From: Gemmatirosa kalamazoonensis
GTDB lineage: Bacteria; Gemmatimonadota; Gemmatimonadetes; Gemmatimonadales; Gemmatimonadaceae
NCBI RefSeq assembly: GCF_000522985.1
Contig: NZ_CP007128.1
Location: forward strand, 868,001 to 932,000
Reading direction: 5' to 3'
Length of the DNA: 64,000 nt
Part shown: positions 1 to 64,000 of the stretch, in pieces
Layout: every line of letters begins with the position of its first letter
How positions within the stretch are numbered: the first letter of the stretch is position 1
Notes under the pieces: generated by a model
Told to the model about the DNA's origin: nothing
Seen by the model: the letters and a program-made list of their open reading frames with translations, nothing else
Databases searched by the model: none
Translations under genes and position numbers: made by a program

Positions 1-627
1 GGGCAGTACGAGCCGGGACAGATCGACGGCAAGGACGTCGCCGGGTATCGCGAGGAGCCCGGCGTCGCCCCCGACTCGCGCACCGAGACGTTCGCCGCGC
101 TCACGCTGCACCTCGAGAACTGGCGGTGGCAGGGCGTGCCGTTCTACCTGCGCACCGGCAAGCGCATGCCGCGCCGGCTGACCGAGATCGAGATCAAGTT
201 CCGTCGCGCGCCGGTGTGGATGTTCCGCTCCGTCGTCGCCGACGAGCTCCATCGCAACACGCTGCTCGTCACGCTGCAGCCGAACGAGGGGTTCTCGCTG
301 TTCTTCGACGTGAAGGCGCCCGGCGAGCCGTTCCGGCTGCGCCGCCTGCCGCTGCACTTCAGCTACGACGAGGAGTTCGCCGTGCTTCCCGAGGCGTACC
401 AGACGCTGATCCTCGACCTGCTGTTGGGCGACCAGACGCTGTTCGTGCACGCCGACGAGGTGGAGACGAGCTGGGCGCTCTACGCGCCGCTGCTCGACGG
501 GCGGCGCGCGGTGTACCCGTACCCCGCGGGCACGTGGGGCCCGATCGAGGCGGAGCTCATCTCGTCGCGCGCGCCGCTCCCCGGTGACGGGAGCGCGGCG
601 CCGCGCGGCACGCGGGCCGCGCGATGA
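1..627 (+). CDS. zwf: Glucose-6-phosphate 1-dehydrogenase, C-terminal part
   Basis: The open frame enters from the left edge, so the start and the N-terminal NAD(P)-binding half are missing; 208 residues are visible. They match the C-terminal catalytic domain of glucose-6-phosphate dehydrogenase, which oxidises glucose-6-phosphate to 6-phosphogluconolactone in the cytoplasm. Visible family motifs are GYREEPGV (residues 15-22 of the visible part), the RTGKRM segment near 51-56 and the conserved DQTLFVHADEVE stretch near the end. The stop codon overlaps the start of the next gene (ATGA), which encodes the following enzyme of the oxidative pentose phosphate pathway, so the pair is translationally coupled. 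The last about 15 residues are a low-complexity Ala/Arg tail. Confidence 0.95.
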   Translation, partial: GQYEPGQIDGKDVAGYREEPGVAPDSRTETFAALTLHLENWRWQGVPFYLRTGKRMPRRLTEIEIKFRRAPVWMFRSVVADELHRNTLLVTLQPNEGFSLFFDVKAPGEPFRLRRLPLHFSYDEEFAVLPEAYQTLILDLLLGDQTLFVHADEVETSWALYAPLLDGRRAVYPYPAGTWGPIEAELISSRAPLPGDGSAAPRGTRAAR

Positions 628-1373
628 CGGCGCCTAACGACCTTGCGGGCGCCGCGCCGGTCGTGCGCGTGGTGGCCGACGCCGACGCGCTCACGCAGGC
701 CGCCGAGGCGCTCGTCGGCGACGCGGTGCTGCATGCGGTCGAGCGGCACGGCCGCTGCGCCGTCGCGCTCGCGGGCGGCAGCACGCCGCGCGCGCTCTAC
801 GCGCGCCTCGCCGCCTCCGACGCGGCGCGACTGCCGTGGAACCTCGTCGACGTGTGGTTCGGCGACGAGCGGTGCGTGCCGCCCGACGACGCGGCGAGCA
901 ACTACCGCATGGCGCACGACGCGCTGCTCTCGCGCGTGCCGATCCCGCCCGAGAACGTGCGCCGCATCCCCGGAGAGCTCGGCGCCGCCGCCGCGGCCGA
1001 GGCGTACGACGCGATGCTGCGCGACGCGTTCGGCGCGTTGGGCACGGGCGGCGAGGGCTTCGACCTCGTGCTGCTCGGCGTCGGCACGGAGGGGCACACG
1101 GCGTCGCTCTTCCCCGGACACCCCGCGCTCGACGTGACCGACCGGTGGGCCGTGCCCGTGGACCCCGCGCCGCCGACCGCGAAGCCGCTCGTCCCGCGCG
1201 TGACGCTCACCTTCCCCGCGCTCACCGGCGCCACGGAGATCCTCGTCCTCGCCACCGGCGCGGAGAAGAAGTACATCGTCGACGCGGTGCGCGCGGGAGA
1301 CACCGAGCTGCCGGCGGCGCGCGTGCGCGGGCGGGAGCGCACGATGTGGATCGTCGACAACGCCGCCGGGTGA
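624..1373 (+). CDS. pgl: 6-phosphogluconolactonase (DevB/Pgl type)
   Basis: The 249-residue protein hydrolyses 6-phosphogluconolactone to 6-phosphogluconate, the step after Zwf. It has the NagB-like fold signatures of bacterial Pgl: LAGGSTPRALY at about 49-59, WFGDERCVPPDDAASNYRMA at 78-97 and GVGTEGHTASLFPG at 152-165. Length is normal for the family. The start ATG lies within the last codons of zwf (4-nt overlap), which fixes the start and implies co-translation. The two genes form the end of an operon whose beginning lies outside the window. Confidence 0.96.
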   Translation: MTAPNDLAGAAPVVRVVADADALTQAAEALVGDAVLHAVERHGRCAVALAGGSTPRALYARLAASDAARLPWNLVDVWFGDERCVPPDDAASNYRMAHDALLSRVPIPPENVRRIPGELGAAAAAEAYDAMLRDAFGALGTGGEGFDLVLLGVGTEGHTASLFPGHPALDVTDRWAVPVDPAPPTAKPLVPRVTLTFPALTGATEILVLATGAEKKYIVDAVRAGDTELPAARVRGRERTMWIVDNAAG

Positions 1374-1396
1374 CGCGTGGCTCGGCGCGCCTCCTG

Positions 1397-1526
1397 GGCT
1401 CCACGTACGTGTTTCCGTGGGACTGAAGAAGGACTGAAGGAGGACTGAAGAAGGAACCTTTCAAGTGTCCTGCTTCAGTCCTCCTTCAGTCCTTCTTCAG
1501 TCCTACAGAGTTTCGTACGTGGAGCC
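1397..1526. repeat. 130-bp palindromic element, GGACTGAAG family, copy 1
   Basis: The ends are a 13-bp inverted repeat (GGCTCCACGTACG at 1397-1409, its complement at 1514-1526). Inside, direct copies of a GGACTGAAGRA-type unit on the left are mirrored by CTTCAGTCC units on the right around a short centre (GGAACCTTTCAAGTGTCC). A second element of exactly the same length, with the same termini and centre, lies at 57602-57731. It sits between pgl and a co-directional esterase gene. As RNA it would fold into a long hairpin, so it may act as a terminator or processing site, but the precise ends suggest a dispersed element. Confidence 0.9.
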
Positions 1527-1538
1527 AACCCGCGAGAG

Positions 1539-2636
1539 ATGAGAACCTTCGCGACTCTGGTGATCGTGACGACGGCGACCGCGTGGACGGCTGCCGCGCA
1601 GACGCCGCGTCCCACGCCGCCGACGCGCGACCCGCACGCGCCGGGCTACGTGCCGTCGACCGACCTCCCCGACGGCGCGCTGCCACCGGTCGATCGCGAT
1701 GGCAACTTCGTGCTCGGCCCCACACACGCGCCGGCGCCGGAGACGCTCGCGCGCGACGGCGTGCCGCGCGGCACGGTGCACACCTTCACCATGCGCTCCG
1801 AGGAGAGCCGCCTCTTCCCCGGCGTCGCGCGCGACTCGGGCACGTTCGGCACGCCCGACCCGAACGATCCGGCGTCGCTCGTCGTCACGACGAGCCGCGC
1901 CGCGCCGTGGACGCGTCGCGTCGACGTCTACGTGCCCGCGCAGTACGTCCCCGGCAGCGCCGCGCCGCTCCTCGTCGGCGCCGACGGCCCCGACCCGCTG
2001 CTGTTCGCGACGCTCGACAACCTCATCGCCGAGCACCGCGTGCCGCCGATGATCGCCGTGTCGATCGGCAACGGCGGCGGCGACGCGCAGGGAAGCGAGC
2101 GCGGGCTCGAGTACGACACGATGTCGGGGCGCTACGCGGAGTTCGTGGAGCGCGAGGTGCTGCCGCTCGTCGAGCGGCAGTACGGCGTACGCCTGACGCG
2201 AGACCCCGACGGGCGTGCGACGATGGGGTGCAGCTCCGGCGCCGCGGCGGCGTTCATCATGGCGTGGTATCACCCCGAGTGGTACCACCGCGTGCTGTCG
2301 TACTCGGGCACGTTCGTGAACCAGCAGTGGCCGCACGACTCGGCGATGCCGCACGGGGCGTGGACGCTCCACGAGCGCCTCGTCCCGCAGTCGCCGCCGA
2401 AGCCGATCCGCGTCTGGATGCACGTCGGCGACCGCGACCTGTACAACCCGAACGTCATGCGCGACGGCATGCACGACTGGGTCGACGCGAACGAGCGCAT
2501 GGCCGCCGCGCTCGCGGCGAAGGGCTACCGCTACCAGTTCGTGTTCGCGCGCGACGCCGGGCACTGCGACCGTGCCGTGAAGGCGCAGACGCTGCCCGAG
2601 GCGCTGGAGTGGCTCTGGCGCGGATATCCGCGTTAG
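1539..2636 (+). CDS. Secreted esterase, enterochelin-esterase/esterase D-like
   Basis: The 365-residue protein starts with a signal peptide (hydrophobic to about residue 20, AAAQ cleavage region) and should act outside the cytoplasm. It resembles the Fes/IroE-like alpha/beta hydrolases (PF00756): the nucleophile elbow is GCSSG at 230-234 (Ser232), an acidic segment follows in GDRDLYNP, and the catalytic His is probably in DAGHC near the C-terminus. The family cleaves esters such as siderophore trilactones; the substrate here is unknown. The ATG at 1539 directly follows the palindromic element, and the stop codon TAG is part of a CGTTAGGC word. It appears monocistronic. Confidence 0.85.
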   Translation: MRTFATLVIVTTATAWTAAAQTPRPTPPTRDPHAPGYVPSTDLPDGALPPVDRDGNFVLGPTHAPAPETLARDGVPRGTVHTFTMRSEESRLFPGVARDSGTFGTPDPNDPASLVVTTSRAAPWTRRVDVYVPAQYVPGSAAPLLVGADGPDPLLFATLDNLIAEHRVPPMIAVSIGNGGGDAQGSERGLEYDTMSGRYAEFVEREVLPLVERQYGVRLTRDPDGRATMGCSSGAAAAFIMAWYHPEWYHRVLSYSGTFVNQQWPHDSAMPHGAWTLHERLVPQSPPKPIRVWMHVGDRDLYNPNVMRDGMHDWVDANERMAAALAAKGYRYQFVFARDAGHCDRAVKAQTLPEALEWLWRGYPR

Positions 2637-2666
2637 GCAGCTCGGGCTACGGCAGTAGTCCGCAGA

Positions 2667-3953
2667 TTACCGAGCGATCAGCCCGCGCCGCAGCGAGTCG
2701 AGAAAGATCCGCCCCGCGATCGTCGCCGGCAGCACCGCGCCGGCGTGGTCGAGGTTCGCGCCGACGTTCACGGCGGCGACGTTGCGCGCTCCGTTCGCGC
2801 GCATCCGCGTCTCCGCGGTGAGCGCGTTCGCCGGGTAGACGTCCTTGTCGGCGCCGCCGTAGTAGATACGCAGCGGCGCGCGGGGCGTCCAGTCGTACGT
2901 GTTGTTGTCGCGCGTCGCGGCCCAGAACGGGTGGTCCTTGTTCGCGAGCATCGCCTGCACCACGTCGGCGCGCAGCACGTCACGCGCGTGCGACGGCAGC
3001 TGCGCGAGCTCGCCGCTCGTCGCCACGCCGTCGCGCAGGTGGGCGGCGATCACGTCGTACGGCGGCGCGATGAGGTCGGAGAGCTTCGGCGCCATGCGAT
3101 ACACCGTGTCGAGCGTCGCCGTGAGATACGCCGTGTACACCGCCGTGACGTGATAGTCCTCGTTCCGCTCGAGCATCGTGCGCGCGGTGGACTCGAGGTC
3201 GTAGGGCCCCGACATCGGCGCCGCGCCGAGCACGGGAAACTCCGTCGCGTAGTTCCTCTCCAGCTCGCGGAACAGCCCCATCGCCGCGCCGCCGCCCTGC
3301 GAGTAGCCGGTGACGAACAGGCTCCCCGCGGCGAGCGGAGTCCCCAGCTGCGTCGCCAGCGCGCGGGCCGCGCGCAGCAGATCCACCGCCGCCGACGCCT
3401 CGCTCTGCACGTGCAGGTACGGGTGGTACTGCCCCGCTCCCGCGACGCCGAGTCCGAGGTAGTCCGGCTCCGCCACCACCGAGCCGTCCGACGCGTAGAG
3501 CGCGCCGAACACGTCCCCCTCCGCGGTGCCTAACAGATTGGACGGCGCCTCGCTCTTGCTCGTCTCCGTGCCGTGCGTGTACACGACCAGCGGCAGCGCA
3601 CCCGTCGCGCCGACCGGGATCCACACCGCGCCGCTCGCCGTCACGAGCTGCCCCTCGACGTTCGGCGTGCGGTAGCGCACGACGTACGGCTGCGCGTCGT
3701 AGCGCGCCGAGAACGCGCGCGACGCGCCGGTGAGCGCGAGCGTCGTCGCGACGAGGACCCGCGGCGTGCGGGGCCCCGCGCTGCTCGACACGAGATCGCC
3801 CCGCCCGGCGAGGTTCGGCGCGGGCGCGGCGGGCACGGTGACGGTCAGTCCCGTCGACCCTCCGTCGATCGGCGGCGCGACGACGGCGTCCGACGAACAG
3901 GCGGCGAGCGTGACGAGTGCGGCGACGGTCAGGTGACGGGCGGCGGCGAGCAT
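2667..3953 (-). CDS. Alpha/beta-hydrolase lipoprotein, secretory-lipase-like
   Basis: I start this 428-residue protein at ATG 3953, preceded by a GGAG; longer frames upstream lack coding character. The N-terminus is a lipoprotein signal with lipobox LAAC (Cys19). The nucleophile elbow is GYSQGG at 216-221 (Ser218), followed by a long lid-like helical region (about 250-340) typical of secretory lipases and large bacterial alpha/beta hydrolases. Asp and His of the triad are probably in GADKDVYP and NLDHAG near the C-terminus. It should be membrane-anchored and hydrolyse lipid or ester substrates; specificity cannot be read from sequence. It is divergent from the next gene and convergent with the esterase before it. 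Confidence 0.82.
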   Translation of the reverse strand: MLAAARHLTVAALVTLAACSSDAVVAPPIDGGSTGLTVTVPAAPAPNLAGRGDLVSSSAGPRTPRVLVATTLALTGASRAFSARYDAQPYVVRYRTPNVEGQLVTASGAVWIPVGATGALPLVVYTHGTETSKSEAPSNLLGTAEGDVFGALYASDGSVVAEPDYLGLGVAGAGQYHPYLHVQSEASAAVDLLRAARALATQLGTPLAAGSLFVTGYSQGGGAAMGLFRELERNYATEFPVLGAAPMSGPYDLESTARTMLERNEDYHVTAVYTAYLTATLDTVYRMAPKLSDLIAPPYDVIAAHLRDGVATSGELAQLPSHARDVLRADVVQAMLANKDHPFWAATRDNNTYDWTPRAPLRIYYGGADKDVYPANALTAETRMRANGARNVAAVNVGANLDHAGAVLPATIAGRIFLDSLRRGLIAR

Positions 3954-4057
3954 CGGGCTCCGGGTGCAGCGGTTTCGACACGGCGTGCGACGCCCGGATC
4001 CGGTCGATCCGGGTGGTCTTCGGATTCTACACGCACACTCGTCGGAGGTCTCGCTCG

Positions 4058-4504
4058 ATGTACACGCTCTGGAGCCACGGCCGTCTGCTCGGCACGACGG
4101 ACCTCGCCTGGGCCCGCGCCCTGCCGCGCCACCGCGCCGGCGACCTGCAGCCCACGCCACTCGGCGAGACGCTGCTGCCGGCGGCGCACGACTCGCACGC
4201 CGAGCTCTCGCTCGAGCTGCGCGGCCCCGATGGAGAGGTCGTGCCCACCGAGGACCTCTGGGTGCAGGATTCCGAGCATCTGCTCGCGGTGGCGCACGAG
4301 ACGCCGCTTCCCGACGAGCCGGAGCCGGAATGGATGGACGATCTCGAGGCCGACGCCTGGGATCCCGAAGTCGACGCGCTGCTCGACGAGATCCCGGATC
4401 TACCGGATCCGCCGGAGCCCGACGACGACGAGCCGCAGGAGGCGCGCGAGTGGCCGCGCTACCAGGTCATGCTGCGGCTGATCGACGACGCGGCGATCCC
4501 GTAG
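4058..4504 (+). CDS. Hypothetical acidic protein
   Basis: The 148-residue protein begins MYTLWSHGRLLG at ATG 4058, preceded by GGAGG at a good distance. Longer in-frame extension to 3917 overlaps the divergent lipoprotein promoter region and is rejected. The C-terminal half is very rich in Asp, Glu and Pro, ending in a more ordered WPRYQVMLRLIDD segment. I recognise no domain and see no signal peptide or membrane segment, so it is probably cytoplasmic. Third-position GC is high, as expected for a real gene here. Confidence 0.7.
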   Translation: MYTLWSHGRLLGTTDLAWARALPRHRAGDLQPTPLGETLLPAAHDSHAELSLELRGPDGEVVPTEDLWVQDSEHLLAVAHETPLPDEPEPEWMDDLEADAWDPEVDALLDEIPDLPDPPEPDDDEPQEAREWPRYQVMLRLIDDAAIP

Positions 4505-4562
4505 ACGCGCATCGTGCCGTGCGCCGGCTCACGTCTCCTCGCGAGAGATGGCTCCCAGGTTT

Positions 4563-4606
4563 GGATGGCGGGTCGGCGGATCGGTGGATCGTTCGATCCG
4601 CCATCC
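4563..4606. terminator. Candidate bidirectional terminator hairpin
   Basis: GGATGGCGG (4563-4571) pairs with CCGCCATCC (4598-4606), and GGATCG pairs with CGATCC inside it. It lies between the convergent gene ends at 4504 and 4672. There is no U tract, so Rho-independent action is uncertain. Confidence 0.4.
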
Positions 4607-4671
4607 GAACACGGGGAGCCGTCTCTCGAGCGAGGGCCTGAGGTGGCGCGCGGATGCCTAACGAGTTGGCT

Positions 4672-6081
4672 TCACGGCACGGTGGGCACGAACGGCGCGA
4701 GCTGCGCCTCCACCGTCTTCTTATCGCCCACCACGACGAGCGTCATCTTGCTCTTGTCGAGATACTTCCGCGCGGTCTGCTGCACGTCCTCCGGCGTCAC
4801 CGCGAGCACGCGTTTCACGTACCCGGTGAGGTAGTCCTCGCCGAGGCCGTTCAGGTTCACGAACTGGAGCTGCGACGTGATCCCCGCGCGCGAGCCGTTC
4901 TGCAGCACGAACACGCCGGCGAGGTTGTTCTTGATCCCGCCAAGCTCCTGGGCCGGCGGCGCCTCGGCCTGCAGGCGGTCGACCTCCTTGAAGATCTCCG
5001 TGAGCGAGGCGCCCGTGACGTTCGTCGTCACGTCCGCCTGCTCCGCCCAGTACGCGTCGCCGACGTGCGTGTTGATGAAGCTGAACGGCGAGTACGTGTA
5101 GCCCTTCTGCTCGCGGATGTTGCTCGTGATGCGCGACCCGAACGCGCCGCCGAGCAGCGCGTCGGTGACGACGAGCTTCGTGTAGTCGGGGTTCGACGGG
5201 TCGGGGACCGGCAGCCCGACGATGATCGTCGACTGCACCGCGTCCGGCCGATCGATGAGCGCGACGGAGCGCTTCGCCACCGGCGTCGGCGGATTCTTCG
5301 TCGGCGGCGCGCCCGCCGCCCAGTCGCCGAACGCCTCGCGCACCGCGCGCTCCACCGCCGCGCGGTCGTACACGCCCACGACGTACAGCGTGGCGCGCGC
5401 GGCGCCGTAGTTCGCCGCGTGGAACGCCTTCACCTCGTCCACCGTGTAGCCCTGGAGCTGCGCCTCGGTCGGGTAGAAGCGGCCGTACGGGTGGTCGCCG
5501 TACATCACCTGCGCGAACCGCTCGGAGGCGAGCGTCTGCGCCTGGCTGCGCTGCACGGCGAGGCTGCGCAGCCGGTTCGCCTTCAGGCGCGGCAGCTCGC
5601 TCGCCGGGAACGCCGGATGCCGCACGACGTCGGCCACGAGGCGCACCATGTCCGGCGCGCGCTCGCCGAGCACCTCGCCGCCGATGTTGGTCTGGTCGGT
5701 GCCGACGCCGATGCCGAGCGAGCCGCCCATCGCCGCGGTCTCCTCGGCGATCTGCCGCGCGGTGCGGGTCGCCGTGCCCTCGACCATCAGGTCGCCAGTG
5801 AGATCGGCGAGCCACGTCTGGTCCGACCGCTCGTCGATGTTGCCCGTGCGCACGTACAGCCGCACGGTGGCCTTCGGGATCGTGCCGAACGGGACGAGCG
5901 CGACGCGCATGCCGTTGGGCAGCGTGAGCCGCGTCGGCGCGGGGAGCTTGAAGTCCCGCGCGGGCGCGAGCGCGGGCGGCTGCTCGCGCGGGCCGGCCGG
6001 CGCGTCCTTCGTGACGGGTTGCTGCGCGGCCGCGACCGATGCCAGCACGGTGAGCGTGGTCGCATGGATGATCGTACGCAT
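4672..6081 (-). CDS. M16 peptidase-like protein, non-catalytic partner
   Basis: The 469-residue secreted protein (signal peptide to about residue 19) has the two-lobe M16 fold: an N-terminal LPNGMRVALVP beta strand and a second lobe with the SRITSNIREQKGYTYSP segment typical of the C-terminal M16 domain. The zinc-binding HxxEH is absent at the expected place, where TWLADLTGDLM is found, so it is probably the inactive R/Y-loop subunit of a heterodimer. The gene lies 14 bp downstream of the catalytic subunit gene on the same strand, as usual for such pairs. A second pair occurs at 58436-61350. Confidence 0.9.
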   Translation of the reverse strand: MRTIIHATTLTVLASVAAAQQPVTKDAPAGPREQPPALAPARDFKLPAPTRLTLPNGMRVALVPFGTIPKATVRLYVRTGNIDERSDQTWLADLTGDLMVEGTATRTARQIAEETAAMGGSLGIGVGTDQTNIGGEVLGERAPDMVRLVADVVRHPAFPASELPRLKANRLRSLAVQRSQAQTLASERFAQVMYGDHPYGRFYPTEAQLQGYTVDEVKAFHAANYGAARATLYVVGVYDRAAVERAVREAFGDWAAGAPPTKNPPTPVAKRSVALIDRPDAVQSTIIVGLPVPDPSNPDYTKLVVTDALLGGAFGSRITSNIREQKGYTYSPFSFINTHVGDAYWAEQADVTTNVTGASLTEIFKEVDRLQAEAPPAQELGGIKNNLAGVFVLQNGSRAGITSQLQFVNLNGLGEDYLTGYVKRVLAVTPEDVQQTARKYLDKSKMTLVVVGDKKTVEAQLAPFVPTVP

Positions 6082-6095
6082 CGTTAGGCCTCCGC

Positions 6096-7490
6096 TCACT
6101 GGCTCGACTTCGCGCCCGCGGCCGGCGCGGGCACGACGGTGAGGATCGTGCGGTTCGTCGGCCGCAGGTACTCCTGGGCCGTGCGCTGCAGCAGCTCCGG
6201 CGTCACCGCGGCGAACCCGGCCTCCAGACGGTTGATGCGCGCGGGGTCGTCGTCGAACAGCGCGAACGACGCGAGCATGTCCGCCTTGCCGAAGCCGGCG
6301 AGCGCCTCCATCTGCGCGTACAGGTTGGAGCGCATCTTCACGAGCGCGCGGTCGAGCGTCGCGCGGTCCACCGGGGCGTCGCGCAGCGTGCCGATCGTCG
6401 AGTCGATCACGGCGACGAGCGTGTCGGCGCTCTTGTCGGGATCGTGGATCGCGCTGAGGATGTAGAGCATCGGCCCCTTGTAGTTGAACATGTTGCCGAG
6501 GCCCACGTTGATCCCCGCACCCACGCCGCCGGCGAGCGCGCGCTTGCGCACCACCGCGTCGTAGAGCCGCGAGTCGCGCCCCTGCGCGAGGATCTGGTCG
6601 AGCAGCCCGAACGCGAACCACTCCGGCGTCCAGCGCTCCGGCACGTGGTACGCGATGCCTAACGCGGGCCGCTTCGCGAGCGGATCGGGGCGCGTGGCGC
6701 GCTTCTCCGCCGTCTGCCGCGGCTCGGAGAGATCCGGCGCCGGCGGCTGCGGCTGCGACGGGATCTCGGCGAAGTACTTCCGCACCCACGCGAGCGCCTG
6801 CGACGGATCGAAGTCGCCGGTGACGACGAGCGCGGCGTTGTTCGGCGCGTAGTACGTCTTGAAGAACGCCTGCGCGTCGGTCAGCGTCGCGGCGTCGAGA
6901 TCCGTGAGGTCGCCGTAGAAGTTGTGCGCGTTCTGCCAGTTCGTGTTCGCGTGCTGCGGCATGTCGAGCCACGGGAACCCGCCGTACGGCTGGTTCAGCA
7001 CGTTCACGCGCACCTCGTTCTTCACCACGCCCTGCTGGTTCACGAGGTTGTCCTGCGTGATCGCCAGCCCGCGCATGCGGTCGGCCTCGGCCCACAGCGC
7101 GCGCTCGAGCGTGTTCGACGGTACCACCTCGAAGTAGTTCGTGAAGTCGAAGCGCGTCGACCCGTTCAGGATCCCGCCGCTCGATTCCACGAGCTTGATG
7201 AACTCCATCTTCCCGAGGTTCCGCGAGCCCTGGAACATGAGGTGCTCGAACAGGTGCGCGAAGCCGGTGCGGTCCTTCGGCTCGTTGCGGAACCCCACGC
7301 CGTAGTACACGCCGACCACGGTCGTCGGGATCGTGCGGTCGGGAGAGAGCACGACCCGCAGGCCGTTCGGCAGCTTGTGGTACTCCACGGGCACCTGCAG
7401 CCCGCGGACGGCGTTAGGCGGCTGGCCGACGAGCGGGCTCGCCACCGCGACCACGCCGAGCGCCGCCGCCGCGAGAAGTCGGGAACGCAT
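6096..7490 (-). CDS. M16 zinc peptidase, catalytic subunit
   Basis: The 464-residue secreted peptidase has a signal peptide (about residues 1-22), the pitrilysin/processing-peptidase strand LPNGLRVVLSPD and the zinc motif HLFEH at 79-83, followed by the distal Glu region ALWAEADRM. The second lobe is present (YHVPERWTPEWFAFGLLDQ onward). It should degrade or process peptides in the periplasm together with the next gene product. ATG 7490 is chosen because AGGAGG lies just upstream on this strand; the frame continues upstream only by translating tandem repeats. The leader region is separated from the next gene by a 330-bp repeat array. Confidence 0.93.
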   Translation of the reverse strand: MRSRLLAAAALGVVAVASPLVGQPPNAVRGLQVPVEYHKLPNGLRVVLSPDRTIPTTVVGVYYGVGFRNEPKDRTGFAHLFEHLMFQGSRNLGKMEFIKLVESSGGILNGSTRFDFTNYFEVVPSNTLERALWAEADRMRGLAITQDNLVNQQGVVKNEVRVNVLNQPYGGFPWLDMPQHANTNWQNAHNFYGDLTDLDAATLTDAQAFFKTYYAPNNAALVVTGDFDPSQALAWVRKYFAEIPSQPQPPAPDLSEPRQTAEKRATRPDPLAKRPALGIAYHVPERWTPEWFAFGLLDQILAQGRDSRLYDAVVRKRALAGGVGAGINVGLGNMFNYKGPMLYILSAIHDPDKSADTLVAVIDSTIGTLRDAPVDRATLDRALVKMRSNLYAQMEALAGFGKADMLASFALFDDDPARINRLEAGFAAVTPELLQRTAQEYLRPTNRTILTVVPAPAAGAKSSQ

Positions 7491-7913
7491 GGGGCCTCCT
7501 GATCCGGGTGAGATGCGGACCATCTTGGCCCAGGCTCTCCCGAGCGTCCAGACACTTGGGACGAAACGGCGACCTAACGGCGGGACGATCGACGGCGGGA
7601 CGATCGACGGCGGGACGATCGACGGCGGGACGATCGACGGCGGGACGAAAAACGGCGGGACGATCCACCGCGGGAAGTTCCCCGCCGTAGACGTCCCGCC
7701 GTAGACGTCCCGCCGTAGACGTCCCGCCGTAGACGTCCCGCCGTAGACGTCCCGCCGTAGACGTCCCGCCGTAGACGTCCCGCCGTAGACGTCCCGCCGT
7801 AGACGTCCCGCCGTAGACGTCCCGCCGTAGACGTCCCGCCGTAGACGTCCCGCCGTAGACGTCCCGCCGTAGACGTCCCGCCGTAGACGTCCCGCCGCAG
7901 ACATCCCGCCGTA
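7491..7913. repeat. Opposed tandem arrays of GGCGGGACG and CGTCCCGCC units
   Basis: This 423-bp gene-free stretch is almost entirely repeats. From about 7578 to 7675 a 15-bp unit (CGGCGGGACGATCGA) is repeated about six times with decay; from 7681 to 7911 a 14-bp unit (GTAGACGTCCCGCC) is repeated about 16 times, nearly without change. The shared GGCGGGACG core is inverted between the arms, so a transcript could form a very long hairpin. Units are contiguous with no unique spacers, so it is not a CRISPR array. The same core word builds the arms of the elements at 21176-21428 and 52372-52790, but the conserved 44-nt centre of those two is absent here. Confidence 0.95.
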
Positions 7914-9695
7914 TCAGGCGGCGAGGCACCCCAGGTCCCCGACGACCTCGGCGATCCGCGTCCCCTCCATCGGGCGGCCGAACAGGAAGCCCTGCACCAC
8001 GTCGCACGACCGTTCGGCGAGATACTCGAGTTGCTCCACCGTCTCGACGCCCTCCGCCACCACCGTGAGCCCGAGCGAGTGGCCGAGCGCGATGACCGCC
8101 GACGTGATCGCGCCGCTCTGCGCGTCCGTCACCGCGTCGCGCACGAAGCTCTTGTCGAGCTTGATGCAGTCGATCGGGAAGTGCTTCAGGTAGCCGAGCG
8201 ACGAGTAACCCGTGCCGAAGTCGTCGAGCGAGATCGTGATGCCTTCCTCGCGCAGCGCCTGGAGCATCTGCACCGTGCGCTTCGTGTCGTCCATCAGGAT
8301 GCTCTCGGTCACCTCGAGCTCGAGCCGCGCCGGGTCGAGCCCCGTCGCGTCGAGCGCCGCGCGCACCACGGCGACGAGGTCCTGCTGCTTGAACTGCCGC
8401 GCCGAGAGATTCACCGACACCGACACCGGCGGCATCCCCGCGTGCTGCCATGCGCGCGCCTGGCGACACGCCTCGTGCAGCACCCACGCGCCGATCGGCA
8501 CGATGAGGCCGGTCTCCTCCGCCACCGGGATGAACTCCGCCGGCGAGATCAGGCCGCGCTCCGGATGCTGCCAGCGGAGCAGCGCCTCGAAGCCGAGCAC
8601 TCGCCCGGAGACGACGTCGACCTTCGGCTGGTAGTGGAGCAGCAGCTGGCCGCGGTCGAGCGCGTGGCGCAGGTCGGCCTCCAGCGCGAGCCGCAGGTGG
8701 AGGCGCGTGTTCAGCTCCAGCGAGAAGAACCGGTGCCCGCTGCCGCCGGCGCGCTGCACCGTCTTCAGCGCGCTCGTCGCGTTGCCGATGAGCTGCTCCA
8801 CCGAACCGTTGTCGGTCGGGAAGATGGTGATGCCGATGCTCGCCCCGACGGCGACCTCGCGCTCCATGATCTCGAACGGCCGGCCGAGTGCCTCCACGAT
8901 GCGGCGGGCCAGCATGTCGATCCCCTCCACGGTCGCCGGACCGGTGCAGAGGATCGCGAACTCGTCGCCGTCCATCCGCGCCAGCACGTCGGTCTCGCGG
9001 AGCACGGCGCTCAGCCGCTGCGCCGCCGCCGTGAGCAGCGCGTCGCCGCCGGCGTGGCCGAGCGCGAGGTTCACGTTCTGGAAGCCGTCGACGTCGAGCA
9101 CGAGCACCGCCACCGGCCGGCCGTCGCGGCGCGACTGGGCGAGCGCGTGGCGCACCTGGTCGCGGAACAGCGCGCGGTTCGGGAGCCCCGTGAGCCGGTC
9201 GTAGGTCGCGACGTGCACGACGATGTCGTCGAGGCGCTCCACGGCGTGCTGCACGTCCGCCATCAGGGTCCCCGCCTCGTCGCCGGTGTGCTCCGTCGGG
9301 AGCTGCGGGCGGACGAACTGGACGAGGTACGCGCGCAGCGCCGCCGCCGTCAGGAGCACCGGCTCCGCCAGCCCGGTCACGAGCCGCCCGGCGACGAGGC
9401 CCCCGAGCGTGGCGCCGAGCGCCACCACGAGCAGCGCCATCGCCGGCGACGCGTCCGCGCCGCCCGACCGCGTCGCGAACAGCGCGACGAGGGCGGCCAC
9501 GGGGAGCACCGCACCCAGGGCGGCGGCGAGCATCAGCTTGCCGCGGAAACCGAGGGGGCGGGCCCAGCGTGCGAGGGCGGCGTAGACGTGCAACGATGAC
9601 GGCGACATGAGAAAGACGGGGACGAGCGGGGCCCCGTCCGGCGGCGGGGTCCATCGCTCGTGAATGTCGTCGCTCGCGGCAGGGATCTTGAGCAC
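7914..9695 (-). CDS. GGDEF-EAL cyclic-di-GMP signalling protein, membrane-bound
   Basis: The 593-residue protein has two hydrophobic segments (about 53-75 and 85-108), a HAMP-like linker, a GGDEF domain and a C-terminal EAL domain. The cyclase signature is DGDEF (242-246) instead of GGDEF, so cyclase activity is doubtful and the domain may be a GTP sensor. The phosphodiesterase motifs look intact: EALLRW (370-375), the VNLSARQF Asn segment, [19 protein letters not shown] and EGVET. It is therefore most likely a c-di-GMP phosphodiesterase. An alternative start at 9608 (MSPSSLHVY) would still keep both membrane segments. It is divergent from the small gene at 9764. Confidence 0.93.
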
Positions 9696-9763
9696 GCAAA
9701 CGTTTCACCAGGCGGTGTAGAGGGTTACCTTGACGGTCCCATCCCCCCACCTCCCCCCAAGCC

Positions 9764-10006
9764 ATGGCCGACCGATCCAATTCGCCAGGTCCCGACGGCT
9801 CCGAGCGCCCGGCGAGCGAGCGCCGTCAGAACCTCGCCCTGCGTGAGCTGATCGATGAGATGATGGCGTCCATCCGCCACGCGACGCAGGGCAACCTCTG
9901 GACGTCCGAGGAGCGCACGCAGTACGAGCGGGAGCTCGCCATGATCATGGCCCGCGTCCGCAACGAGGCGGTCGGCTCGAAGGATCCCGCCCGGTCGGGG
10001 AGCTGA
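9764..10006 (+). CDS. Small conserved-looking hypothetical protein
   Basis: The 80-residue protein has a polar, probably disordered N-terminal 20 residues and then an amphipathic helical region (LALRELIDEMMASIRHATQ, then a second helix ERELAMIMARVRN). I see no signal or membrane segment. No good ribosome-binding site is visible before ATG 9764. It is divergent from the GGDEF-EAL gene and ends just before a hairpin repeat. I do not recognise the family. Confidence 0.6.
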   Translation: MADRSNSPGPDGSERPASERRQNLALRELIDEMMASIRHATQGNLWTSEERTQYERELAMIMARVRNEAVGSKDPARSGS

Positions 10007-10014
10007 CGAGGACA

Positions 10015-10155
10015 GCAGGGCAAGAGGGCAGGAGGGCACGAGGGCAGGAGAGATTCCGATTCTCTCCTGCCCTCGTGCCCTCTTGCCCTCTTGCCCTCTT
10101 GCCCTCTTGCCCTCTTGCCCTCCTGCCCTCCTGCCCTCCTGCCCTCCTGCCCTCT
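10015..10155. repeat. GGGCAGGAG/CTCCTGCCC opposed tandem repeat
   Basis: Left arm 10015-10052 consists of GGGCA(A/G)GA-type 8-9 bp units; right arm 10060-10155 consists of about ten GCCCTCYT units. The arms meet at GGAGAG-ATTCCGAT-TCTCTCC, giving a hairpin. It fills the gap between convergent gene ends. Same family as 25399-25488 and 27270-27376. Confidence 0.93.
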
Positions 10156-10157
10156 CC

Positions 10158-11669
10158 TTACCGCTCCAGCCGGAACCCCGGGTCCACCGCCGGCCGCGCT
10201 CCGCGCTCCGCCACCGCCCACCCCGTGGCGTACATCCACCGCGTCATCCGCGCGAGCTTCGGCACGTCGATGCGCGACGGCTCGTCGCGCGGCGTGTGAT
10301 AGTCGGCGTGCAGCAGGGTGCTGAACATCAGTGACGGGATCCCGGCGCGCGCGTACGGCAGGTGGTCGCTGCGGAAGTACCATCCCTCGGGATGCGTCGG
10401 GCGGTCCCAGATCGTGTCCAGCTTGAATCCGGTGACGCGGGCGTTCGCGTCCAGCGCGATCTGCGCCAGCTCGGCGGAGTTGCGGTGCGGCGGCTGCACA
10501 CCGAGCAGCGCGGCGCTGTCGGGGGCGTTGCGGCCGATCATGTCGCCGTTCAGCACCGCGACGATGCGCTCGCGCGGCACCGTGGGGTGCGCGGCGTACC
10601 AGCGGGAGCCGAGCAGCCCGCGCTCCTCGGCGCCGTGCCACACGAACAGCGCAGCGCGCCGTCCGGGCGCCTTCACGAACGCGCGCCCGATCGCGAGCAT
10701 CGCGACGCTCACCGTGGCGTTGTCGTCGGCGCCGTTCCAGATCGAGTCGCCGGCGATCGTGTTGCGCACGCCGTCGTGGTCGTGGTGGCCGCTGAACAGC
10801 ACGTACTCGCCGCCGAGCCGGTTGTCGCGCCCCGGCGCCACCGCGACCACGTTCGCCGACGGGTAGACGAAGCTCTCCGCGCGCAGCGTGAGCGCGAGCC
10901 GGCCGGCGCGGGCGACGCGGTCGCGCATCGCGTTAGGCGCCCACAGCACCGGTGCACGCGCGGGCACGCGGGCGGCGCCCGTCGTGTCGACGTTGAACGT
11001 CCCGCGCCGGTTCTGCACGGCGAGCGTCGGGAAGACGTCGTTCGCCGAGTCGTCGGCGACGAGCAGCACCGCGGCGGCGCCCGCGGCGGTGAGCGCGGCC
11101 GCGCGCTCGCGGATCGCGAGCCCGCCGTAGCGCCACGGACGGAGGCTGATCCACGACACCGGCGGCCGCGCCGGCGGGACGATCATCGCCGCCACCGCCT
11201 TGCCGCGCAGGTCGAGCCGGCGGAGCGAGTCGGCGCCGGCGGTGCCGACCCAGACGAGCGACAGGTCGAGCGTCGTGTCGACGGCGGCGGTGATCGACAC
11301 GTCGCGCCAGAGCACGAGCGGCGCTCCGTCGAGCAGCACGCGCGACTCGTCGGACGGGCGCACGCGGCGCATCGGCCACCACTGGAAGTACGTGCCGTCG
11401 TCGCCGGCCGGCCGCAGCCCGGCCTCGCGGGCGCGCTCGGCCACCCACGCCGCGGCGCGCAGCTCGTCGGGCGTCCCCGCCTCGCGGCCGCGCATCGAGT
11501 CGGACGCCATCGCGAACAGGTCGCGCCGGAGATCCGATTCCGTGATGGCACTCATGCCGGGCACGTCGCCGGTCGTGTTGCCGACGTTCACGCTGACGTG
11601 GCAGGCGGCGAGCGTCGCGAGCACGAGCGATGACGCGAGCCCGGTGATGACCGGATGAACGTTAGGCAT
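10158..11669 (-). CDS. M28 family metallopeptidase lipoprotein
   Basis: The 503-residue protein carries a lipobox (LAAC, Cys23) and the full M28 zinc aminopeptidase motif set: SGHHDHDG (His295, Asp297), NGADDNA (Asp316 region), HGAEERGLLGS (Glu348/349), NGDMIGRN and a C-terminal FSTLLHADYHTPRDE with the last zinc His. Between about 110 and 260 is a PA-like insert, common in this family. It should be an outer-membrane or periplasmic-facing aminopeptidase or peptidase. It is convergent with the small gene before it and followed on its upstream side by the FMN reductase gene on the same strand (49-bp gap to that gene's end). Confidence 0.93.
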   Translation of the reverse strand: MPNVHPVITGLASSLVLATLAACHVSVNVGNTTGDVPGMSAITESDLRRDLFAMASDSMRGREAGTPDELRAAAWVAERAREAGLRPAGDDGTYFQWWPMRRVRPSDESRVLLDGAPLVLWRDVSITAAVDTTLDLSLVWVGTAGADSLRRLDLRGKAVAAMIVPPARPPVSWISLRPWRYGGLAIRERAAALTAAGAAAVLLVADDSANDVFPTLAVQNRRGTFNVDTTGAARVPARAPVLWAPNAMRDRVARAGRLALTLRAESFVYPSANVVAVAPGRDNRLGGEYVLFSGHHDHDGVRNTIAGDSIWNGADDNATVSVAMLAIGRAFVKAPGRRAALFVWHGAEERGLLGSRWYAAHPTVPRERIVAVLNGDMIGRNAPDSAALLGVQPPHRNSAELAQIALDANARVTGFKLDTIWDRPTHPEGWYFRSDHLPYARAGIPSLMFSTLLHADYHTPRDEPSRIDVPKLARMTRWMYATGWAVAERGARPAVDPGFRLER

Positions 11670-11717
11670 GGGACGTCGATTCGAGGCGTGTGATCGAACG
11701 CCTCGAAGTGTAGCGCG

Positions 11718-12317
11718 TCACGCCGCCGCTGACGCCGGTCGCCCGACCTGCCGGATCCACGTCGAGAACTGGGCGAGGAACGCCGCCAGGAACTGGCGCG
11801 TCGGCTCGTGCACGAGCTCTCCCGCCGCGTCGAACTTCTCGGCCACCATCGCCACCGACACGCCGGGGTGCGGGAGGACGTGGGCGAGCGTCGACATCAG
11901 CACGAGCTTCAGCTGCTGCTGCGCGCGGGCGGCGCCGAGCGCGCCGGGGGAGGCGCCCATGATCGCGACCGGCTTGCCGGCGAGCGGCGACCGCATCGCG
12001 GGACGCGACACCCAATCGATCGCGTTCTGGAGCACGCCGGGGACGCTGTGATTGAACTCCGGCGTCGAGAACAGCACGCCGTCCGCGTCGGCGACGAGCT
12101 GCTTCAGGCGGCCCACGGCGGCCGGACGCGTCTCGTCCGTGTCCTGGTCGCCGTCGTAGAGCGGCACGTCGGCCAGGTCCACGATGTCGATGCGCACACC
12201 GGATGGGGCGAGCGCCTGCGCCGCCTCCAGCAGCCGGCGGTTCCACGAGCCGTGCCTCAGGCTTCCCGCGATCGCCACGATCCGCAGCGGCGCCGCGGCG
12301 CCGGTCGTCTCCGTCAT
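11718..12317 (-). CDS. NADPH-dependent FMN reductase (azoreductase/quinone reductase family)
   Basis: The 199-residue flavodoxin-fold protein has the P-loop for FMN phosphate GSLRHGSWNRRLL (about 20-32) and the family hallmark PEFNHSVPGVLQNAIDWVSRP. Such enzymes reduce FMN, quinones, azo dyes or chromate with NAD(P)H in the cytoplasm. I start it at ATG 12317 because GGAG precedes it by six bases; an ATG 12 bases upstream has the SD too close. A MarR gene lies upstream on the same strand, and an operator-like palindrome matching one in front of marR lies at 12352-12361, so this enzyme is probably the stress-inducible target of that regulator. Confidence 0.93.
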   Translation of the reverse strand: MTETTGAAAPLRIVAIAGSLRHGSWNRRLLEAAQALAPSGVRIDIVDLADVPLYDGDQDTDETRPAAVGRLKQLVADADGVLFSTPEFNHSVPGVLQNAIDWVSRPAMRSPLAGKPVAIMGASPGALGAARAQQQLKLVLMSTLAHVLPHPGVSVAMVAEKFDAAGELVHEPTRQFLAAFLAQFSTWIRQVGRPASAAA

Positions 12318-12345
12318 CCGATGCTCCATTGACTCCGTGCTCGGC

Positions 12346-12374
12346 TGTATGTGTTGCAACAGATATATGGGCAA
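12346..12374 (-). promoter_or_regulatory. Promoter with MarR operator for the FMN reductase
   Basis: On the minus strand TTGCCC (12374-12369), 17 bp, then CATACA (12351-12346) gives a weak sigma-70-like promoter. The spacer contains the perfect palindrome TGTTGCAACA (12352-12361) flanked by ATATAT. The same TGTTGYAACAG plus ATATAT word stands in the marR promoter, so both are probably bound by the MarR protein. Confidence 0.6.
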
Positions 12375-12398
12375 AAAAAGGGCGCGCTCAGCGCGCCC
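12373..12398 (-). terminator. Intrinsic terminator of marR, stop codon in the loop
   Basis: On the minus strand GGGCGCGC (12398-12391), loop TGA, GCGCGCCC (12387-12380), then seven T (12379-12373). The 8-bp perfect GC stem followed by a T tract is a classic Rho-independent terminator. The loop is the TGA stop codon of marR, so termination and the end of translation coincide. Confidence 0.88.
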
Positions 12399-12852
12399 GC
12401 ACCTCGTCGAGCGCGTCGATCAGCCCGTCGACCAGCTCCGGGGCGACGTCGCCGAAGAAGCGCCGCTCGAGCGCGTCGAGCACCGGGGCCACGTCGTCGA
12501 TCACCCGCAGCCCCGCCGCGGTGATGCGGGCGATGACGTGCCGGCGGTCGTCGGAGTCGCGCGTGCGGTTGATGAGCCCCGCCTCCTCCATGCGCTCCAG
12601 CAGGCGCGGGATGTCGGGCACCCGGGTGATCATGCGCTCCCCGACCTCGCGGCCGCACAGCCCCGCGTCGCCGGCGCCGCGCAGGATGCGCAGCACGTTG
12701 TACTGCGTGCCGGTGATCCCGAACGGTCGCAGCGCTTCCTGCTGCGCGTGCTCGATGATGGCCGCCGTGCGCAGCAGCCCCAGCGTCGCCTCGCTCGCGC
12801 GCGACGGGAACGGCTTGGTCTGCTTCAGCTCGACTTGGAGGCGACTGGTCAT
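12388..12852 (-). CDS. MarR family transcriptional regulator
   Basis: The 154-residue protein has the winged-helix MarR layout: helix with TAAIIEHAQQEALRP, recognition region TQYNVLRILRGAGDAGL and wing DSDDRRHVIARITAAG. MarR proteins are dimeric repressors released by phenolic or oxidising ligands. ATG 12852 is chosen over an upstream in-frame start because a good promoter (TTGCAG, 17 bp, TATATT) ends only 7 nt before it, which predicts a leaderless mRNA; no SD is visible. The operator in that promoter implies autoregulation, and the downstream FMN reductase has a matching site. Confidence 0.9.
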   Translation of the reverse strand: MTSRLQVELKQTKPFPSRASEATLGLLRTAAIIEHAQQEALRPFGITGTQYNVLRILRGAGDAGLCGREVGERMITRVPDIPRLLERMEEAGLINRTRDSDDRRHVIARITAAGLRVIDDVAPVLDALERRFFGDVAPELVDGLIDALDEVRAR

Positions 12853-12859
12853 GGCATGA

Positions 12860-12888
12860 AATATATCTGTTACAACAGCAATCTGCAA
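12860..12888 (-). promoter_or_regulatory. marR promoter with operator
   Basis: On the minus strand TTGCAG (12888-12883), 17-bp spacer, TATATT (12865-12860). The spacer contains CTGTTGTAACAG, a near-perfect palindrome at 12878-12867, followed by ATATAT. The predicted start of transcription falls at or next to the ATG, so the message is probably leaderless. Confidence 0.65.
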
Positions 12889-12991
12889 CCCGCGCCGCGG
12901 GCGGCTTCCTGCGAACCCGGCGGTGCGCGATGATTCACGCTTCATACGAATGCGTCAACCCACGCGGCACCCCACGCGGCACCCCCCGGCC

Positions 12992-13723
12992 ATGCGGCGC
13001 GCTCCGGATGTCTGCTTCACCGTCGACTACGAGCCGGACTGCCCGCCGTACATGACGGACACGTTCCGCGGCGTCGAGGAGGCGACCGGGCCGTTGCTTG
13101 CCCTGCTCCGCGAGGAGGGGGTGCCGGCGACGTTCTTCAGCACCGGCGTCGTCGCGGAACGGTACCCCGATCGCATCGACGCGATCGTCGCCGGCGGCCA
13201 CGAGCTCGGCTGCCACGGCCACACGCATCGCAAGTTCCCGGACCTGCGGCCGGACGAGGCACGTGAGGAGATCGAGACGTCGGCCGCGGTGCTCCGCCGG
13301 CACGCGCCGGTGACGTCGTTCCGCGCCCCGAACCTCGTCTTCCCCGACGGCTACCTCCGCTTCCTCGCCGACGCCGGGTTCACGCTCGACTCGTCGCAGG
13401 CGCGGTACAAGGCGGCGTACTGGCGGCGCGACCGCCGCGCCGTGCCGCCCCCTCCGCTCACGCGCGTCCCGGCGTCGGTGACGTCGTCGGTGCTTCGACT
13501 GCCGCGGCCGCTCCGCGAGGCCTACCTCCGTGCGCTCGACGGGCCGCTGGTGCTGTTCGTGCACCCGTGGGAGTTCGTGGACCTCCGTCACACCGATCTG
13601 CGGCTCGACTGCCGCTTCGCGACGGGCGAGACCGCGCTCCGCCGGGTGCGCGCCGTGCTGCGCTTCCTCGCCGGGCGCGGCGCGCGGTTCACGACCATGC
13701 GGGCGCTCGCCGAGGCGGCATGA
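12992..13723 (+). CDS. Polysaccharide deacetylase (NodB domain)
   Basis: The 243-residue protein has the carbohydrate esterase 4 motifs: FTVDYEPD at 9-16 (catalytic Asp12), HGHTH at 75-79 (metal His), and SFRAPN near 112-117, with the late His in FVHPWEF. Such enzymes remove N-acetyl groups from envelope or lipid-linked sugars. I see no signal peptide, which fits the short PuuE/DUF3473-like group often found in exopolysaccharide or glycolipid loci. The start is uncertain; in-frame ATGs at 12950 and 12923 would add a basic tail. Its stop overlaps the start of the next gene by ATGA, so the two are co-translated. Confidence 0.88.
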   Translation: MRRAPDVCFTVDYEPDCPPYMTDTFRGVEEATGPLLALLREEGVPATFFSTGVVAERYPDRIDAIVAGGHELGCHGHTHRKFPDLRPDEAREEIETSAAVLRRHAPVTSFRAPNLVFPDGYLRFLADAGFTLDSSQARYKAAYWRRDRRAVPPPPLTRVPASVTSSVLRLPRPLREAYLRALDGPLVLFVHPWEFVDLRHTDLRLDCRFATGETALRRVRAVLRFLAGRGARFTTMRALAEAA

Positions 13724-14814
13724 CCGTCGCCGCCGCCCCGGCCCCGACCCCCGCGCCGCCACCGCGCGGGAACCTGCTGCAGCGGCTCTCGCCGGCGGCG
13801 AAGCGGTGGATCGCGCTCGGCACGTGGGTCGTCGCCACAGCGCTCATCGCCGTGGCGTTCCACGCCATCGGCTGGCAGCGCACGGTGCACGCGCTGCGGC
13901 AGGCGAGCGTGCCGTGGCTCGCCGCCGCGGCCCTCTCCAATCTCTCGATCCTCGTCCTGTGGGCGTGGCAGTCGCTCGTGTTCCTCCCCGACGACTGCCG
14001 CGTGTCGTTCGGCCGCATGTTCGAGGTCACCGCGCTCACGACGACGGCGACGAACACGGCGCCCGCATTCCTCGGCCAGGCGGCGGGAGTGGGGCTGCTG
14101 GCCGAGCGCGGCGGCGTCGGGATGGCGGTCGCGCTCTCCGTGCTCGCGCAGCATCAGATGGTCGAGGGGATCGCCAAGCTCGCGATGCTGTTCGTCGCCG
14201 CGCACGTGGCGCCGCTGCCGCGGTGGATGCACGACGCGCTCGTCGGCATGACGATCGGCGTCGTGGTGCTGATCGTGGTGCTCGTCGTCTCGGCGGTGAG
14301 CTCGTCGCGGCGCATGCGCGCGCGCACGGTCGTGTCGGAGACGCACGGGGCGCCGGAGCACGAGCGGCGCGTGAGGCCGCGGGCCAACCGCCTGGCGCGG
14401 CTGCGCACGTTCCTCGAGAACTGGGCGGCGAGCCTCGTGTCGCTTCGCTCGCCGGGGCGCTTCGCGTTAGGCCTGCTGATCGCGCTCCTGATGAAGCTCG
14501 CCGAGGCCGGTGGCTGGTTCGCGGTCGAGCGCGCGTTCGGCGTGTCGCCGGCGGCCGGGAGCCCGTTCCTGGCGCTCGCCGCGGTGAACATCGCCTCGGC
14601 GGCGAGCGCGTCGCCGGGCAACCTCGGCGTGTACGAGGCGGCCGGGTTCTTCGTCTACACCTACCTGCACGTGCCGCGCGACGTCGCGTTCGCGCTCAGT
14701 GTCGCGGGGCACCTGTGCTACCTGCTGCCGCTCGCCGGCTGCGGATGGCTGCTGCTGTCGTGGGAGGAGATCCGGGGGCTCCTCGTCAGGCGGCGCTCGT
14801 CGGCGGCTGCGTAG
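13720..14814 (+). CDS. YbhN/AglD-type lysylphosphatidylglycerol synthase TM-region protein
   Basis: The 364-residue integral membrane protein has about eight hydrophobic segments, beginning near residues 30-50 after a Pro/Ala-rich N-terminus, and the C-terminal ASASPGNLGVYEAA motif typical of the UPF0104/LPG_synthase_TM family (flippase-like). A basic loop of about 45 residues around 195-235 interrupts the membrane segments. It overlaps the deacetylase gene (ATGA), suggesting joint work on a lipid-linked sugar. Its TAG stop is the first unit of the adjoining GCTGCGTA tandem repeat. Confidence 0.88.
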   Translation: MTVAAAPAPTPAPPPRGNLLQRLSPAAKRWIALGTWVVATALIAVAFHAIGWQRTVHALRQASVPWLAAAALSNLSILVLWAWQSLVFLPDDCRVSFGRMFEVTALTTTATNTAPAFLGQAAGVGLLAERGGVGMAVALSVLAQHQMVEGIAKLAMLFVAAHVAPLPRWMHDALVGMTIGVVVLIVVLVVSAVSSSRRMRARTVVSETHGAPEHERRVRPRANRLARLRTFLENWAASLVSLRSPGRFALGLLIALLMKLAEAGGWFAVERAFGVSPAAGSPFLALAAVNIASAASASPGNLGVYEAAGFFVYTYLHVPRDVAFALSVAGHLCYLLPLAGCGWLLLSWEEIRGLLVRRRSSAAA

Positions 14815-14880
14815 CTGCGTAGCTGCGTAGCTGCGTAGCTGCGTGGACTGTCCGTCACGCAGCCACGCAGCCACGCAGCG
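14806..14880. repeat. GCTGCGTA/CACGCAGC opposed tandem hairpin
   Basis: About five 8-bp GCTGCGTA units (from 14806) face three CACGCAGC units (14856-14879) around GACTGTCCGT. CTGCGTG pairs with CACGCAG. The left array contains the stop codon of the YbhN-like gene. The element fills the gap between two convergent genes and could terminate both. Confidence 0.9.
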
Positions 14881-14885
14881 GCAGT

Positions 14886-15755
14886 TCAGGTTCCGGAGAA
14901 CGTGTCGCACGACTTCACGTCGCCGGAGTCGAAGCCGCGCTTGAACCACGCCGAGCGCTGCGCCGCGGTGCCGTGCGTGAACGTGTCGGGGTTCACCGAG
15001 CCGCGCGCCGCGCGCTGCAGCCGGTCGTCGCCGACGGCGGAGGCGGCGGCGAGCGCTTCGTCGATGTCGCCGGGCTCGATCACGTTCTGGTCGGACTTCG
15101 CCCACACGCCGGCGTAGCAGTCCGCCTGCAGCTCGAGGCGCACCGAGGCCGCGTTCTTCAGATCGGGGCGCGACTGCTGGAGCTGCTGCACCTTCTCGTC
15201 GGTGCCTAACAGATGCTGCACGTGGTGCCCCAACTCGTGCGCGATCACGTACGCCTGCGCGAAGTCGCCGGGCGCGCCGAAGCGCTGCCGGAGCTCGTCG
15301 TAGAAGCTCAGATCGATGTAGACCTTCTGGTCCATCGGGCAGTAGAATGGACCGACCGACGACGGCGCGGTGCCGCAGCCCGTGCGCACGGCGTCGCGGT
15401 ACAGCACGAGCTTCGCGTCCTGGTACTGGCGTCCGGTCTCCTGCGGCAGGATGCGGTGCCACGTGTTCTGGACGCTGTCGAGCACGGCCGAGGTGAAGTC
15501 CACGGCGCGCTCCTCTTCGGGGGTGGACCGGACCGGTCCGACCTCCCCGCCGGAGGCCGTGGTCTGGTCGGGGTACGCGGCGCCCCCGCCGTCCGAGCCG
15601 CCGATGAAGTCGCGGCCGAAGATGAGGCTCAGGATCAGCAGGATCACGGTGCCGCCGATGCCCATCCCGCGGCCGAATCCGAATCCGCCGCCGCCGGCGC
15701 TCATGCCGCGCCGGTCTTCCAGGTTCGAGCTCCGTCCGCCGGCGCTCCAGCGCAT
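14886..15755 (-). CDS. ypfJ: YpfJ-like neutral zinc metallopeptidase
   Basis: The 289-residue protein has a Gly-rich N-terminus, one hydrophobic segment (about 33-47) that anchors it in the membrane, and the KPN_00775/YpfJ zinc peptidase domain. The motif HELGHH (His173, Glu174, His177) is followed by LELQADCYAGVWA, where the third ligand is found. Conserved CGxxxSxxGPFYCP cysteines and the YIDLSFYDEL segment are typical. ATG 15755 has an AGGGAG Shine-Dalgarno. Function in the family is unclear; putative periplasmic protease. Confidence 0.92.
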   Translation of the reverse strand: MRWSAGGRSSNLEDRRGMSAGGGGFGFGRGMGIGGTVILLILSLIFGRDFIGGSDGGGAAYPDQTTASGGEVGPVRSTPEEERAVDFTSAVLDSVQNTWHRILPQETGRQYQDAKLVLYRDAVRTGCGTAPSSVGPFYCPMDQKVYIDLSFYDELRQRFGAPGDFAQAYVIAHELGHHVQHLLGTDEKVQQLQQSRPDLKNAASVRLELQADCYAGVWAKSDQNVIEPGDIDEALAAASAVGDDRLQRAARGSVNPDTFTHGTAAQRSAWFKRGFDSGDVKSCDTFSGT

Positions 15756-15914
15756 ATGTCGCTCCCTCTCGTGTCTCGGTGTGTGAGCCCGGCCACGGGC
15801 CGGGGCCAGCAAAAAGGCACGAACCGAGCCGCGAGTCGGCAGGCACGGGGGTCGCATCGCCTGAGGTTCGCGTCGCGCGTCACCGAAGACCCACCAACCG
15901 CAGGGAGGCTTCGC

Positions 15915-16160
15915 ATGTCCCACAATCGATTGGAGCCGCTCGCCGACGGCTTCGTGGCGTTCCACACCGAGCAGGGCGAGCGGTGGCGGCACAAGGACAT
16001 GTCCCCCGCTCGCGCGGGCCCCGGCTACCGGCTGTTCATCAACGAGGCGGGCGAGGAGCGGCGCTACGAGTTCGGGGAGCACGAGTCGCACGACGCCACC
16101 GTCCTCGACCTCCGCGACCAGCTCGCGCGCGCCAAGCCGGCGCCCGCCGGGGCGGCCTGA
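15915..16160 (+). CDS. Small hypothetical protein
   Basis: The 81-residue protein begins at ATG 15915 with GGGAGG 6-8 bases upstream, a strong SD. Sequence is polar with conserved-looking WRHKDMSP, GYRLFINEAGEERRYEFG and a C-terminal amphipathic helix. No signal or membrane segment. It lies between divergent ypfJ and a convergent glycosyltransferase gene, and probably has its own promoter in the 160-bp gap before it. I do not recognise the family. Confidence 0.75.
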   Translation: MSHNRLEPLADGFVAFHTEQGERWRHKDMSPARAGPGYRLFINEAGEERRYEFGEHESHDATVLDLRDQLARAKPAPAGAA

Positions 16161-16163
16161 GAC

Positions 16164-17405
16164 TCAGCCCAGGCGACCCGCTGCCCGAGCCCGACGCGGC
16201 GCGGGTCGCACCTGGGGAATCGGCAGCCCGCGCATCGCGATCGCCTCGGCGTACAGGGCCTCGTGGCGGGCGAGGACGGCGTCCCACGTCTCCGCCGGGA
16301 TGGTGCTGCGATTGTGGCGCGTGATGGCGCGGCGCAGCTGCTCGTCCGTCGCGAGTCGGACGATCTGCGCGGCCATGTCCGCGTCGTCCTCCGCGAGCAG
16401 GCCCTCGCGCTCGTGGCGCACGAATCCCGCGACCCCGGCGCGCCGCATGGCCACGACGGGCAGCCCGGCGCACCGCGCCTCGAGCGCGGCGATGCCGAAC
16501 GATTCCAGCACCGACGGCAGCACGAACAGATCGCTCGCGGCGTACAGCGCCCGTAACGCGGCACGAGGGCGCCACCCCAGCAGCTCCACCACGTTCTCCA
16601 GCCCCGCGCGGCGGATCTGCCGCTCGACGATCGATCGCGCCGGCCCGTCGCCGGCGATGCGGAACCGCACCCGCAGCCCCGGCGGGAGCTCGGCCACCAC
16701 TCGCTCGGCGATGCCGACGAGCGCGCGCGGGCGCTTCCGGTGGGCGAGGCGCATGACCGACGCGACGTGGACCACGCCGGGCTCGCGATCCGCCGGCGAC
16801 GGGCTCCGCGGCGGCACCGCCCAGACCTGCGGCCGGATGGCGTTCGGCAGCACCCGCACGTCGAGCGCGGGGGCGAGCTCGCGGATCTCGTCCGCGACGA
16901 GCGGGCTGACGGCCGAGTACAGTACCGGCCAGCGCGACCATCCGACGAACCGGTCGACGGCCGAGAGCACGCGGGCCGAGCGCGCGAGCACCGAGTGGTG
17001 GGTGACGACGCAGGGAAGCCCCAGCGCCTGGGCGCGGTACGCGGCGGCGAACGCGAGTGGGGAGAGGACACTCGTGTGGCAATGCACCACGTCGTAGCCG
17101 CCGGCGGCGAGCGCGGCGCCGACCGCGTCGCGGATCCCGGGTCCGCAGGCGATCTCGACGCGCGGGAGCAGGGGCACGTCGAGCCGCACCACGCGGACGC
17201 CGGCCGGCGAGCGGAGCGCCGCACCCCCGCGCACGTCGACGCGGGAGCCGGTGCGCCGTCCGGCCGCCGTCGTGACGATGTCCACCGCGTGGCCGGCGCT
17301 CGCGAGCTGGCGCGCGAGGTCCGAGACGTGGGTCTCGATGCCGCCGACGCGGGGGAGATACCAGTCGCACACGAGCGCCACGCGCAGCGGGCGGTTCCGT
17401 CTCAA
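16164..17405 (-). CDS. GT4 glycosyltransferase (PimB/PIG-A-like)
   Basis: The 413-residue GT-B enzyme starts with a TTG codon at 17405 preceded by GAGGAG at six bases. N-terminal donor/acceptor loop is CDWYLPRVGGIETHVSDLA, a classic GT4 start; the C-terminal nucleotide-sugar region has [22 protein letters not shown] with the EX7E pattern. It should add a hexose to a membrane lipid or glycan at the cytoplasmic face. A clear paralogue lies at 40682-41818, with matching segments at both ends. It is divergent from the HD-domain gene. Confidence 0.9.
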   Translation of the reverse strand: MRRNRPLRVALVCDWYLPRVGGIETHVSDLARQLASAGHAVDIVTTAAGRRTGSRVDVRGGAALRSPAGVRVVRLDVPLLPRVEIACGPGIRDAVGAALAAGGYDVVHCHTSVLSPLAFAAAYRAQALGLPCVVTHHSVLARSARVLSAVDRFVGWSRWPVLYSAVSPLVADEIRELAPALDVRVLPNAIRPQVWAVPPRSPSPADREPGVVHVASVMRLAHRKRPRALVGIAERVVAELPPGLRVRFRIAGDGPARSIVERQIRRAGLENVVELLGWRPRAALRALYAASDLFVLPSVLESFGIAALEARCAGLPVVAMRRAGVAGFVRHEREGLLAEDDADMAAQIVRLATDEQLRRAITRHNRSTIPAETWDAVLARHEALYAEAIAMRGLPIPQVRPAPRRARAAGRLG

Positions 17406-17509
17406 GCAGTGCTCCTCGTACTGGCGTGGCGACTGACGACCTCTCGGCGGGCGCTCTATCTTGCCCTCTCTGGACGGGCGCCGGAAGCGCCTGCCGAGCG
17501 ACCTCTCCC

Positions 17510-18139
17510 ATGACTACCGTTCTTACCCCGCACGAGGCCGGCCAGCGCCTGGAGCGGCAGCTCGCCTTCGTCCGCGAGATCGACCGGCTGAAGGGGGTGC
17601 TGCGCCGCACCACGCTCCACGACGGCTCGCGCCCGGAGAACAGCGCCGAGCACTCGTGGCACCTCGCGGCGATGGCGCTCGTGCTCAGCGAGTACGCGCC
17701 GTCGGGCGCGGAGGTGTCGCGCGCCGTGCAGATGTGTCTGGTGCACGACGTCGTGGAGATCGACGCGGGCGACACGTTCGCGTACGACACCGCGGGCTAC
17801 GTCGACAAGGCGGAGCGGGAGCAGGCCGCCGCCGCGCGGGTGTTCGGCCTCCTGCCGACCGACCAGGGGATCGCGCTGCGGGCGCTGTGGGACGAGTTCG
17901 AGGAGGGGGAGACGCCGACGGCGCGGTTCGCGAACGCGCTCGACCGGCTGCAGCCGTTGCTCGCGAACCTCGCGACGGGGGGCGGGAGCTGGCAGGCGGC
18001 GGGGGTGACGCGGAGCCGCGTGGAGCGGCGCATGGGTCCGATCGAGCGCGGCTGCCCGAACCTCTGGCCGTGGGTCTGCGCGGCGATCGAGCGGGCGACG
18101 CGCGAGGGGTTGATCCGCGACGACGCGATCGGGGTATGA
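17510..18139 (+). CDS. HD-domain protein, YfbR/HDDC2-like 5'-nucleotidase
   Basis: The 209-residue protein has the HD metal-dependent phosphohydrolase pattern: His48 in [17 protein letters not shown] at 79-80 in [12 protein letters not shown], and a later Asp in [10 protein letters not shown]. These match the HDDC2/YfbR group that dephosphorylates deoxyribonucleoside 5'-monophosphates. Cytoplasmic. ATG 17510 is the first good start; upstream frame has no coding look. It overlaps the MOSC gene by ATGA, and msrA follows in the same operon. Confidence 0.9.
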
Positions 18140-18585
18140 GTGGCCGCGTCGAGGGCATCTGGCTCAAGCGGATGCGCCGCGGGCCGATGGATGCGGTGGC
18201 CGAGGCCAGTCTGGTGGCCGGGCGCGGGCTCGTCGGGAACGCGAACCAGGGCGGCAAGCGGCAGGTCACGCTCATCGAGCGCGAGGCCTGGGACGCGATG
18301 ATGCGCGAGCTCGGCGCCGCGCTGCCGCCGACGACGCGCCGCGCGAACGTGATGGTGAGCGGCTTCCCGCTCGCGCGGTCGCGCGGCCGGGTGCTCCGCG
18401 TCGGCGGCTGTCGTCTCCGCGTCTATGGGGAGACGAAGCCGTGCGAGCGGATGGAGGAGGCGCTTCCGGGGCTGCGCGCGACGATGTTCCCGGAATGGCG
18501 CGGCGGCGCGTTCGCCGAGGTGCTCGACGACGGAACCATCCGGGTGGGGGACGACATTCAGTGGGAGGACGGGGAGGAGGAGTGA
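18136..18585 (+). CDS. MOSC domain protein
   Basis: The 149-residue protein has the beta-strand MOSC (molybdenum cofactor sulfurase C-terminal) pattern, including [12 protein letters not shown], the [13 protein letters not shown] segment and the conserved Cys in [16 protein letters not shown]. Stand-alone MOSC proteins are thought to move sulfur or bind molybdenum cofactor. It overlaps the HD gene (ATGA) at its start and shares a base with msrA at its end, so all three are tightly coupled. Confidence 0.9.
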
Positions 18586-19133
18586 TGGAGACCGAGACGA
18601 ACGCGAGAGAGGTCGCCACGTTCGGCGGCGGCTGCTTCTGGTGCACCGAGGCGGTGTTCAAGGAGCTGCGCGGCGTGGAGAAGGTGGAATCGGGGTACGC
18701 CGGCGGCACGGTGCCCGACCCGAGCTACGAGGCGGTGTGCAGCGGGCGTACGGGGCACGCCGAGGTGGTGCAGGTGACGTACGACCCGAGCGTGGTGTCG
18801 TATCGCGACCTGCTGGAGGTGTTCTTCGCGACGCACGACCCGACGACGCTGAACCGGCAGGGCGCCGACGTGGGCACGCAGTACCGGTCGACGGTGCTGT
18901 ACCGCGACGAGGCGCAACGGCGCGTGGCCGAGGAGGTCATCGCGGAGCTGCAGCGCGACGGCGCGTTCCGGGACCCGGTCGTCACGACGCTGGAGCCGCT
19001 CGACCGGTTCTACGCGGCGGAGCGGTACCACCAGGACTACTACGCGCGCAACGGCCGGCAGCCGTACTGCCAGGTGGTGATCGCGCCGAAGCTGGCGAAG
19101 TTCCGCCAGAAGTTCGCGACGCTGCGCGCCTAA
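18585..19133 (+). CDS. msrA: Peptide-methionine (S)-S-oxide reductase
   Basis: The 182-residue enzyme reduces methionine sulfoxide in proteins. The active site [12 protein letters not shown] holds the catalytic Cys17; further family motifs are [16 protein letters not shown] and YHQDYYARN. No signal peptide, so cytoplasmic. The ATG overlaps the previous stop by one base (TGATG), with GGAGG just before it. Third gene of the HD-MOSC-msrA operon. Stop is next to a GCCTAACG word, and the next gene is convergent only 8 bp away. Confidence 0.96.
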
Positions 19134-19141
19134 CGAACGGC

Positions 19142-21166
19142 CTAACGCACCGTCGCGCGTCGGACGCGCGCGCCTTCCTGCATGCGGTCGAGGATCTCCA
19201 TGCCGGAGACGACCTCGCCGAGGATCGTGTAGTTGTGATCCAGCTCGAAGACGTCGCCGACGTCGATGAAGATCTGGCCGTCGCCGGTGTCGCGGCCGCG
19301 CGTGGAGAGGCCGACGGCACCGCGGCGGTTGGGGCGCGCGAGCTCGTCGCGCGTGTACGGGCCCCAGCCGGCGTACTCGTTCGCGCCGGGGCTGAGCCCC
19401 TGCACGAAGCGCGGCGCGACGACGCGGTGGAACGTCAGGCCGTCGAGCCGGCCGTCGCGGGCGAGGCGCGCGAACCGCGCCGTGTTCGTCGGCGCGTCGT
19501 CGGGGAAGAGGCGGATCACGATCGTCCCGCCGTCCGCCATCTCCAGCGTCACGCGCGCCCGGGCGAGCGCGGCCCGCTCGGCGGCGTCGGGCACCGGCGC
19601 GCGGGCGAGCGGCACGGGCGCCGGTGTGGGACGGCGGCCGGTCCACGCACCGATCGCGTCGGCCGCGCGCGCCGCGACGAGCGTGTCGAAGTCGGCGACG
19701 TAGCGCGCGATGCGCCTAACGGTCGACGAGTCGCCGAGCTCACGCGCGCGCTCGAGCAGCGCGACCCGCGCATCGCGCGACGTCTCGCTGCGCGCCGCGC
19801 TCACGCGGTCGAGCGCGTCGAGCAGCGCCGGCAGCGCGCGCGGGTCGCGGCTCCGCTCCAGCGCCTTCGCCGCGGTCTGCAGCTGCTGTGAGTCGGCGCC
19901 GCCGAGCGCGGCGACGTAGACGTCGTCGGCCGCGTGGCCCAGCGTCTCGGAGAGCCCGGCGAGCGCGGCGGTGCGCACGTTCGCGTGCGCATCGGCGGCC
20001 AGGCGGCGCAGCGCGGTGGTGTCGCGCACCCGCGCCGCCGCGCGCGCCGCATAGTCGCGCACGAAGAAGTCCGTGCTCCGCTCGAACGCGCCGAGTCGCG
20101 CGCGGGCGCGCACGGGATCGAGCGCCGCGAGCGCGACGAGCGCGTGTGCCGGCGCGTGCCACGAGCCAGACCCACCGAGCGATCCGGCCACCCGGTCGAG
20201 CAGCGCGACGGCCGAGTCGACGCCGGCGCACGCGGTGCCTAACGCATCGAGGGCCTGCAGCCGCACCGTGAGGTCGAGGTCGGCCGCCGCGGCGAGGTAG
20301 GGCGCGCAGCCGCGTCGCCCGGCGAATCGCCGCGCGAACGCGCCGACGGCGAACGTGCGCACCGGCGCCGCCGGATCGGCGAGCGCGCGACGTGCGATCC
20401 GCTCCGCGGCGGTGCTGTCGCGCATCGTCGCGACCGCGCGCGCCGCGACGGTGCGGACCGCGGGCGCGTCGTCGTCGAGCGCGGTCGCCAGCACCGACTC
20501 CGGCGCCTGCTGCGCGGCGACGAGCGCCAGCGCCGCGAGCTCGCGGGTCTCGACGTCGTCGCGGCCACTGCTGGCGCGGCGCCGCGAGACGAGCGCCGAC
20601 AGCCGCGCGACGGCGGACGCGGGAAGCGCGCCGCGCGCCGCCGGCTGCCGCGCGAGCCCGTACAGTCCGCGCGCCGCGCCGTGCGCCGCGCGCTCGTCGG
20701 AGCGCGCGGCCAGCGCGTCGGCCGCGGCGCGCACGCTGGCCGTGTCGGCGACCGCGATCCATCCCGCGGCCTCGGCGAGCGACGCCGATGCGCTGGGGTC
20801 GCGCTCGGCGGCGAGATGCGCGAGCACGGCCGCGCGCGCCGCGGGCGCGTCGCCGTGCGCGGTGGCCGCGATCAGCGCCTCGGCCGCCGCCGCGCGCACG
20901 CCGGCGTCGCGGTCGTCGAGCGCGGCGACGAGATCGGGGACGAGCGCGTCGCGCTCCAAGCGTCCGAGCGCGCGCGCGGCGACGCGTCGTACGACAGGCG
21001 ACGCGTCGCGCAGCCCGGCACGCAGCAGCGCGAGCTGCGCGGGCGTCGCGGCGCGCGCGTCCTCGGCGTCGACGAGCGCGTCGAGCGTCGAACGCGGCTG
21101 GGCAGCGGCGGGGGCGGCGAGGAGGAGGGCGAGCGCGGCGGCGCGGAGGCGGGACGGGAGGGGCAT
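19142..21166 (-). CDS. HEAT-repeat protein with C-terminal cyclophilin domain
   Basis: The 674-residue secreted protein has a signal peptide (about 1-22), then roughly 480 residues of alpha-helical HEAT-like repeats (recurrent VRRVAARALGRL, VRAAAAEALIAA, VRTVAARAVATM units), and ends in a cyclophilin-type peptidyl-prolyl isomerase domain from about 525 (VTLEMADGGTIVIRLFPDDAPT, then FHRVVAPRFVQGLSP and DTGDGQIFIDV). It should be a periplasmic folding factor whose helical arm recruits clients. It stands alone; a repeat element follows its start on the upstream side. Confidence 0.92.
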   Translation of the reverse strand: MPLPSRLRAAALALLLAAPAAAQPRSTLDALVDAEDARAATPAQLALLRAGLRDASPVVRRVAARALGRLERDALVPDLVAALDDRDAGVRAAAAEALIAATAHGDAPAARAAVLAHLAAERDPSASASLAEAAGWIAVADTASVRAAADALAARSDERAAHGAARGLYGLARQPAARGALPASAVARLSALVSRRRASSGRDDVETRELAALALVAAQQAPESVLATALDDDAPAVRTVAARAVATMRDSTAAERIARRALADPAAPVRTFAVGAFARRFAGRRGCAPYLAAAADLDLTVRLQALDALGTACAGVDSAVALLDRVAGSLGGSGSWHAPAHALVALAALDPVRARARLGAFERSTDFFVRDYAARAAARVRDTTALRRLAADAHANVRTAALAGLSETLGHAADDVYVAALGGADSQQLQTAAKALERSRDPRALPALLDALDRVSAARSETSRDARVALLERARELGDSSTVRRIARYVADFDTLVAARAADAIGAWTGRRPTPAPVPLARAPVPDAAERAALARARVTLEMADGGTIVIRLFPDDAPTNTARFARLARDGRLDGLTFHRVVAPRFVQGLSPGANEYAGWGPYTRDELARPNRRGAVGLSTRGRDTGDGQIFIDVGDVFELDHNYTILGEVVSGMEILDRMQEGARVRRATVR

Positions 21167-21175
21167 GAGGAATTG

Positions 21176-21428
21176 ATACGGCGGGACGGTCGACCGCGGG
21201 ATCGGCGTGCGTTCAGAAGGGATCCGATCGGCGTTCGATTGGTACGGCGGTCCTTCGCGCGCATAGCACCTTGGGCGAAGGGGGGGGAGCCCCCCTGGGA
21301 CCTAGGTACGCGCCGGCAGTGGATCGTCCCGCAGTGGATCGTCCCGCAGTGAATCGTCCCGCAGTGGATCGTCCCGCCGTCGCTCGTCCCGCCGTCGGTC
21401 GTCCCGCCGTCGGTCGTCCCGCCGTTCC
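21176..21428. repeat. Family A element with conserved 44-nt core, copy 1
   Basis: Left arm carries GGCGGGACG-type units, right arm carries ATCGTCCCGCAGTGG-like and CGTCCCGCC units. Between them is a conserved centre: GGGATCC region, ATTGGTACGG, then a 44-nt block at 21266-21309 starting GCACCTTGGGCGAAG, with eight G, AG, six C, and ending CCTAGGTAC. The block is identical, in reverse orientation, at 52579-52622. It lies between two minus-strand genes. Confidence 0.93.
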
Positions 21429-21431
21429 GCG

Positions 21432-23264
21432 CTACGGCTGCCGCCCCACCACCCCACTCGTATCCACCCCCATCGTCGGCACGAACCGCCGCCGCCCCCC
21501 CTCCACCGTGTACGTGCCGCGCGTCAGCACGCGCGTCCCGTCCACCACCGCATAGTCGGAGCTGAAGATCCACCATCCCCGCGCCAGCTCGTCCACGCGC
21601 TGCCCCACGGTCACGATCAGCGCGCGCCGGGCATCGAGGGGGCTCGGCTGCGCGCCGACGAAGACGAGTCCCTCGCCGCGGTACGCCGAGTCGGTGACGA
21701 TCCGCTCGCGGTCCACGGCGACCGGCAGCTCCGCGGCGTGCGCGCGCAGCCACGCGTTGCCGTCGAGCGTGCCGATCGCCCACAGCGTCCAGCCGCGGAA
21801 GTCGCGCGCGAGCGCCTCGCGGTCGGTGACGATCGTCGCGTGTCGCACGAAGCGGTCGCGCATGCGCTCCACGTGCGCGCGCAGCGAGTCCTGCAGCGCG
21901 GCGTCGCGTTCCTCCGTCGGCAGGATGATGAGCACCGAGTCCGGCGCCGCCGCGATGAGCGCGTGCGCCATGCCCGCGTCGAACGGCGGGTCGCTCAGCT
22001 CGTCCCGATGCGGCGACGCGGCCGCGCGGTCGAGCATGGCGACGACGCGGCGCATCGCGCCGGGCCACCACCGCGCGTCGTGCGCCGAGACGTTAGGCGC
22101 GGTCCCGTTAGGCGGCGCGTCGGGGCGCCGCGCGGTCCGCAGCGTCGCCGCCACCGAGTCGACGAAGGAGAAGCCGAGCGTGCGTTGCTCGCGCAGCTCG
22201 TCGCGCTCGGCCGCGTCGCCCGCCGCGTCGCCGCGCATCTCGGCCACCGCGGCGCGCACGACGGTCTCCGTCACCGCACCGGGCCACGACGCGACGTGGT
22301 CGGCGCGCCAGAGTCGCGCGCGCACCGGGGCGAGCAACGTGCGCGACCGCGCCAGCGACGACGCCGCGCCGTACACCGCGGAGTTCACGTGCTGGTGCGC
22401 GAACTCGTGCAGCACCACGCGCTCGATCGACCACCCGGTGCGGAACACCGGATCACCGCCGTCGCGCCCGCCCGCGGGGCCGACGTACGCCGTGAGCGTC
22501 GCGCGCGGCCCCGCGCGCACGCCGGGGGGCGCGACGCCGAGCCGCGGCACGAGCGGCATGAGCACCAGCTCGTACGCGGCCGACGACAGACCGAAGAACC
22601 GCGCCACGCGCGTCGGCGCCGTGGCGAGCACGCTGTCGGCGAGCACCCGGTCGCACAGCGTGCGATACAGCGCCGCGTGCTCCCGGTAGAAGTCCATGAA
22701 GCTCGTGCGGCGCGCGAAGTCGCGGGCCGCCGCGACGAGCGCGCGGATCGTGTCCGCCGAGACCGATACCGGGCCGTCGCCGACGGCGTAGATCGGCGGC
22801 CGCTCGACGAGCCCTGGCGGCGGGCCGACGCGCGCCGCGACCTGCGCCACGAAGTCCTCGAGGCCGCGGTCGGCGATGGCGGCGGCGCGGCGCACCGCGA
22901 GGTGGTCGGCGTACGGCCCGAACCGGTCCAGCGCCTCGCGCGCGTACGCGTGGGCGAGCGGCGGGCGGTCGCCGCGCGGACCGGCGAGCGTCGTGAGCAC
23001 CGACAGCAGCTCGACCGCCGGGTCTACACGGCAGGTCAGCGTGGCGGCGGGCCGGGGCGGCGCGTCCTGTCCGAGCGCGATGCGCGCGGCGCCCACGTAC
23101 CCGCAGCACGCGGCGAACGCGCAGAGCGCGGCGACGCGCAGCGGTCGCCCGAGGCTGCGAAGGGAACTGCGGGGAAAGGAGAGGAAACCGCTCGTCACCG
23201 CGCGCCGGCGTCTCGTCACCCGACGCGGCGCATCACCCGTGCACGCCACGTCGTACCGTAGCAT
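21432..23264 (-). CDS. HEXXH putative secreted metalloprotease
   Basis: The protein (610 residues from ATG 23264) has a basic N-terminus, a hydrophobic segment (about residues 45-62 of this form) and a large extracytoplasmic domain. A GTG at 23198 just before the hydrophobic segment is an equally likely start. A gluzincin-like motif LHEFAHQHVN is present mid-protein, followed by a possible Glu ligand in TETVVRAAVAEMRG. The C-terminal third contains a repeated-looking RRALIVTVGQRVDELA region. It may belong to the DUF4932 group, but I am not certain. Ends next to the repeat element. Confidence 0.75.
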   Translation of the reverse strand: MLRYDVACTGDAPRRVTRRRRAVTSGFLSFPRSSLRSLGRPLRVAALCAFAACCGYVGAARIALGQDAPPRPAATLTCRVDPAVELLSVLTTLAGPRGDRPPLAHAYAREALDRFGPYADHLAVRRAAAIADRGLEDFVAQVAARVGPPPGLVERPPIYAVGDGPVSVSADTIRALVAAARDFARRTSFMDFYREHAALYRTLCDRVLADSVLATAPTRVARFFGLSSAAYELVLMPLVPRLGVAPPGVRAGPRATLTAYVGPAGGRDGGDPVFRTGWSIERVVLHEFAHQHVNSAVYGAASSLARSRTLLAPVRARLWRADHVASWPGAVTETVVRAAVAEMRGDAAGDAAERDELREQRTLGFSFVDSVAATLRTARRPDAPPNGTAPNVSAHDARWWPGAMRRVVAMLDRAAASPHRDELSDPPFDAGMAHALIAAAPDSVLIILPTEERDAALQDSLRAHVERMRDRFVRHATIVTDREALARDFRGWTLWAIGTLDGNAWLRAHAAELPVAVDRERIVTDSAYRGEGLVFVGAQPSPLDARRALIVTVGQRVDELARGWWIFSSDYAVVDGTRVLTRGTYTVEGGRRRFVPTMGVDTSGVVGRQP

Positions 23265-23347
23265 CTTGCGCCGCCGACCGTCGCCGCGCCACGGCATGGT
23301 GATCGTCGTTCGATGTCGCCGCTCCCCCGCCCGCGTCTCGCTTCACG

Positions 23348-24541
23348 ATGTCCCACCCCGCGTCCACGACCCTCGCCGCTTCCCCGCCCCGGCAGCTCGC
23401 CGCCGTGGCCGCCGCGAGCCGCGCGGCGCAGGCGGCGCGTCCCGCGTTCGGGCGGGGGTGGCGGCGGTACGGGCTCGCCTTCGCGGGGTGGACGCTCGCC
23501 GGCGTGGTGCTCATGCAGCAGGCACGCCTCACCGGCGGCGGGCAGGAGGCGGGATGGGTGATCAAGATGTTCGTGGACATGTGGATCTGGGCGCTGTTCA
23601 CGCCCGCCATCATGGACCTCGGACGCGACTACCCGGTGGACCGCGCGCGGTGGGTGAGCCGGGGGCTGCTGCACGTGGCGTCGGCGCTGGCGTTCGCGCT
23701 GCTCGACGCCGTGCTGATGTGGAGCCTCCAGCCGTACCTCGGCGGGAGCGCGCCGCAGCTCGGCCTCGCCACCGAGTTCGCGCGGCGGCTGTTCGCGAAC
23801 GAGGCGAGCTATCTGGTGCTCGTGGCGATCGGCATCGCCGCGCGCCACGCGGAGGAGGCGCGCGACCGGCAGCTCGCCGCGGCGGCGCTCGCCACGGAGC
23901 TCGCCGACGCGAAGCTCGCCGCGCTCAACGCACAGCTGCGCCCGCACTTCCTGTTCAACACGCTGAACGCGATCGCGGAGCTCGTGCACGTCGACGCGCA
24001 GGCGGCGGACCGCACGGTGACGGCGCTCGGCGGGCTGCTCCGCCGCTCGCTCGCCGCCGGCGACCGGCAGGAGGTGCCGCTGCGCGAGGAGCTGGCGTGC
24101 GTGGACGAGTACCTCGCGATCGTCGCCACGCGGCTCGACGAGCGTCTGACGGTGTCGACCGCGATCGCGCCGGACGTGCTCGACGCGAAGGTGCCGTCGT
24201 TCCTGCTGCAGCCGCTCGTGGAGAACGCGGTGCGCCACGGCGTCGAGCGGACGGCCGACGGCGGCCGCGTGGAGATCGCCGCGTGGCGCGACGGCGAGTG
24301 GCTGCGCGTCGAGGTGCGCGACGACGGCGCGGGGCTGCGGCACACGTCCAACGGGCCTAACGGGCCTAACGGCCCGAACGGCGCGCGCCCGGGCGGCGTG
24401 GGGCTCCGCACGACGCGCGAGCGGCTGCGGCACCTCTACGGCGACGCGCAGGCGTTCGAGCTGCGCGCGGCGAGCGCCGACGGCGGCCGGCGCGGCGCGG
24501 TCGCGGCGGTGCGTCTTCCCTTCTCACCGACGGTGTCCTGA
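23348..24541 (+). CDS. LytS-type sensor histidine kinase
   Basis: The 397-residue kinase has four predicted membrane segments (about 42-58, 70-90, 105-125 and 150-165), then the His_kinase domain (PF06580) with LRPHFLFNTLNAI (phospho-His200), and the HATPase N box PLVENAVRHGVE, G1 box DDGAGL and G2 box GVGLRTTRERL. Between G1 and G2 sits the Asn-Gly-Pro repeat SNGPNGPNGPNG, encoded by tandem GGGCCTAAC words. It overlaps the LytTR regulator gene by one base, so kinase and regulator are made together. Signal unknown. Confidence 0.93.
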   Translation: MSHPASTTLAASPPRQLAAVAAASRAAQAARPAFGRGWRRYGLAFAGWTLAGVVLMQQARLTGGGQEAGWVIKMFVDMWIWALFTPAIMDLGRDYPVDRARWVSRGLLHVASALAFALLDAVLMWSLQPYLGGSAPQLGLATEFARRLFANEASYLVLVAIGIAARHAEEARDRQLAAAALATELADAKLAALNAQLRPHFLFNTLNAIAELVHVDAQAADRTVTALGGLLRRSLAAGDRQEVPLREELACVDEYLAIVATRLDERLTVSTAIAPDVLDAKVPSFLLQPLVENAVRHGVERTADGGRVEIAAWRDGEWLRVEVRDDGAGLRHTSNGPNGPNGPNGARPGGVGLRTTRERLRHLYGDAQAFELRAASADGGRRGAVAAVRLPFSPTVS

Positions 24542-25398
24542 TGATCTCGGCTCCCGTGGACGTCACGGCCAGCGTGCCCGCGGCGGCGACCGCCGCGCGG
24601 ACGCACGCGGCGCTGCGCGTGCTCGTGGTCGACGACGAGCGCCTCGCGCGCCAGCGGCTGCGCCGTCTGCTCGGCGCCGTGCCGGGCGTCACCGTGATCG
24701 CCGAAGCCAGCTCCGGCGGCGAGGCGCTCGATCTCGTGCCGCGGCTCGCGCCCGACCTGCTGCTGCTCGACGTGCAGATGCCGGAGCTCGACGGCTTCGG
24801 GGTCTTGGCGCGGCTGGCCGACGTGGCGCGGCAGGCGCCCAACGTCGCGCCGCCGCTCGTCGTGTTCGTGACGGCGTTCGACGAGTACGCGGTGCGCGCG
24901 TTCGAGGTGCACGCGGTGGACTACGTGCTGAAGCCGGTCGACCCCGCGCGGCTCGTCGCGGCGGTGGAGCGCGCCCGCGAGACGCGACGCACCGCGGCGC
25001 TCGCCGACGCGCACGTGCGGCTGCTCGCGCTCGCGACGTCGCTCGCGCCGGGCGCCGACGCGCCGCCCGCCGCGGACCCGATGGCCGACCGCATCTACGT
25101 GAAGGACCGCGGCAAGGGGATCTTCGTGCGCATCCCCGACATCGACTACGTCGAGGCGCTCGGCAACTACGCGCGCATCCACGCAGCGGGGAGCCGCCAC
25201 ATGCTGCGCGAGAAGATGGCGGTGCTCGAGCAGCGGCTGGCCCCGCACGGCTTCGCGCGCGTGCACCGCTCGGCGATCGTGAACCTCGACCGGGTGCGCG
25301 AGGTGGTGCCGCGCCGCACGGGCGACCACGTCGTGGTGCTCACCGGCGGCGTCCGCCTGAAGCTGAGCCGCTCGTACCGGGACCGCATCCCGAAGTGA
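24541..25398 (+). CDS. LytTR-family response regulator
   Basis: The 285-residue protein has a receiver domain (acidic VVDDE at 29-33, phospho-Asp77 in LLLLDVQMPELDG, Lys in DYVLKPVD) and a C-terminal LytTR DNA-binding domain (IPDIDYVEALGNYARIH, then FARVHRSAIVNL). An Ala-rich 20-residue N-terminal extension precedes the receiver. It pairs with the kinase encoded just upstream (TGATG overlap). Family members activate cell-surface or virulence-like genes; no target is visible nearby. A hairpin repeat starts right at its stop codon. Confidence 0.95.
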   Translation: MISAPVDVTASVPAAATAARTHAALRVLVVDDERLARQRLRRLLGAVPGVTVIAEASSGGEALDLVPRLAPDLLLLDVQMPELDGFGVLARLADVARQAPNVAPPLVVFVTAFDEYAVRAFEVHAVDYVLKPVDPARLVAAVERARETRRTAALADAHVRLLALATSLAPGADAPPAADPMADRIYVKDRGKGIFVRIPDIDYVEALGNYARIHAAGSRHMLREKMAVLEQRLAPHGFARVHRSAIVNLDRVREVVPRRTGDHVVVLTGGVRLKLSRSYRDRIPK

Positions 25399-25488
25399 CA
25401 GGGCAGGAGGGCAGGAGGGCGCGCGAAACGCGAGGGCAGGAGAGCTATCGGCTCTCCTGCCCTCTCGCCCTCCTGCCCTCCTGCCCTG
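25399..25488. repeat. GGGCAGGAG hairpin between convergent genes
   Basis: A 22-bp perfect inverted repeat (25399-25420 with 25467-25488) made of GGGCAGGAG units, with an inner GGCAGGAGAGC/GCTCTCCTGCC stem around TATCG. Fills the gap between two convergent genes. Confidence 0.93.
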
Positions 25489-25492
25489 TTCG

Positions 25493-27172
25493 TTAGGCGC
25501 GCGGCAGCGTGAGCTCGAACGCCGAGCCCCGCCCTTCCACGGAGCGCACGGTGAGATCGCCGCGCATGGCGCGCGCGAGCTCGCGGCTGATGGCGAGGCC
25601 GAGCCCCGTGCCCTCGGTGGGGCGGGCGAGGCTGCGGCCGACCTGCACGAACGGCTCGAAGATGGCCTCGAGCTTGTCCGCCGGGATGCCGACGCCGGTG
25701 TCGCGCACGGCGATCGTCACCACGCCGTCGTGCGCCTCGCAGCCGACCGATACGTTGCCGTCGGGCAGCGTGAACTTCACGGCGTTCGACAGCAGGTTGA
25801 GGAGGATCTGCTCCACCTTCGCGCGGTCGGCATGCACGCGCAGCGTGCGCGGGCACGGCTCGAGGCCGAAGTGGATCGCCTTCAGGCTCGCCTGCGGCTC
25901 GATCATCGGCACCACGTCGTCGAGCATGTCCGCCACCGGCACGTCGACGAGGTCGTACGTCAGCTGCCCGGCGTCGAGCCGCGCGAAGTTCAGGATGTCG
26001 TTGATGATGCCTAACAGGTGGCGCTGGCTGCGGCGGATCCGCTCCACGTCGTCGGTCTGCGCGCCGTTCAGCGCGCCCCGCACGCCGAGCGCGAGGAGCT
26101 CCGCGTAGCCGCCGATGGCGTTCAGCGGCGTGCGCAGCTCGTGGCTCATCGCGCGCAGGAAGTCGAGCTTCGCGCGGTTCGCCTCCTCCGCCTCGCGGTT
26201 GCGGCGCTCGAGCTCCTCGGTCTGCTCGCGCAGCCGGTCGGCGAGCGTGCGCAGCTCCGACGCCTGGGCCTCCGCCGCGCTGCGCGCCGCCTCCTCGGCG
26301 GCGATGCGGCGCGCGGCGGCGAGCGCGCGCTCGCCGGCCTCGCGCCGCTCCGTGAGGTCGCGCGTCACCTTCGCGAAGCCGATGAGCGCTCCCTCGTGGT
26401 TCTCCACCGGCGTGACGACGACGCTCGCCCAGAAGCGCGAGCCGTCCTTGCGAAGCCGCCACGCTTCCTCCTCGAATCGCCGCTCGCGCGCCGCGATCTC
26501 GAGCTCGCGCTCCGGCTTGCCGGCGGCGACGTCCTCGGCCGGGTAGAGCGTGGCGAGCGGCTGGCCGACGATCTCCGCCGCCGTGTAGCCCATGACGCGC
26601 TCGGCCCCCTCGTTCCAGCTCGCGATGCGGCCGTCCGGGTCGAGCATGATGATGCCGTAATCGCGCACCGCCTCGACGAGGAGCCGGAAGTGCTCCTCGC
26701 TGACGCGCAGCGCCTCCTCCGCCCGGCGCCGATCGGTCAGGTCGCGCGTGACCTTCGCGAAGCCGACCAGCTGCCCCGTCGCGTCGCGCAGCGCGGTGAT
26801 GACGACGTTCGCCCAGAACTGCGTGCCGTCCTTCCGCACGCGCCATCCTTCGTCCTCGAACCGCCCCTCGCGGCCCGCGACCTCGAGCTCCTTCCACGGG
26901 AACCGCTCGTCGATCTTCTCCTGGGGATAGAAGATCGAGAAGTGCTTGCCGAGGATCTCGTGCGCCTTGTAGCCTTTGAACCGCTCCGCGCCGGGGTTCC
27001 AGCTCAGGACGTGCCCCTGCGGGTCGAGCGCGAAGATGGCGTAGTCGCGGACGCTCTCGACGAGGAGCCGATAGAGGTCCGACAGCCCCGACGGGGTCGC
27101 GGAGAGCCCGCCGGGCGCGTTCTTCTCGCCGGAGGCGTTCGGGTCGGCGGACTGCGGCGGGGCGTCGTTCAC
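25493..27172 (-). CDS. Soluble sensor histidine kinase with two PAS domains
   Basis: The 559-residue protein has no membrane segment. PAS-PAC units lie at about 31-150 and 160-275, similar to each other (both end in GFAKVTRDLT). A coiled-coil of about 55 residues (280-335) leads to HisKA with phospho-His344 in AMSHELRTPLNA, then HATPase_c with N box LLNLLSNAVKF, DTGVGIP and GTGLGLAISRELA. No receiver domain is attached and no regulator gene is adjacent, so its partner is elsewhere. Stop lies in a CGTTAGGC word. Confidence 0.94.
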   Translation of the reverse strand: MNDAPPQSADPNASGEKNAPGGLSATPSGLSDLYRLLVESVRDYAIFALDPQGHVLSWNPGAERFKGYKAHEILGKHFSIFYPQEKIDERFPWKELEVAGREGRFEDEGWRVRKDGTQFWANVVITALRDATGQLVGFAKVTRDLTDRRRAEEALRVSEEHFRLLVEAVRDYGIIMLDPDGRIASWNEGAERVMGYTAAEIVGQPLATLYPAEDVAAGKPERELEIAARERRFEEEAWRLRKDGSRFWASVVVTPVENHEGALIGFAKVTRDLTERREAGERALAAARRIAAEEAARSAAEAQASELRTLADRLREQTEELERRNREAEEANRAKLDFLRAMSHELRTPLNAIGGYAELLALGVRGALNGAQTDDVERIRRSQRHLLGIINDILNFARLDAGQLTYDLVDVPVADMLDDVVPMIEPQASLKAIHFGLEPCPRTLRVHADRAKVEQILLNLLSNAVKFTLPDGNVSVGCEAHDGVVTIAVRDTGVGIPADKLEAIFEPFVQVGRSLARPTEGTGLGLAISRELARAMRGDLTVRSVEGRGSAFELTLPRA

Positions 27173-27269
27173 GTCGATGGCGGGCGACGGCGGGTGAAGC
27201 TCTTACCCTATCGGAGGGATCCCCCGAGCGCTAGCGGCGGAGCCCGATCGAGCGCCGCACGGAACGAGC

Positions 27270-27376
27270 CAGGGCAGGAGGGCAGGAGGGCAGGAGGGCA
27301 GGAGCATTCGCCTCTCGTGCCCTCCTGCCCTCCTGGCCTCTTGCCCTTCGATTCGCCCTCCTGCCCTCCTGCCCTC
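27270..27376. repeat. GGGCAGGAG hairpin in a divergent gap
   Basis: Left arm 27270-27305 (four GGGCAGGAG units), right arm 27317-27376 (GCCCTCCT units with decay). This copy lies in the 273-bp divergent region between a kinase gene and a tannase gene, so here it cannot be an end-of-gene terminator. The rest of that gap shows nothing else clear. Confidence 0.9.
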
Positions 27377-27445
27377 GCTCGCAGTACCTTCGGCGCGAGC
27401 GCGCCCCTCGGCGATCGTTAGGCGCGCGGCCAAGCCCGCGTCCGC

Positions 27446-29014
27446 ATGCGCCTGACCGTCACGCCTCTCATCGGACTCGCTCTCACCGCGGCGCTCGCCG
27501 CACCCTCCGCCGCGCAGCAGGCACAGGGGGGCGCGGACACGCTGCGCGCGCCGGCCGGCGGCTGCACCGGCCTGCGCGCGCTCCGCCTCCCCGACGTGCG
27601 CCTCACCGCGGTCGACGACGTGCGCGCGCCGAGCCGCGACGACGACGCGCGCGTGCCGCACTGCCGGGTCGCCGGCGTCGTCGGCAAGGCGATCCGGTTC
27701 GTCGTCGTGCTCCCGGACGCGTGGACGGGGCGACTGTACATGGGCGGCAACGGTGGATTCGCCGGCTCGCTCAACCGCGGCGCGCTCGCGACCGCGAACC
27801 AGGGCTACGTCGCGGTCACGACCGACACCGGCCACGACGACGACGGCGGCAGCGCGCGATGGGCGCTGAACGACGTGGAGCGGCAGCTCGACTACGCGTA
27901 CGTCGGCGTGCACCGCACCGTGGAGGTCGCGAAGGTGCTCGCGAAGGCGTACTACGGCGTGGAGCCGCGCTACGCCTACTTCGCCGGCTGCTCCAACGGC
28001 GGGCGGCAGGCGCTCATGGAGGTACAGCGCTACCCGGACGACTTCGACGGCGTCATCGCCGGCGCGCCCGCCGCGCAGTTCACGCGCATCGGGATCTCGT
28101 TCGTGAAGAACCTCCAGGCGACGTATCCCACGCCGCGCACGTTCCGCACGCCGGTCGTGACGCAGGCGAGCCTCGACCTGCTGTCGCGCAAGGTGCTCGA
28201 CGCGTGCGACGCGATCGACGGCGTCACCGACGGCGTCATCGACGATCCGCGCGACTGCCACTTCGCGGTCGCGTCGATCAAGGCCTGCCCGTCGGACCGC
28301 GCGGCGCCCGACTGCCTCACGCGGGCACAGCGCGCGGCGATCGTCACGATCTACGCGCCGACCACCGACGCGCGCGGCGCCGTGATCTATCCCGGACAGC
28401 CGTTCGGCGGCGAGGCGTTCGCCGAGGGATGGCCGGCGTGGATCACGGGCAGCGACACCGCGCTGATCCGGTCGCTCGGCGCGCCGAACGCGCAGGCGAT
28501 GTTCGCGATCCAGGGCGCGCGCTACCTCACGTTCGGCGACTCGACGTGGGACTACAGCCGCTACGACCGCGCGCGCATGCTCGCCGACACGCGTCGCACG
28601 GCGTCGTTCCTCGACGCGGTGGATCCCGACCTGTCGCGCTTCGCCGCGCGGAAGGGGAAGCTGCTGCTCTACCACGGATGGGCCGATCCCGCGCTCAACC
28701 CGCTCGCCACGATCGACTACTACGACCAGGTGCGCGCGCGCGACCCGGCGGCGCCGGACTACGCGCGGCTGTTCCTCATGCCGGGCGTGCTCCACTGCGC
28801 CGGCGGCGCGGGGCCCGACCAGGCGCCGTGGCTGCGCACCGTCGTGGACTGGGTGGAGCACGGGCGCGCGCCGGAGCGCATCGTGGCGGTCAAGCGCGAC
28901 ACCACGGGCCGCGTGACGCGCTCGCGGCCGCTGTGCGCCTACCCGCAGCGCGCCGTGTACACGGGCTCGGGCAGCACGGACGCGGAAGCGAGCTTCGCGT
29001 GCCGCGCGCGTTAG
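27446..29014 (+). CDS. Tannase/feruloyl esterase family protein
   Basis: The 522-residue secreted protein (signal peptide about 1-24) matches the tannase family (PF07519). The nucleophile elbow is GCSNGGRQALM (Ser183); the calcium-binding-like and triad Asp lies in YHGWADPALNP and the His in LMPGVLHCAGG. Paired cysteines around the active site (Cys182 and the CAGG Cys) fit the CS-D-HC motif of this family. It cleaves ester bonds of gallate or ferulate-type plant phenolics outside the cell. Followed by a kinase gene after 16 bp, possibly same transcript. Confidence 0.92.
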   Translation: MRLTVTPLIGLALTAALAAPSAAQQAQGGADTLRAPAGGCTGLRALRLPDVRLTAVDDVRAPSRDDDARVPHCRVAGVVGKAIRFVVVLPDAWTGRLYMGGNGGFAGSLNRGALATANQGYVAVTTDTGHDDDGGSARWALNDVERQLDYAYVGVHRTVEVAKVLAKAYYGVEPRYAYFAGCSNGGRQALMEVQRYPDDFDGVIAGAPAAQFTRIGISFVKNLQATYPTPRTFRTPVVTQASLDLLSRKVLDACDAIDGVTDGVIDDPRDCHFAVASIKACPSDRAAPDCLTRAQRAAIVTIYAPTTDARGAVIYPGQPFGGEAFAEGWPAWITGSDTALIRSLGAPNAQAMFAIQGARYLTFGDSTWDYSRYDRARMLADTRRTASFLDAVDPDLSRFAARKGKLLLYHGWADPALNPLATIDYYDQVRARDPAAPDYARLFLMPGVLHCAGGAGPDQAPWLRTVVDWVEHGRAPERIVAVKRDTTGRVTRSRPLCAYPQRAVYTGSGSTDAEASFACRAR

Positions 29015-29030
29015 GCACCGTGGAGGGCGC

Positions 29031-30062
29031 GTGACGAGCTTCCGCGCGCAGCTGCGCGACCGCTTGCAGGAGGCGCTCGGCGAGCGCTACACGGTCGACC
29101 GCGAGCTGCGCGGCGCGGGGATGTCGCGCGTGTTCGTCGCCACCGAGACGACGCTCGGCCGCTCCGTCGTCGTGAAGGTGCTGCCGCCGGAGATGAGCGG
29201 AGGGCTGAGCGGCGCGCGCTTCCGCCGCGAGGTGCAGCTCATCGCCCAGCTGCGCCACCCGCACGTCGTGCCGCTGCTCACGGCCGGCGAGCACCGGCGG
29301 CTGCTCTACTACACGATGCCGCTCGTCGAGGGCGAGTCGCTGCGCGCGCGCATCGACCGCGAGGGGGCGTTCCCGCTGACGCCGGCCGTGAAGCTGCTGC
29401 GCGAGATCGCCGACGCGCTCGCGTACGCGCACGGCCGCGGCATCGTGCACCGCGACCTCAAGCCGGACAACATCCTCATCGCCGACGGGCACGCGCACGT
29501 CGTGGACTTCGGCATCGCGAAGGCCGTCGCCGCGTCGCACGACGGCGGCGCGTCGGAGGGGCGGCCGTTCACGTCGGCGGGCGTGGCGTTGGGCACCCCG
29601 TCGTACATGTCGCCCGAGCAGGCGGCCGCGGACCCGAGCGTGGACCACCGCGCGGATCTCTACGCGCTCGGCGTGCTCGCCTACGAGATCCTCGCCGGCC
29701 GCCACCCGTTCGCCGGCCGGGCGCCGCAGGCGATGCTCGCCGCGCACGTCACCGAGAAGCCGGAGCCGGTCGCGCGGCGTCGCGCGGATCTGCCTAACGC
29801 GCTCGCCGCGCTCGTCGGCCGGCTCCTCGAGAAGCGCCCGACCGATCGCCCGCAGTCGGCGGCGGAGGTGATCCAGGCGCTCGACGCGATCCCGCTCGGC
29901 GCGACGCAGGAAGCCCCCGCCGCGTCGGCCGCCGCGCCGAGTGCGGCCACCGCGCCGGAGCGCGCGGCGGCCGGGGGCGTCGGGCCGTGGCTGGTCGTCG
30001 CGCTGTGTGTCGCGACGCTCGCGCTCGGCCTCGCGCTCGGTCTCTGGTTCGGGCGGCGCTGA
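29031..30062 (+). CDS. PknB-like serine/threonine protein kinase
   Basis: The 343-residue kinase starts with GTG preceded by GGAGGG. Catalytic elements are complete: ATP Lys49 in VVVKVLPP, HRDLKPDN (Asp142), DFG at 159-161, and APE-like SPEQAAAD. A Pro/Ala linker follows and a single membrane segment near residues 318-338 ends the protein with no extracellular sensor. The glycine loop GAGMSRVFVA is normal. The P-loop kinase is followed by an S9 peptidase and, on the other strand, a PP2C phosphatase that may reverse its phosphorylations. Confidence 0.95.
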   Translation: MTSFRAQLRDRLQEALGERYTVDRELRGAGMSRVFVATETTLGRSVVVKVLPPEMSGGLSGARFRREVQLIAQLRHPHVVPLLTAGEHRRLLYYTMPLVEGESLRARIDREGAFPLTPAVKLLREIADALAYAHGRGIVHRDLKPDNILIADGHAHVVDFGIAKAVAASHDGGASEGRPFTSAGVALGTPSYMSPEQAAADPSVDHRADLYALGVLAYEILAGRHPFAGRAPQAMLAAHVTEKPEPVARRRADLPNALAALVGRLLEKRPTDRPQSAAEVIQALDAIPLGATQEAPAASAAAPSAATAPERAAAGGVGPWLVVALCVATLALGLALGLWFGRR

Positions 30063-30150
30063 GCGCGCGCCGCCGCCCTGCTGGAAGGCGCCCGTGCGCG
30101 CCCGTAGCTTCTCGGAGTCCGGGAACGTCATCCCCTCTTCGAGAACACCC

Positions 30151-32475
30151 ATGCAGCTCCGCATCCCGCTCCTCCTCGCCGTCGCCGCGTCGTCGTTAGG
30201 CGCGCAGGCCAAGCGCCCGATGACCTGGCTCGACGTGCAGCAGATCCGCCAGGTGGGCGGCGCCGCGCCGAGCCCCGACGGCCGCTGGGTGCTCTACACG
30301 GTGTCGTTCCCGGACTGGCAGAACGCGCGGCGGCAGAGCGACGTGTTCGTGGTGAGCGCCGAGCAGGGGCTGTCGTCGACGCGGCAGCTCACGTTCACGA
30401 AGGACAAGAACGAGACGAACCCGACCTGGTCGCGCGACGGCTCGTTCTTCGTCTTCGCGTCCGACCGGGACGCGCCGGCCGCGACGCCTAACGCGACACC
30501 GAACGCGGCACCCACGCCCGGCCCCGGCGCGGCCGGCGGCCGCAACCAGCTCTACCTCATGCACCCCGACGGCGGCGAGGCCCGACGGATCACCGACGCG
30601 CGCGACGGCGTGTCGACGTTCGCGTTCAGCAAGGACGGCCGCTGGCTCGCCTACCGCAGCGGGCGCGCGGGCGAGGAGCAGCTCTACCGGCTCCCGGTTG
30701 CCGCGCTCGTGTCGGGGGGCGGCGCGGTGGTCGACTCGCTGCGCGCCGAGCAGCTCACGCGCCAGCCGGCGGGAGTCGGGCTGTGGCGGTGGGCGCCGGA
30801 CTCGAAGCGCATCTACTTCGTCACCGCCGACACGGTGGACCTCGACGAGAAGCTGCGCCGCGAGAAGCGGTTCACGGTGAGCGTGCGCAACATGGCGGTG
30901 CCGCCGTCGAGCCTGTGGGCGATCGACCTCGACCCGTCGCGCGTCACGCGGCTCACGCGCGACACGACGTTCTCGGTGGCGTCGTTCACGATCTCCGACG
31001 ACGGCAAGTGGGTCGGCTTCCGCGGCGCGTCGGCGAACCGCTACGAGCGCAACATCACCGAGGAGAACGACTACGCCGACAACTGGCTGCTCGAGGTCGC
31101 GACGGGCCGCATGGAGCGCCTCACGAACAATCGCGAGGTCGGCGAGAGCGCGCCGAGCTTCTCCCCCGACGGGCAGTGGGTGGCGTTCGCCGCGCCCGAC
31201 GACCTCACGCGCTACTCGCTGAACGACACGCGCGTGTACCTGCGCCGCGTCGACGACCGCGGCGGGCAGTGGCGCAAGCTCGGCACCGACTACGACGGCG
31301 ACGTGAGCGTCGACTTCTGGGCGCCCGACTCGAAGACGATCTACTTCAACGACGGCGTGCGGGCGACGAACCAGCTCCTCGCGCTCGACGTCGCGAAGGG
31401 GACGGTGCGCCAGGTCACGCGCGAGAGCGCCTCCGTCCGCGTCACGCGCGACGAGGACTCGAAGCGCGTACTCGTCACCTACGCCGACCCGTCGACGCCG
31501 AACGTGCTGTTCGCCGTCCCGCCGCTCGACCAGATCGGCAACCGCGCGGCGTGGAAGCAGCTCACGGACGCGAACCCGCAGGTGCGGGGCTTCGCGTTAG
31601 GCGAGGAGCGCGAGATCGGGTGGCGGTCGAAGGACGGCACGCACGTCGGCGGGCTGCTCGTCACGCCGGTGGGCTACCAGCCGGGCACGCGCTACCCGCT
31701 CATCGTCGCGATCCACGGCGGCCCGGCCGGCGCCGACGTCCTGTCGTTCAACCCGTGCTACGGCGCGCAGGTCTACGCCGGCGCCGGATACGCGGTGCTC
31801 TGCCCGAACTACCGCGGGTCGACGAACTACGGGCAGGCGTTCAAGACCGGGATCGTCGGCAACTACTTCGACCCCGGCTACCAGGACATCATGGCCGGTG
31901 TCGACTCGCTCATCGCCGCCGGCGTCGTCGACGCGGACCGGATGGGGGTGCTCGGCTGGAGCGCGGGCGGCCACTGGTCCAACTGGATCCTCACGCACAC
32001 CGACCGGTTCAAGGCGATCAGCACCGGCGCCGGCACGGCGAACTGGATCTCGATGTTCGCCGAGAGCGACATGCAGCGCGTGCGGCAGTTCTACCTCGGC
32101 GACAAGCTGCCGTACGAGGATTTCGACGCGTACTGGAACCAATCGCCGCTGAAGTACATCAAGAACGCGAAGACGCCGACGATGATCCACGTCGTCGAGG
32201 GGGACCCGCGCGTGCCGCGGCCGCAGAGCGAGGAGCTGCACATGGCGCTCAAGCGGCTCGGCGTTCCCACCGAGTTCTACGTCTACCCGGGGAGCACGCA
32301 CGGCATCCCGGACCCGCGCAACCAGCTCTTCAAGTCCACGGTGGAGATGGCGTGGATGGACTACTGGGTGCGCGGCAGCGGGAAGCGGTTCGCGTGGCGC
32401 GACGTGCTGAAGACCGTGGAGGACGAGGCGAACCGCGCCGCCGACCGCCGCGCCGCGACGTCCGAGCAGCGCTGA
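30151..32475 (+). CDS. S9 family prolyl oligopeptidase-like peptidase
   Basis: The 774-residue secreted protein (signal peptide to about 19) has a beta-propeller N-terminal domain with PD40/WD-like repeats (SPDGRWVLY, WSRDGSFFVFASDRD, SKDGRWLAYRSG) and a C-terminal alpha/beta hydrolase domain. Triad: Ser604 in GWSAGG, Asp685 in EGDPRVP, His717 in GSTHGIP. It cleaves short peptides in the periplasm. ATG 30151 gives a clean signal peptide; the open frame upstream overlaps the kinase gene and is rejected. A low-complexity ATPNATPNAAPTPG insert lies in the propeller. Confidence 0.95.
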   Translation: MQLRIPLLLAVAASSLGAQAKRPMTWLDVQQIRQVGGAAPSPDGRWVLYTVSFPDWQNARRQSDVFVVSAEQGLSSTRQLTFTKDKNETNPTWSRDGSFFVFASDRDAPAATPNATPNAAPTPGPGAAGGRNQLYLMHPDGGEARRITDARDGVSTFAFSKDGRWLAYRSGRAGEEQLYRLPVAALVSGGGAVVDSLRAEQLTRQPAGVGLWRWAPDSKRIYFVTADTVDLDEKLRREKRFTVSVRNMAVPPSSLWAIDLDPSRVTRLTRDTTFSVASFTISDDGKWVGFRGASANRYERNITEENDYADNWLLEVATGRMERLTNNREVGESAPSFSPDGQWVAFAAPDDLTRYSLNDTRVYLRRVDDRGGQWRKLGTDYDGDVSVDFWAPDSKTIYFNDGVRATNQLLALDVAKGTVRQVTRESASVRVTRDEDSKRVLVTYADPSTPNVLFAVPPLDQIGNRAAWKQLTDANPQVRGFALGEEREIGWRSKDGTHVGGLLVTPVGYQPGTRYPLIVAIHGGPAGADVLSFNPCYGAQVYAGAGYAVLCPNYRGSTNYGQAFKTGIVGNYFDPGYQDIMAGVDSLIAAGVVDADRMGVLGWSAGGHWSNWILTHTDRFKAISTGAGTANWISMFAESDMQRVRQFYLGDKLPYEDFDAYWNQSPLKYIKNAKTPTMIHVVEGDPRVPRPQSEELHMALKRLGVPTEFYVYPGSTHGIPDPRNQLFKSTVEMAWMDYWVRGSGKRFAWRDVLKTVEDEANRAADRRAATSEQR

Positions 32476-32478
32476 CGC

Positions 32479-33381
32479 TCAGGGGTCGTTCGGCTGCCGC
32501 AGCGCGCGACCGATGACGAGCGTGACGTTGTCGGTCCCGCCGCGGTCGAGCGCGAGCTGGAGCAGGTCGCGGCACGCCTGCTCGGCGGAGGTCATGCGTT
32601 CGAGGTGGGCGGCGATCTCGTCGTCGCGGACGTGCTTCGTGAGGCCGTCGCTGCAGACGAGGACGACGCTGCCGCGCTGGCGGATGTCGACGCGTGTGAC
32701 CTCGGGCGCCGCCTCCGCGGCGCCGATCGCGCTCGACAGCACGTGGCTCAGCGGCGACTGCTGCGCGCGCTCGGCGGGGAGCACGCCGCGGTCGACGAGG
32801 TCCTGCGCGAGCGTCTGGTCGCGCGTGACCTGGCGCAGCGCGCCGTCCTGGAAGAGGTAGCACCGGCTGTCGCCGACCTGCACGACGTAGAGCCACGGCC
32901 ACACGACGACGCCTAACGAGAGTGTCGTCGCCATCTCCTGCCCGTCGAGCGCGTTCTGCGCCTCGGCGCGCACGACCTCGTGCGCCTCGATCGCCGCGTC
33001 GCGCAGCTCGGCGACGAACTCGCCCTCCGTGGGCGAGCCCGCGGTGTGGTAGCGCCGCAGGCTGTGCGACACGTACCGCGTCACGGCCTCGGTCGTGAGC
33101 TGGCTCGCGAGGCGCCCCGCCGCGCTCCCCGCCACGCCGTCCGCGACGAGCATGATCGTGGCGAGCCGCTGGCCGCGCAGCGAGAGCGCGCGTGGATCGG
33201 GGAGGCTCGTGCCGTGCACCACGACCTGCGGGTGCACGGTGCACAGGAGGAACTGGTCCTGGTTCTCCGACCGCACGCGCCCGGGGTGCGTGAGGCCGTG
33301 GAGATCGAGCTCCTCGTCGCGCGGGCGCTGGTCGAACGTGCCGGTGGCGTCGGCGGTGGTGAACGGCGCGGCGACTCTCAT
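32479..33381 (-). CDS. PP2C-type serine/threonine phosphatase
   Basis: The 300-residue soluble protein has the PP2C metal-binding aspartates: SENQDQF, ADGVAG (the usual DGMGG is DGVAG here), VGDSRCYLF, SDGLTKHV and GGTDNVTLV. It dephosphorylates Ser/Thr in proteins and is the natural counterpart of the kinase at 29031. ATG 33381 is chosen because GGAG precedes it by six bases; a longer form to 33423 is possible. Convergent with the S9 peptidase gene. Confidence 0.93.
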   Translation of the reverse strand: MRVAAPFTTADATGTFDQRPRDEELDLHGLTHPGRVRSENQDQFLLCTVHPQVVVHGTSLPDPRALSLRGQRLATIMLVADGVAGSAAGRLASQLTTEAVTRYVSHSLRRYHTAGSPTEGEFVAELRDAAIEAHEVVRAEAQNALDGQEMATTLSLGVVVWPWLYVVQVGDSRCYLFQDGALRQVTRDQTLAQDLVDRGVLPAERAQQSPLSHVLSSAIGAAEAAPEVTRVDIRQRGSVVLVCSDGLTKHVRDDEIAAHLERMTSAEQACRDLLQLALDRGGTDNVTLVIGRALRQPNDP

Positions 33382-33480
33382 ACGCGACTCCACGAAGTGC
33401 GGTCGGGCGGCGGACCTCCCCAAGACGATGCGCCCGGGCGTGGAGGGCGCGCAAGTGAGCGGGGACGGGCGGTCAGGCGC

Positions 33481-33894
33481 TCACGCCGGGAGCACGCGGA
33501 ATCCCGCGATCGCGAAGTGGTGATCGAGCGTCAGCGCCTCCTCGATCCCGCGCTGTCGCATCACGGCGAAGCTTACCGCGTCGGTGAGCGAGAGGTCCTG
33601 GTCGGCGTAGCGCTCGAGCCAGTCTCGGCGGGCGGCGACTTCGAGCTCGCGCGTGCTGTGGACGACGACATCCGTCGAACGATCGATTCCGCGCAGGGCG
33701 GCGAGTGCTGTCCGACGTCCTTCGCGTCGCAGCAGCAGCGCGTGGCTCTCCACCACCACGAGGTTCGTGGTCACGAGACGACGCCGCTGACCGAGCAGCG
33801 CGCGATACGGCCCGACCACGGCGTCGTGCGCGGGATTCTTCTGGTCGAGGATCGGATACCACGCACTCGTGTCGACGAAGAGCTCACCGGGCAC
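33481..33894 (-). CDS. PIN-domain ribonuclease toxin (VapC-like)
   Basis: The 137-residue protein has the four acidic PIN residues: FVDTSAW (Asp8), VVVESHAL (Glu), SLTDAVSF (Asp) and LTLDHHF (Asp). PIN toxins cut tRNA or rRNA when freed from their antitoxin. The start overlaps the antitoxin gene by 11 bp. Chromosomal toxin-antitoxin pair. Confidence 0.93.
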   Translation of the reverse strand: MPGELFVDTSAWYPILDQKNPAHDAVVGPYRALLGQRRRLVTTNLVVVESHALLLRREGRRTALAALRGIDRSTDVVVHSTRELEVAARRDWLERYADQDLSLTDAVSFAVMRQRGIEEALTLDHHFAIAGFRVLPA

Positions 33895-34234
33895 GGCGAC
33901 GTCTCCCGGGCTTGTCGGGCTCCGCGCGCGGCAGCGTTCTCGACGTGTGCCAACTCCGCTCCTCCATGTCGGCGAGGTACCGATCGTGATCGCGGGCGGG
34001 ATCGAGCCCGGAGGGATCAGGGTACGGCGCCCCGTCCTTGATCATTCCGATCAGCCTCAGCGCGGGGTGGTCCCGGGGATCGCCCAACTCACGCTCCAGC
34101 GCCAGCAGCCCGCGACGCAGCACCTCGGACTTCGTCGCCTTCAGGTGCTCCGCCAGCTCCGCGAGCCGTGCCTGCTCCTCGGGGCCGAGGTAGACCTGCA
34201 CGGGACTGGCTTCGCTCACGCGTCGCGGCGGCAC
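33884..34234 (-). CDS. Ribbon-helix-helix antitoxin of the PIN toxin
   Basis: The 116-residue protein has an N-terminal RHH region (VQVYLGPEEQARLAELAEHL followed by KSEVLRRGLLALEREL) that binds DNA, and a basic-acidic C-terminal tail expected to wrap the PIN toxin. It starts with GTG 34234, seven bases after a GAGGA. The gene overlaps the toxin gene by 11 bp. A promoter and an 8-bp inverted repeat immediately upstream make autorepression likely. Confidence 0.88.
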   Translation of the reverse strand: MPPRRVSEASPVQVYLGPEEQARLAELAEHLKATKSEVLRRGLLALERELGDPRDHPALRLIGMIKDGAPYPDPSGLDPARDHDRYLADMEERSWHTSRTLPRAEPDKPGRRRRAR

Positions 34235-34243
34235 GTTGCATCC

Positions 34244-34295
34244 TCATGAAATAGTGACCCATTTTCATGATACCGCGTGCTTTCGGAGCCTGCAA
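34244..34295 (-). promoter_or_regulatory. Toxin-antitoxin promoter and operator
   Basis: On the minus strand TTGCAG (34295-34290), exactly 17 bp, TATCAT (34272-34267). Overlapping its downstream side is a perfect inverted repeat TCATGAAA (34244-34251) and TTTCATGA (34263-34270) with an 11-bp gap, a good site for the RHH antitoxin. The start codon is at 34234. Confidence 0.7.
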
Positions 34296-34367
34296 CGCCG
34301 CTTGCCCTCCCCTGCGCACCTCCGCCAATTCCGACCGCGCCACCGCCTTCACTCGCACCGCTCTGTG

Positions 34368-37268
34368 ATGCACTCGCTCGCCGTTCTCGCCGCCCTCGCC
34401 CTGCAACCCACGCTTCCCGGCACCGCCCGCACCCCCGCCTACGCGCCCGACGGCCGGCTCGCGATCGCCGTCGACGGCGACCTGTGGGTGAGCGCCGCGC
34501 CGGTGACGACGGCGCCTAACGCGGTGCGCTGGATCCGCGTCACGTCGGGCGCCGCGTGGGACCGCGAGCCGGCATGGACGCGCGACGGCGCGGCGCTCGT
34601 CTTCGCGTCCGACCGCGCCGGCGGATTCGATCTGTGGCGCGTGCGCGTGGGCGCCGACGGCGCGGCGGGCGCGCCGGAGCGGCTCACGACGGCGCCGGAG
34701 CCGGAGGGCGAGCCGAGCGTGGCGCCGGACGGGCGCGTCGCGTTCGTGCGCGGCCAGGGCGCCGCGGCGCGGCTCTGGATCCGGCTGCCTAACGGCGAGG
34801 AGCGGCGCCTCGGGCGCGGCGACGCGCCGGAGCGGTGGCCGGCGTTCTCTCCCGACGGCGCGCGGCTCGTGTCGATCGCGCCCGACGAGCGTGGCGCACG
34901 GATCCGCGTGCGTCGTCTCGCCGGCGGCGACAGCGTGCTCTCCGACAGCACGGTGCTGACCGGCCAGCCGGCCGAGCGCCCGGCGTGGGCACCGGCGGGG
35001 GACCGGCTCGCGTTCGCCGGCGTGTCGGGCGGCACGCGCGGCGTGTTCGTGACGCCGCTCGACGGCCGCTACGTGAACCTCGTGAGCGCGCGCCGCGCCG
35101 CGCCCGCGTGGTCGCCCGACGGCCGCACGATCGCGCTCGCGCCGTTAGGCGACGACGCGCCGGGCTACAACGGCGACCCGGATCGGCTGCGCGACCCCGC
35201 ACGCGACGTCGGCGAGCGGCTGCGCGACGCGCGCGACACCGCGGGGCTGTGGACCATCGACGCGCCGGCCGCGGTGGACGCCTCGCTCGCCCCGCGCGCG
35301 ATCGCGCTCGACCGGCCGCGCGCGGAGCGCAACGCGGAGGCGTTCGACCGCGCGTGGACGCGCACGGCCGCGCTCTACTTCGCGGGCGACTCGGCGCGCG
35401 ACCGACGCCGCGCGTGGGAGGCGGTGCGCGACCGGCTGCGCCCCGCGGCGCTCGCCGCGGCGAGCGACTCCACGCTGGAGGACGTGATCCACCGCGCGAT
35501 GCTGGAGCGGCCCCCGCTCCGCGCGAGCGCGACGGGGCGTGCCGCGGTGTCGAGCGCGCATCCGGTGGCGACGGCGGCCGGGCTGGAGATCCTGCGGCGC
35601 GGCGGCAACGTCGTCGACGCGGCCGTCGCGGTGTCGTTCGCGTTAGGCGTCGTGGAGCCGGACGCGAGCGGCGTCGGCGGCTACGGCGAGATGCTCGTCC
35701 GGCAGCGCGGGATGGCGCGACCGGCGCTCGTCGAGTTCATGGGACGCGTGCCCGAGGAGGCGACGCTCGACGACGGCGCGCTGCTCGTGAACGGCCGCTA
35801 TCCGGACGACGGCCCCGTGCTGCCCGTGGTGCCGGGCACCGTCGCGGGGATGCACACCGCGTGGAAGCGGTTCGGCAGCGGCAAGATCCCGTGGGCCGAG
35901 CTGCTCGCGCCGGCGATCCGCGCCGCGCGCGGCGGCTACGCCGTGAGCGAGGGCCTCGCGACGACGCTCGCCACCGAGCGCGCGCACTTCATGAAATACG
36001 CCGGCAGCCGCGCGCTGTTCTTTCGCGAGGGTCGTCCGTTGGGCGTCGGCGACACGGTGCGCAACCCCGACCTCGCGTGGGTGCTCGAGCAGATCGCGGC
36101 GCGCGGCGCGGACGGCTTCTATCGCGGCGAGGTGGCGCGCCGGCTCGTGCAGGACCTGCGCGGCCAGGGGAACGCGATGCGCCTGACGGACCTCGCGCGC
36201 TACTACGCGGCGGAGCGCGAGCCGGTGGGCGGCACGTACCGCGGCCTGACGGTGTGGTCGAGCGCACCGCCGGTGTCCGGGGGCGCGTCGCTCGTCTCGC
36301 AGCTCCAGATCCTCGAGCAGCTCGCGCCGACGCCGCGCCCGTACCCCGACGACGCCGCGACGCTGCACGCGATGCTCGCCGCGTGGCAGCTCGTGCCGAG
36401 CACGCGCGGGCGCATCGCCGACCCCGGGCTGTGGCCGGTGGACGTGACGCCGTTCACGAGCCGCGACACGGCGCGGGCGCGCGCGCGCTGCTTCGATCCG
36501 TCGCGCGCGGTGACGCTGCCGTGCGAGCCCGCGAAGACGACAATTGAACCGCAGAGGACGCAGAGGACGCAGAGGAGAACCAATTCGATGGTTTCCTCTG
36601 CGTCCTCTGCGTCCTCTGCGGTCGATGCCGTTGCCGAGTCACCGTGCGGCCCGGAGCACGCGCGCGAGGTCACCGCCTGCCACTCTGCCGGCACGACCGC
36701 GTTCACCGTGGCCGACGCAGAGGGCAACGTCGTCGCGGTGACGCAGACGTTAGGCACGTGGGGCGGCAACTTCTACGTCTCGCCGGGGCTCGGCTTCCTG
36801 TACAACGACAAGCTCACGTCGTACGGCACCGACCCGGCGGAGTACGGCGCACGCCTGCCGAACGCGCGGCACGGCTCGACGCTCGCGCCGACGATCGTGC
36901 TCGACGGCGCGGGGCCCGACGCGCGCCCGGTGCTCGCGGTCGGCGCGGCGGGCAACGCGTGGATCGGATCGGCGGTGTACCAGACGCTCGTCGGCGCGGT
37001 GGACGGAAAGCTCGACGCGCAGCGCGCGCTCGAGCTGCCGCGCTTCCTGCCGAGCGGGCGCGGGCCGGACGGGCCGGCCGTGCAGCTCGAGGACGGCTTC
37101 GCCCCCGCCGCGATGCGCCGGCTGCAGGCGTTAGGCTACCGGCTGCAGTTCGTGTCGCTCCCCGGCGAGCTGCGCGAGGGCTACGGCGCGGCGATCACGT
37201 TCGGGCGCGGCACGGTGACGGCGGGGGCCGACCCGCGGCGCGCGGGGGCGGCGGGCGCCGTGCGGTGA
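34368..37268 (+). CDS. TolB-like propeller fused to gamma-glutamyltransferase
   Basis: The 966-residue secreted protein (signal peptide about 1-18) has PD40/TolB-like propeller repeats to about residue 310 (APDGRLAIAVDGDLW, WTRDGAALVFASDR, FSPDGARLVSIAPDERG), a helical linker, and a gamma-glutamyltransferase domain from about 385 (SSAHPVATAAGLEILRRGGN). GGTs self-cleave before a Thr; here the candidates are Thr776/777 in AGTTAFTVADAEGN. A 73-bp palindromic repeat is inserted in frame and encodes residues 728-752, just before that site. ATG 34368 gives the signal peptide. The propeller may bind peptide substrates. Confidence 0.9.
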   Translation: MHSLAVLAALALQPTLPGTARTPAYAPDGRLAIAVDGDLWVSAAPVTTAPNAVRWIRVTSGAAWDREPAWTRDGAALVFASDRAGGFDLWRVRVGADGAAGAPERLTTAPEPEGEPSVAPDGRVAFVRGQGAAARLWIRLPNGEERRLGRGDAPERWPAFSPDGARLVSIAPDERGARIRVRRLAGGDSVLSDSTVLTGQPAERPAWAPAGDRLAFAGVSGGTRGVFVTPLDGRYVNLVSARRAAPAWSPDGRTIALAPLGDDAPGYNGDPDRLRDPARDVGERLRDARDTAGLWTIDAPAAVDASLAPRAIALDRPRAERNAEAFDRAWTRTAALYFAGDSARDRRRAWEAVRDRLRPAALAAASDSTLEDVIHRAMLERPPLRASATGRAAVSSAHPVATAAGLEILRRGGNVVDAAVAVSFALGVVEPDASGVGGYGEMLVRQRGMARPALVEFMGRVPEEATLDDGALLVNGRYPDDGPVLPVVPGTVAGMHTAWKRFGSGKIPWAELLAPAIRAARGGYAVSEGLATTLATERAHFMKYAGSRALFFREGRPLGVGDTVRNPDLAWVLEQIAARGADGFYRGEVARRLVQDLRGQGNAMRLTDLARYYAAEREPVGGTYRGLTVWSSAPPVSGGASLVSQLQILEQLAPTPRPYPDDAATLHAMLAAWQLVPSTRGRIADPGLWPVDVTPFTSRDTARARARCFDPSRAVTLPCEPAKTTIEPQRTQRTQRRTNSMVSSASSASSAVDAVAESPCGPEHAREVTACHSAGTTAFTVADAEGNVVAVTQTLGTWGGNFYVSPGLGFLYNDKLTSYGTDPAEYGARLPNARHGSTLAPTIVLDGAGPDARPVLAVGAAGNAWIGSAVYQTLVGAVDGKLDAQRALELPRFLPSGRGPDGPAVQLEDGFAPAAMRRLQALGYRLQFVSLPGELREGYGAAITFGRGTVTAGADPRRAGAAGAVR
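36549..36621. repeat. CAGAGGACG palindromic repeat inside the GGT gene
   Basis: A 27-bp perfect inverted repeat (36549-36575 with 36595-36621) of CAGAGGACG units around a 19-nt loop that contains AACCA/TGGTT. It is read through in frame as a Gln/Arg/Thr-rich then Ser/Ala-rich segment. Structure matches the intergenic opposed-tandem elements of this window, but this one lies inside a coding region. Confidence 0.93.
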
Positions 37269-37429
37269 GTCGACAGGATGGACAGGAGCCCAGGGCTCTT
37301 TGTCGGACAGGATGACAGGACGGAGAGGAGAACCAACAAGCGCGCTGCTCTTGGTGTTGGGTTCTTCTCCTGTCCGTCCTGTTATCATCCTGTCTGCCTT
37401 TTGTTAGGCTCGTCTCTCATCCTGTCGAC
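37269..37429. repeat. GACAGGATG family element, copy 1
   Basis: The outer arms are GTCGACAGGATG (37269-37280) and its exact complement (37418-37429); inside are further GACAGGATGACAGGACGG units facing CCGTCCTGTTATCATCCTGTC, plus a central AACCAACAAG/CTTGGTGTTGG-like stem. The right arm contributes the stop codon of the GxxExxY gene. The segment GGGCTCTTTGTCGGACAGG recurs, inverted, at the second copy near 37996-38018. Confidence 0.9.
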
Positions 37430-37806
37430 GCGCGCTTCCGGTACTCGCGCCATTTCCGCCGGAACTCGAGCCGCGGCGCACCGAAGTTGAGCAGAAGCCC
37501 GGTGTCGAGGCCGGCCGCGGTGAGGTAATTGACGGTCTGGACCTCGTGCGACGGGGCGAGCGCGCGCACGGCTTTGGCCTCGACCAGCAGACGCTCGTCG
37601 ACGAGGATGTCGGCGTTGAAGGCGCCGATCATGACGCCGCGGTAGCGTACCTCGAGCGGCTTCTCACGCTCCACGCTCATGCCGGCGAGACGCAGCTCGT
37701 ACGTGAGCGCGTTCTTGTATACCGACTCGAGAAAACCGGGCCCCAGTGCCCGGTGGACGGTCATCGCGCAACCGATGATCACACGCGTCTGCGCCTCGTG
37801 CTCCAT
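37417..37806 (-). CDS. GxxExxY protein
   Basis: The 129-residue protein matches the GxxExxY family (PF13366): VIIGCAMTVHRALGPGFLESVYKNAL contains the name motif GFLESVY, followed by ADILVDERLLVEAKAV, which looks like a PD-(D/E)XK-like core (D...E-K). Function in the family is unknown; a nuclease-like role has been suggested because of that core. I choose ATG 37806 (MEHEAQTR), the usual family start. Its stop TGA and last residues are encoded by the repeat element. Confidence 0.88.
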   Translation of the reverse strand: MEHEAQTRVIIGCAMTVHRALGPGFLESVYKNALTYELRLAGMSVEREKPLEVRYRGVMIGAFNADILVDERLLVEAKAVRALAPSHEVQTVNYLTAAGLDTGLLLNFGAPRLEFRRKWREYRKRASTG

Positions 37807-37916
37807 GATCGCAGGACAGGAGGAGACCATCTCAGCCAGGGACAGTCTCGATTCTCGCCACGTCCATGGTCACAGACGCGTCCTTTTCATTGCATGCGGG
37901 GCGATTCCGTTGCAGT

Positions 37917-38030
37917 GACAGGATGACATGACGGACAGGATGAACACCAACAACAACTGCTTCGTTGTTGGTGTTCATCCTGTCCGTCGTGTCATCCTGT
38001 CCAACAAGGAGCCGCGGATCCTGTCGATCC
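37917..38030. repeat. GACAGGATG family element, copy 2
   Basis: GACAGGATGAC (37917-37927) pairs with GTCATCCTGTC (37991-38001); the whole 85 bp forms a nearly perfect hairpin with inner stem GAACACCAACAACAA and its complement around CTGCTTCG. The right flank to about 38030 is homologous to the left part of copy 1 (NACAAAGAGCC, then the CGACAGGAT word, inverted). Fills the 235-bp gap between two minus-strand genes. Confidence 0.9.
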
Positions 38031-38041
38031 CGTCCGCGCCC

Positions 38042-40114
38042 TCACCGCAGCGTGAACTTCCCCGTCACCGTCGTCGCGATGTTCGACGTGTTGAGCACCG
38101 TGAGCCGGAACTGCTTCGTCCCCGCGGTCGAGTAGCTCCGCGTCACGCGTCCGCCGGTCTGCAGCGACCCGTCGAGGAAGTCCCACGTATACGACGCGAT
38201 CCCGATGTCGTCGCGCGACGCGGACGCGTCGAACGTGCAGGTGCGGCCGGTGCACGTGACGCGCGCCGTCGCCGTCGGCGGGCGCGGCGTCGTGGCGGCG
38301 GAGATCTGCACCTGCGACGACTGTCCCACGTCGTCGGTGACGGTGAGCGTGGCGGCGTACGTGCCGGCGGTGCGGTAGGCGTGCGACGTCGCAGTGCCCG
38401 CGCTGGCGCTGCCGTCGCCGTAGGTCCACGCGTAGCGCGTCACCTTCCCGTCGTCGGTGCTGCGCGACGCATCGAACCGGCACGTCCAGCCGGTGCACGT
38501 CACCGTCGCGCGCGCGGTCGGCGCACCGTCGGTCACGCGTACGGTGTCCTGGCGCGAGGCGGTGAGGCCGCGCGCGTTCGTCACCGTCAGGCGCGCGATG
38601 TAGGTGCCGTCCACCTGGTACTTGTGCGTCGTCGTCGCCGTCGAGCCCGTCCCCGTCTCGCCGTACGTCCACGCCCATTTCGCGATGCGCTCCGCGTCGG
38701 TCGATGCGCGGCCGTCGAACGTGCACGAGCGCCGCGCGCAGGTGATCGACGCGCGCGCCGTCGGCGGCGAGACGAACGTGCCCGGGGTGCCGCCCGCCGT
38801 GCCGGGGTTCGGCGCGCTCCCGCTGGCGGGGAGATAGAGCAGCCGGTTGTTCGTCACGTTCGCGCCGCGGATCGCGCCGGACGTCGCGCCCGCGCCGAGT
38901 GCCGCGCTCACCTGCGCCGGCGTCGCCGCGGGGAACTGCGCGAGGTACAGCGTGGCCACGCCGGCGGCGTACGGCGAGGCGGCCGACGTCCCGCTCCACG
39001 GCGCGTAGGCGTGGTCGCCCGACGCGTCGGCGCCGTCGACGTTCGCGCCCGGCGCCCACAGATCCACGCAGCTGCCCCAGTTCGAGAAGCTCGCGCGATT
39101 GTCGGACACGTCGGTCGCGCCGACGGTGATCGCGGTCGGCTCGCCGGCGGGGCTGAAGCCGCACGCGTTCGCGTCGCTGTTGCCCGCCGCGACGACGACG
39201 GCGATGCCCGCCTGCGTCGCCTGCGCGACCGCCTGGTTCACCGGCACGCACACGCCGGTGATGCCTAACGACATGTTGATCACCGCCGGACCCGGGTGCC
39301 GGCGCACCTGATCGATCACCCAGTCGATCGCCTGCACGATGCCGACCGACGATCCGCTCCCCGCGCAGTCCAGCACGCGCACGGCGACGATGTCGGCCTG
39401 GCGCGCGGTGCCCATCGTCGCGCCGGCGGCGTCGGAGGCGACCTTGGTGCCGTGCCCGTTGCAGTCGCCGCTCGTCGTGCCGCCGTCGATGTAGTCCGGC
39501 CCGTACGTCACGCGTCCCGCGTACTCGGCGTGCGACGCGCGGACGCCGGTGTCGACGACGTAGATCGTGACGCCGTCGCCGTCGCCGGTGAACGTCGCCG
39601 CGCCGTCGAGCGGCAGCGCGCGCTGCGTGATGCGGTCGAGCGCCCACGGGGGCGCGGAGAGGCCGAGCAGCGCGGTGTGCTGACCGAACACGCCTCGTCC
39701 CACCGGCGCGGTCCACGCCGCGACGTCGTCCAGCGTCACCGTGCGCGGCGGCTCCGAGTACGCCACGCGCGCGTCGCCCGCCACCGCCGCGGCCTCCGTC
39801 GGCGTGAGCGGTGCGACGAAGCCACGCGACGCGAGCAGCGGCTCGATCGAGTCGGCCCGCGCGCCGGCGTCGGGGGCATGGTCGGCGAGCAGCGCGCGCG
39901 CGACCGCGAGCACCGGCTCGGTGCCCTCCTCGTCGAGCATGACGAGCGTGCGAGCGGCGGCCTCCGGCGCCGGCGGCGTCGGGTCAGCGACCGCGGGAAG
40001 GAGCTCGACGGGCATCTCGACGGCGCTGCCGCCGCCCGAGGCCGGGCCAAGCGTCGTGTCGGTGCACGCCACGGCCGCGGCGAGGACGAGGAGCAGAGAA
40101 CGACGCAGGCGCAT
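38042..40114 (-). CDS. Subtilisin-like serine protease with three PKD domains
   Basis: The 690-residue lipoprotein-type precursor (Cys17 after AAAVA) has an I9-like propeptide (about 50-125), a proteinase-K-like S8 domain with Asp188 (VVDTGV), His221 (GHGTKVAS) and Ser377 (GTSAASPYAAG), and three C-terminal PKD domains (about 435-690). Each PKD repeats the pattern TCxxxxCxFDxxxS and ends WxYGxG or WDFLDG, so each probably has its own disulfide. It should be an exported protease acting on proteins, with PKD modules for substrate binding. Isolated gene. Confidence 0.94.
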   Translation of the reverse strand: MRLRRSLLLVLAAAVACTDTTLGPASGGGSAVEMPVELLPAVADPTPPAPEAAARTLVMLDEEGTEPVLAVARALLADHAPDAGARADSIEPLLASRGFVAPLTPTEAAAVAGDARVAYSEPPRTVTLDDVAAWTAPVGRGVFGQHTALLGLSAPPWALDRITQRALPLDGAATFTGDGDGVTIYVVDTGVRASHAEYAGRVTYGPDYIDGGTTSGDCNGHGTKVASDAAGATMGTARQADIVAVRVLDCAGSGSSVGIVQAIDWVIDQVRRHPGPAVINMSLGITGVCVPVNQAVAQATQAGIAVVVAAGNSDANACGFSPAGEPTAITVGATDVSDNRASFSNWGSCVDLWAPGANVDGADASGDHAYAPWSGTSAASPYAAGVATLYLAQFPAATPAQVSAALGAGATSGAIRGANVTNNRLLYLPASGSAPNPGTAGGTPGTFVSPPTARASITCARRSCTFDGRASTDAERIAKWAWTYGETGTGSTATTTHKYQVDGTYIARLTVTNARGLTASRQDTVRVTDGAPTARATVTCTGWTCRFDASRSTDDGKVTRYAWTYGDGSASAGTATSHAYRTAGTYAATLTVTDDVGQSSQVQISAATTPRPPTATARVTCTGRTCTFDASASRDDIGIASYTWDFLDGSLQTGGRVTRSYSTAGTKQFRLTVLNTSNIATTVTGKFTLR

Positions 40115-40154
40115 GCCGGGAGGTATCGGCTGCGGGCCGCGTGGACTTGAACCG

Positions 40155-40679
40155 TCAGAGCAACAGCGCCCCTTCGTGCGCGAGCAGCCACTGCTTGCGC
40201 GCGATGCCGCCGCCGAAGCCGGTGAGCGACCCGTCGGTGCCGATCACGCGGTGGCACGGTACGACGATCGGCAGCGGGTTGCGGCCGTTCGCCGCGCCCA
40301 CGGCGCGCGTCGCCCGCACGTCGCCGACGCGGCGCGCGAGGTCGAGGTAGCTGATCGTCCGCCCGTACGGGATGTCGCGGAGCGCCATCCACACGCGGCG
40401 CTGGAACGGCGTGCCACGCGGCGCGAGCGGGAGTTCGAACGTCGTGCGTGCGCCGGCGAAGTACTCGGCGAGCTGCACGCGCGCGGCGTCGAGCGTGCGC
40501 GACGCGGCGTCGTGCCCGAGCGCGGGCGCGGCGAGATCCGATGGCGGCGCGCCGTGGCGGTTCTCCTCGAACCACACGCCGACGAGCCCCGCGTCGTCGG
40601 CGGTGAGGAGCAGCCGCCCGACCGGGCTGTCGACGGCGAGCGCGCGCGTCGCGCCGGATGGCGCCGCGACGTCGGACAT
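40155..40679 (-). CDS. ogt: Methylated-DNA-[protein]-cysteine S-methyltransferase
   Basis: The 174-residue DNA repair protein takes alkyl groups from O6-alkylguanine. The acceptor Cys142 is in [10 protein letters not shown]; the helix-turn-helix region [21 protein letters not shown] and the ANGRNPLP loop are standard. No AraC-like Ada domain, so Ogt type. It ends on a minus-strand run with the GT4 gene, whose stop lies 2 bp upstream of its start, so both are probably one transcript although the functions are unrelated. Confidence 0.95.
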
Positions 40680-40681
40680 GC

Positions 40682-41818
40682 CTAACGCGCCGCGGCGCGT
40701 CGCGGCGCGACGCGCTTCGCTGCCCCGCGATCGCTCACCGACGCGTACACCGCCTCGTGCCGCGCGACGACGGCGCTCCAGTCGTACGCGGCGACGGGCT
40801 CGGCCCGCGAGCGCGCGGCGAGCGCCGCGAGGCGGAGCGGGTCGCGGCCCAGCGCGATGAGACGGTCGACCGTCTCGTCGTCCGACGCGACGAGGTAGCC
40901 GTGCGCACCATCGCGCACGAAGTCGCCGACGCCCGTGCCGCGGCGGGCGAGCACGGGCAGCCCCGCGGCGCGCGCCTCGAGCGCGGCGATGCCGAACGAC
41001 TCGTCCACCGTCGGCAGCACGAACGCGTCCGAGGCGTGGTACAGCTCGCGCAGCGCGGGACGCGAGAGCCACCCCGGCAGCCGCACGACGTCGCCGAGCC
41101 CGAGCCGCGCGACGAGGCGCTCGAGCGCCGGGCGCGCCGAGCCCTCGCCGGCGAGCGTGAGGCGGAGCCGCACGTCGGGGAGTGCGCGGCTGACCGCCGC
41201 GACGGCGCGGAGCAGCGCGGCCGGCCGCTTCTTGCGCGTCAGGCGCATGGCGCACGCGAGGCGCAGCGCACCCGCGCGCCCGTCGGCCACCGTACCGGCG
41301 CGCCACCACGCGAGGTCGACCGCGTTGGGCAGCACGCCCACCGGCGCGCCCGGCGCGACGCGACGCGCCTGGCCGGCGACGATCTCGCTCACGCCGGTGA
41401 CGGCGAGCGGCCAGCGGGCGGCGCCTAACGCTCGGTACGCGGCGCCGAGGTAGTGGGCCGACGTGCGCAGCACCGAGTGGAACGTGAGCACCGCGGGCAC
41501 GCCGCGGCGCCGCGCCGCCCACATCGCCGCCCACGCCGCGGGCGAGAACACGCTCGCGTGGCAGTGCGCCACGTCGTAGCGCCCCGCGTCGAGCGCGCGC
41601 CCGAGCGCGCCGACCAGCCGCGGGTCGATCGTCACGCCGGTCCCGGGCAGCAGCGGCAGCGCGAGCCGCCGCACGCCCAGATCCATGGGCCCCGGCGTCG
41701 GCGTGAGGACGTCCACCGCGTGGCCCGCGCCGCGCAGGCGCGCGGCGAGGTCGGCGAGGTGCAGCTCGATCCCGCCGCGGCGCGGCAGGTACATGTCGGA
41801 GACGAGCGCGATGCGCAC
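40682..41818 (-). CDS. GT4 glycosyltransferase, second paralogue
   Basis: The 378-residue enzyme starts [19 protein letters not shown], matching the GT4 enzyme at 16164-17405 (which has CDWYLPRVGGIETHVSDLA), and ends with the same donor-site block [19 protein letters not shown]. Basic residues in [13 protein letters not shown] correspond to RLAHRKRPRALV of the paralogue. It should transfer a sugar from a nucleotide donor to a membrane-lipid acceptor. The gene stands 138 bp from the serine palmitoyltransferase gene on the same strand, so a sphingolipid or related lipid acceptor is possible. Confidence 0.9.
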
Positions 41819-41840
41819 CGCTGGTCCGTTAGGCGGCGCC

Positions 41841-41940
41841 GATGCGTCGGCGCTGATACGGCGGCGCCGATACGGCGGCGCTGAGCGCGCGCGGGATCAG
41901 GGCCGCCGCTTCAGAGCCGCCGCACCAGCGCCGACGCATC
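41841..41940. repeat. GATACGGCGGCGC opposed repeat
   Basis: GATGCGTCGGCGCTG (41841-41855) is exactly complementary to 41926-41940. Inside are three GATACGGCGGCGC-like direct units on the left and GCCGCCGC units on the right. It lies between two minus-strand genes. Confidence 0.85.
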
Positions 41941-41956
41941 GACACCGCCGCACCGG

Positions 41957-43195
41957 TCAGGCCGGAACGCGCTTGACGGCCTCGGCGAACGCCTCGACGA
42001 CGCGGTCGATCTGCTCGAACGTGTGCTCGGCGGTCATCGACAGCCGGATCTTGCACTCGTTCGGCGGCACGGCGGGGGGCACCACCGGGTGCACGAACAC
42101 GCCGGCGTCGAACAGGAAGCGCCAGATCTTCAGCGTGCGCGGCAGCGCGCCGACGACCACCGGGATGATCGGCGTCTCGCCCGGGCCCGCGTCGAGCCCC
42201 GCCGCGCGGAGCCCCTCCGACATGCGGCGCGTGTTCGCCCACAGCCGCGTGCGGCGCTCCGGCTCCTTCGCCATGATGTCGAGCGCGGCGAGGGTGCCCG
42301 CGACCGACGCGGGCGGCATGCTCGCGGTGAAGATCAGCGCGCGCGCGTGGTGCCGCAGATAGTGCAGCGCGTCCTCCGGCCCCGCGACGACGCCGCCGAC
42401 CGAGGCGAGCGACTTCGAGAACGTGGCCATCACCATGTCGACCTGGTCGTCGAGGCCGAAGTGGCGCGCCGTGCCCGAGCCGTCCTCGCCGAGGACGCCT
42501 AACGCGTGCGCGTCGTCGACGAGGAGCGCGGCGCCGTGGCGGCGCGTCACCTCGCAGAGCCCCGGCAGGTCGGCGATCGTGCCCTCCATCGAGAACACGC
42601 CGTCGGTGACGACGAGCTTCCCCGCCTCCTCCGGCGCCGCGGCGAGCTGCCGCTCGAGCTGCGCGATGTCGTTGTGCGCGTAGCGGTGCACCTCGCCTAA
42701 CGCGAGCCGCGCGCCGTCCACGATGCACGCGTGATCGAGCTTGTCGAGGAACGCGTGGTCACCGCGGCCGACGAGCGTCGCGATGACGCCGAGGCTCACC
42801 TGGAAGCCGGTCGTGAAGACGAGCGCCGCCTCCTTGCGGAACAGCTTCGCGAGCCGGTGCTCGAGCTCTCCGTGCAGGTCGAGCGTGCCGTTCAGCAGCC
42901 GGCTGCCGGTGGAGCCCGAGCCGTACTTGTGCAGCGCCCGCTCGCACGCCGCGAGCACCTCCGGGTGGTGCGTCAGCCCGAGGTAGTTGTTCGACCCGAG
43001 CATGACCTTCCACTGCCCCCCGATGCGCACCTCGGAGGTCGTCGACTCCTCGATCGGGGCGTAGTACGGGTAGACGCCGGCCGCCTGCACCTCGCGCGCG
43101 GCGGTGTACGACGCCGCCTTGTCGAACAGCGTCTTGCGCGGTGCGGCCGTCGGGGGCCCGTACGAGTCGTCGACGAGCTTGTGCGCGAGGGTCAT
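41957..43195 (-). CDS. spt: Serine palmitoyltransferase-like PLP enzyme
   Basis: The 412-residue enzyme belongs to the alpha-oxoamine synthases. The N-terminal QAAGVYPYYAPIEES and MLGSNNYLGLT (65-75) and the block DDAHALGVLGEDGSGTARHF resemble bacterial serine palmitoyltransferases of the Bacteroides type more than Kbl or BioF. PLP contacts are Asp227/His230 and the Schiff-base Lys261 in TFSKSLASVGG. It would condense serine with an acyl-CoA to 3-ketosphinganine. ATG 43195 overlaps the stop of the GNAT gene (ATGA), so both are co-translated. Assignment against Kbl/BioF rests on motif memory, not a search. Confidence 0.85.
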   Translation of the reverse strand: MTLAHKLVDDSYGPPTAAPRKTLFDKAASYTAAREVQAAGVYPYYAPIEESTTSEVRIGGQWKVMLGSNNYLGLTHHPEVLAACERALHKYGSGSTGSRLLNGTLDLHGELEHRLAKLFRKEAALVFTTGFQVSLGVIATLVGRGDHAFLDKLDHACIVDGARLALGEVHRYAHNDIAQLERQLAAAPEEAGKLVVTDGVFSMEGTIADLPGLCEVTRRHGAALLVDDAHALGVLGEDGSGTARHFGLDDQVDMVMATFSKSLASVGGVVAGPEDALHYLRHHARALIFTASMPPASVAGTLAALDIMAKEPERRTRLWANTRRMSEGLRAAGLDAGPGETPIIPVVVGALPRTLKIWRFLFDAGVFVHPVVPPAVPPNECKIRLSMTAEHTFEQIDRVVEAFAEAVKRVPA

Positions 43196-44361
43196 GCGTT
43201 GCCTCCAGAAACCGGTGCGTCGGGTGCGCCCAACGGTCGCTCGTAGATCCGCCAGCGGCGATAGGGCCGCGCGCCGATCGATTCGAGCGGACGGGACATC
43301 AGGATGTTGTCCTCGAGCACCCACGACGCCTCACCACCCGTCATCCCGTACTTCTTCCCGCGTCGCATGAACTCGTCGAGGAACAGCGCGAAGATGCCGC
43401 GCGTGCGATGCTCCTTCTTCACGCCGAGCACGATGATGCGCGCGGTGTGCAGTCGCTTCGCCCCCGTGAGCAGCTTGAAGATCCCCGTCGGGAAGAGCCG
43501 CCCGCTCGGGATGCGCTTGAAGATCTCGTTGTAGTCGGGGACCGCGATCGCGATCCCCGCCGGCTCGCCGTCCACCTCCGCGGCGAACGCGAAGTGGGGA
43601 TCGACGATCTGCTTCAGGTCCCTGCCGAGGTGGTCGAACTCCGGCTTCGACATCGGGACGAAGCCCCAGTTCTCCTCCCACGCCGAATTGTAGACGTCCC
43701 AGCAGACCTTGATGTCGCGCGCGAACTGCTTCGGCTCGAGGTCGCGGAAGACGACGTTCGTCTTCTCGCGCGCCCGCTCGGCATGGCGGGCGTAGCCCTC
43801 GGGGAGCTTGTAGTCCAGCTCCGTCGCCGGGAACCACCAGCCGAGCAGCTCCTTCACCCCTTTGAAGCCGGCGCGCTTCAGCAGGCAGTCGTAGTACGGC
43901 GGGTTCCAGATCGTCATGAGCATCGGGTGATGCTCGTAGCCGCCGACGAGGACCCCGCACTCGTAGTTGATCGACGGGTTGAACGGCCCGCGCATCGACG
44001 TCAGCCCCCGCGCGCGGAGCCACTCGGCCGCCCGGTCGAACAGGGCGCTGGCCGCCTCCTGGTCGTCCTTCGCCTCGAAGAACCCGAAGAACCCGGTGCG
44101 GTCGCCGTAGTACGCGTTGTGCGCCCGGTTCTCGATCGCGGCGATGCGCCCCACCGGCTTGCCGTCGCGGCGGGCGATGAACAGCGCCCGCGCCCCCTGT
44201 CGATAGAAGGGGTGTTTCCGATCGTCCAGCGTGTCACGGACCCCGAGTCGCAGCGGCGGCACCCACTGCGGGTGCTCTTTCGGGTCGTACACGTGCCAGG
44301 GAACGTCGATGAAGCGGCGAAGATCGCGCGCCGTCTCGACCGGCACGATCTCGAGAGGCAT
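43192..44361 (-). CDS. GNAT-fold N-acyltransferase, candidate ceramide synthase
   Basis: The 389-residue cytoplasmic protein has a GNAT domain pattern (FIARRDGKPVGRIAAIENRAHN, then VLGVKKEHRTRGIFALFLDEF as the acetyl/acyl-CoA loop) and the widespread WVPPLRLGVRDTLDDRKHPFY N-terminal region. Such large GNAT proteins are usually called N-acetyltransferases. Because it is coupled to serine palmitoyltransferase, it may acylate the sphingoid base, as the bacterial ceramide synthase of Caulobacter does; that link is inference. ATG 44361 is preferred because a TAATGT -10 box lies over the next upstream ATG (44394). Confidence 0.8.
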   Translation of the reverse strand: MPLEIVPVETARDLRRFIDVPWHVYDPKEHPQWVPPLRLGVRDTLDDRKHPFYRQGARALFIARRDGKPVGRIAAIENRAHNAYYGDRTGFFGFFEAKDDQEAASALFDRAAEWLRARGLTSMRGPFNPSINYECGVLVGGYEHHPMLMTIWNPPYYDCLLKRAGFKGVKELLGWWFPATELDYKLPEGYARHAERAREKTNVVFRDLEPKQFARDIKVCWDVYNSAWEENWGFVPMSKPEFDHLGRDLKQIVDPHFAFAAEVDGEPAGIAIAVPDYNEIFKRIPSGRLFPTGIFKLLTGAKRLHTARIIVLGVKKEHRTRGIFALFLDEFMRRGKKYGMTGGEASWVLEDNILMSRPLESIGARPYRRWRIYERPLGAPDAPVSGGNA

Positions 44362-44390
44362 GAAACTCGGGTGGGGGAAACGTCCCGCGT

Positions 44391-44441
44391 ACATTAGGGG
44401 AGAAGGGTGTGTTGGGACAAGCACGCTAACGGATGTAGATT
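44391..44441. promoter_or_regulatory. Overlapping divergent promoters of the GNAT-spt and PAP2 genes
   Basis: Plus strand: TTGGGA (44412-44417), 18 bp, TAGATT (44436-44441), only 5 bp before the PAP2 ATG. Minus strand: TTGTCC (44420-44415), 18 bp, TAATGT (44396-44391). The two -35 boxes share bases, so the transcripts could be co-regulated. Matches are moderate. Confidence 0.45.
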
Positions 44442-44446
44442 CGGGC

Positions 44447-45403
44447 ATGACCGCGGTCCCCTCCCGCGGCGTCGCGGCCCCCCCTCCCCCACCTCCGGCC
44501 GCGGCCCCGCCGTCGCACCCCGCCCGCCGCGCGCACGTCGCGCCGTACCCCCCGACCGCGTGGGATCCCAGCTGGGAGCCGGCGAACGCGCTCGTCGCGG
44601 CCTACCTCGCGGTCACCCTGGTGCCGCTCGTGGTCGCCGTGGCGCTCGACCGTACCTCGGCGACCCGGCTCGGGGCGCACGCGACGATGCTGCTGCTGAC
44701 CGGCTGGGGGGCACGGCCGCGGCACGGGCACTCGCGCATCGCGGCATGGCTGCCCTGGATCCCGCTGCTCCTCGTGCCGGCGCTCTACAACGAGCTGCCG
44801 CACGTCGCCGCGGGGTTCGGCACGGCGATGCACGACGCGCGGGTCCTCGGCTGGGAGCACGGCCTGTTCGGCGCGAGCCCGGCGCGCACGTTCAGCGCGG
44901 CGGCGCCGTGGCGCTGGCTCAGCGAGACGCTGCACGCGGGCTACCTCTCGTACTACGCGCTGATCTTCGGCCCGCCGCTGCTGCTGTTCGCGCGCGGCCG
45001 CCGGCGCGCGTTCGCCGTGTCCGCCTTCACCGTCATGCTCGCGTTCGTGTGCTGCTACGCGGTGTTCGTGTGCTTCCCGGTCCAGGGCCCGTGGTTCGAG
45101 TGGCCCGTGCCGACGACGATCCCCGACGGCCCGGTGCGGCGCGCGGTGGAGCGGCTGCTGCGCGCCGGCTCGTCGCGCGGCACCGCGTTCCCGTCGTCGC
45201 ACGTCGCGGTGTCGCTCGCGCAGACGCTCGCCGTGCTCCGTGCCTCGCGCCCGCTCGGCGCGGCGTGCGCGGTATGCACGCTGGCGCTGGCCTTAGGCGC
45301 GGTGTACGGGAGCCTGCACTATGGCGTCGACGTCGTGGCGGGGGCGGGCGTGGGGACGGCCGTCGGGCTTCTCGGGGCCAAGCTGTACGATCGGATCGGG
45401 TGA
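44447..45403 (+). CDS. PAP2/Aur1-like membrane phosphatase or phosphotransferase
   Basis: The 318-residue membrane protein has a Pro/Ala-rich cytoplasmic start (1-45), about six membrane segments, and the C-terminal PAP2 active-site motifs GTAFPSSHVAVSLA (Ser250-His252) and YGSLHYGVDVVAG (His291, Asp295). The first PAP2 motif (KX6RP) is not evident, as in the Aur1-like PAP2_3 group that moves headgroups onto ceramide. It is divergent from the GNAT-spt operon and may share its promoter region, which suggests a lipid-headgroup role. Could equally be a lipid phosphatase. Confidence 0.85.
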   Translation: MTAVPSRGVAAPPPPPPAAAPPSHPARRAHVAPYPPTAWDPSWEPANALVAAYLAVTLVPLVVAVALDRTSATRLGAHATMLLLTGWGARPRHGHSRIAAWLPWIPLLLVPALYNELPHVAAGFGTAMHDARVLGWEHGLFGASPARTFSAAAPWRWLSETLHAGYLSYYALIFGPPLLLFARGRRRAFAVSAFTVMLAFVCCYAVFVCFPVQGPWFEWPVPTTIPDGPVRRAVERLLRAGSSRGTAFPSSHVAVSLAQTLAVLRASRPLGAACAVCTLALALGAVYGSLHYGVDVVAGAGVGTAVGLLGAKLYDRIG

Positions 45404-45423
45404 TCGAACGACGCCGCGTCGTC

Positions 45424-45906
45424 TCAGGGCGCCGTCGGCAGCTCCGTGCGCTCCCAGCGCTCCGGCCGGTTCACGCTCCCGAACACGCCGCCCACCGCGC
45501 CGCCGATCGCCGCGCCGGTGAGGGTGTAGGGCATCACGCGGCTCGACTCGCCCTCGGCGTGGTCGGGAGTGAACACCGCGCCCGCCACGGCGCCTAGCGC
45601 AAGCCCGACGAGCACGGCGCGGCGCACGGCGGGGCCGCGCGGCAGGCGGCCGCGGCTCACCTCGTAGCGGCGCACGAGCGGCCGCGGCACCACCACCGTC
45701 TCGCCCGTCCCGGTGCGCACGGAGAGCGCGTCGGCGCTGACGTCGAGGAGCGTGCCGACGACGCGCGGCCGCTCGACGATGGTCGGCGTGGACAACCGCA
45801 CGAGCGGCCCGCCGGTCGCGCCGGCGGGCGCGGGCGCCTGCTGCGCGGCGAGCGACGACGGCGCCGCGATCACCGCGACGACGAGAGCGAGGAGACGTGT
45901 GCGCAC
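45424..45906 (-). CDS. Hypothetical secreted protein with glycine-zipper region
   Basis: The 160-residue protein (from GTG 45906, alternative GTG 45927) begins with a signal peptide ending SSLAAQQ. The middle has a small beta domain (RVVGTLLDVSADALSVRTG, then a RYEVSRGRLPRG segment), and the C-terminal part has two Gly/Ala-rich hydrophobic stretches (LALGAVAGAVF and TGAAIGGAVGGVFG) like a glycine zipper. The function is not recognised. Convergent with the PAP2 gene. No Shine-Dalgarno is visible at either start. Confidence 0.7.
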   Translation of the reverse strand: MRTRLLALVVAVIAAPSSLAAQQAPAPAGATGGPLVRLSTPTIVERPRVVGTLLDVSADALSVRTGTGETVVVPRPLVRRYEVSRGRLPRGPAVRRAVLVGLALGAVAGAVFTPDHAEGESSRVMPYTLTGAAIGGAVGGVFGSVNRPERWERTELPTAP

Positions 45907-45937
45907 GGTCGAAAGATGACGCGTCACACGTCGTGCG

Positions 45938-46831
45938 TCATGTCCGAGCGGCCGCCAGGTGCTCGCACACGAACGCCGCGGCGCTGCGCAGCGCCGCCGT
46001 GGCCTCGGGCACGAAGCCGACGAGCATCTGCCAGCCGTGCGGCACGTCGTCGTAGACCTCAAGGTGACTAACGCCGCCCGCGGCGCGCACCCGCTCGTGC
46101 ACGCGCCGCGCGTCGTCGAGCAGGAGCTCCGTCGAGCCGACCTGCAGGAGCAGCGGCGGCAGCCCCGCCGGCTCGGCGAACAGCGGCGACGCCTCGGCGT
46201 CGATCGGCGACGCGTCGCCGAGGTACGCGCGGGCGAACGCGTCGAGGTTCTCGGGCTCGAACATCGCGTCGCGTCCCGCGTTCGCGCGCACGGAGTCGCC
46301 GCTGCCCGTGAGGTCGGTCCACGGCGAGATGCACACGGCGCAGGCGGGCATCGGCACGCCGGCGGCGCGGCACCGGGCGAGGAGCGCGAGCACGAGCCCG
46401 CCGCCGGCCGAGTCCCCGGCGAGCGCGATGGCGTGCGGCGGCGTGCCCGCGTCGAGCAGCCATCGGTAGGCCGCCGTCACGTCGTTCACCGCCGCCGGGA
46501 AGCGGTGCTCCGGCGCCAGCCGGTAGTCGACGGCGAGCACGCGCCGGCCGGTACGCCGCGCGAGGGCGGCGGTGATCGGCCGGTGGGTGGCCGGCGAGCA
46601 CGCGACGTAGCCGCCGCCGTGCAGGTACAGCACGACCCCCGGCTCCGCGCGGGGCGGGACGATCCACTCGCCGCGGACGCCCGCGGCGCGCACCCGCTCG
46701 CGGCGCAGGCCGGGCGTCGCCATCCACGCCACGGCGGGGGGCGTGCCGAACAGCCGCCGGGCGCGGCGCGCGAGCGCGCGCTCGTCACCCCAGTCGCGGG
46801 TGCGGACGAGGAGGCGCACGGCGGCCGACAT
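45938..46831 (-). CDS. HSL-family alpha/beta hydrolase
   Basis: The 297-residue cytoplasmic esterase has the hormone-sensitive-lipase motifs HGGGY (71-75, oxyanion hole) and GDSAGG with nucleophile Ser141; the triad is completed by Asp in the ELLLDDAR region and His in YDDVPHGWQM. It hydrolyses short-chain acyl esters. ATG 46831 is a good start; longer frames are shadows. Divergent from a small lipoprotein gene. Confidence 0.92.
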   Translation of the reverse strand: MSAAVRLLVRTRDWGDERALARRARRLFGTPPAVAWMATPGLRRERVRAAGVRGEWIVPPRAEPGVVLYLHGGGYVACSPATHRPITAALARRTGRRVLAVDYRLAPEHRFPAAVNDVTAAYRWLLDAGTPPHAIALAGDSAGGGLVLALLARCRAAGVPMPACAVCISPWTDLTGSGDSVRANAGRDAMFEPENLDAFARAYLGDASPIDAEASPLFAEPAGLPPLLLQVGSTELLLDDARRVHERVRAAGGVSHLEVYDDVPHGWQMLVGFVPEATAALRSAAAFVCEHLAAART

Positions 46832-46888
46832 GCAGCGGGCGCGGAGTGACGGCACGATTCGGTGTCGAGGTAGTATGAGCAACGTAGA

Positions 46889-47305
46889 ATGCCGCGCCGC
46901 CTCACGCTCCTCGCCCTCCTCGCCGCCGCCGTCGCCAGCGCGGCGGCCGCCGGCTGCTCGCTCGTCACCGGGCCGCGGACCGAGTCGTTCGTCATCCGCG
47001 TGGACTCGCTCACCGGCTACACCGCGTTCCCGGGAGCGCTCGCGGCGGAGCAGCTCGTCTGGGCCCACGTCGGCCCGAACGGGTGCCACCGCTTCGTGCG
47101 GTTCGAGGTCGCGCGCGCGGGCGCACGCATGGACGTCACCGCGATCGGCGAGCGGACGACGGGCGCCGGCATCGCCTGCACGCAGGCGATCGTCGCGCTG
47201 TACGGCGAGCCGCTGCACGTCGACCCGCCGATCCAGCGCCCGCTCACGATCGTGGTGCATCAGCCGGACGGGACGACGCTCACGCGGGAGCTGTGGGGAG
47301 AGTAG
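46889..47305 (+). CDS. Hypothetical small lipoprotein
   Basis: The 138-residue protein has a lipoprotein signal with AAGC (Cys22-23 region) and a beta-rich mature part (VRFEVARAGARMDVTAIGER, LTIVVHQPDGTTLTRELWGE) with two further cysteines (NGCHRF, IACTQ). It is likely anchored in the outer or inner membrane. A TAGTAT -10-like box lies 13 bp before the ATG. No recognised domain. Confidence 0.8.
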   Translation: MPRRLTLLALLAAAVASAAAAGCSLVTGPRTESFVIRVDSLTGYTAFPGALAAEQLVWAHVGPNGCHRFVRFEVARAGARMDVTAIGERTTGAGIACTQAIVALYGEPLHVDPPIQRPLTIVVHQPDGTTLTRELWGE

Positions 47306-47340
47306 GAGCCGGAAACCGCGGAAGCAGGTATCATCCCTCC

Positions 47341-47973
47341 ATGTACGTCCCGCCCGCGTTCGCCGAGGACAGTTCCGAGGTGCTGCTCGACTTCGTCGAC
47401 GCGCACCCGTTCGGTGTGCTCGTGACCGCGGCGCCGTCGCTGTTCGCGACGCACCTGCCGCTCGTCCTCGACCGCACGCGCGGCCCGCTCGGCACGCTGC
47501 GCGGCCACGTCGCCCGCGCGAACCCGCACGCGTCGCTCGGCCCCGACACCGAGGCGCTGGTCATCTTCGCCGGGCCGCACGCGTACGTGACGCCGGAGTG
47601 GTACGCGTCGAAGCGGGAGCACGGGCGCGTGGTGCCGACGTGGAACTACGTCGCGGTGCACGCCACCGGCACGCTGCGGCTCGTCGACGACCTGGACGCC
47701 GTGCGCCGGCACGTGGCCGAGCTGACGGCGCGGCACGAGGCGTCGCGTGCGCACCCCTGGTCGATCGACGACACGCCGCCGGGCTACGTCGAGAAGCAGG
47801 CGCGCGACATCGTCGGCATGGAGCTCGAGATCGCGCGGCTCGAGGGGAAGTGGAAGATGAGCCAGAACCGCCCCGCGGCCGACATCGCCGGCGTGATCGA
47901 CGGGCTGCGCGCGGAGGGCGAGGCGCGCGTCGCGGCGATCGTCGAGGCGCGCCGGCCGCCGTCGAAGCGTTAG
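47341..47973 (+). CDS. PaiB-like FMN-binding protein
   Basis: The 210-residue protein matches the FMN-binding negative transcriptional regulator family PaiB (PF04299): MYVPPAF start, LPLVLDRTRGPLGTLRGHVARANPH, VIFAGPHAYVTPEWY and VPTWNYVAVHATG. The family has a split-barrel flavin fold; regulation by it is poorly proven. A TATCAT box ends 6 nt before ATG 47341 and no SD is visible, so the message may be leaderless. Ends in a CGTTAGGC word (TAG stop). Confidence 0.92.
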   Translation: MYVPPAFAEDSSEVLLDFVDAHPFGVLVTAAPSLFATHLPLVLDRTRGPLGTLRGHVARANPHASLGPDTEALVIFAGPHAYVTPEWYASKREHGRVVPTWNYVAVHATGTLRLVDDLDAVRRHVAELTARHEASRAHPWSIDDTPPGYVEKQARDIVGMELEIARLEGKWKMSQNRPAADIAGVIDGLRAEGEARVAAIVEARRPPSKR

Positions 47974-48003
47974 GCCGACGCGTCGGGCCGAACCGTTAGG
48001 CGG

Positions 48004-48672
48004 TCAGAGCGCGTCGCCGTTCGGCATCCACGGCGCGAGCCGCTCGCGCAGCGTGCGGAGCGCCTTGCCCATCTGCGCCTCGACGGCCTTCACGGAGACG
48101 CCGAGGAGCTGCGCGATCTCGCCGTACTTGAGCCCCTGCACGCGGCTCATCTCGAACACCTGACGGCAGCGCGTGGGGAGCGCGTCGACCGCCTCGCGGA
48201 GCGCGGCCTGGATCTCCGCCTCGGCGACGCGCCCGTCGGCGGTCGGGAAGCGCTCGGACTCGCGCGCGACGAGCGGCGCGGTGCGCTCGACGATGCGGCC
48301 GTGGCGGAGGTGGTTCAGCGCCCGGTTGCGCGTCGACTGGAACAGGTACGCCTGCGGCGAGCCGTCGGGGGCGAGGTGCGCGCGGCGGCGCCACAGCTCG
48401 AGCATCACGTCCTGCACGAGCTCCTCGGCGATCGCCCGGCTGTGCACCATCGCGTCCGCCATGCGCACCAGCGGCGCGTACCACGTCCGGAAGATCTCGT
48501 CGAACGCGGTCGTGTCGTCGCGCCGCAGCCGCTCGAGGAGGCTTCGGTCGTCTTGCTCGGGTGCGGCCGGCGCGGCAGCGGACATGAAGCGCGGTGAGGG
48601 CGCGGGATCGCGCCACTGAATGGACGGCGCGACGGGCTCTGATACTCCGCGATCGGGCTCCGGGTTCGGCAT
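48004..48672 (-). CDS. ECF RNA polymerase sigma factor, FecI-like
   Basis: The 222-residue protein (from ATG 48672; a shorter start at 48585 is possible) has sigma region 2 (DDTTAFDEIFRTWYAPLVRMA, then AEELVQDVMLELWRRR) and region 4 (LPTRCRQVFEMSRVQGLKYG with EIAQLLGVSVKAVEAQMGKA), the pattern of Bacteroidetes/Gemmatimonadetes-type ECF sigma factors. It is divergent from fecR and the TonB receptor gene (34-bp gap) and should be held by that FecR and activated by the receptor. Confidence 0.93.
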   Translation of the reverse strand: MPNPEPDRGVSEPVAPSIQWRDPAPSPRFMSAAAPAAPEQDDRSLLERLRRDDTTAFDEIFRTWYAPLVRMADAMVHSRAIAEELVQDVMLELWRRRAHLAPDGSPQAYLFQSTRNRALNHLRHGRIVERTAPLVARESERFPTADGRVAEAEIQAALREAVDALPTRCRQVFEMSRVQGLKYGEIAQLLGVSVKAVEAQMGKALRTLRERLAPWMPNGDAL

Positions 48673-48706
48673 AGGGTAGTTCCCCGGATGCGGTGTATAT
48701 AGGGGC

Positions 48707-49777
48707 ATGCGCGGTCCCACCACCATCGGCGACCACTCGTCTCCCCCCGAGTGGGAGACGCTCGCCCGCTATCTCGCCGGGGAGAGCCCGGACGACGAGG
48801 CGGCGCGCGTCCGGGCGTGGCTCGACGCGCATCCCGGGGATGCGGCGCTCCTCCGCACGCTCGACGGCGCGCTCGACCGGCTCGCCGTCGCGTCGGCGAT
48901 GGAGATCGACGTCGAGGACGCGCTGCGCCAGGTGGCCGAGCGGCGCGACAACCCGGACGTGCTGCCGCTGCGCCCGCGGCCGATGCCCTCGGCGCTCCCG
49001 GCGCCCCGCTGGCGCGCGCATGGCCTGCGCGCGGCCGCGGTGCTGCTGGTCGCAGCGACGGGCGCGGTGGTGTGGCGGGCGACGCGGCGCACGGCCGACG
49101 GCGCGGCGGGGAGCGCGACGACCTACGCCACGGCCGCCGGCCGCCGCGACTCGGTGCGCCTCCCCGACGGGAGCCGCGTGGTCCTCGCGCCGGGCAGCCG
49201 CCTCGTCGTCGCGGCCGGCTACGGCGCGCCGGCGCGCGTCGTGGAGCTCACCGGCGAGGGCTACTTCGACGTGCGGCACGACGACGCGCACACGTTCACC
49301 GTGCGCGCGGCCGGTACGGTCATCCGTGACGTCGGCACGACGTTCACCGTGCGCACCGGGGACGGCAACGGCGCGCCGCGCGTGCGCGTGGCGGTGCGCA
49401 GCGGCGCGGTGCTGCTCGACGGCGACGACGACGGGGCGGCGCGCGGGGTGGTGCTGCACGAGGGAGACGTCGGCGTCGTGCAGGCCGACGGCAGCACGGT
49501 GGCGCGCCAGGGCACGTCGACGGACGACGACGTGGCGTGGACGCAGGGGCGGCTGGTGTTCCGCGAGGCACCGCTCGCCGAGGTGCGCGACGAGCTGCGG
49601 CGGTGGTACGGCATCGAGCTGCGGGTCGCCGACCCGGCGATCGCCGGCCGGCACCTCACCGCGTCGTTCGCCGGCGACTCGGCCGACCGAGTGCTGCACG
49701 TGCTCGGCCTCGCGTTAGGCGCCCGCGTCGAGCGGCGGGGAGACACGGCGGTCGTGCGGGCGGGGACGCCGCGGTGA
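48707..49777 (+). CDS. FecR-type anti-sigma regulator
   Basis: The 356-residue protein has a cytoplasmic N-terminal sigma-binding part with FecR_N-like EWETLARYLAGESPDDEAARVRAW, one membrane segment near 105-122, and a periplasmic FecR domain (VRLPDGSRVVLAPGSRL, then GEGYFDVRHDDAHTFTVRA and the C-terminal DUF4974-like domain GRLVFREAPLAEVRDELRRWYG). It transmits the state of the TonB receptor to the divergent sigma factor. The stop overlaps the GTG start of the receptor gene. Confidence 0.94.
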   Translation: MRGPTTIGDHSSPPEWETLARYLAGESPDDEAARVRAWLDAHPGDAALLRTLDGALDRLAVASAMEIDVEDALRQVAERRDNPDVLPLRPRPMPSALPAPRWRAHGLRAAAVLLVAATGAVVWRATRRTADGAAGSATTYATAAGRRDSVRLPDGSRVVLAPGSRLVVAAGYGAPARVVELTGEGYFDVRHDDAHTFTVRAAGTVIRDVGTTFTVRTGDGNGAPRVRVAVRSGAVLLDGDDDGAARGVVLHEGDVGVVQADGSTVARQGTSTDDDVAWTQGRLVFREAPLAEVRDELRRWYGIELRVADPAIAGRHLTASFAGDSADRVLHVLGLALGARVERRGDTAVVRAGTPR

Positions 49778-52358
49778 GCCGCCGGCGGGCGGCGCTCGCC
49801 GGCACGTTCGGCACGCTCGCCCTCGCGGCGGCGCGCCCGGCGACGGCGCGCGCCGCGCCGCCCGACGACCCCAGTTGCTCGGCGTCCGTGTCGCGTGCCC
49901 CGCGACGGTGGGCGGCGCCGCTCGACCGCGTGGTGAGGCTCCCGGCGCGGGCGAGCACGCTGCGCGACGCGCTCGCCCGGCTGTCGGAGGCGGCGCGCTT
50001 CCGCCTGTCGTACGCGGCCGAGCTGCTGCCGCTCGACCACCGCGTGTGCCCGCCGGCGGACGCGCTGCCGGCTGGCGACGCGCTCGTCGCGCTGCTCGGC
50101 GCCACGGCGGTGGAGCCGGTGGTCGTCGCCGACGACCAGGTGGTGCTCGCGCCGGCGGCGCCCGACGCGGCACAGACGGGGCCCGCCGCGTCGGGCCCCG
50201 CGCGCCCCGCACGCGCGGTGGGGCATCTCGCGCGCGTGCTCGTGACGGGGAGTCCGGACGCGATCGAGCGCGGGACGCCGACGGCGCGCGACGTCGTCCC
50301 CGGCAGCGACGTGGAGACGCGCGGCGGCGATGCGCTCGCGAGCGCGCTCGACGGCGTGCCCGGCGCGTGGCTCTGGTCGCGGTCGCCGACGTCGCTGCTC
50401 GCGCACTACGGCAGCCTGCGCGGCGCGAGCTCGTTCGGCGTCAGCGCGCCGAAGGTCTACGTGGACGGGGTCGAGGCGGCGAACCCGCTGCTCGTCGCCG
50501 GGCTCGCGCCGGAGACGATCGACCACGTGACGGTGCTGCGCGGGCCGCAGGGCGCGGCGCTCTACGGCGCGGACGCGATCGGCGGCGTCATCGAGGTGAC
50601 GACGCGTCACGACGGCGTGGCCGAGGACGCGCCGCGCTTCCAGATCCGGAGCGACGTCGGCCCGACGCGGAGCGACTTCGGCGCGGGCGTCATCGGCCAG
50701 CGGCACGCGCTGCTGCTGCGCGCCGGGTCGCCGACGCGCTCCGCCGGGCTCTCGGTGTCGCTCGCCTCGCTCGGCGACTTCGTGCCGAACGGGTCGAGCC
50801 GGGAGGCGTCGGCACACGGCGACGCGCGGGTCATCGGCCGCTTCGGCGCGATCGCGCTCACCGCGCGGCTGTTCGACAAGTCCGCCGGCGCCTCGCCGAG
50901 CCCGCTCCTCGCCGGCCTCGCCGCGACGGCCGGCCCGAGCGCGGGCAGCGCGGCCATGCGCTCGTGGCGCGCTGCCCCGGACGGGCGCGGCGCGTCCGCC
51001 GAGTCGCACGAGACGCTCGGGCAGTCGCCGGTGGGGGGGGCGCCCGACTCGCGCTCGACTCGACGGCGCTGCAGTCGGTGCGCGAGTACACGTTAGGCGC
51101 GACGGGCACGCTGGCGACGAGCGGGCGGTGGACGCCGCAGGCCGTCGTCGGCCTCGACGGCTACCGGCTGTCGGGCCCCGCCGCGGCGGGCGCGGGCGCG
51201 CCGTTCGTGTCGGCCGCCGACTCGGCGCTGCGCGCGGCGCGCGGCGCCGCCGACCGCCTCACGGTCCGCGTGACCGACGTGGGCCGCTTCGGCGACGACG
51301 TCGCGGCGGCGACGGTGACGCTGTCGGCCGAGCACAGCGCGCTCCGCGAGGCGACGTGGAGCGATGCCGTGCTGCCTAACGGCTCGCTCGATCCGGTGGC
51401 CGAGGCGTGGCGCCAGAGCACGGGCCTCGTCGCGCAGACGAGCGTCGCGTACCACGGCGTGCTGTTCGCCACCGGCGGCGTGCGCTTCGAGCGCGACGCG
51501 GGCTACGGCACGTCGAGCACGCTCGCGGCGCTGCCGTCGCTCGGCGTGTCGGTGGTGCGGACGCTCGGCGGCGCGACGCTGAAGCTGCGCTCCGCGTACG
51601 GCAAGGCGATCCGCCCGGCGCGCGCGACGTACGGGACGGTCGCGTCGATCCTGCCGCTGGAGGCCGAGACGCAGTCGGGGATCGAGACGGGTGCCGACCT
51701 GGCGTGGGGGCGCACGCTGTCGCTGCGCGCAACGCGCTTCGACCAACGGGTGACGAACCTCGTGCAGCCCGTGCTCGCGCTCGGGACGCCGGTGGCCGGC
51801 GCGGCGGCCGGGATCCCGACGGCGCGGCGGGCGGTGCTCGTGAACGCGGGCGAGATCGCGAACCGCGGCTGGGAGCTCGACGCGACGGCGCGCGCCGGGC
51901 GCCTGTCGTTAGGCGGCACGCTGTCGCTGGTCGACAGCCGCGTCACGCGCGTGGCCGACGGCGCGATGTCGGGCGGCGCGCTGCAGGCGGGTGATCGCAT
52001 GCTCGACGTGCCGGCGCGCACGGCGACGCTGTCGCTCGGCTGGACGGCGCCGCGGTGGTCGTTCTCGACGGGGCTCGCGCACGCGGCGGACTGGGTGGAC
52101 TACGATCGGCTGGCGCTGACGCGCGACCTGCTCGCGGGGGTGCTGGTGCAGCCGGTGGTCGGGTCGCGGCTGCGCGCCTATCGGGTGACGTACGACGGGG
52201 TGACGCGGCTGCGGGCGAGCGTGTCGCGGGAGCTGCCGCACGGGTTCGGGCTGACGGTGGCGGGGGAGAATCTGCTGGACCGCCAGCGGGGGGAGCCGGA
52301 CGACGCGACGGTGGTGCCGGGGCGGTCGGTCACGCTCGGGGTGCGGGCGCGGTTCTGA
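49774..52358 (+). pseudogene. TonB-dependent receptor with STN domain, frameshifted at a G8 tract
   Basis: Starts with GTG (overlap GTGA with fecR), signal peptide, STN domain (VVRLPARASTLRDALARLSE, about 50-125) that contacts FecR, plug domain (KVYVDGVEAANPLLVAG, VTVLRGPQGAALYGADAIGG) and beta barrel, ending with the usual aromatic Phe after RSVTLGVRARF. The frame from the start stops at 51096; the barrel continues in another frame from about 51039 to 52358. The shift falls exactly in eight G at 51033-51040, and one added G restores a single 861-residue protein. This is either an undercalled homopolymer, a real mutation, or phase variation. Confidence 0.88.
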
Positions 52359-52371
52359 CGGGGGGACGAAT

Positions 52372-52790
52372 CACGGCGGGACGCTGCACGGCGGGACGCC
52401 GCACGGCGGGACGCTGCACGGCGGGACGCCGCACGGCGGGACGCCGCACGGCGGGACGCCGCACGGCGGGACGCCGCACGGCGGGACGCCGCACGGCGGG
52501 ACGCCGCACGGCGGGACGCTGAACGGCGGGATGGATACGGCGGGACGATCGACCGCGGGACGGTCGACGGCGGGCGCGGTACCTAGGTCCCAGGGGGGCT
52601 CCCCCCCCTTCGCCCAAGGTGCTACGCGCCGCTCGAGCGGCCGTACCAATCCGACGCCGGATGGATCCCTCCGAACGCATCCCGATCCGCCCCGTGTCCA
52701 TCCCGCCCTTCGACGTCCCGCTGTCGAACGTCCCGCCGTCAGTCGTCCCGCCGTCAGTCGTCCCGCCGTCGGTCGTCCCGCCCTTTTAGT
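52372..52790. repeat. Family A element with conserved 44-nt core, copy 2
   Basis: This fills the 427-bp gap between convergent genes. Left arm 52372-52570: about 14 units of GCACGGCGGGACGCC (15 bp). Centre: 52579-52622 is the reverse complement of the 44-nt block at 21266-21309, without mismatch, then the CCGTACCAAT and GGATCC region. Right arm 52700-52790: CGTCCCGCCGTCAGT units. It can form a very long hairpin. Confidence 0.95.
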
Positions 52791-53694
52791 CCCGCCGTTC
52801 CGCCGCCAGTACCAGCGCCGCCGCAACGACGTCCTCGACCGCGACCCCGACCGACTTGAACAGCGTCACCTCGTCGCGCCCCGTCCGCCCCGCCCGCTCC
52901 CCCGTCAGCACCTCGCCGATCTCCGTCGGCTCCCCGCCCGCCGCGATCACGTCGCCCGACTCGCGCGTCGCGGCCACCCGGGAGTCGACGAACAACCGCG
53001 CCGTGCGCACGACGTCGTCGTCGAGCTCACGCCAGTCGGGCCGCGTCGCCCCCACGGCGTTCACGTGCGTCCCCGGCGCGAGCCACGCGCCGCGCAGCAC
53101 CGGCACCTGCGACGTCGTCGCCACGAGCACCACGTCCGCGCCGCGCACCGCCGCTTCGGGTGATGCCACGGCGCGCACGCCGTCGCCCATCTCGTCGGCG
53201 AACGCGGCCGCGCGATGCGGGCTCCACACGCGCACCTCGTCGAGCGGCCGCACGAGACGCAGCGCCTCGAGGTGGCTGCGCGCCTGCACGCCGGCGCCGA
53301 GGATGCCTAACACACGCGCGTCGTCGCGCGCGAGCGCGTCGGTGGCGACGGCCGACGCGGCCGCGGTCCGCATCTCCGTGATCAGTCGCCCGTCGAGCAC
53401 CGCCGCCGGCGCGCCCGTCTCGGGGTGGAACAGCACGATCACCGCGTGGTGCGTCGGGACGCCGCGGTTCTGCGGGTAGAACGTCACGAGCTTCGCGCCT
53501 AACGCCTCGCCCGTGTACGCCGGCATCGACCCGAGAAAGCCGGCGTGGTCGGCGACCGGCACCACCGTGCGAATGGGCTGCATCACGCGGCCGGCGGAGA
53601 GCGCGGCCAGCGCGTCGCGGATCGCGGGCACGAGCGCGTCCATGCGCAGCATGCGGCGGACGGCGTCCTCGTCGAGCAGGGGGATCGAAGGCAT
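52786..53694 (-). CDS. Ornithine cyclodeaminase/mu-crystallin family protein
   Basis: The 302-residue protein has the family core: AKLVTFYPQNRGVPTHHAVIV, RTAAASAVATDALARDDARV, the Rossmann LGILGAGVQARSHLEAL and VNAVGATRPDWRELDDDVV. Members include ornithine cyclodeaminase, alanine dehydrogenase of archaea and ketimine reductase; no residue I can read fixes which. NAD(P)-dependent, cytoplasmic. ATG 53694 is preferred; a GTG at 53715 adds seven residues. Its 3' end borders the repeat arm. Confidence 0.9.
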   Translation of the reverse strand: MPSIPLLDEDAVRRMLRMDALVPAIRDALAALSAGRVMQPIRTVVPVADHAGFLGSMPAYTGEALGAKLVTFYPQNRGVPTHHAVIVLFHPETGAPAAVLDGRLITEMRTAAASAVATDALARDDARVLGILGAGVQARSHLEALRLVRPLDEVRVWSPHRAAAFADEMGDGVRAVASPEAAVRGADVVLVATTSQVPVLRGAWLAPGTHVNAVGATRPDWRELDDDVVRTARLFVDSRVAATRESGDVIAAGGEPTEIGEVLTGERAGRTGRDEVTLFKSVGVAVEDVVAAALVLAAERRD

Positions 53695-53853
53695 GGCGGG
53701 CGATGGAGCGTTCACGAGCGGCGGAGTGCGGCGCGACGGCCGGTATCATACTCGACACGACGGGATCTTGACCGCCTCCGGAGCGGGGCGCAGCGTAGTC
53801 CGATCGCGGCCGTCGCCCGCGACCATTGGGTGGACCGCTGCACGGAGGGACGC

Positions 53854-54864
53854 ATGAGCGCGGCTGCCATTCGCGGACTCGCCGCGGTGCTCGGTGCCGC
53901 GCTCGGCCTCGGCGGAGCGCGGCTCTACCATCACGGCCAGAGCGCCGTCGATCTCGCGCGCGAGTCGCGCACGATGGAGAAGATCGGGGAGCACGCTCCC
54001 CTGCTCCGCGTGGGGGCCGCGCGCGACATCGCCGAGTCGCTCGCGATCGCGTTCGCGCCGACGATCCCCGTGGCGCCCATGCGGCCGGGCGACTCGACGA
54101 AGCCTGCCAGGGTACCCCCGCCCGAGCGCCCGCTGTACCGGCGGTGGCCGCTCGACTCGATGCGTGCGGATCTGCTCCGCTCCGCCGCGGCGGCGCGCGA
54201 CTCGGCGGAACGCGCTGCCGCGGCGTCCGATCTCGCGGGCGCCATCGCGCACACGGTGCCGTCGACGCTGTGGCAGGGGCGCAAGTATCTCGTCAGCGTG
54301 TACGTCGCGCGCGGCGACACAGCGATGGACACCGCGCTCGTGCGACGCCAGGAAGCGATGCTGGGGACGCGGCTGTTCACGCGCACGCTGGCGCGGGTGC
54401 CGCGGCACATGTTCGTGGACCTCGAGGTCGACAACGGCGACACGACGGCGTTCACGGTCTGGCGCTCGCAGCAGAACGTGACCCGCAACGTCGAGGCGGA
54501 CTCCTCGCGCCGCCCGGCCCGCGGCGACTACGCCACGTGGGCGTGGTCCATCATGCCGCGCGCGAGCGGCGACCATCAGCTCAACTTCATCATCCGCCGC
54601 GTCGACTCGCTCCCGGGCGGCCGCGCCGACACCACGACGTATCCCGAGAAGGTGCCGGTGCACGTGCGCGTGAACCCGCTGTACTACGGCGTGCAGGTCG
54701 CCGGGCTGGCCGTCACGCACTGGACGTGGCCCACGGCGGGCGGGCTCGCCGGCGTGTTCCTGACGTGGTCGCAGCAGCGGCGGCGGAAGAACAAGCCAGG
54801 GCTCCTCGACCTCCTGCGCCGCGCCGCCGGCGTGGTGGGCACGCCGAAGGGGACGGCGCCGTAG
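53854..54864 (+). CDS. Hypothetical membrane-anchored protein
   Basis: The 336-residue protein starts at ATG 53854 with GGAGGG upstream. It has an N-terminal hydrophobic anchor (about 6-23), a periplasmic-type region with helical part (about 95-150) and a beta-rich part (YLVSVYVARGDTAMD, MFVDLEVDNGDTTAFTVWRS), and a second hydrophobic segment near 290-310 followed by a basic tail (QQRRRKNKPG). I do not recognise a family. Its mature domain somewhat resembles proteins with a protease or gliding-associated beta sandwich, but this is only an impression. Confidence 0.75.
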   Translation: MSAAAIRGLAAVLGAALGLGGARLYHHGQSAVDLARESRTMEKIGEHAPLLRVGAARDIAESLAIAFAPTIPVAPMRPGDSTKPARVPPPERPLYRRWPLDSMRADLLRSAAAARDSAERAAAASDLAGAIAHTVPSTLWQGRKYLVSVYVARGDTAMDTALVRRQEAMLGTRLFTRTLARVPRHMFVDLEVDNGDTTAFTVWRSQQNVTRNVEADSSRRPARGDYATWAWSIMPRASGDHQLNFIIRRVDSLPGGRADTTTYPEKVPVHVRVNPLYYGVQVAGLAVTHWTWPTAGGLAGVFLTWSQQRRRKNKPGLLDLLRRAAGVVGTPKGTAP

Positions 54865-54867
54865 CCG

Positions 54868-55407
54868 CTACGCGCCGGCCGGGGGCACGCCGTCGAGCAT
54901 CTCCCGGATCTGGTCGGCGTGCCGCGCCGCGTGCGCGCCGATGAACGCGATCCACTCGTAGCCGGTGAGGTCACCGAGCGCCGGGTGCGGCGCCGATACC
55001 TCGCCGAGCGCGAGCCCGTCGCCACGCGCGACGACGTCCCTGAACGCGCGACGCGCGTCGTCGAGGTCGTCCCACACCTGCGCCGGGTCGGTGCCGCGCG
55101 GCTCCGCCGCCTCGAACGTCACGAACCGCTTCGTGCGGTCGAGGGCGCGCTGCGCGGCGCGGGTCGGCAGGATCGGCGTGCTCTCGCGCTCCGGTGGCAG
55201 CGCGCGCGCCTGCTCCATGAGCGCGGCCAGCCGCTGCGTCACGCGCCGCTCCACGATCGCCACGTGGTGCACGACCTCCGCCGGCGACCACCGCTCCGGC
55301 GTCGGACGCTCGGCGCGGCGCCCGGCCGGCACGGCGTCGAACGCCGCGCGCAGCGCCGCGGTCTGCGCGTCGACGTACTGCAGCAGCTCGGCGATCCGCG
55401 GATGCAT
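54868..55407 (-). CDS. DinB-family protein
   Basis: The 179-residue four-helix protein has the DinB/YfiT metal His pattern: His47-48 in EVVHHVAIVE and the C-terminal HAARHADQIREM. DinB-fold proteins are thiol-dependent transferases or hydrolases, with unknown substrates here. Ends 4 bp from the convergent gene before it. A second DinB protein lies 30 bp upstream on the same strand. Confidence 0.88.
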   Translation of the reverse strand: MHPRIAELLQYVDAQTAALRAAFDAVPAGRRAERPTPERWSPAEVVHHVAIVERRVTQRLAALMEQARALPPERESTPILPTRAAQRALDRTKRFVTFEAAEPRGTDPAQVWDDLDDARRAFRDVVARGDGLALGEVSAPHPALGDLTGYEWIAFIGAHAARHADQIREMLDGVPPAGA

Positions 55408-55437
55408 GGCGAGCGTCGGGCCGTCGTCAGGCGACCG

Positions 55438-55932
55438 TCAGGCGGCAGGCCACGCGCCGAGCAGGCGGCGCAGCATCACGAGCTGGCCCACGTGGTACGA
55501 CGTGTGGTCGGCGACGAGCAGCACCTCGCGCAGATACGTCTGCCCCGTGCCGCGCGGCGGCGGGATCGTCGCGTGCAGGTCGGGCACCCGCGACGTGTCG
55601 ACGGCGAGCGCCTCGAGCGCGGCACGGTCGGCGCGGTAGTCGGCGAGGCTCCGCTCCCACGCCTCGTCCGACGGCGGTGCGGCGTCCTTCGGCCAGTAGT
55701 CGTCGGGCCAGTGCGGCTCGTGGTAGTGCGCGTCGCGACAGAAGTCGAGGATGTCGCGCTGCGTGATGCGCACGTGCTCCACGAGCTCCCACGCCGAGTG
55801 CGGGAAGCCGTCGACGCGACGGCCGCGCAGCTCGCTCGACAGCCCGGCCACGGCGTCGTCGAACGTCGCGTGCGCCTCGCGCCACGCGAGCGGCCGCGCG
55901 ACGGCCGCTCGCCACGTCGCGTCGTCGGCCAT
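55438..55932 (-). CDS. DinB-family protein, second copy
   Basis: The 164-residue protein has DinB-like helices with HSAWELVEHVRITQRDIL (metal His 45-54 region) and ADHTSYHVGQLVMLRRLLG at the C-terminus. It is more distant from its neighbour than a recent duplicate would be. ATG 55932 lies three bases from the stop of the short frameshifted gene upstream, so the three are likely one transcript. Confidence 0.88.
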   Translation of the reverse strand: MADDATWRAAVARPLAWREAHATFDDAVAGLSSELRGRRVDGFPHSAWELVEHVRITQRDILDFCRDAHYHEPHWPDDYWPKDAAPPSDEAWERSLADYRADRAALEALAVDTSRVPDLHATIPPPRGTGQTYLREVLLVADHTSYHVGQLVMLRRLLGAWPAA

Positions 55933-55934
55933 GG

Positions 55935-56173
55935 CTAACGGACGCGGTCGATGACCTTCTTCAGCTCGTCGGCGAACTCGTCGGCGACGTCGAGCGCGCG
56001 ATCCACGGCGGTCGCGACCGGCCGCGGCACCTTCGCGCGCAGCCCGCCGCTCTCCGGCTTCGGCTGGTCGGGCTCCGGCGTCCCCCCCCCGACGCGTCCG
56101 CACCGGGCGGCGGCGGCGTGGGCGGCACGAGTGAGCCGGACGGCTCGTTCGTCGGCTGGGATTCGTCCAACAT
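55935..56173 (-). pseudogene. Small hypothetical protein, frameshifted at a C9/G9 tract
   Basis: ATG 56173 follows a strong GGAGGAG Shine-Dalgarno on the minus strand. The first frame gives a Pro/Ser-rich start (MLDESQPTNEPSGSLVPP) up to the run of nine C (plus strand 56082-56090). The second frame then gives TPEPDQPKPESGG and a helical end PVATAVDRALDVADEFADE with KKVIDRVR and a stop at 55935. One extra base in the run would join them into a 79-residue protein. Function unknown; the helix resembles a short adaptor. Confidence 0.7.
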
Positions 56174-56204
56174 CGCTCTCTCCTCCGAAAGGCCCGCCGG
56201 CAAC

Positions 56205-57572
56205 TTAACGCGCCGCCGACTTCGCCGCCGCCTTCGCCGCCGCCTTCGGCGCCGCCCCGCTCTGCGTCAGTCGCCACAGCAGCACCGCGGCGCGCTTCGT
56301 CTGCACGCTCAGCATCCGCAGGTCCGCCGTCTCCTTCTCGGTGTGATCGTCGTGCCCCGACAGTCCCACGCCGTCGATCGCCATCGGGACGATGTGCGCG
56401 ACGAACGACACGTCGGCCGCGCCGGCGCGCGACGGGTCCACCGGCCCCACCGGCCAGAAGCCGAGGTCGCGGCTCACTTGGTCGTAGAGCGCGAGCAGGC
56501 GACGGTTGCCGTCGGTCGGCGCCATCGGCGGGTAGCCGTCGTCGAACGCGATCGTCGCCTGTGTGTTCGGCAGATGGCGCGCGACGATCTCGGTCATCGT
56601 CTGCTTCGCGCGCGCGAGCTGCTCCGGCGACAGCGTGCGCAGATCGCCGGTCACCGTCATGCGCTCGGCCACCACGTTCGACTTGCCCGACGCCGAGCCG
56701 ACGGTGCCGGTGCTGTCGATGGCGACCTGCGTGCCGCCTAACGCGACGCCGGGATTGAACGTGAGGTACGGCTCCCTCGACAGCGTCTCGTAGAACGCGG
56801 TGAGGATGCGCGCCGTCTCGTACACCGCACCGGCACCCACCTCCGGCTTGAAGATCTGCGACGAGTGCGCGGGCACGCCGGTCACGTTCAGCGTCCATCC
56901 GCCGGCGCCGCGCCGCGAGATCACCGCCACGTGCGGATCCCCGGGGCCGTCCTCGAACCCGATCGCCGCCGCGGCGCCCTGCGCGGCATCGATCAGCGTC
57001 TTCCGCGCGAGATCGAGCGGCGCGCCGGAATCCTCCTCGTCACCGTGCATCACGACGACGACGTTCATCTTCTCGAGCACTCCGGCGTCCTTCAGCGCCC
57101 GCAGCGCGGCGACGATGATCACGTCGCCGCCCTTCATGTCGATGATCCCCGGCCCGCGCGCCGTCGAGTCGTCGAGCCGCGCGAATCTCTGGAACGGGCT
57201 GCTCGGCTCGAACACGGTGTCGAGGTGCCCGATGAGCAGCAGCTTCGGCCCCGGCCCGGGATGCTCGGCCACGAGATGGCCCGCGCGCTTGAACGCCGCA
57301 CCGTCCACCCATCGCGTGCGGAAGCCGAGCGCGTCGAGCTGCGCGCGCAGCACGTCGCCCACCTGCCGCACGCCGGCGAAGTTCTGCGTGCCGCTGTTGA
57401 TGTTCACGATCCGCTCGAGCAGCGCGAGGTGCTCGGCGTCGTGCGCATCGACCGCACGGACGACGGCGCGCTCGACGGCGTTAGGCGCGGCGGCGTCCTT
57501 GGAGACGCGTCCCTGGGCGGGCACGGCGACGGGCGCGGCCACGAGGGCGAGGGCGAGGAGGCGGTGGCGCAT
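56205..57572 (-). CDS. M20 family metallopeptidase, carboxypeptidase G2-like
   Basis: The 455-residue secreted enzyme (signal peptide about 1-20) has the co-catalytic zinc motifs: IGHLDTVF (His116, Asp118), GPGIIDMKGGD (Asp145), MHGDEEDSG (Glu179/180) and the C-terminal SGHDDHTEKE with the last His. The lid/dimer domain with GVPAHSSQ lies in the middle. It removes C-terminal residues, in the G2 case glutamate from folates, but substrate is unknown. Ends in an Ala/Lys repeat tail (AKAAAKSAAR). Confidence 0.93.
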   Translation of the reverse strand: MRHRLLALALVAAPVAVPAQGRVSKDAAAPNAVERAVVRAVDAHDAEHLALLERIVNINSGTQNFAGVRQVGDVLRAQLDALGFRTRWVDGAAFKRAGHLVAEHPGPGPKLLLIGHLDTVFEPSSPFQRFARLDDSTARGPGIIDMKGGDVIIVAALRALKDAGVLEKMNVVVVMHGDEEDSGAPLDLARKTLIDAAQGAAAAIGFEDGPGDPHVAVISRRGAGGWTLNVTGVPAHSSQIFKPEVGAGAVYETARILTAFYETLSREPYLTFNPGVALGGTQVAIDSTGTVGSASGKSNVVAERMTVTGDLRTLSPEQLARAKQTMTEIVARHLPNTQATIAFDDGYPPMAPTDGNRRLLALYDQVSRDLGFWPVGPVDPSRAGAADVSFVAHIVPMAIDGVGLSGHDDHTEKETADLRMLSVQTKRAAVLLWRLTQSGAAPKAAAKAAAKSAAR

Positions 57573-57601
57573 GACCCAATCTAGCGGTGCGCGCGCCGCA
57601 C

Positions 57602-57731
57602 GACTCCACGTACGAGTTTGTATGGGACTGAAGGAGGACTGAAGGAGGACTGAAGAAGGAACCTTTCAAGTGTCCTCCTTCAGTCCCCCTTCAGTCCTTC
57701 TTCAGTCCAACGAACACACGTACGTGGAGTC
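57602..57731. repeat. 130-bp palindromic element, GGACTGAAG family, copy 2
   Basis: Terminal repeats GACTCCACGTACG (57602-57614) and the complement at 57719-57731; inside, GGACTGAAGGA units mirrored by CTTCAGTCC units around the same GGAACCTTTCAAGTGTCC centre as in copy 1 (1397-1526). Same length of 130 bp. It lies between two minus-strand genes. Confidence 0.92.
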
Positions 57732-57745
57732 CAAACCGGCGCGAC

Positions 57746-58183
57746 TCACGCCTTCACCGGGCAGCTCGCGCCGTCGGCCTTCCGCATGTCGAGGACCTCG
57801 AACAGCCGGAAGTAGCGCGTGCTGCCGCCCATGTGCCCCGCGCCCGCCGGCATGCGCGCGCCGGCGATGCCGCGCACGCGCACGAACACCGGACCCTTCG
57901 CGTCGGGCGTCACGATCGCGGCGAGCGAGTCGCGCTGCCGCATCGCGTCGGCCGTCGGCACCACCCACCACGGCCGGTCGCTCGGGGTGGTGCCGCAGGC
58001 GACGAACTCGCTGTGCTCGAACGGCCAGCGATAGAACCCGACGTACTCGGCCACCGTGTCGACGACCACGCCGCGCGCCGGCTGTGCCGCCGGAGCGAGC
58101 GGCGACACCGCCGGCCGGTGACGAGAGCAGGCGGCGACCAGGACGACCAGGGCGAGCACCAGACGGCGCGACACGCGACTCAT
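57746..58183 (-). CDS. Hypothetical small lipoprotein
   Basis: From ATG 58183 the 145-residue protein has a basic start, a hydrophobic segment and lipobox VAAC (Cys19 region), so it is a lipoprotein. The mature part contains EYVGFYRWPFEHSEFVAC and VRVRGIAGARMPAGAGHMGG, with three cysteines. The longer frame upstream (GTG 58282) has no clear coding look. No domain recognised. Confidence 0.78.
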   Translation of the reverse strand: MSRVSRRLVLALVVLVAACSRHRPAVSPLAPAAQPARGVVVDTVAEYVGFYRWPFEHSEFVACGTTPSDRPWWVVPTADAMRQRDSLAAIVTPDAKGPVFVRVRGIAGARMPAGAGHMGGSTRYFRLFEVLDMRKADGASCPVKA

Positions 58184-58308
58184 GCGGCTTCTCCAGCGAG
58201 GATCCGCTGACTTGGACCCCACGTCGGCATGCGCCGTTCCGCGTGGGCCCTTGGGGCCGCCCCGACGCGCCGCGGTCGGCACCTCAGCCGGGATGCCTCC
58301 TCGAGCGT

Positions 58309-58403
58309 GGGACGCGGATTTCGCGGAGGCCGCGGATAGATAGGAGACTCGCTCGAGCCTCGGGCCCGCTTCCTATCCCCGTGATCCGCGAAATCCGCGT
58401 CCC
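58309..58403. repeat. GCGGATTTCGCGG hairpin repeat
   Basis: GGGACGCGGATTTCGCGGA (58309-58327) is exactly complementary to 58385-58403. An inner CGCGGATAGATAGGA/TCCTATCCCCG pair extends the hairpin. It lies in the 252-bp gap between two minus-strand genes; the rest of that gap shows nothing else. Confidence 0.9.
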
Positions 58404-58435
58404 AACTCGTCGAGCCGTGCGGGTCGAGCGCGCGC

Positions 58436-59929
58436 TCAGGAGATCGGCTTCCCTTCCGCGTCGAGCACCACGATCGGCGCGATGCCGGTCTTGCGGAGGT
58501 TCTCCTCGATCGTCGCGCGGTCGCCCACGATGACGATGTTGAGGTGCTCCATGTCGACGTACTTCTTCGCCACGCGCACGAGATCGTCGCGCGTCACCGC
58601 CTCGACGTTCCGCGCGTAGTCGCGGTAGAACGACTCCGGCAGATCCTGCACGTAGAGGCTCGCCACCGAGCCGCCGATCGCCTCGACCGACGAGAAGCGG
58701 CGCGGCAGCCCCTGGACGAGCGCCGCCTTGCCCTGCGCGATCTCGTCGTCGGTGAACGGCACGTCGCCGCGCGCGCCCTTGAACTCCTTCATGAACTCGA
58801 TGAGCGCGCTGTCCGTCTTCGCCGTGACGATGCCGCCGCCGGCGCGGAACGGGCCCGGGCCGCGGCCGAACGCGAAGCTCGAGTTCACGCCGTAGCTGTA
58901 GCCCTTCACCTCGCGGATGTTGTGATTGATCCGCGACTGGAACAGCCCGCCGAGGATCGTGTTCATCACCTGCAGCGCGTAATAGTCGGGCGTGTCGCGC
59001 GCGGGGCCGGTGAGGCCGATCGCGAACACCGACTGCGCGGCGCCCGGCTTGTCCACGAGATAGATGGCCGAGGCCTTTGGCGCCGGCGCCTGCGGGTAGT
59101 CGAACGTCGGCTTGCTGCCGCCCGACGGCCACGCGGCGAACGCCTTCTCCACCGCCGCCTTCACCTGTGCCGGCGTGACGTCGCCGGCCACCGTGATCAC
59201 GGCGCGCCCGGGCTGGAAGTACGCCTTGTGGAACGCCAGCACGTCGTCGCGCGTGATGGTGCGCACCGTCTTCTCGCTCACCACGCGGCCGTACGGATGC
59301 GCGTCGCCGTACGTCACCTTCGAGAACACGTTCGACGCGAGCGCGTTCGGGTTGTCCTTCTGCTGCTGGAGCCCGACGAGCGTGCGACCGCGGATCCGCT
59401 CGAGCGCGTCGGCGGGGAAGCTCGGGTGCTCGAGCATGTCGGCGAGGAGCGCGAGCGCCGGCTCCAGCTTGTCCTTCAGCGACGTGAACCCGATCGACCC
59501 GCTCTCGCCGCCGATGCCGGCGCCGATCTGCGTGCCGAGGAGCTGCTGCGCGTCGGCGAGCTGCTCGCCGGTCTTCGACGCCGTCCCCTCGCTCAGCATC
59601 TGCGCCGTGAAGTTCGCGACGCCGAGCTTGTCGGCCGGCTCGAAGTTGTTCGCGCCGCCGACGAAGTTCACGGTGAACGAGACGAGCGGCAGGTCGTGCT
59701 TCTCCACGACGACGAGCTGCGCGCCGTTGGGCAGCGTGGTGCGCGTCCACGTCGGCACGCGCACGGCCGGCTCGGGACCCGGCTTCGGCACGACGGTGCG
59801 GTCGAGCGCGGTGCGCGACGTCGCCGGCACCGTGTTCTTCGCCGGCGCGTCCTTCGTCACCGGCTGCTGGGCCAGCGCGGGCGTGGCGGCCAGCGCCGCC
59901 GACAGAATCGTTAGGCGGGTGTGCCGCAT
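58436..59929 (-). CDS. M16 peptidase-like protein, non-catalytic partner (second pair)
   Basis: The 497-residue secreted protein (signal peptide about 1-20) has the M16 fold with LPNGAQLVVVEKHDLPLV and a second lobe with SRINHNIREVKGYSYGV. At the zinc site it has VANFTAQML instead of HxxEH, so it should be the inactive partner. Its ATG overlaps the stop of the catalytic gene by one base, so both are made together. Paralogous to 4672-6081, which shares the QQPVTKDAPA start of the mature protein. Confidence 0.92.
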   Translation of the reverse strand: MRHTRLTILSAALAATPALAQQPVTKDAPAKNTVPATSRTALDRTVVPKPGPEPAVRVPTWTRTTLPNGAQLVVVEKHDLPLVSFTVNFVGGANNFEPADKLGVANFTAQMLSEGTASKTGEQLADAQQLLGTQIGAGIGGESGSIGFTSLKDKLEPALALLADMLEHPSFPADALERIRGRTLVGLQQQKDNPNALASNVFSKVTYGDAHPYGRVVSEKTVRTITRDDVLAFHKAYFQPGRAVITVAGDVTPAQVKAAVEKAFAAWPSGGSKPTFDYPQAPAPKASAIYLVDKPGAAQSVFAIGLTGPARDTPDYYALQVMNTILGGLFQSRINHNIREVKGYSYGVNSSFAFGRGPGPFRAGGGIVTAKTDSALIEFMKEFKGARGDVPFTDDEIAQGKAALVQGLPRRFSSVEAIGGSVASLYVQDLPESFYRDYARNVEAVTRDDLVRVAKKYVDMEHLNIVIVGDRATIEENLRKTGIAPIVVLDAEGKPIS

Positions 59930-61350
59930 CACTTGGACTCCATGATGTAGTGGCCGCCGTCGGGGCTCACCGCGACGGGGGTGCTGGCCTCGGCCTTCGC
60001 CGCCAGCTCGCGCTTGCCCTGCGGCACCACGCTCAGCACGACGCGGCCGGCGCCGAGGTACTTGTTCGCCACGCGCTGCACGTCGGCCGCGGTGACGGCC
60101 TTCAGCGCGGCGTACTCCTGCTGGAAGTAGCCCGGATCGCCGTGGAACACGGCGCCCGAGTTCAGGATCTCCGCCTTGCCGAGGTTCGACTGCAGCCCGT
60201 TCACGAAGCCGAACTCGAGCCCCGCCTTCGCCTTCGCGATCTCCTCGGCGGTCGGGCCCTCGCGCTTCAGCCGCTCCAGCACCGAGTCCGTCGTCGCCTC
60301 GAGCTCGGCCAGCGTGTGCCCGGGACGCGGCGTGGCGAGGACGAAGAACGCGCCGGCGTTCTCGTTCGTGTTCTGCCCCGCGTTCACGCTCGCCGCCGAC
60401 TGGCGGTCGTAGACGAGCGCCTTCGTGAGACGCGCCGTGCGCGACGACGTCAGCACCTCGCCGAGCAGGTCGAGCGCGTGGCGATCGGGGCCGGTCTCGC
60501 CGACGCTCGGCCACGCGACGTAGAGGCGCGGCACCTGCACGCGGTCCTCGTACACGAGCCGCTTCTCGTTAGGCATCGTGACCGCCGGCACGCTCGGGCG
60601 CGTGATCGCGGCGCCGCGCGGCAGGTCGCTGAAGTACTTCCGCACCCACGCCTTCGCCTGCGCGGGATCGAAGTCCCCGACGATGGCGAGCGTCGCGTTC
60701 GACGGCGCGTAGTAGAGGCGGAAGAAGTTCTTCACGTCCTCCACCGTCGCCTGCTTCAGGTCCGACATGTAGCCGACCACCGGCCACGAGTACGGATTCG
60801 CCGCCGGCACCATCGCCGCGGTGACGATCTCGAACGCGCGCCCGTACGGCTGGTTGTCGGTGCGCTGCCGCCGCTCGTTCTGCACGATGTCGCGCTGCGC
60901 GCTGAACTTCGCCTCGTCGAGCTTGTCGAGGAGGAAGCCCATGCGGTCGGCCTCCATCCACAGCGCGCTCTCGAGGTAGTTCGACGGCACGTTCTCGTAG
61001 TAGTTCGTGCGGTCCTCGGTCGTCGAGCCGTTGTTGTCGCCGCCGACGCCTTCCGTGAGGCGGTCGTGCAGGCCGTAGGGCACGTGGCCGCTGCCGGTGA
61101 ACATCACGTGCTCGAACATGTGCGCGAATCCGGTGCGCCCGGGCACCTCGTTCTTCGAGCCGACGTGGTACCATACGTCGACCGTCACGCGCGGTGTGCT
61201 GTGGTCGGGGGCGAGCAGGACCTGGAGCCCGTTCGGGAGGGTCATCCGCTCGTTCGGGATGCTGATCGCCGTCGCCTGGGCGGAGAGCGGGGGCGCGACC
61301 GCGACGGCGAGCGCCAGGGCGGTCGGACGCAGAAGGCTGGTGAGACGCAT
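59929..61350 (-). CDS. M16 zinc peptidase, catalytic subunit (second pair)
   Basis: The 473-residue secreted peptidase (signal peptide about 1-25) has the motif HMFEH (77-81) with the distal Glu in SALWMEADRMGF, and the second lobe GETGPDRHALDLLGEVL. Like 6096-7490 it is first in a two-gene unit with an inactive M16 partner. The two pairs are diverged but of the same kind, so they may form two different periplasmic heterodimers. Confidence 0.94.
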   Translation of the reverse strand: MRLTSLLRPTALALAVAVAPPLSAQATAISIPNERMTLPNGLQVLLAPDHSTPRVTVDVWYHVGSKNEVPGRTGFAHMFEHVMFTGSGHVPYGLHDRLTEGVGGDNNGSTTEDRTNYYENVPSNYLESALWMEADRMGFLLDKLDEAKFSAQRDIVQNERRQRTDNQPYGRAFEIVTAAMVPAANPYSWPVVGYMSDLKQATVEDVKNFFRLYYAPSNATLAIVGDFDPAQAKAWVRKYFSDLPRGAAITRPSVPAVTMPNEKRLVYEDRVQVPRLYVAWPSVGETGPDRHALDLLGEVLTSSRTARLTKALVYDRQSAASVNAGQNTNENAGAFFVLATPRPGHTLAELEATTDSVLERLKREGPTAEEIAKAKAGLEFGFVNGLQSNLGKAEILNSGAVFHGDPGYFQQEYAALKAVTAADVQRVANKYLGAGRVVLSVVPQGKRELAAKAEASTPVAVSPDGGHYIMESK

Positions 61351-61417
61351 GTGCTGCTGCTGGTGGAAAAGGGGGAGCCTCTATGATGGCTCGGCCGGGC
61401 ATTTTACGCGAGCGGAA

Positions 61418-62602
61418 TCACCCGCGCGCGCCCACGGCTGCCCGGAGCACGTCGCCCAGTTCGACATCGGTCAGCACGACGGGGTTGCCCTGCATGCTGC
61501 TCGCCCGTCGCGCCTGGGCCACCACCTCGGGCACGTCCGACGGCGCCACGCCGTAGGCGGCGAGCGGCGGGATGCCTAACGCGTCGGCGAGATCGGCGAG
61601 CCACGCCGCGGCGTCGTCCGCTCGCGCGCCCGGGTCGCCGGTGAGGAGCCGCGCCGCTTCGTCATACCGCGCCAACGCGTCGTGGGTCCCGGCGCGCGTC
61701 TCGTCACGCCGCAGTGCATTCACGTTCGCGCGCACCACCGGCGCGAGCAGCCGCGCGCACGCCACCCCGTGCGGCAGCGGGAACATCCCGCCGAGCGGCG
61801 CGGCGAAGCCGTGCACCGCGCCGAGCTTCGCGTTCGCGAGCGCGAGCCCGCCGCACAGGCTCGCCACCGCCATGTCCCGCCGCGCCGCCACGTCGGCGCC
61901 GTCCGCCACCGCGCGCCGCAGGGCGCCCGCCGCGCGGCGCAGCCCCTCGCGCGCCACGGCGTCGGTGAGCGGCGTCGCGTGCGGGGTGACGAACGGCTCC
62001 AGGCACTGCGCCAGCGCGTCGAGCCCCGTGCTCGCCGTGACGTCGGGGGGCACCGTGTACGTCAGCTCGGGATCGACGAGCGCCACGGCGGGGAGCATGA
62101 GCGGGCTGCGCAGGCTCACCTTCACGCGTGCCGACTCGACGAGCAGCACTGCGTTGCGCGTCACCTCCGCGCCGGTGCCCGCCGTCGTCGGGATCGCGAC
62201 GAACGGCGCCGCGCGCTCGGCGAGCGGCGTGCCGCGCCCCACCACCTCGAGATAGTCGAGCGGCTCGCCGGGGTTCGTGAGCAGCGCGGAGACCGCCTTC
62301 CCCGCGTCGATCACGCTGCCGCCGCCGAGCGCCACGACGACGTCGCACCGCGCGCGCCGCGCGAGCGCGACGCCTTCCTCGACGAGCGCGGTCGTCGGCT
62401 CGCCGGGGACGCGGAGCAGCGCGGCGGGCTCGACGCCGGCCGCGCGCAGCAGCGCGACGAGCGGGGCCGCGCGCCCGCTCGATCCCTCGACGACGAGCGC
62501 GCGGGTGCCTAACGACGCGACGATCCCCCCGGCCTGCGCGAGCGTCCCCTCGCCGAAGACGATGCGCGGCGGCGAGGTGAACTCGAACGGGCGCGCGCTC
62601 AC
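61418..62602 (-). CDS. Iron-type alcohol dehydrogenase, maleylacetate-reductase-like
   Basis: The 394-residue cytoplasmic enzyme has the group III ADH pattern: [19 protein letters not shown] for NAD(P), [17 protein letters not shown], and the metal His region [20 protein letters not shown]. Length and the [15 protein letters not shown] start suit maleylacetate reductase or hydroxyacid-oxoacid transhydrogenase-like proteins. It starts with GTG 62602, overlapping the stop of the ABM gene (GTGA), so the two are coupled and probably act on the same aromatic or quinol substrate. Confidence 0.9.
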
Positions 62603-62913
62603 GGCATGGCCCACCGCGCGTCGTCGGGGAACACCGGCTCGAACTTCACGCTCCGCCGGGGCTCGGCCATCAGCGGCTCCACGGCGTCGCGCCACGCGGC
62701 GTAGTGCGCCGTCTCCTTGTGGCGCGCCGGGTCGTCGGCGGTGCGGTAGATCTCCTGCAGCACGAACCGCGTCGGGTCGTCGGTCTGGCGGATCACGTCG
62801 AAGCGCACGACGCCGGGCTCGCGCACGGAGCTGCGCGCGTTCTCGAGCGAGGCGGCGGCGAACGCATCGATCGCGTCGGCCTTCACGCGGACGTGAACGT
62901 GGACGATGAGCAT
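62599..62913 (-). CDS. ABM-domain putative quinol monooxygenase
   Basis: The 104-residue protein has the dimeric alpha/beta ABM fold: [45 protein letters not shown] and [14 protein letters not shown]. It oxidises small quinol-like compounds or detoxifies reactive aldehydes. It lies upstream of and coupled to the iron-type dehydrogenase, a pairing also expected in aromatic degradation. Confidence 0.92.
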
Positions 62914-62979
62914 GGGATGCGGGGCTGGGGCTCGGGCGGTTCCTCCACAGATTACACCGCGCCTCAGCGGGCCGTGACC

Positions 62980-63360
62980 CTACGGCGTCTTCTTCGCCGC
63001 CTTCCGCTCGGCCTTCTCCGCCTTGGCCTCGGCCTTCTCCTTCGCCGCGGTCTCGTGCTCGCGGCCGACCACGGCGCCGGTCACCGCGTCGACGTTCACC
63101 TCCTCGAAGCCCGACTTGCCCGGCACCTTGAGGTCGAACGAGTAGATCAGCTTTCCGTTCTCCTCCTCGAGCTCGGCCGAGCGGATCTTTCCGTTAGGCA
63201 CCTGCGCCCGCGCGATCTTCTTCGCCGAGTCGCCGCGGATCTTCGCGCGCGCCTTCAGCGCGGCGGAGCCGGTGATCGGCTGCGCGGGTGCGGTCTGCGC
63301 GCCGACGGCGAGCAGCGCCGCGGCGAGGGCGATCGGGAGCGTGCGATGAGCGCGTCGCAT
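62980..63360 (-). CDS. PepSY-domain secreted small protein
   Basis: The 126-residue protein has a signal peptide (about 1-26) and a PepSY-like unit (KIARAQVPNGKIRSAELEEENGKL followed by YSFDLKVPG and VDAVTGAVVGRE), then a charged Lys/Ala/Glu tail. PepSY modules inhibit peptidases or bind periplasmic partners. Close to the next, incomplete gene (10 bp). Confidence 0.88.
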   Translation of the reverse strand: MRRAHRTLPIALAAALLAVGAQTAPAQPITGSAALKARAKIRGDSAKKIARAQVPNGKIRSAELEEENGKLIYSFDLKVPGKSGFEEVNVDAVTGAVVGREHETAAKEKAEAKAEKAERKAAKKTP

Positions 63361-63370
63361 GTGAGCCTCC

Positions 63371-64000
63371 TCAGTGTCTGATCACGAAGAACCAGCCCGC
63401 CACGACGGGCCCGCGCGCCGGACGCTCGCCGGGGCCCGGCGGAGCACCCGCCGGCGCCGGGCCGTACTCCGGCTGGAACAGGTACGCCACGTGCCTAACG
63501 GCATCCACGGCGATCGTCTTCGCGCCCGGCATCGTCGGCACCGTCGCGACGACCGTGTACGCGTCGGGGCCGTCCTGGCGCGCGACGGTCACGTTGCCCG
63601 ATCGGCCGGCGGGGATGTACAGCAGCTTCTCCGACGGGTCCCAGCCTAACGCGTCGACGCCGTCGCCGTTCGTGATCGTGGCGACGACCCTGCCGCTCGC
63701 GGGATCGACGACGACGGAGCTCTTGCCGCAGCCCGACAGGACGCGGTCGGTCGCGGCGTCGTACGCGATCCCGGTCGGCCCCTCGCACGGCGCGAGCGGC
63801 CACGACGCGGTCGCTTTCATCGTCTTCAGGTCGACGACCTGGATCGTGCTCTTTCCCTCGTTGTTGACGAACAGCCGGCCGCGGCCGTCGGTGGCGGCGC
63901 CTTCCGGCGCGTCGTCCTCGAGCTCCGCCGCGCCGACCACCTCGCCCGTGTTCGGATCGACGATCGTGACGGTGCCGATCGGACGGCTGTGATTCGTGAG
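63371..64000 (-). CDS. YVTN/YncE-like beta-propeller protein, 3' part
   Basis: The frame runs off the right edge; the start is not visible and 209 codons are present. It contains propeller-blade units of the YVTN type (GRLFVNNEGKSTIQVVDLKT, TGIAYDAATDRVLSGCGKSS, ALGWDPSEKLLYIPAGRSG) and ends in FVIRH. Such proteins are usually exported and their role is unknown. It probably leads the transcript that includes the PepSY gene. Confidence 0.88.
   Translation of the reverse strand, partial: LTNHSRPIGTVTIVDPNTGEVVGAAELEDDAPEGAATDGRGRLFVNNEGKSTIQVVDLKTMKATASWPLAPCEGPTGIAYDAATDRVLSGCGKSSVVVDPASGRVVATITNGDGVDALGWDPSEKLLYIPAGRSGNVTVARQDGPDAYTVVATVPTMPGAKTIAVDAVRHVAYLFQPEYGPAPAGAPPGPGERPARGPVVAGWFFVIRH

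Follow-up and report, generated by a model that had tools for sequence, protein, structure and literature searches.

The frame break seen in the TonB-dependent receptor gene within the window (the whole stretch of 64,000 nucleotides of Gemmatirosa kalamazoonensis analysed here, contig NZ_CP007128.1) is very probably an error of the assembly, i.e. a miscounted homopolymer, the receptor of the organism itself being intact. The consensus would hold one G too few at a run of eight Gs (G8), or carry an equivalent indel no more than about 20 bases away; that the miscount occurred at this particular run is what we infer, and the weights given here to an error and to a mutation at the run are our own judgement. 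The published genome of G. kalamazoonensis KBS708T, with a G+C content of 72.6%, was assembled from PacBio RS data alone using HGAP and Quiver, and polishing with short reads was not reported (PMC3974934). The features concerned, in the numbering of the window, are as follows:

48004..48726, minus strand: divergent ECF sigma factor gene, intact, given as the longest ORF, the true start being probably further inside (Pfam Sigma70_r2 and r4_2; TIGR02985 above cut-off)
48707..49777, plus strand: fecR anti-sigma/sensor gene, intact (Pfam FecR 3.8e-14, FecR_C 2.6e-10); it adjoins the orthologous receptors in relatives
49774..51096, plus strand: receptor 5' part with a signal/STN-like N terminus, plug and first barrel strands (Pfam Plug 3.1e-15; 38-49% identity to intact orthologues)
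51033..51040, plus strand: G8 run, site of the receptor frame change (sequence; codon-HMM switch at 51049)
51036..52358, plus strand: receptor 3' part with the rest of the beta-barrel and a C-terminal Phe, in the other frame (Pfam; 40-47% identity to intact orthologues)

The receptor gene starts with the GTG at 49774, overlapping the fecR stop by four bases (GTGA), and ends at 52358. The sigma factor gene and fecR are both intact, as stated in an earlier sequence-only reading of this DNA. The block of ECF sigma factor, FecR and TonB-dependent receptor recurs across the Gemmatimonadaceae, the divergent sigma gene lying beside fecR in the relatives as well, and a paralogous module, 49% identical and intact, is present elsewhere in the same genome (C2:2062833-2064191), which, with 52 barrel matches, encodes dozens of TonB receptors. 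The receptor would be the outer-membrane transducer of a cell-surface signalling module of the ordinary FecA/FecR/ECF-sigma type.

Read in frame 1 from the GTG, the receptor runs into a stop at 51094-51096, the remaining barrel following in another frame with the C-terminus ...VRARF. Pfam recognized the plug in the 5' part and, in the 3' part, positions 61-436 of 436 of the model TonB_dep_Rec_b-barrel (9.5e-19), so that the continuation of the barrel to the C-terminal Phe, as originally read, is borne out. A codon-usage hidden Markov model trained on the G. kalamazoonensis genome, and blind to the G8 run, placed the switch of the coding frame at 51049/51050, i.e. within about 10 bases of the run, with a posterior of 0.88 within 51030-51052; the likelihood peaks at 51045-51050 and at the run itself is merely 2.3-2.6 log units lower. 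G8 is the only homopolymer of at least five bases in 50901-51100. Both halves carry the full coding signature, with no visible decay. The coding frames do not distinguish a step that is one base short from one that is two bases long, so the original description of the gene as one G short fits as regards a missing base, but is matched by two extra ones; nor can homology pin the shift to the run, because the orthologues are unalignable over about 50 residues there. With regard to the N-terminal part, the plug and the early barrel were read correctly from the letters; the STN domain gave no Pfam match in the receptor at E-values up to 1, and one orthologue (L182) passes the STN cut-off narrowly (28.7 vs 28.4). 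A search of the PDB with the barrel half of the receptor yielded no match.

The comparison with relatives, suggested at the outset as a check, revealed that the close orthologues and paralogues each consist of a single open frame in the alignment, the same frameshift thus not being found among them. Across 17 close orthologues and paralogues (18 records), the paralogue from the same genome included, no coding sequence holds a G or C run of at least seven, and the longest run is of six. At the frame junction the orthologues vary in length and are unalignable; this marks the junction as a hypervariable loop between barrel strands, unique to this receptor protein. Since the orthologues have no such run and the break falls within this loop, there is no conserved tract. 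A scan of genome contigs retrieved one relative, from a MAG, and a search of a plasmid collection gave no match.

These observations bear directly on the proposal, made in the sequence-only reading, that the run is a switch for phase variation. Its length would change by slipped-strand mispairing, turning the receptor on and off between cells, as with the neisserial hmbR. The G8 does sit within the reading frame of a gene for a surface protein, a TonB-dependent receptor, and an intragenic poly-G tract in such a receptor is precisely the arrangement of hmbR (PMC3068627). Beyond the run itself, however, nothing was found in favour of the proposal: the close orthologues and the in-genome paralogue have no comparable tract, and the loop holding the tract is peculiar to this protein. 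The genome-wide evidence given below weighs against it further, and we regard phase variation of the receptor as very unlikely. In Gemmatimonadota we know of no such switch; if it were real here, for a TonB receptor tied to an ECF sigma factor and FecR, the control of nutrient receptors by contingency loci would extend to a phylum of free-living soil bacteria.

Frame breaks were surveyed in a sample of 1.49 Mb in total, made up of the window itself, 54 stretches picked because they hold G8/C8 runs, and 20 contiguous ones taken unselected. The frame model used was finally trained on seed genes; a previous version, trained on the longest stop-to-stop ORFs, learned wrong frames and was dropped, because the longest ORFs in DNA with 73% G+C are antisense. 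A raw count of frame changes at runs was likewise rejected: it gave too many breaks, several of the long-run cases proving on inspection to be gene junctions, since ordinary junctions with stop/start overlaps resemble breaks, and a stricter rule was therefore applied. In a control, the detector recovered 111 of 150 planted one-base deletions and 101 of 150 insertions, each with the right sign; it is without sign bias, seeing both directions about equally.

The survey yielded 19 apparent intragenic frame breaks, a number that does not translate into a genome-average rate per megabase because G8/C8 sites are over-represented in the sample. Seventeen of them have the same sign as the receptor (one base short or two long) and two the opposite one (binomial p = 7e-4); the unselected stretches (398 kb) contributed five, of which three share the common sign and two have the opposite one. 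Fifteen of the 19 lie within 30 bases of a G or C run of at least five or of a (GC)n stretch; among 4000 coding positions drawn at random, 496 do so. Runs of at least eight Gs or Cs inside genes coincide with a break in three of 12 cases, compared with 4/835 for runs of 5-7 (p = 7e-5). In addition to the G8 of the receptor, the broken long runs are a C9 in mnmE (C2:1203432; L119:5433-5441) and a C8 in the gene of a DEAD-box RNA helicase with a DbpA domain (C2:1947437; L135:9438-9445). The mnmE gene, the sole copy in the genome, is split between positions 3-334 and 344-447 of the 448 of the family model. Further breaks interrupt domains of a protein kinase (L103:1945), a CHAT protein (L124:6353) and a sulfate symporter (L136:18391); like those in mnmE and the helicase gene, they are likely to be assembly errors. 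Three other genes for TonB receptors or plug-domain proteins are broken as well, at (GC)n and not at G homopolymers (C2 about 1990455, L093:1456; about 4754886, L098:1387; C2:1334888, L122:4889); these may be assembly errors or real dinucleotide slippage. None of the other receptors scanned in this genome is broken at a long G tract.

Because the same kind of break affects unrelated housekeeping genes of an assembly built from PacBio data only, a miscounted G is far likelier than a genetic switch. The two broken long runs outside the receptor fall in mnmE and a helicase gene, neither of them a plausible surface switch, and the other broken receptors (C2:1.99 Mb, 4.75 Mb and 1.33 Mb) are interrupted at a different kind of repeat. 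It is not credible that receptor, mnmE, helicase, kinase, CHAT protein and symporter should all be phase-variable; a consensus error in all of them is. A base-calling error in a homopolymer, previously named as the main rival to the switch, is hence the explanation now favoured.

The same survey bears on the reading that a slippage mutation has recently become fixed in the sequenced culture, which would make the receptor a young pseudogene, off in this strain. Long G runs are genuine mutation hotspots too, those of this length being known to mutate readily, and a dispensable receptor can be lost in isolates from soil or the laboratory, and this one could be dispensable in view of the 52 barrel matches and the intact paralogous module. 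A near-uniform direction, 17 breaks against two, would nevertheless not be expected of independent real mutations; the type of break is shared with mnmE and other unrelated genes, and neither half of the receptor shows decay. We consider a fixed mutation unlikely, although less so than the switch. Programmed slippage of the ribosome or the RNA polymerase on the G8, by which some full-length receptor would be made from the sequence as written, is extremely improbable: the run is long, and slippage produces shifts of the required kind (a ribosomal -1 step or an additional G in the transcript), but the site is not conserved, the orthologues being single open frames devoid of the run; a site confined to one species has no rationale in a receptor, and the breaks in many other genes would demand the same explanation.

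The miscount, too, has observations standing against it. Of the 12 long intragenic G/C runs, nine keep the frame, the assembly therefore not being wrong at every long run, and many of the other breaks are located at (GC)n, where an undercalled homopolymer is not the obvious cause; the latter may have a cause other than that acting at homopolymers.

Runs of G and C are also part of a dispersed element found in this genome, in which a 15-base unit (ACGGCGGGACGNNNN), repeated in tandem, forms arrays that face inwards from both sides onto a conserved core. The core is GGTACCTAGGTCCCAGGGGGGCTCCCCCCCCTTCGCCCAAGGTGCTA-like, in either orientation, with a G/C run of 7-9 bases, and was found in this genome alone. 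The arrays matched 213 times in this genome and once in 58 related genomes; the reversed control gave no match. The sampled G8/C8 sites include about 20 copies, almost all of them located outside genes; the element is located in the window at 52366-52790, about 7578-7662 and about 21280, and further at C2:222861-223164, C2:288129-288368, C2:1375548-1376023 and other sites. Along the chromosome, G8/C8 runs are far denser at C2:1.0-1.8 Mb than at C2:3.0-4.1 Mb.

If the favoured explanation is right, the biological importance of the break is probably nil, the receptor gene being very likely intact. It calls for caution all the same, since the assembly serves as the type-strain reference in a phylum with sparse sampling; until it is polished, frame breaks at G/C repeats, that of mnmE included, will pass for pseudogenes or switches.

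Compared with the FecA-FecR-FecI modules, the locus likewise has an ECF sigma factor, a FecR protein with the domains FecR and FecR_C and an adjacent receptor of plug and barrel, whereas the sigma gene is here divergent from fecR and the STN domain weakly detectable. The hmbR gene of Neisseria meningitidis encodes a phase-variable haemoglobin receptor with a poly-G tract within the coding region (PMC3068627); both are TonB-dependent receptors with an intragenic G tract whose length sets the frame, but the variation of the hmbR tract is documented across isolates, whereas here a single sequence is at hand, the relatives are free of the tract and its site is a hypervariable loop. The closest parallels are offered by other Quiver-only assemblies. 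In Streptomyces albus SM254, with 73% G+C and a coverage of 262x, 205 indels remained after Quiver, nearly all at G or C homopolymers (PMC4832174), and 561 single-base homopolymer deletions were left after three Quiver rounds in Enterococcus faecium ATCC 700221 (PMC4888979). Although the errors there were proven with Illumina reads, while those of G. kalamazoonensis are deduced from coding frames, and although several of the latter occur at (GC)n stretches instead of homopolymers, the cases have in common the platform family, the consensus method and breaks at G/C homopolymers, those of G. kalamazoonensis being nearly all of one sign (one base missing or two extra), and the Streptomyces genome is similar in its G+C content, too.
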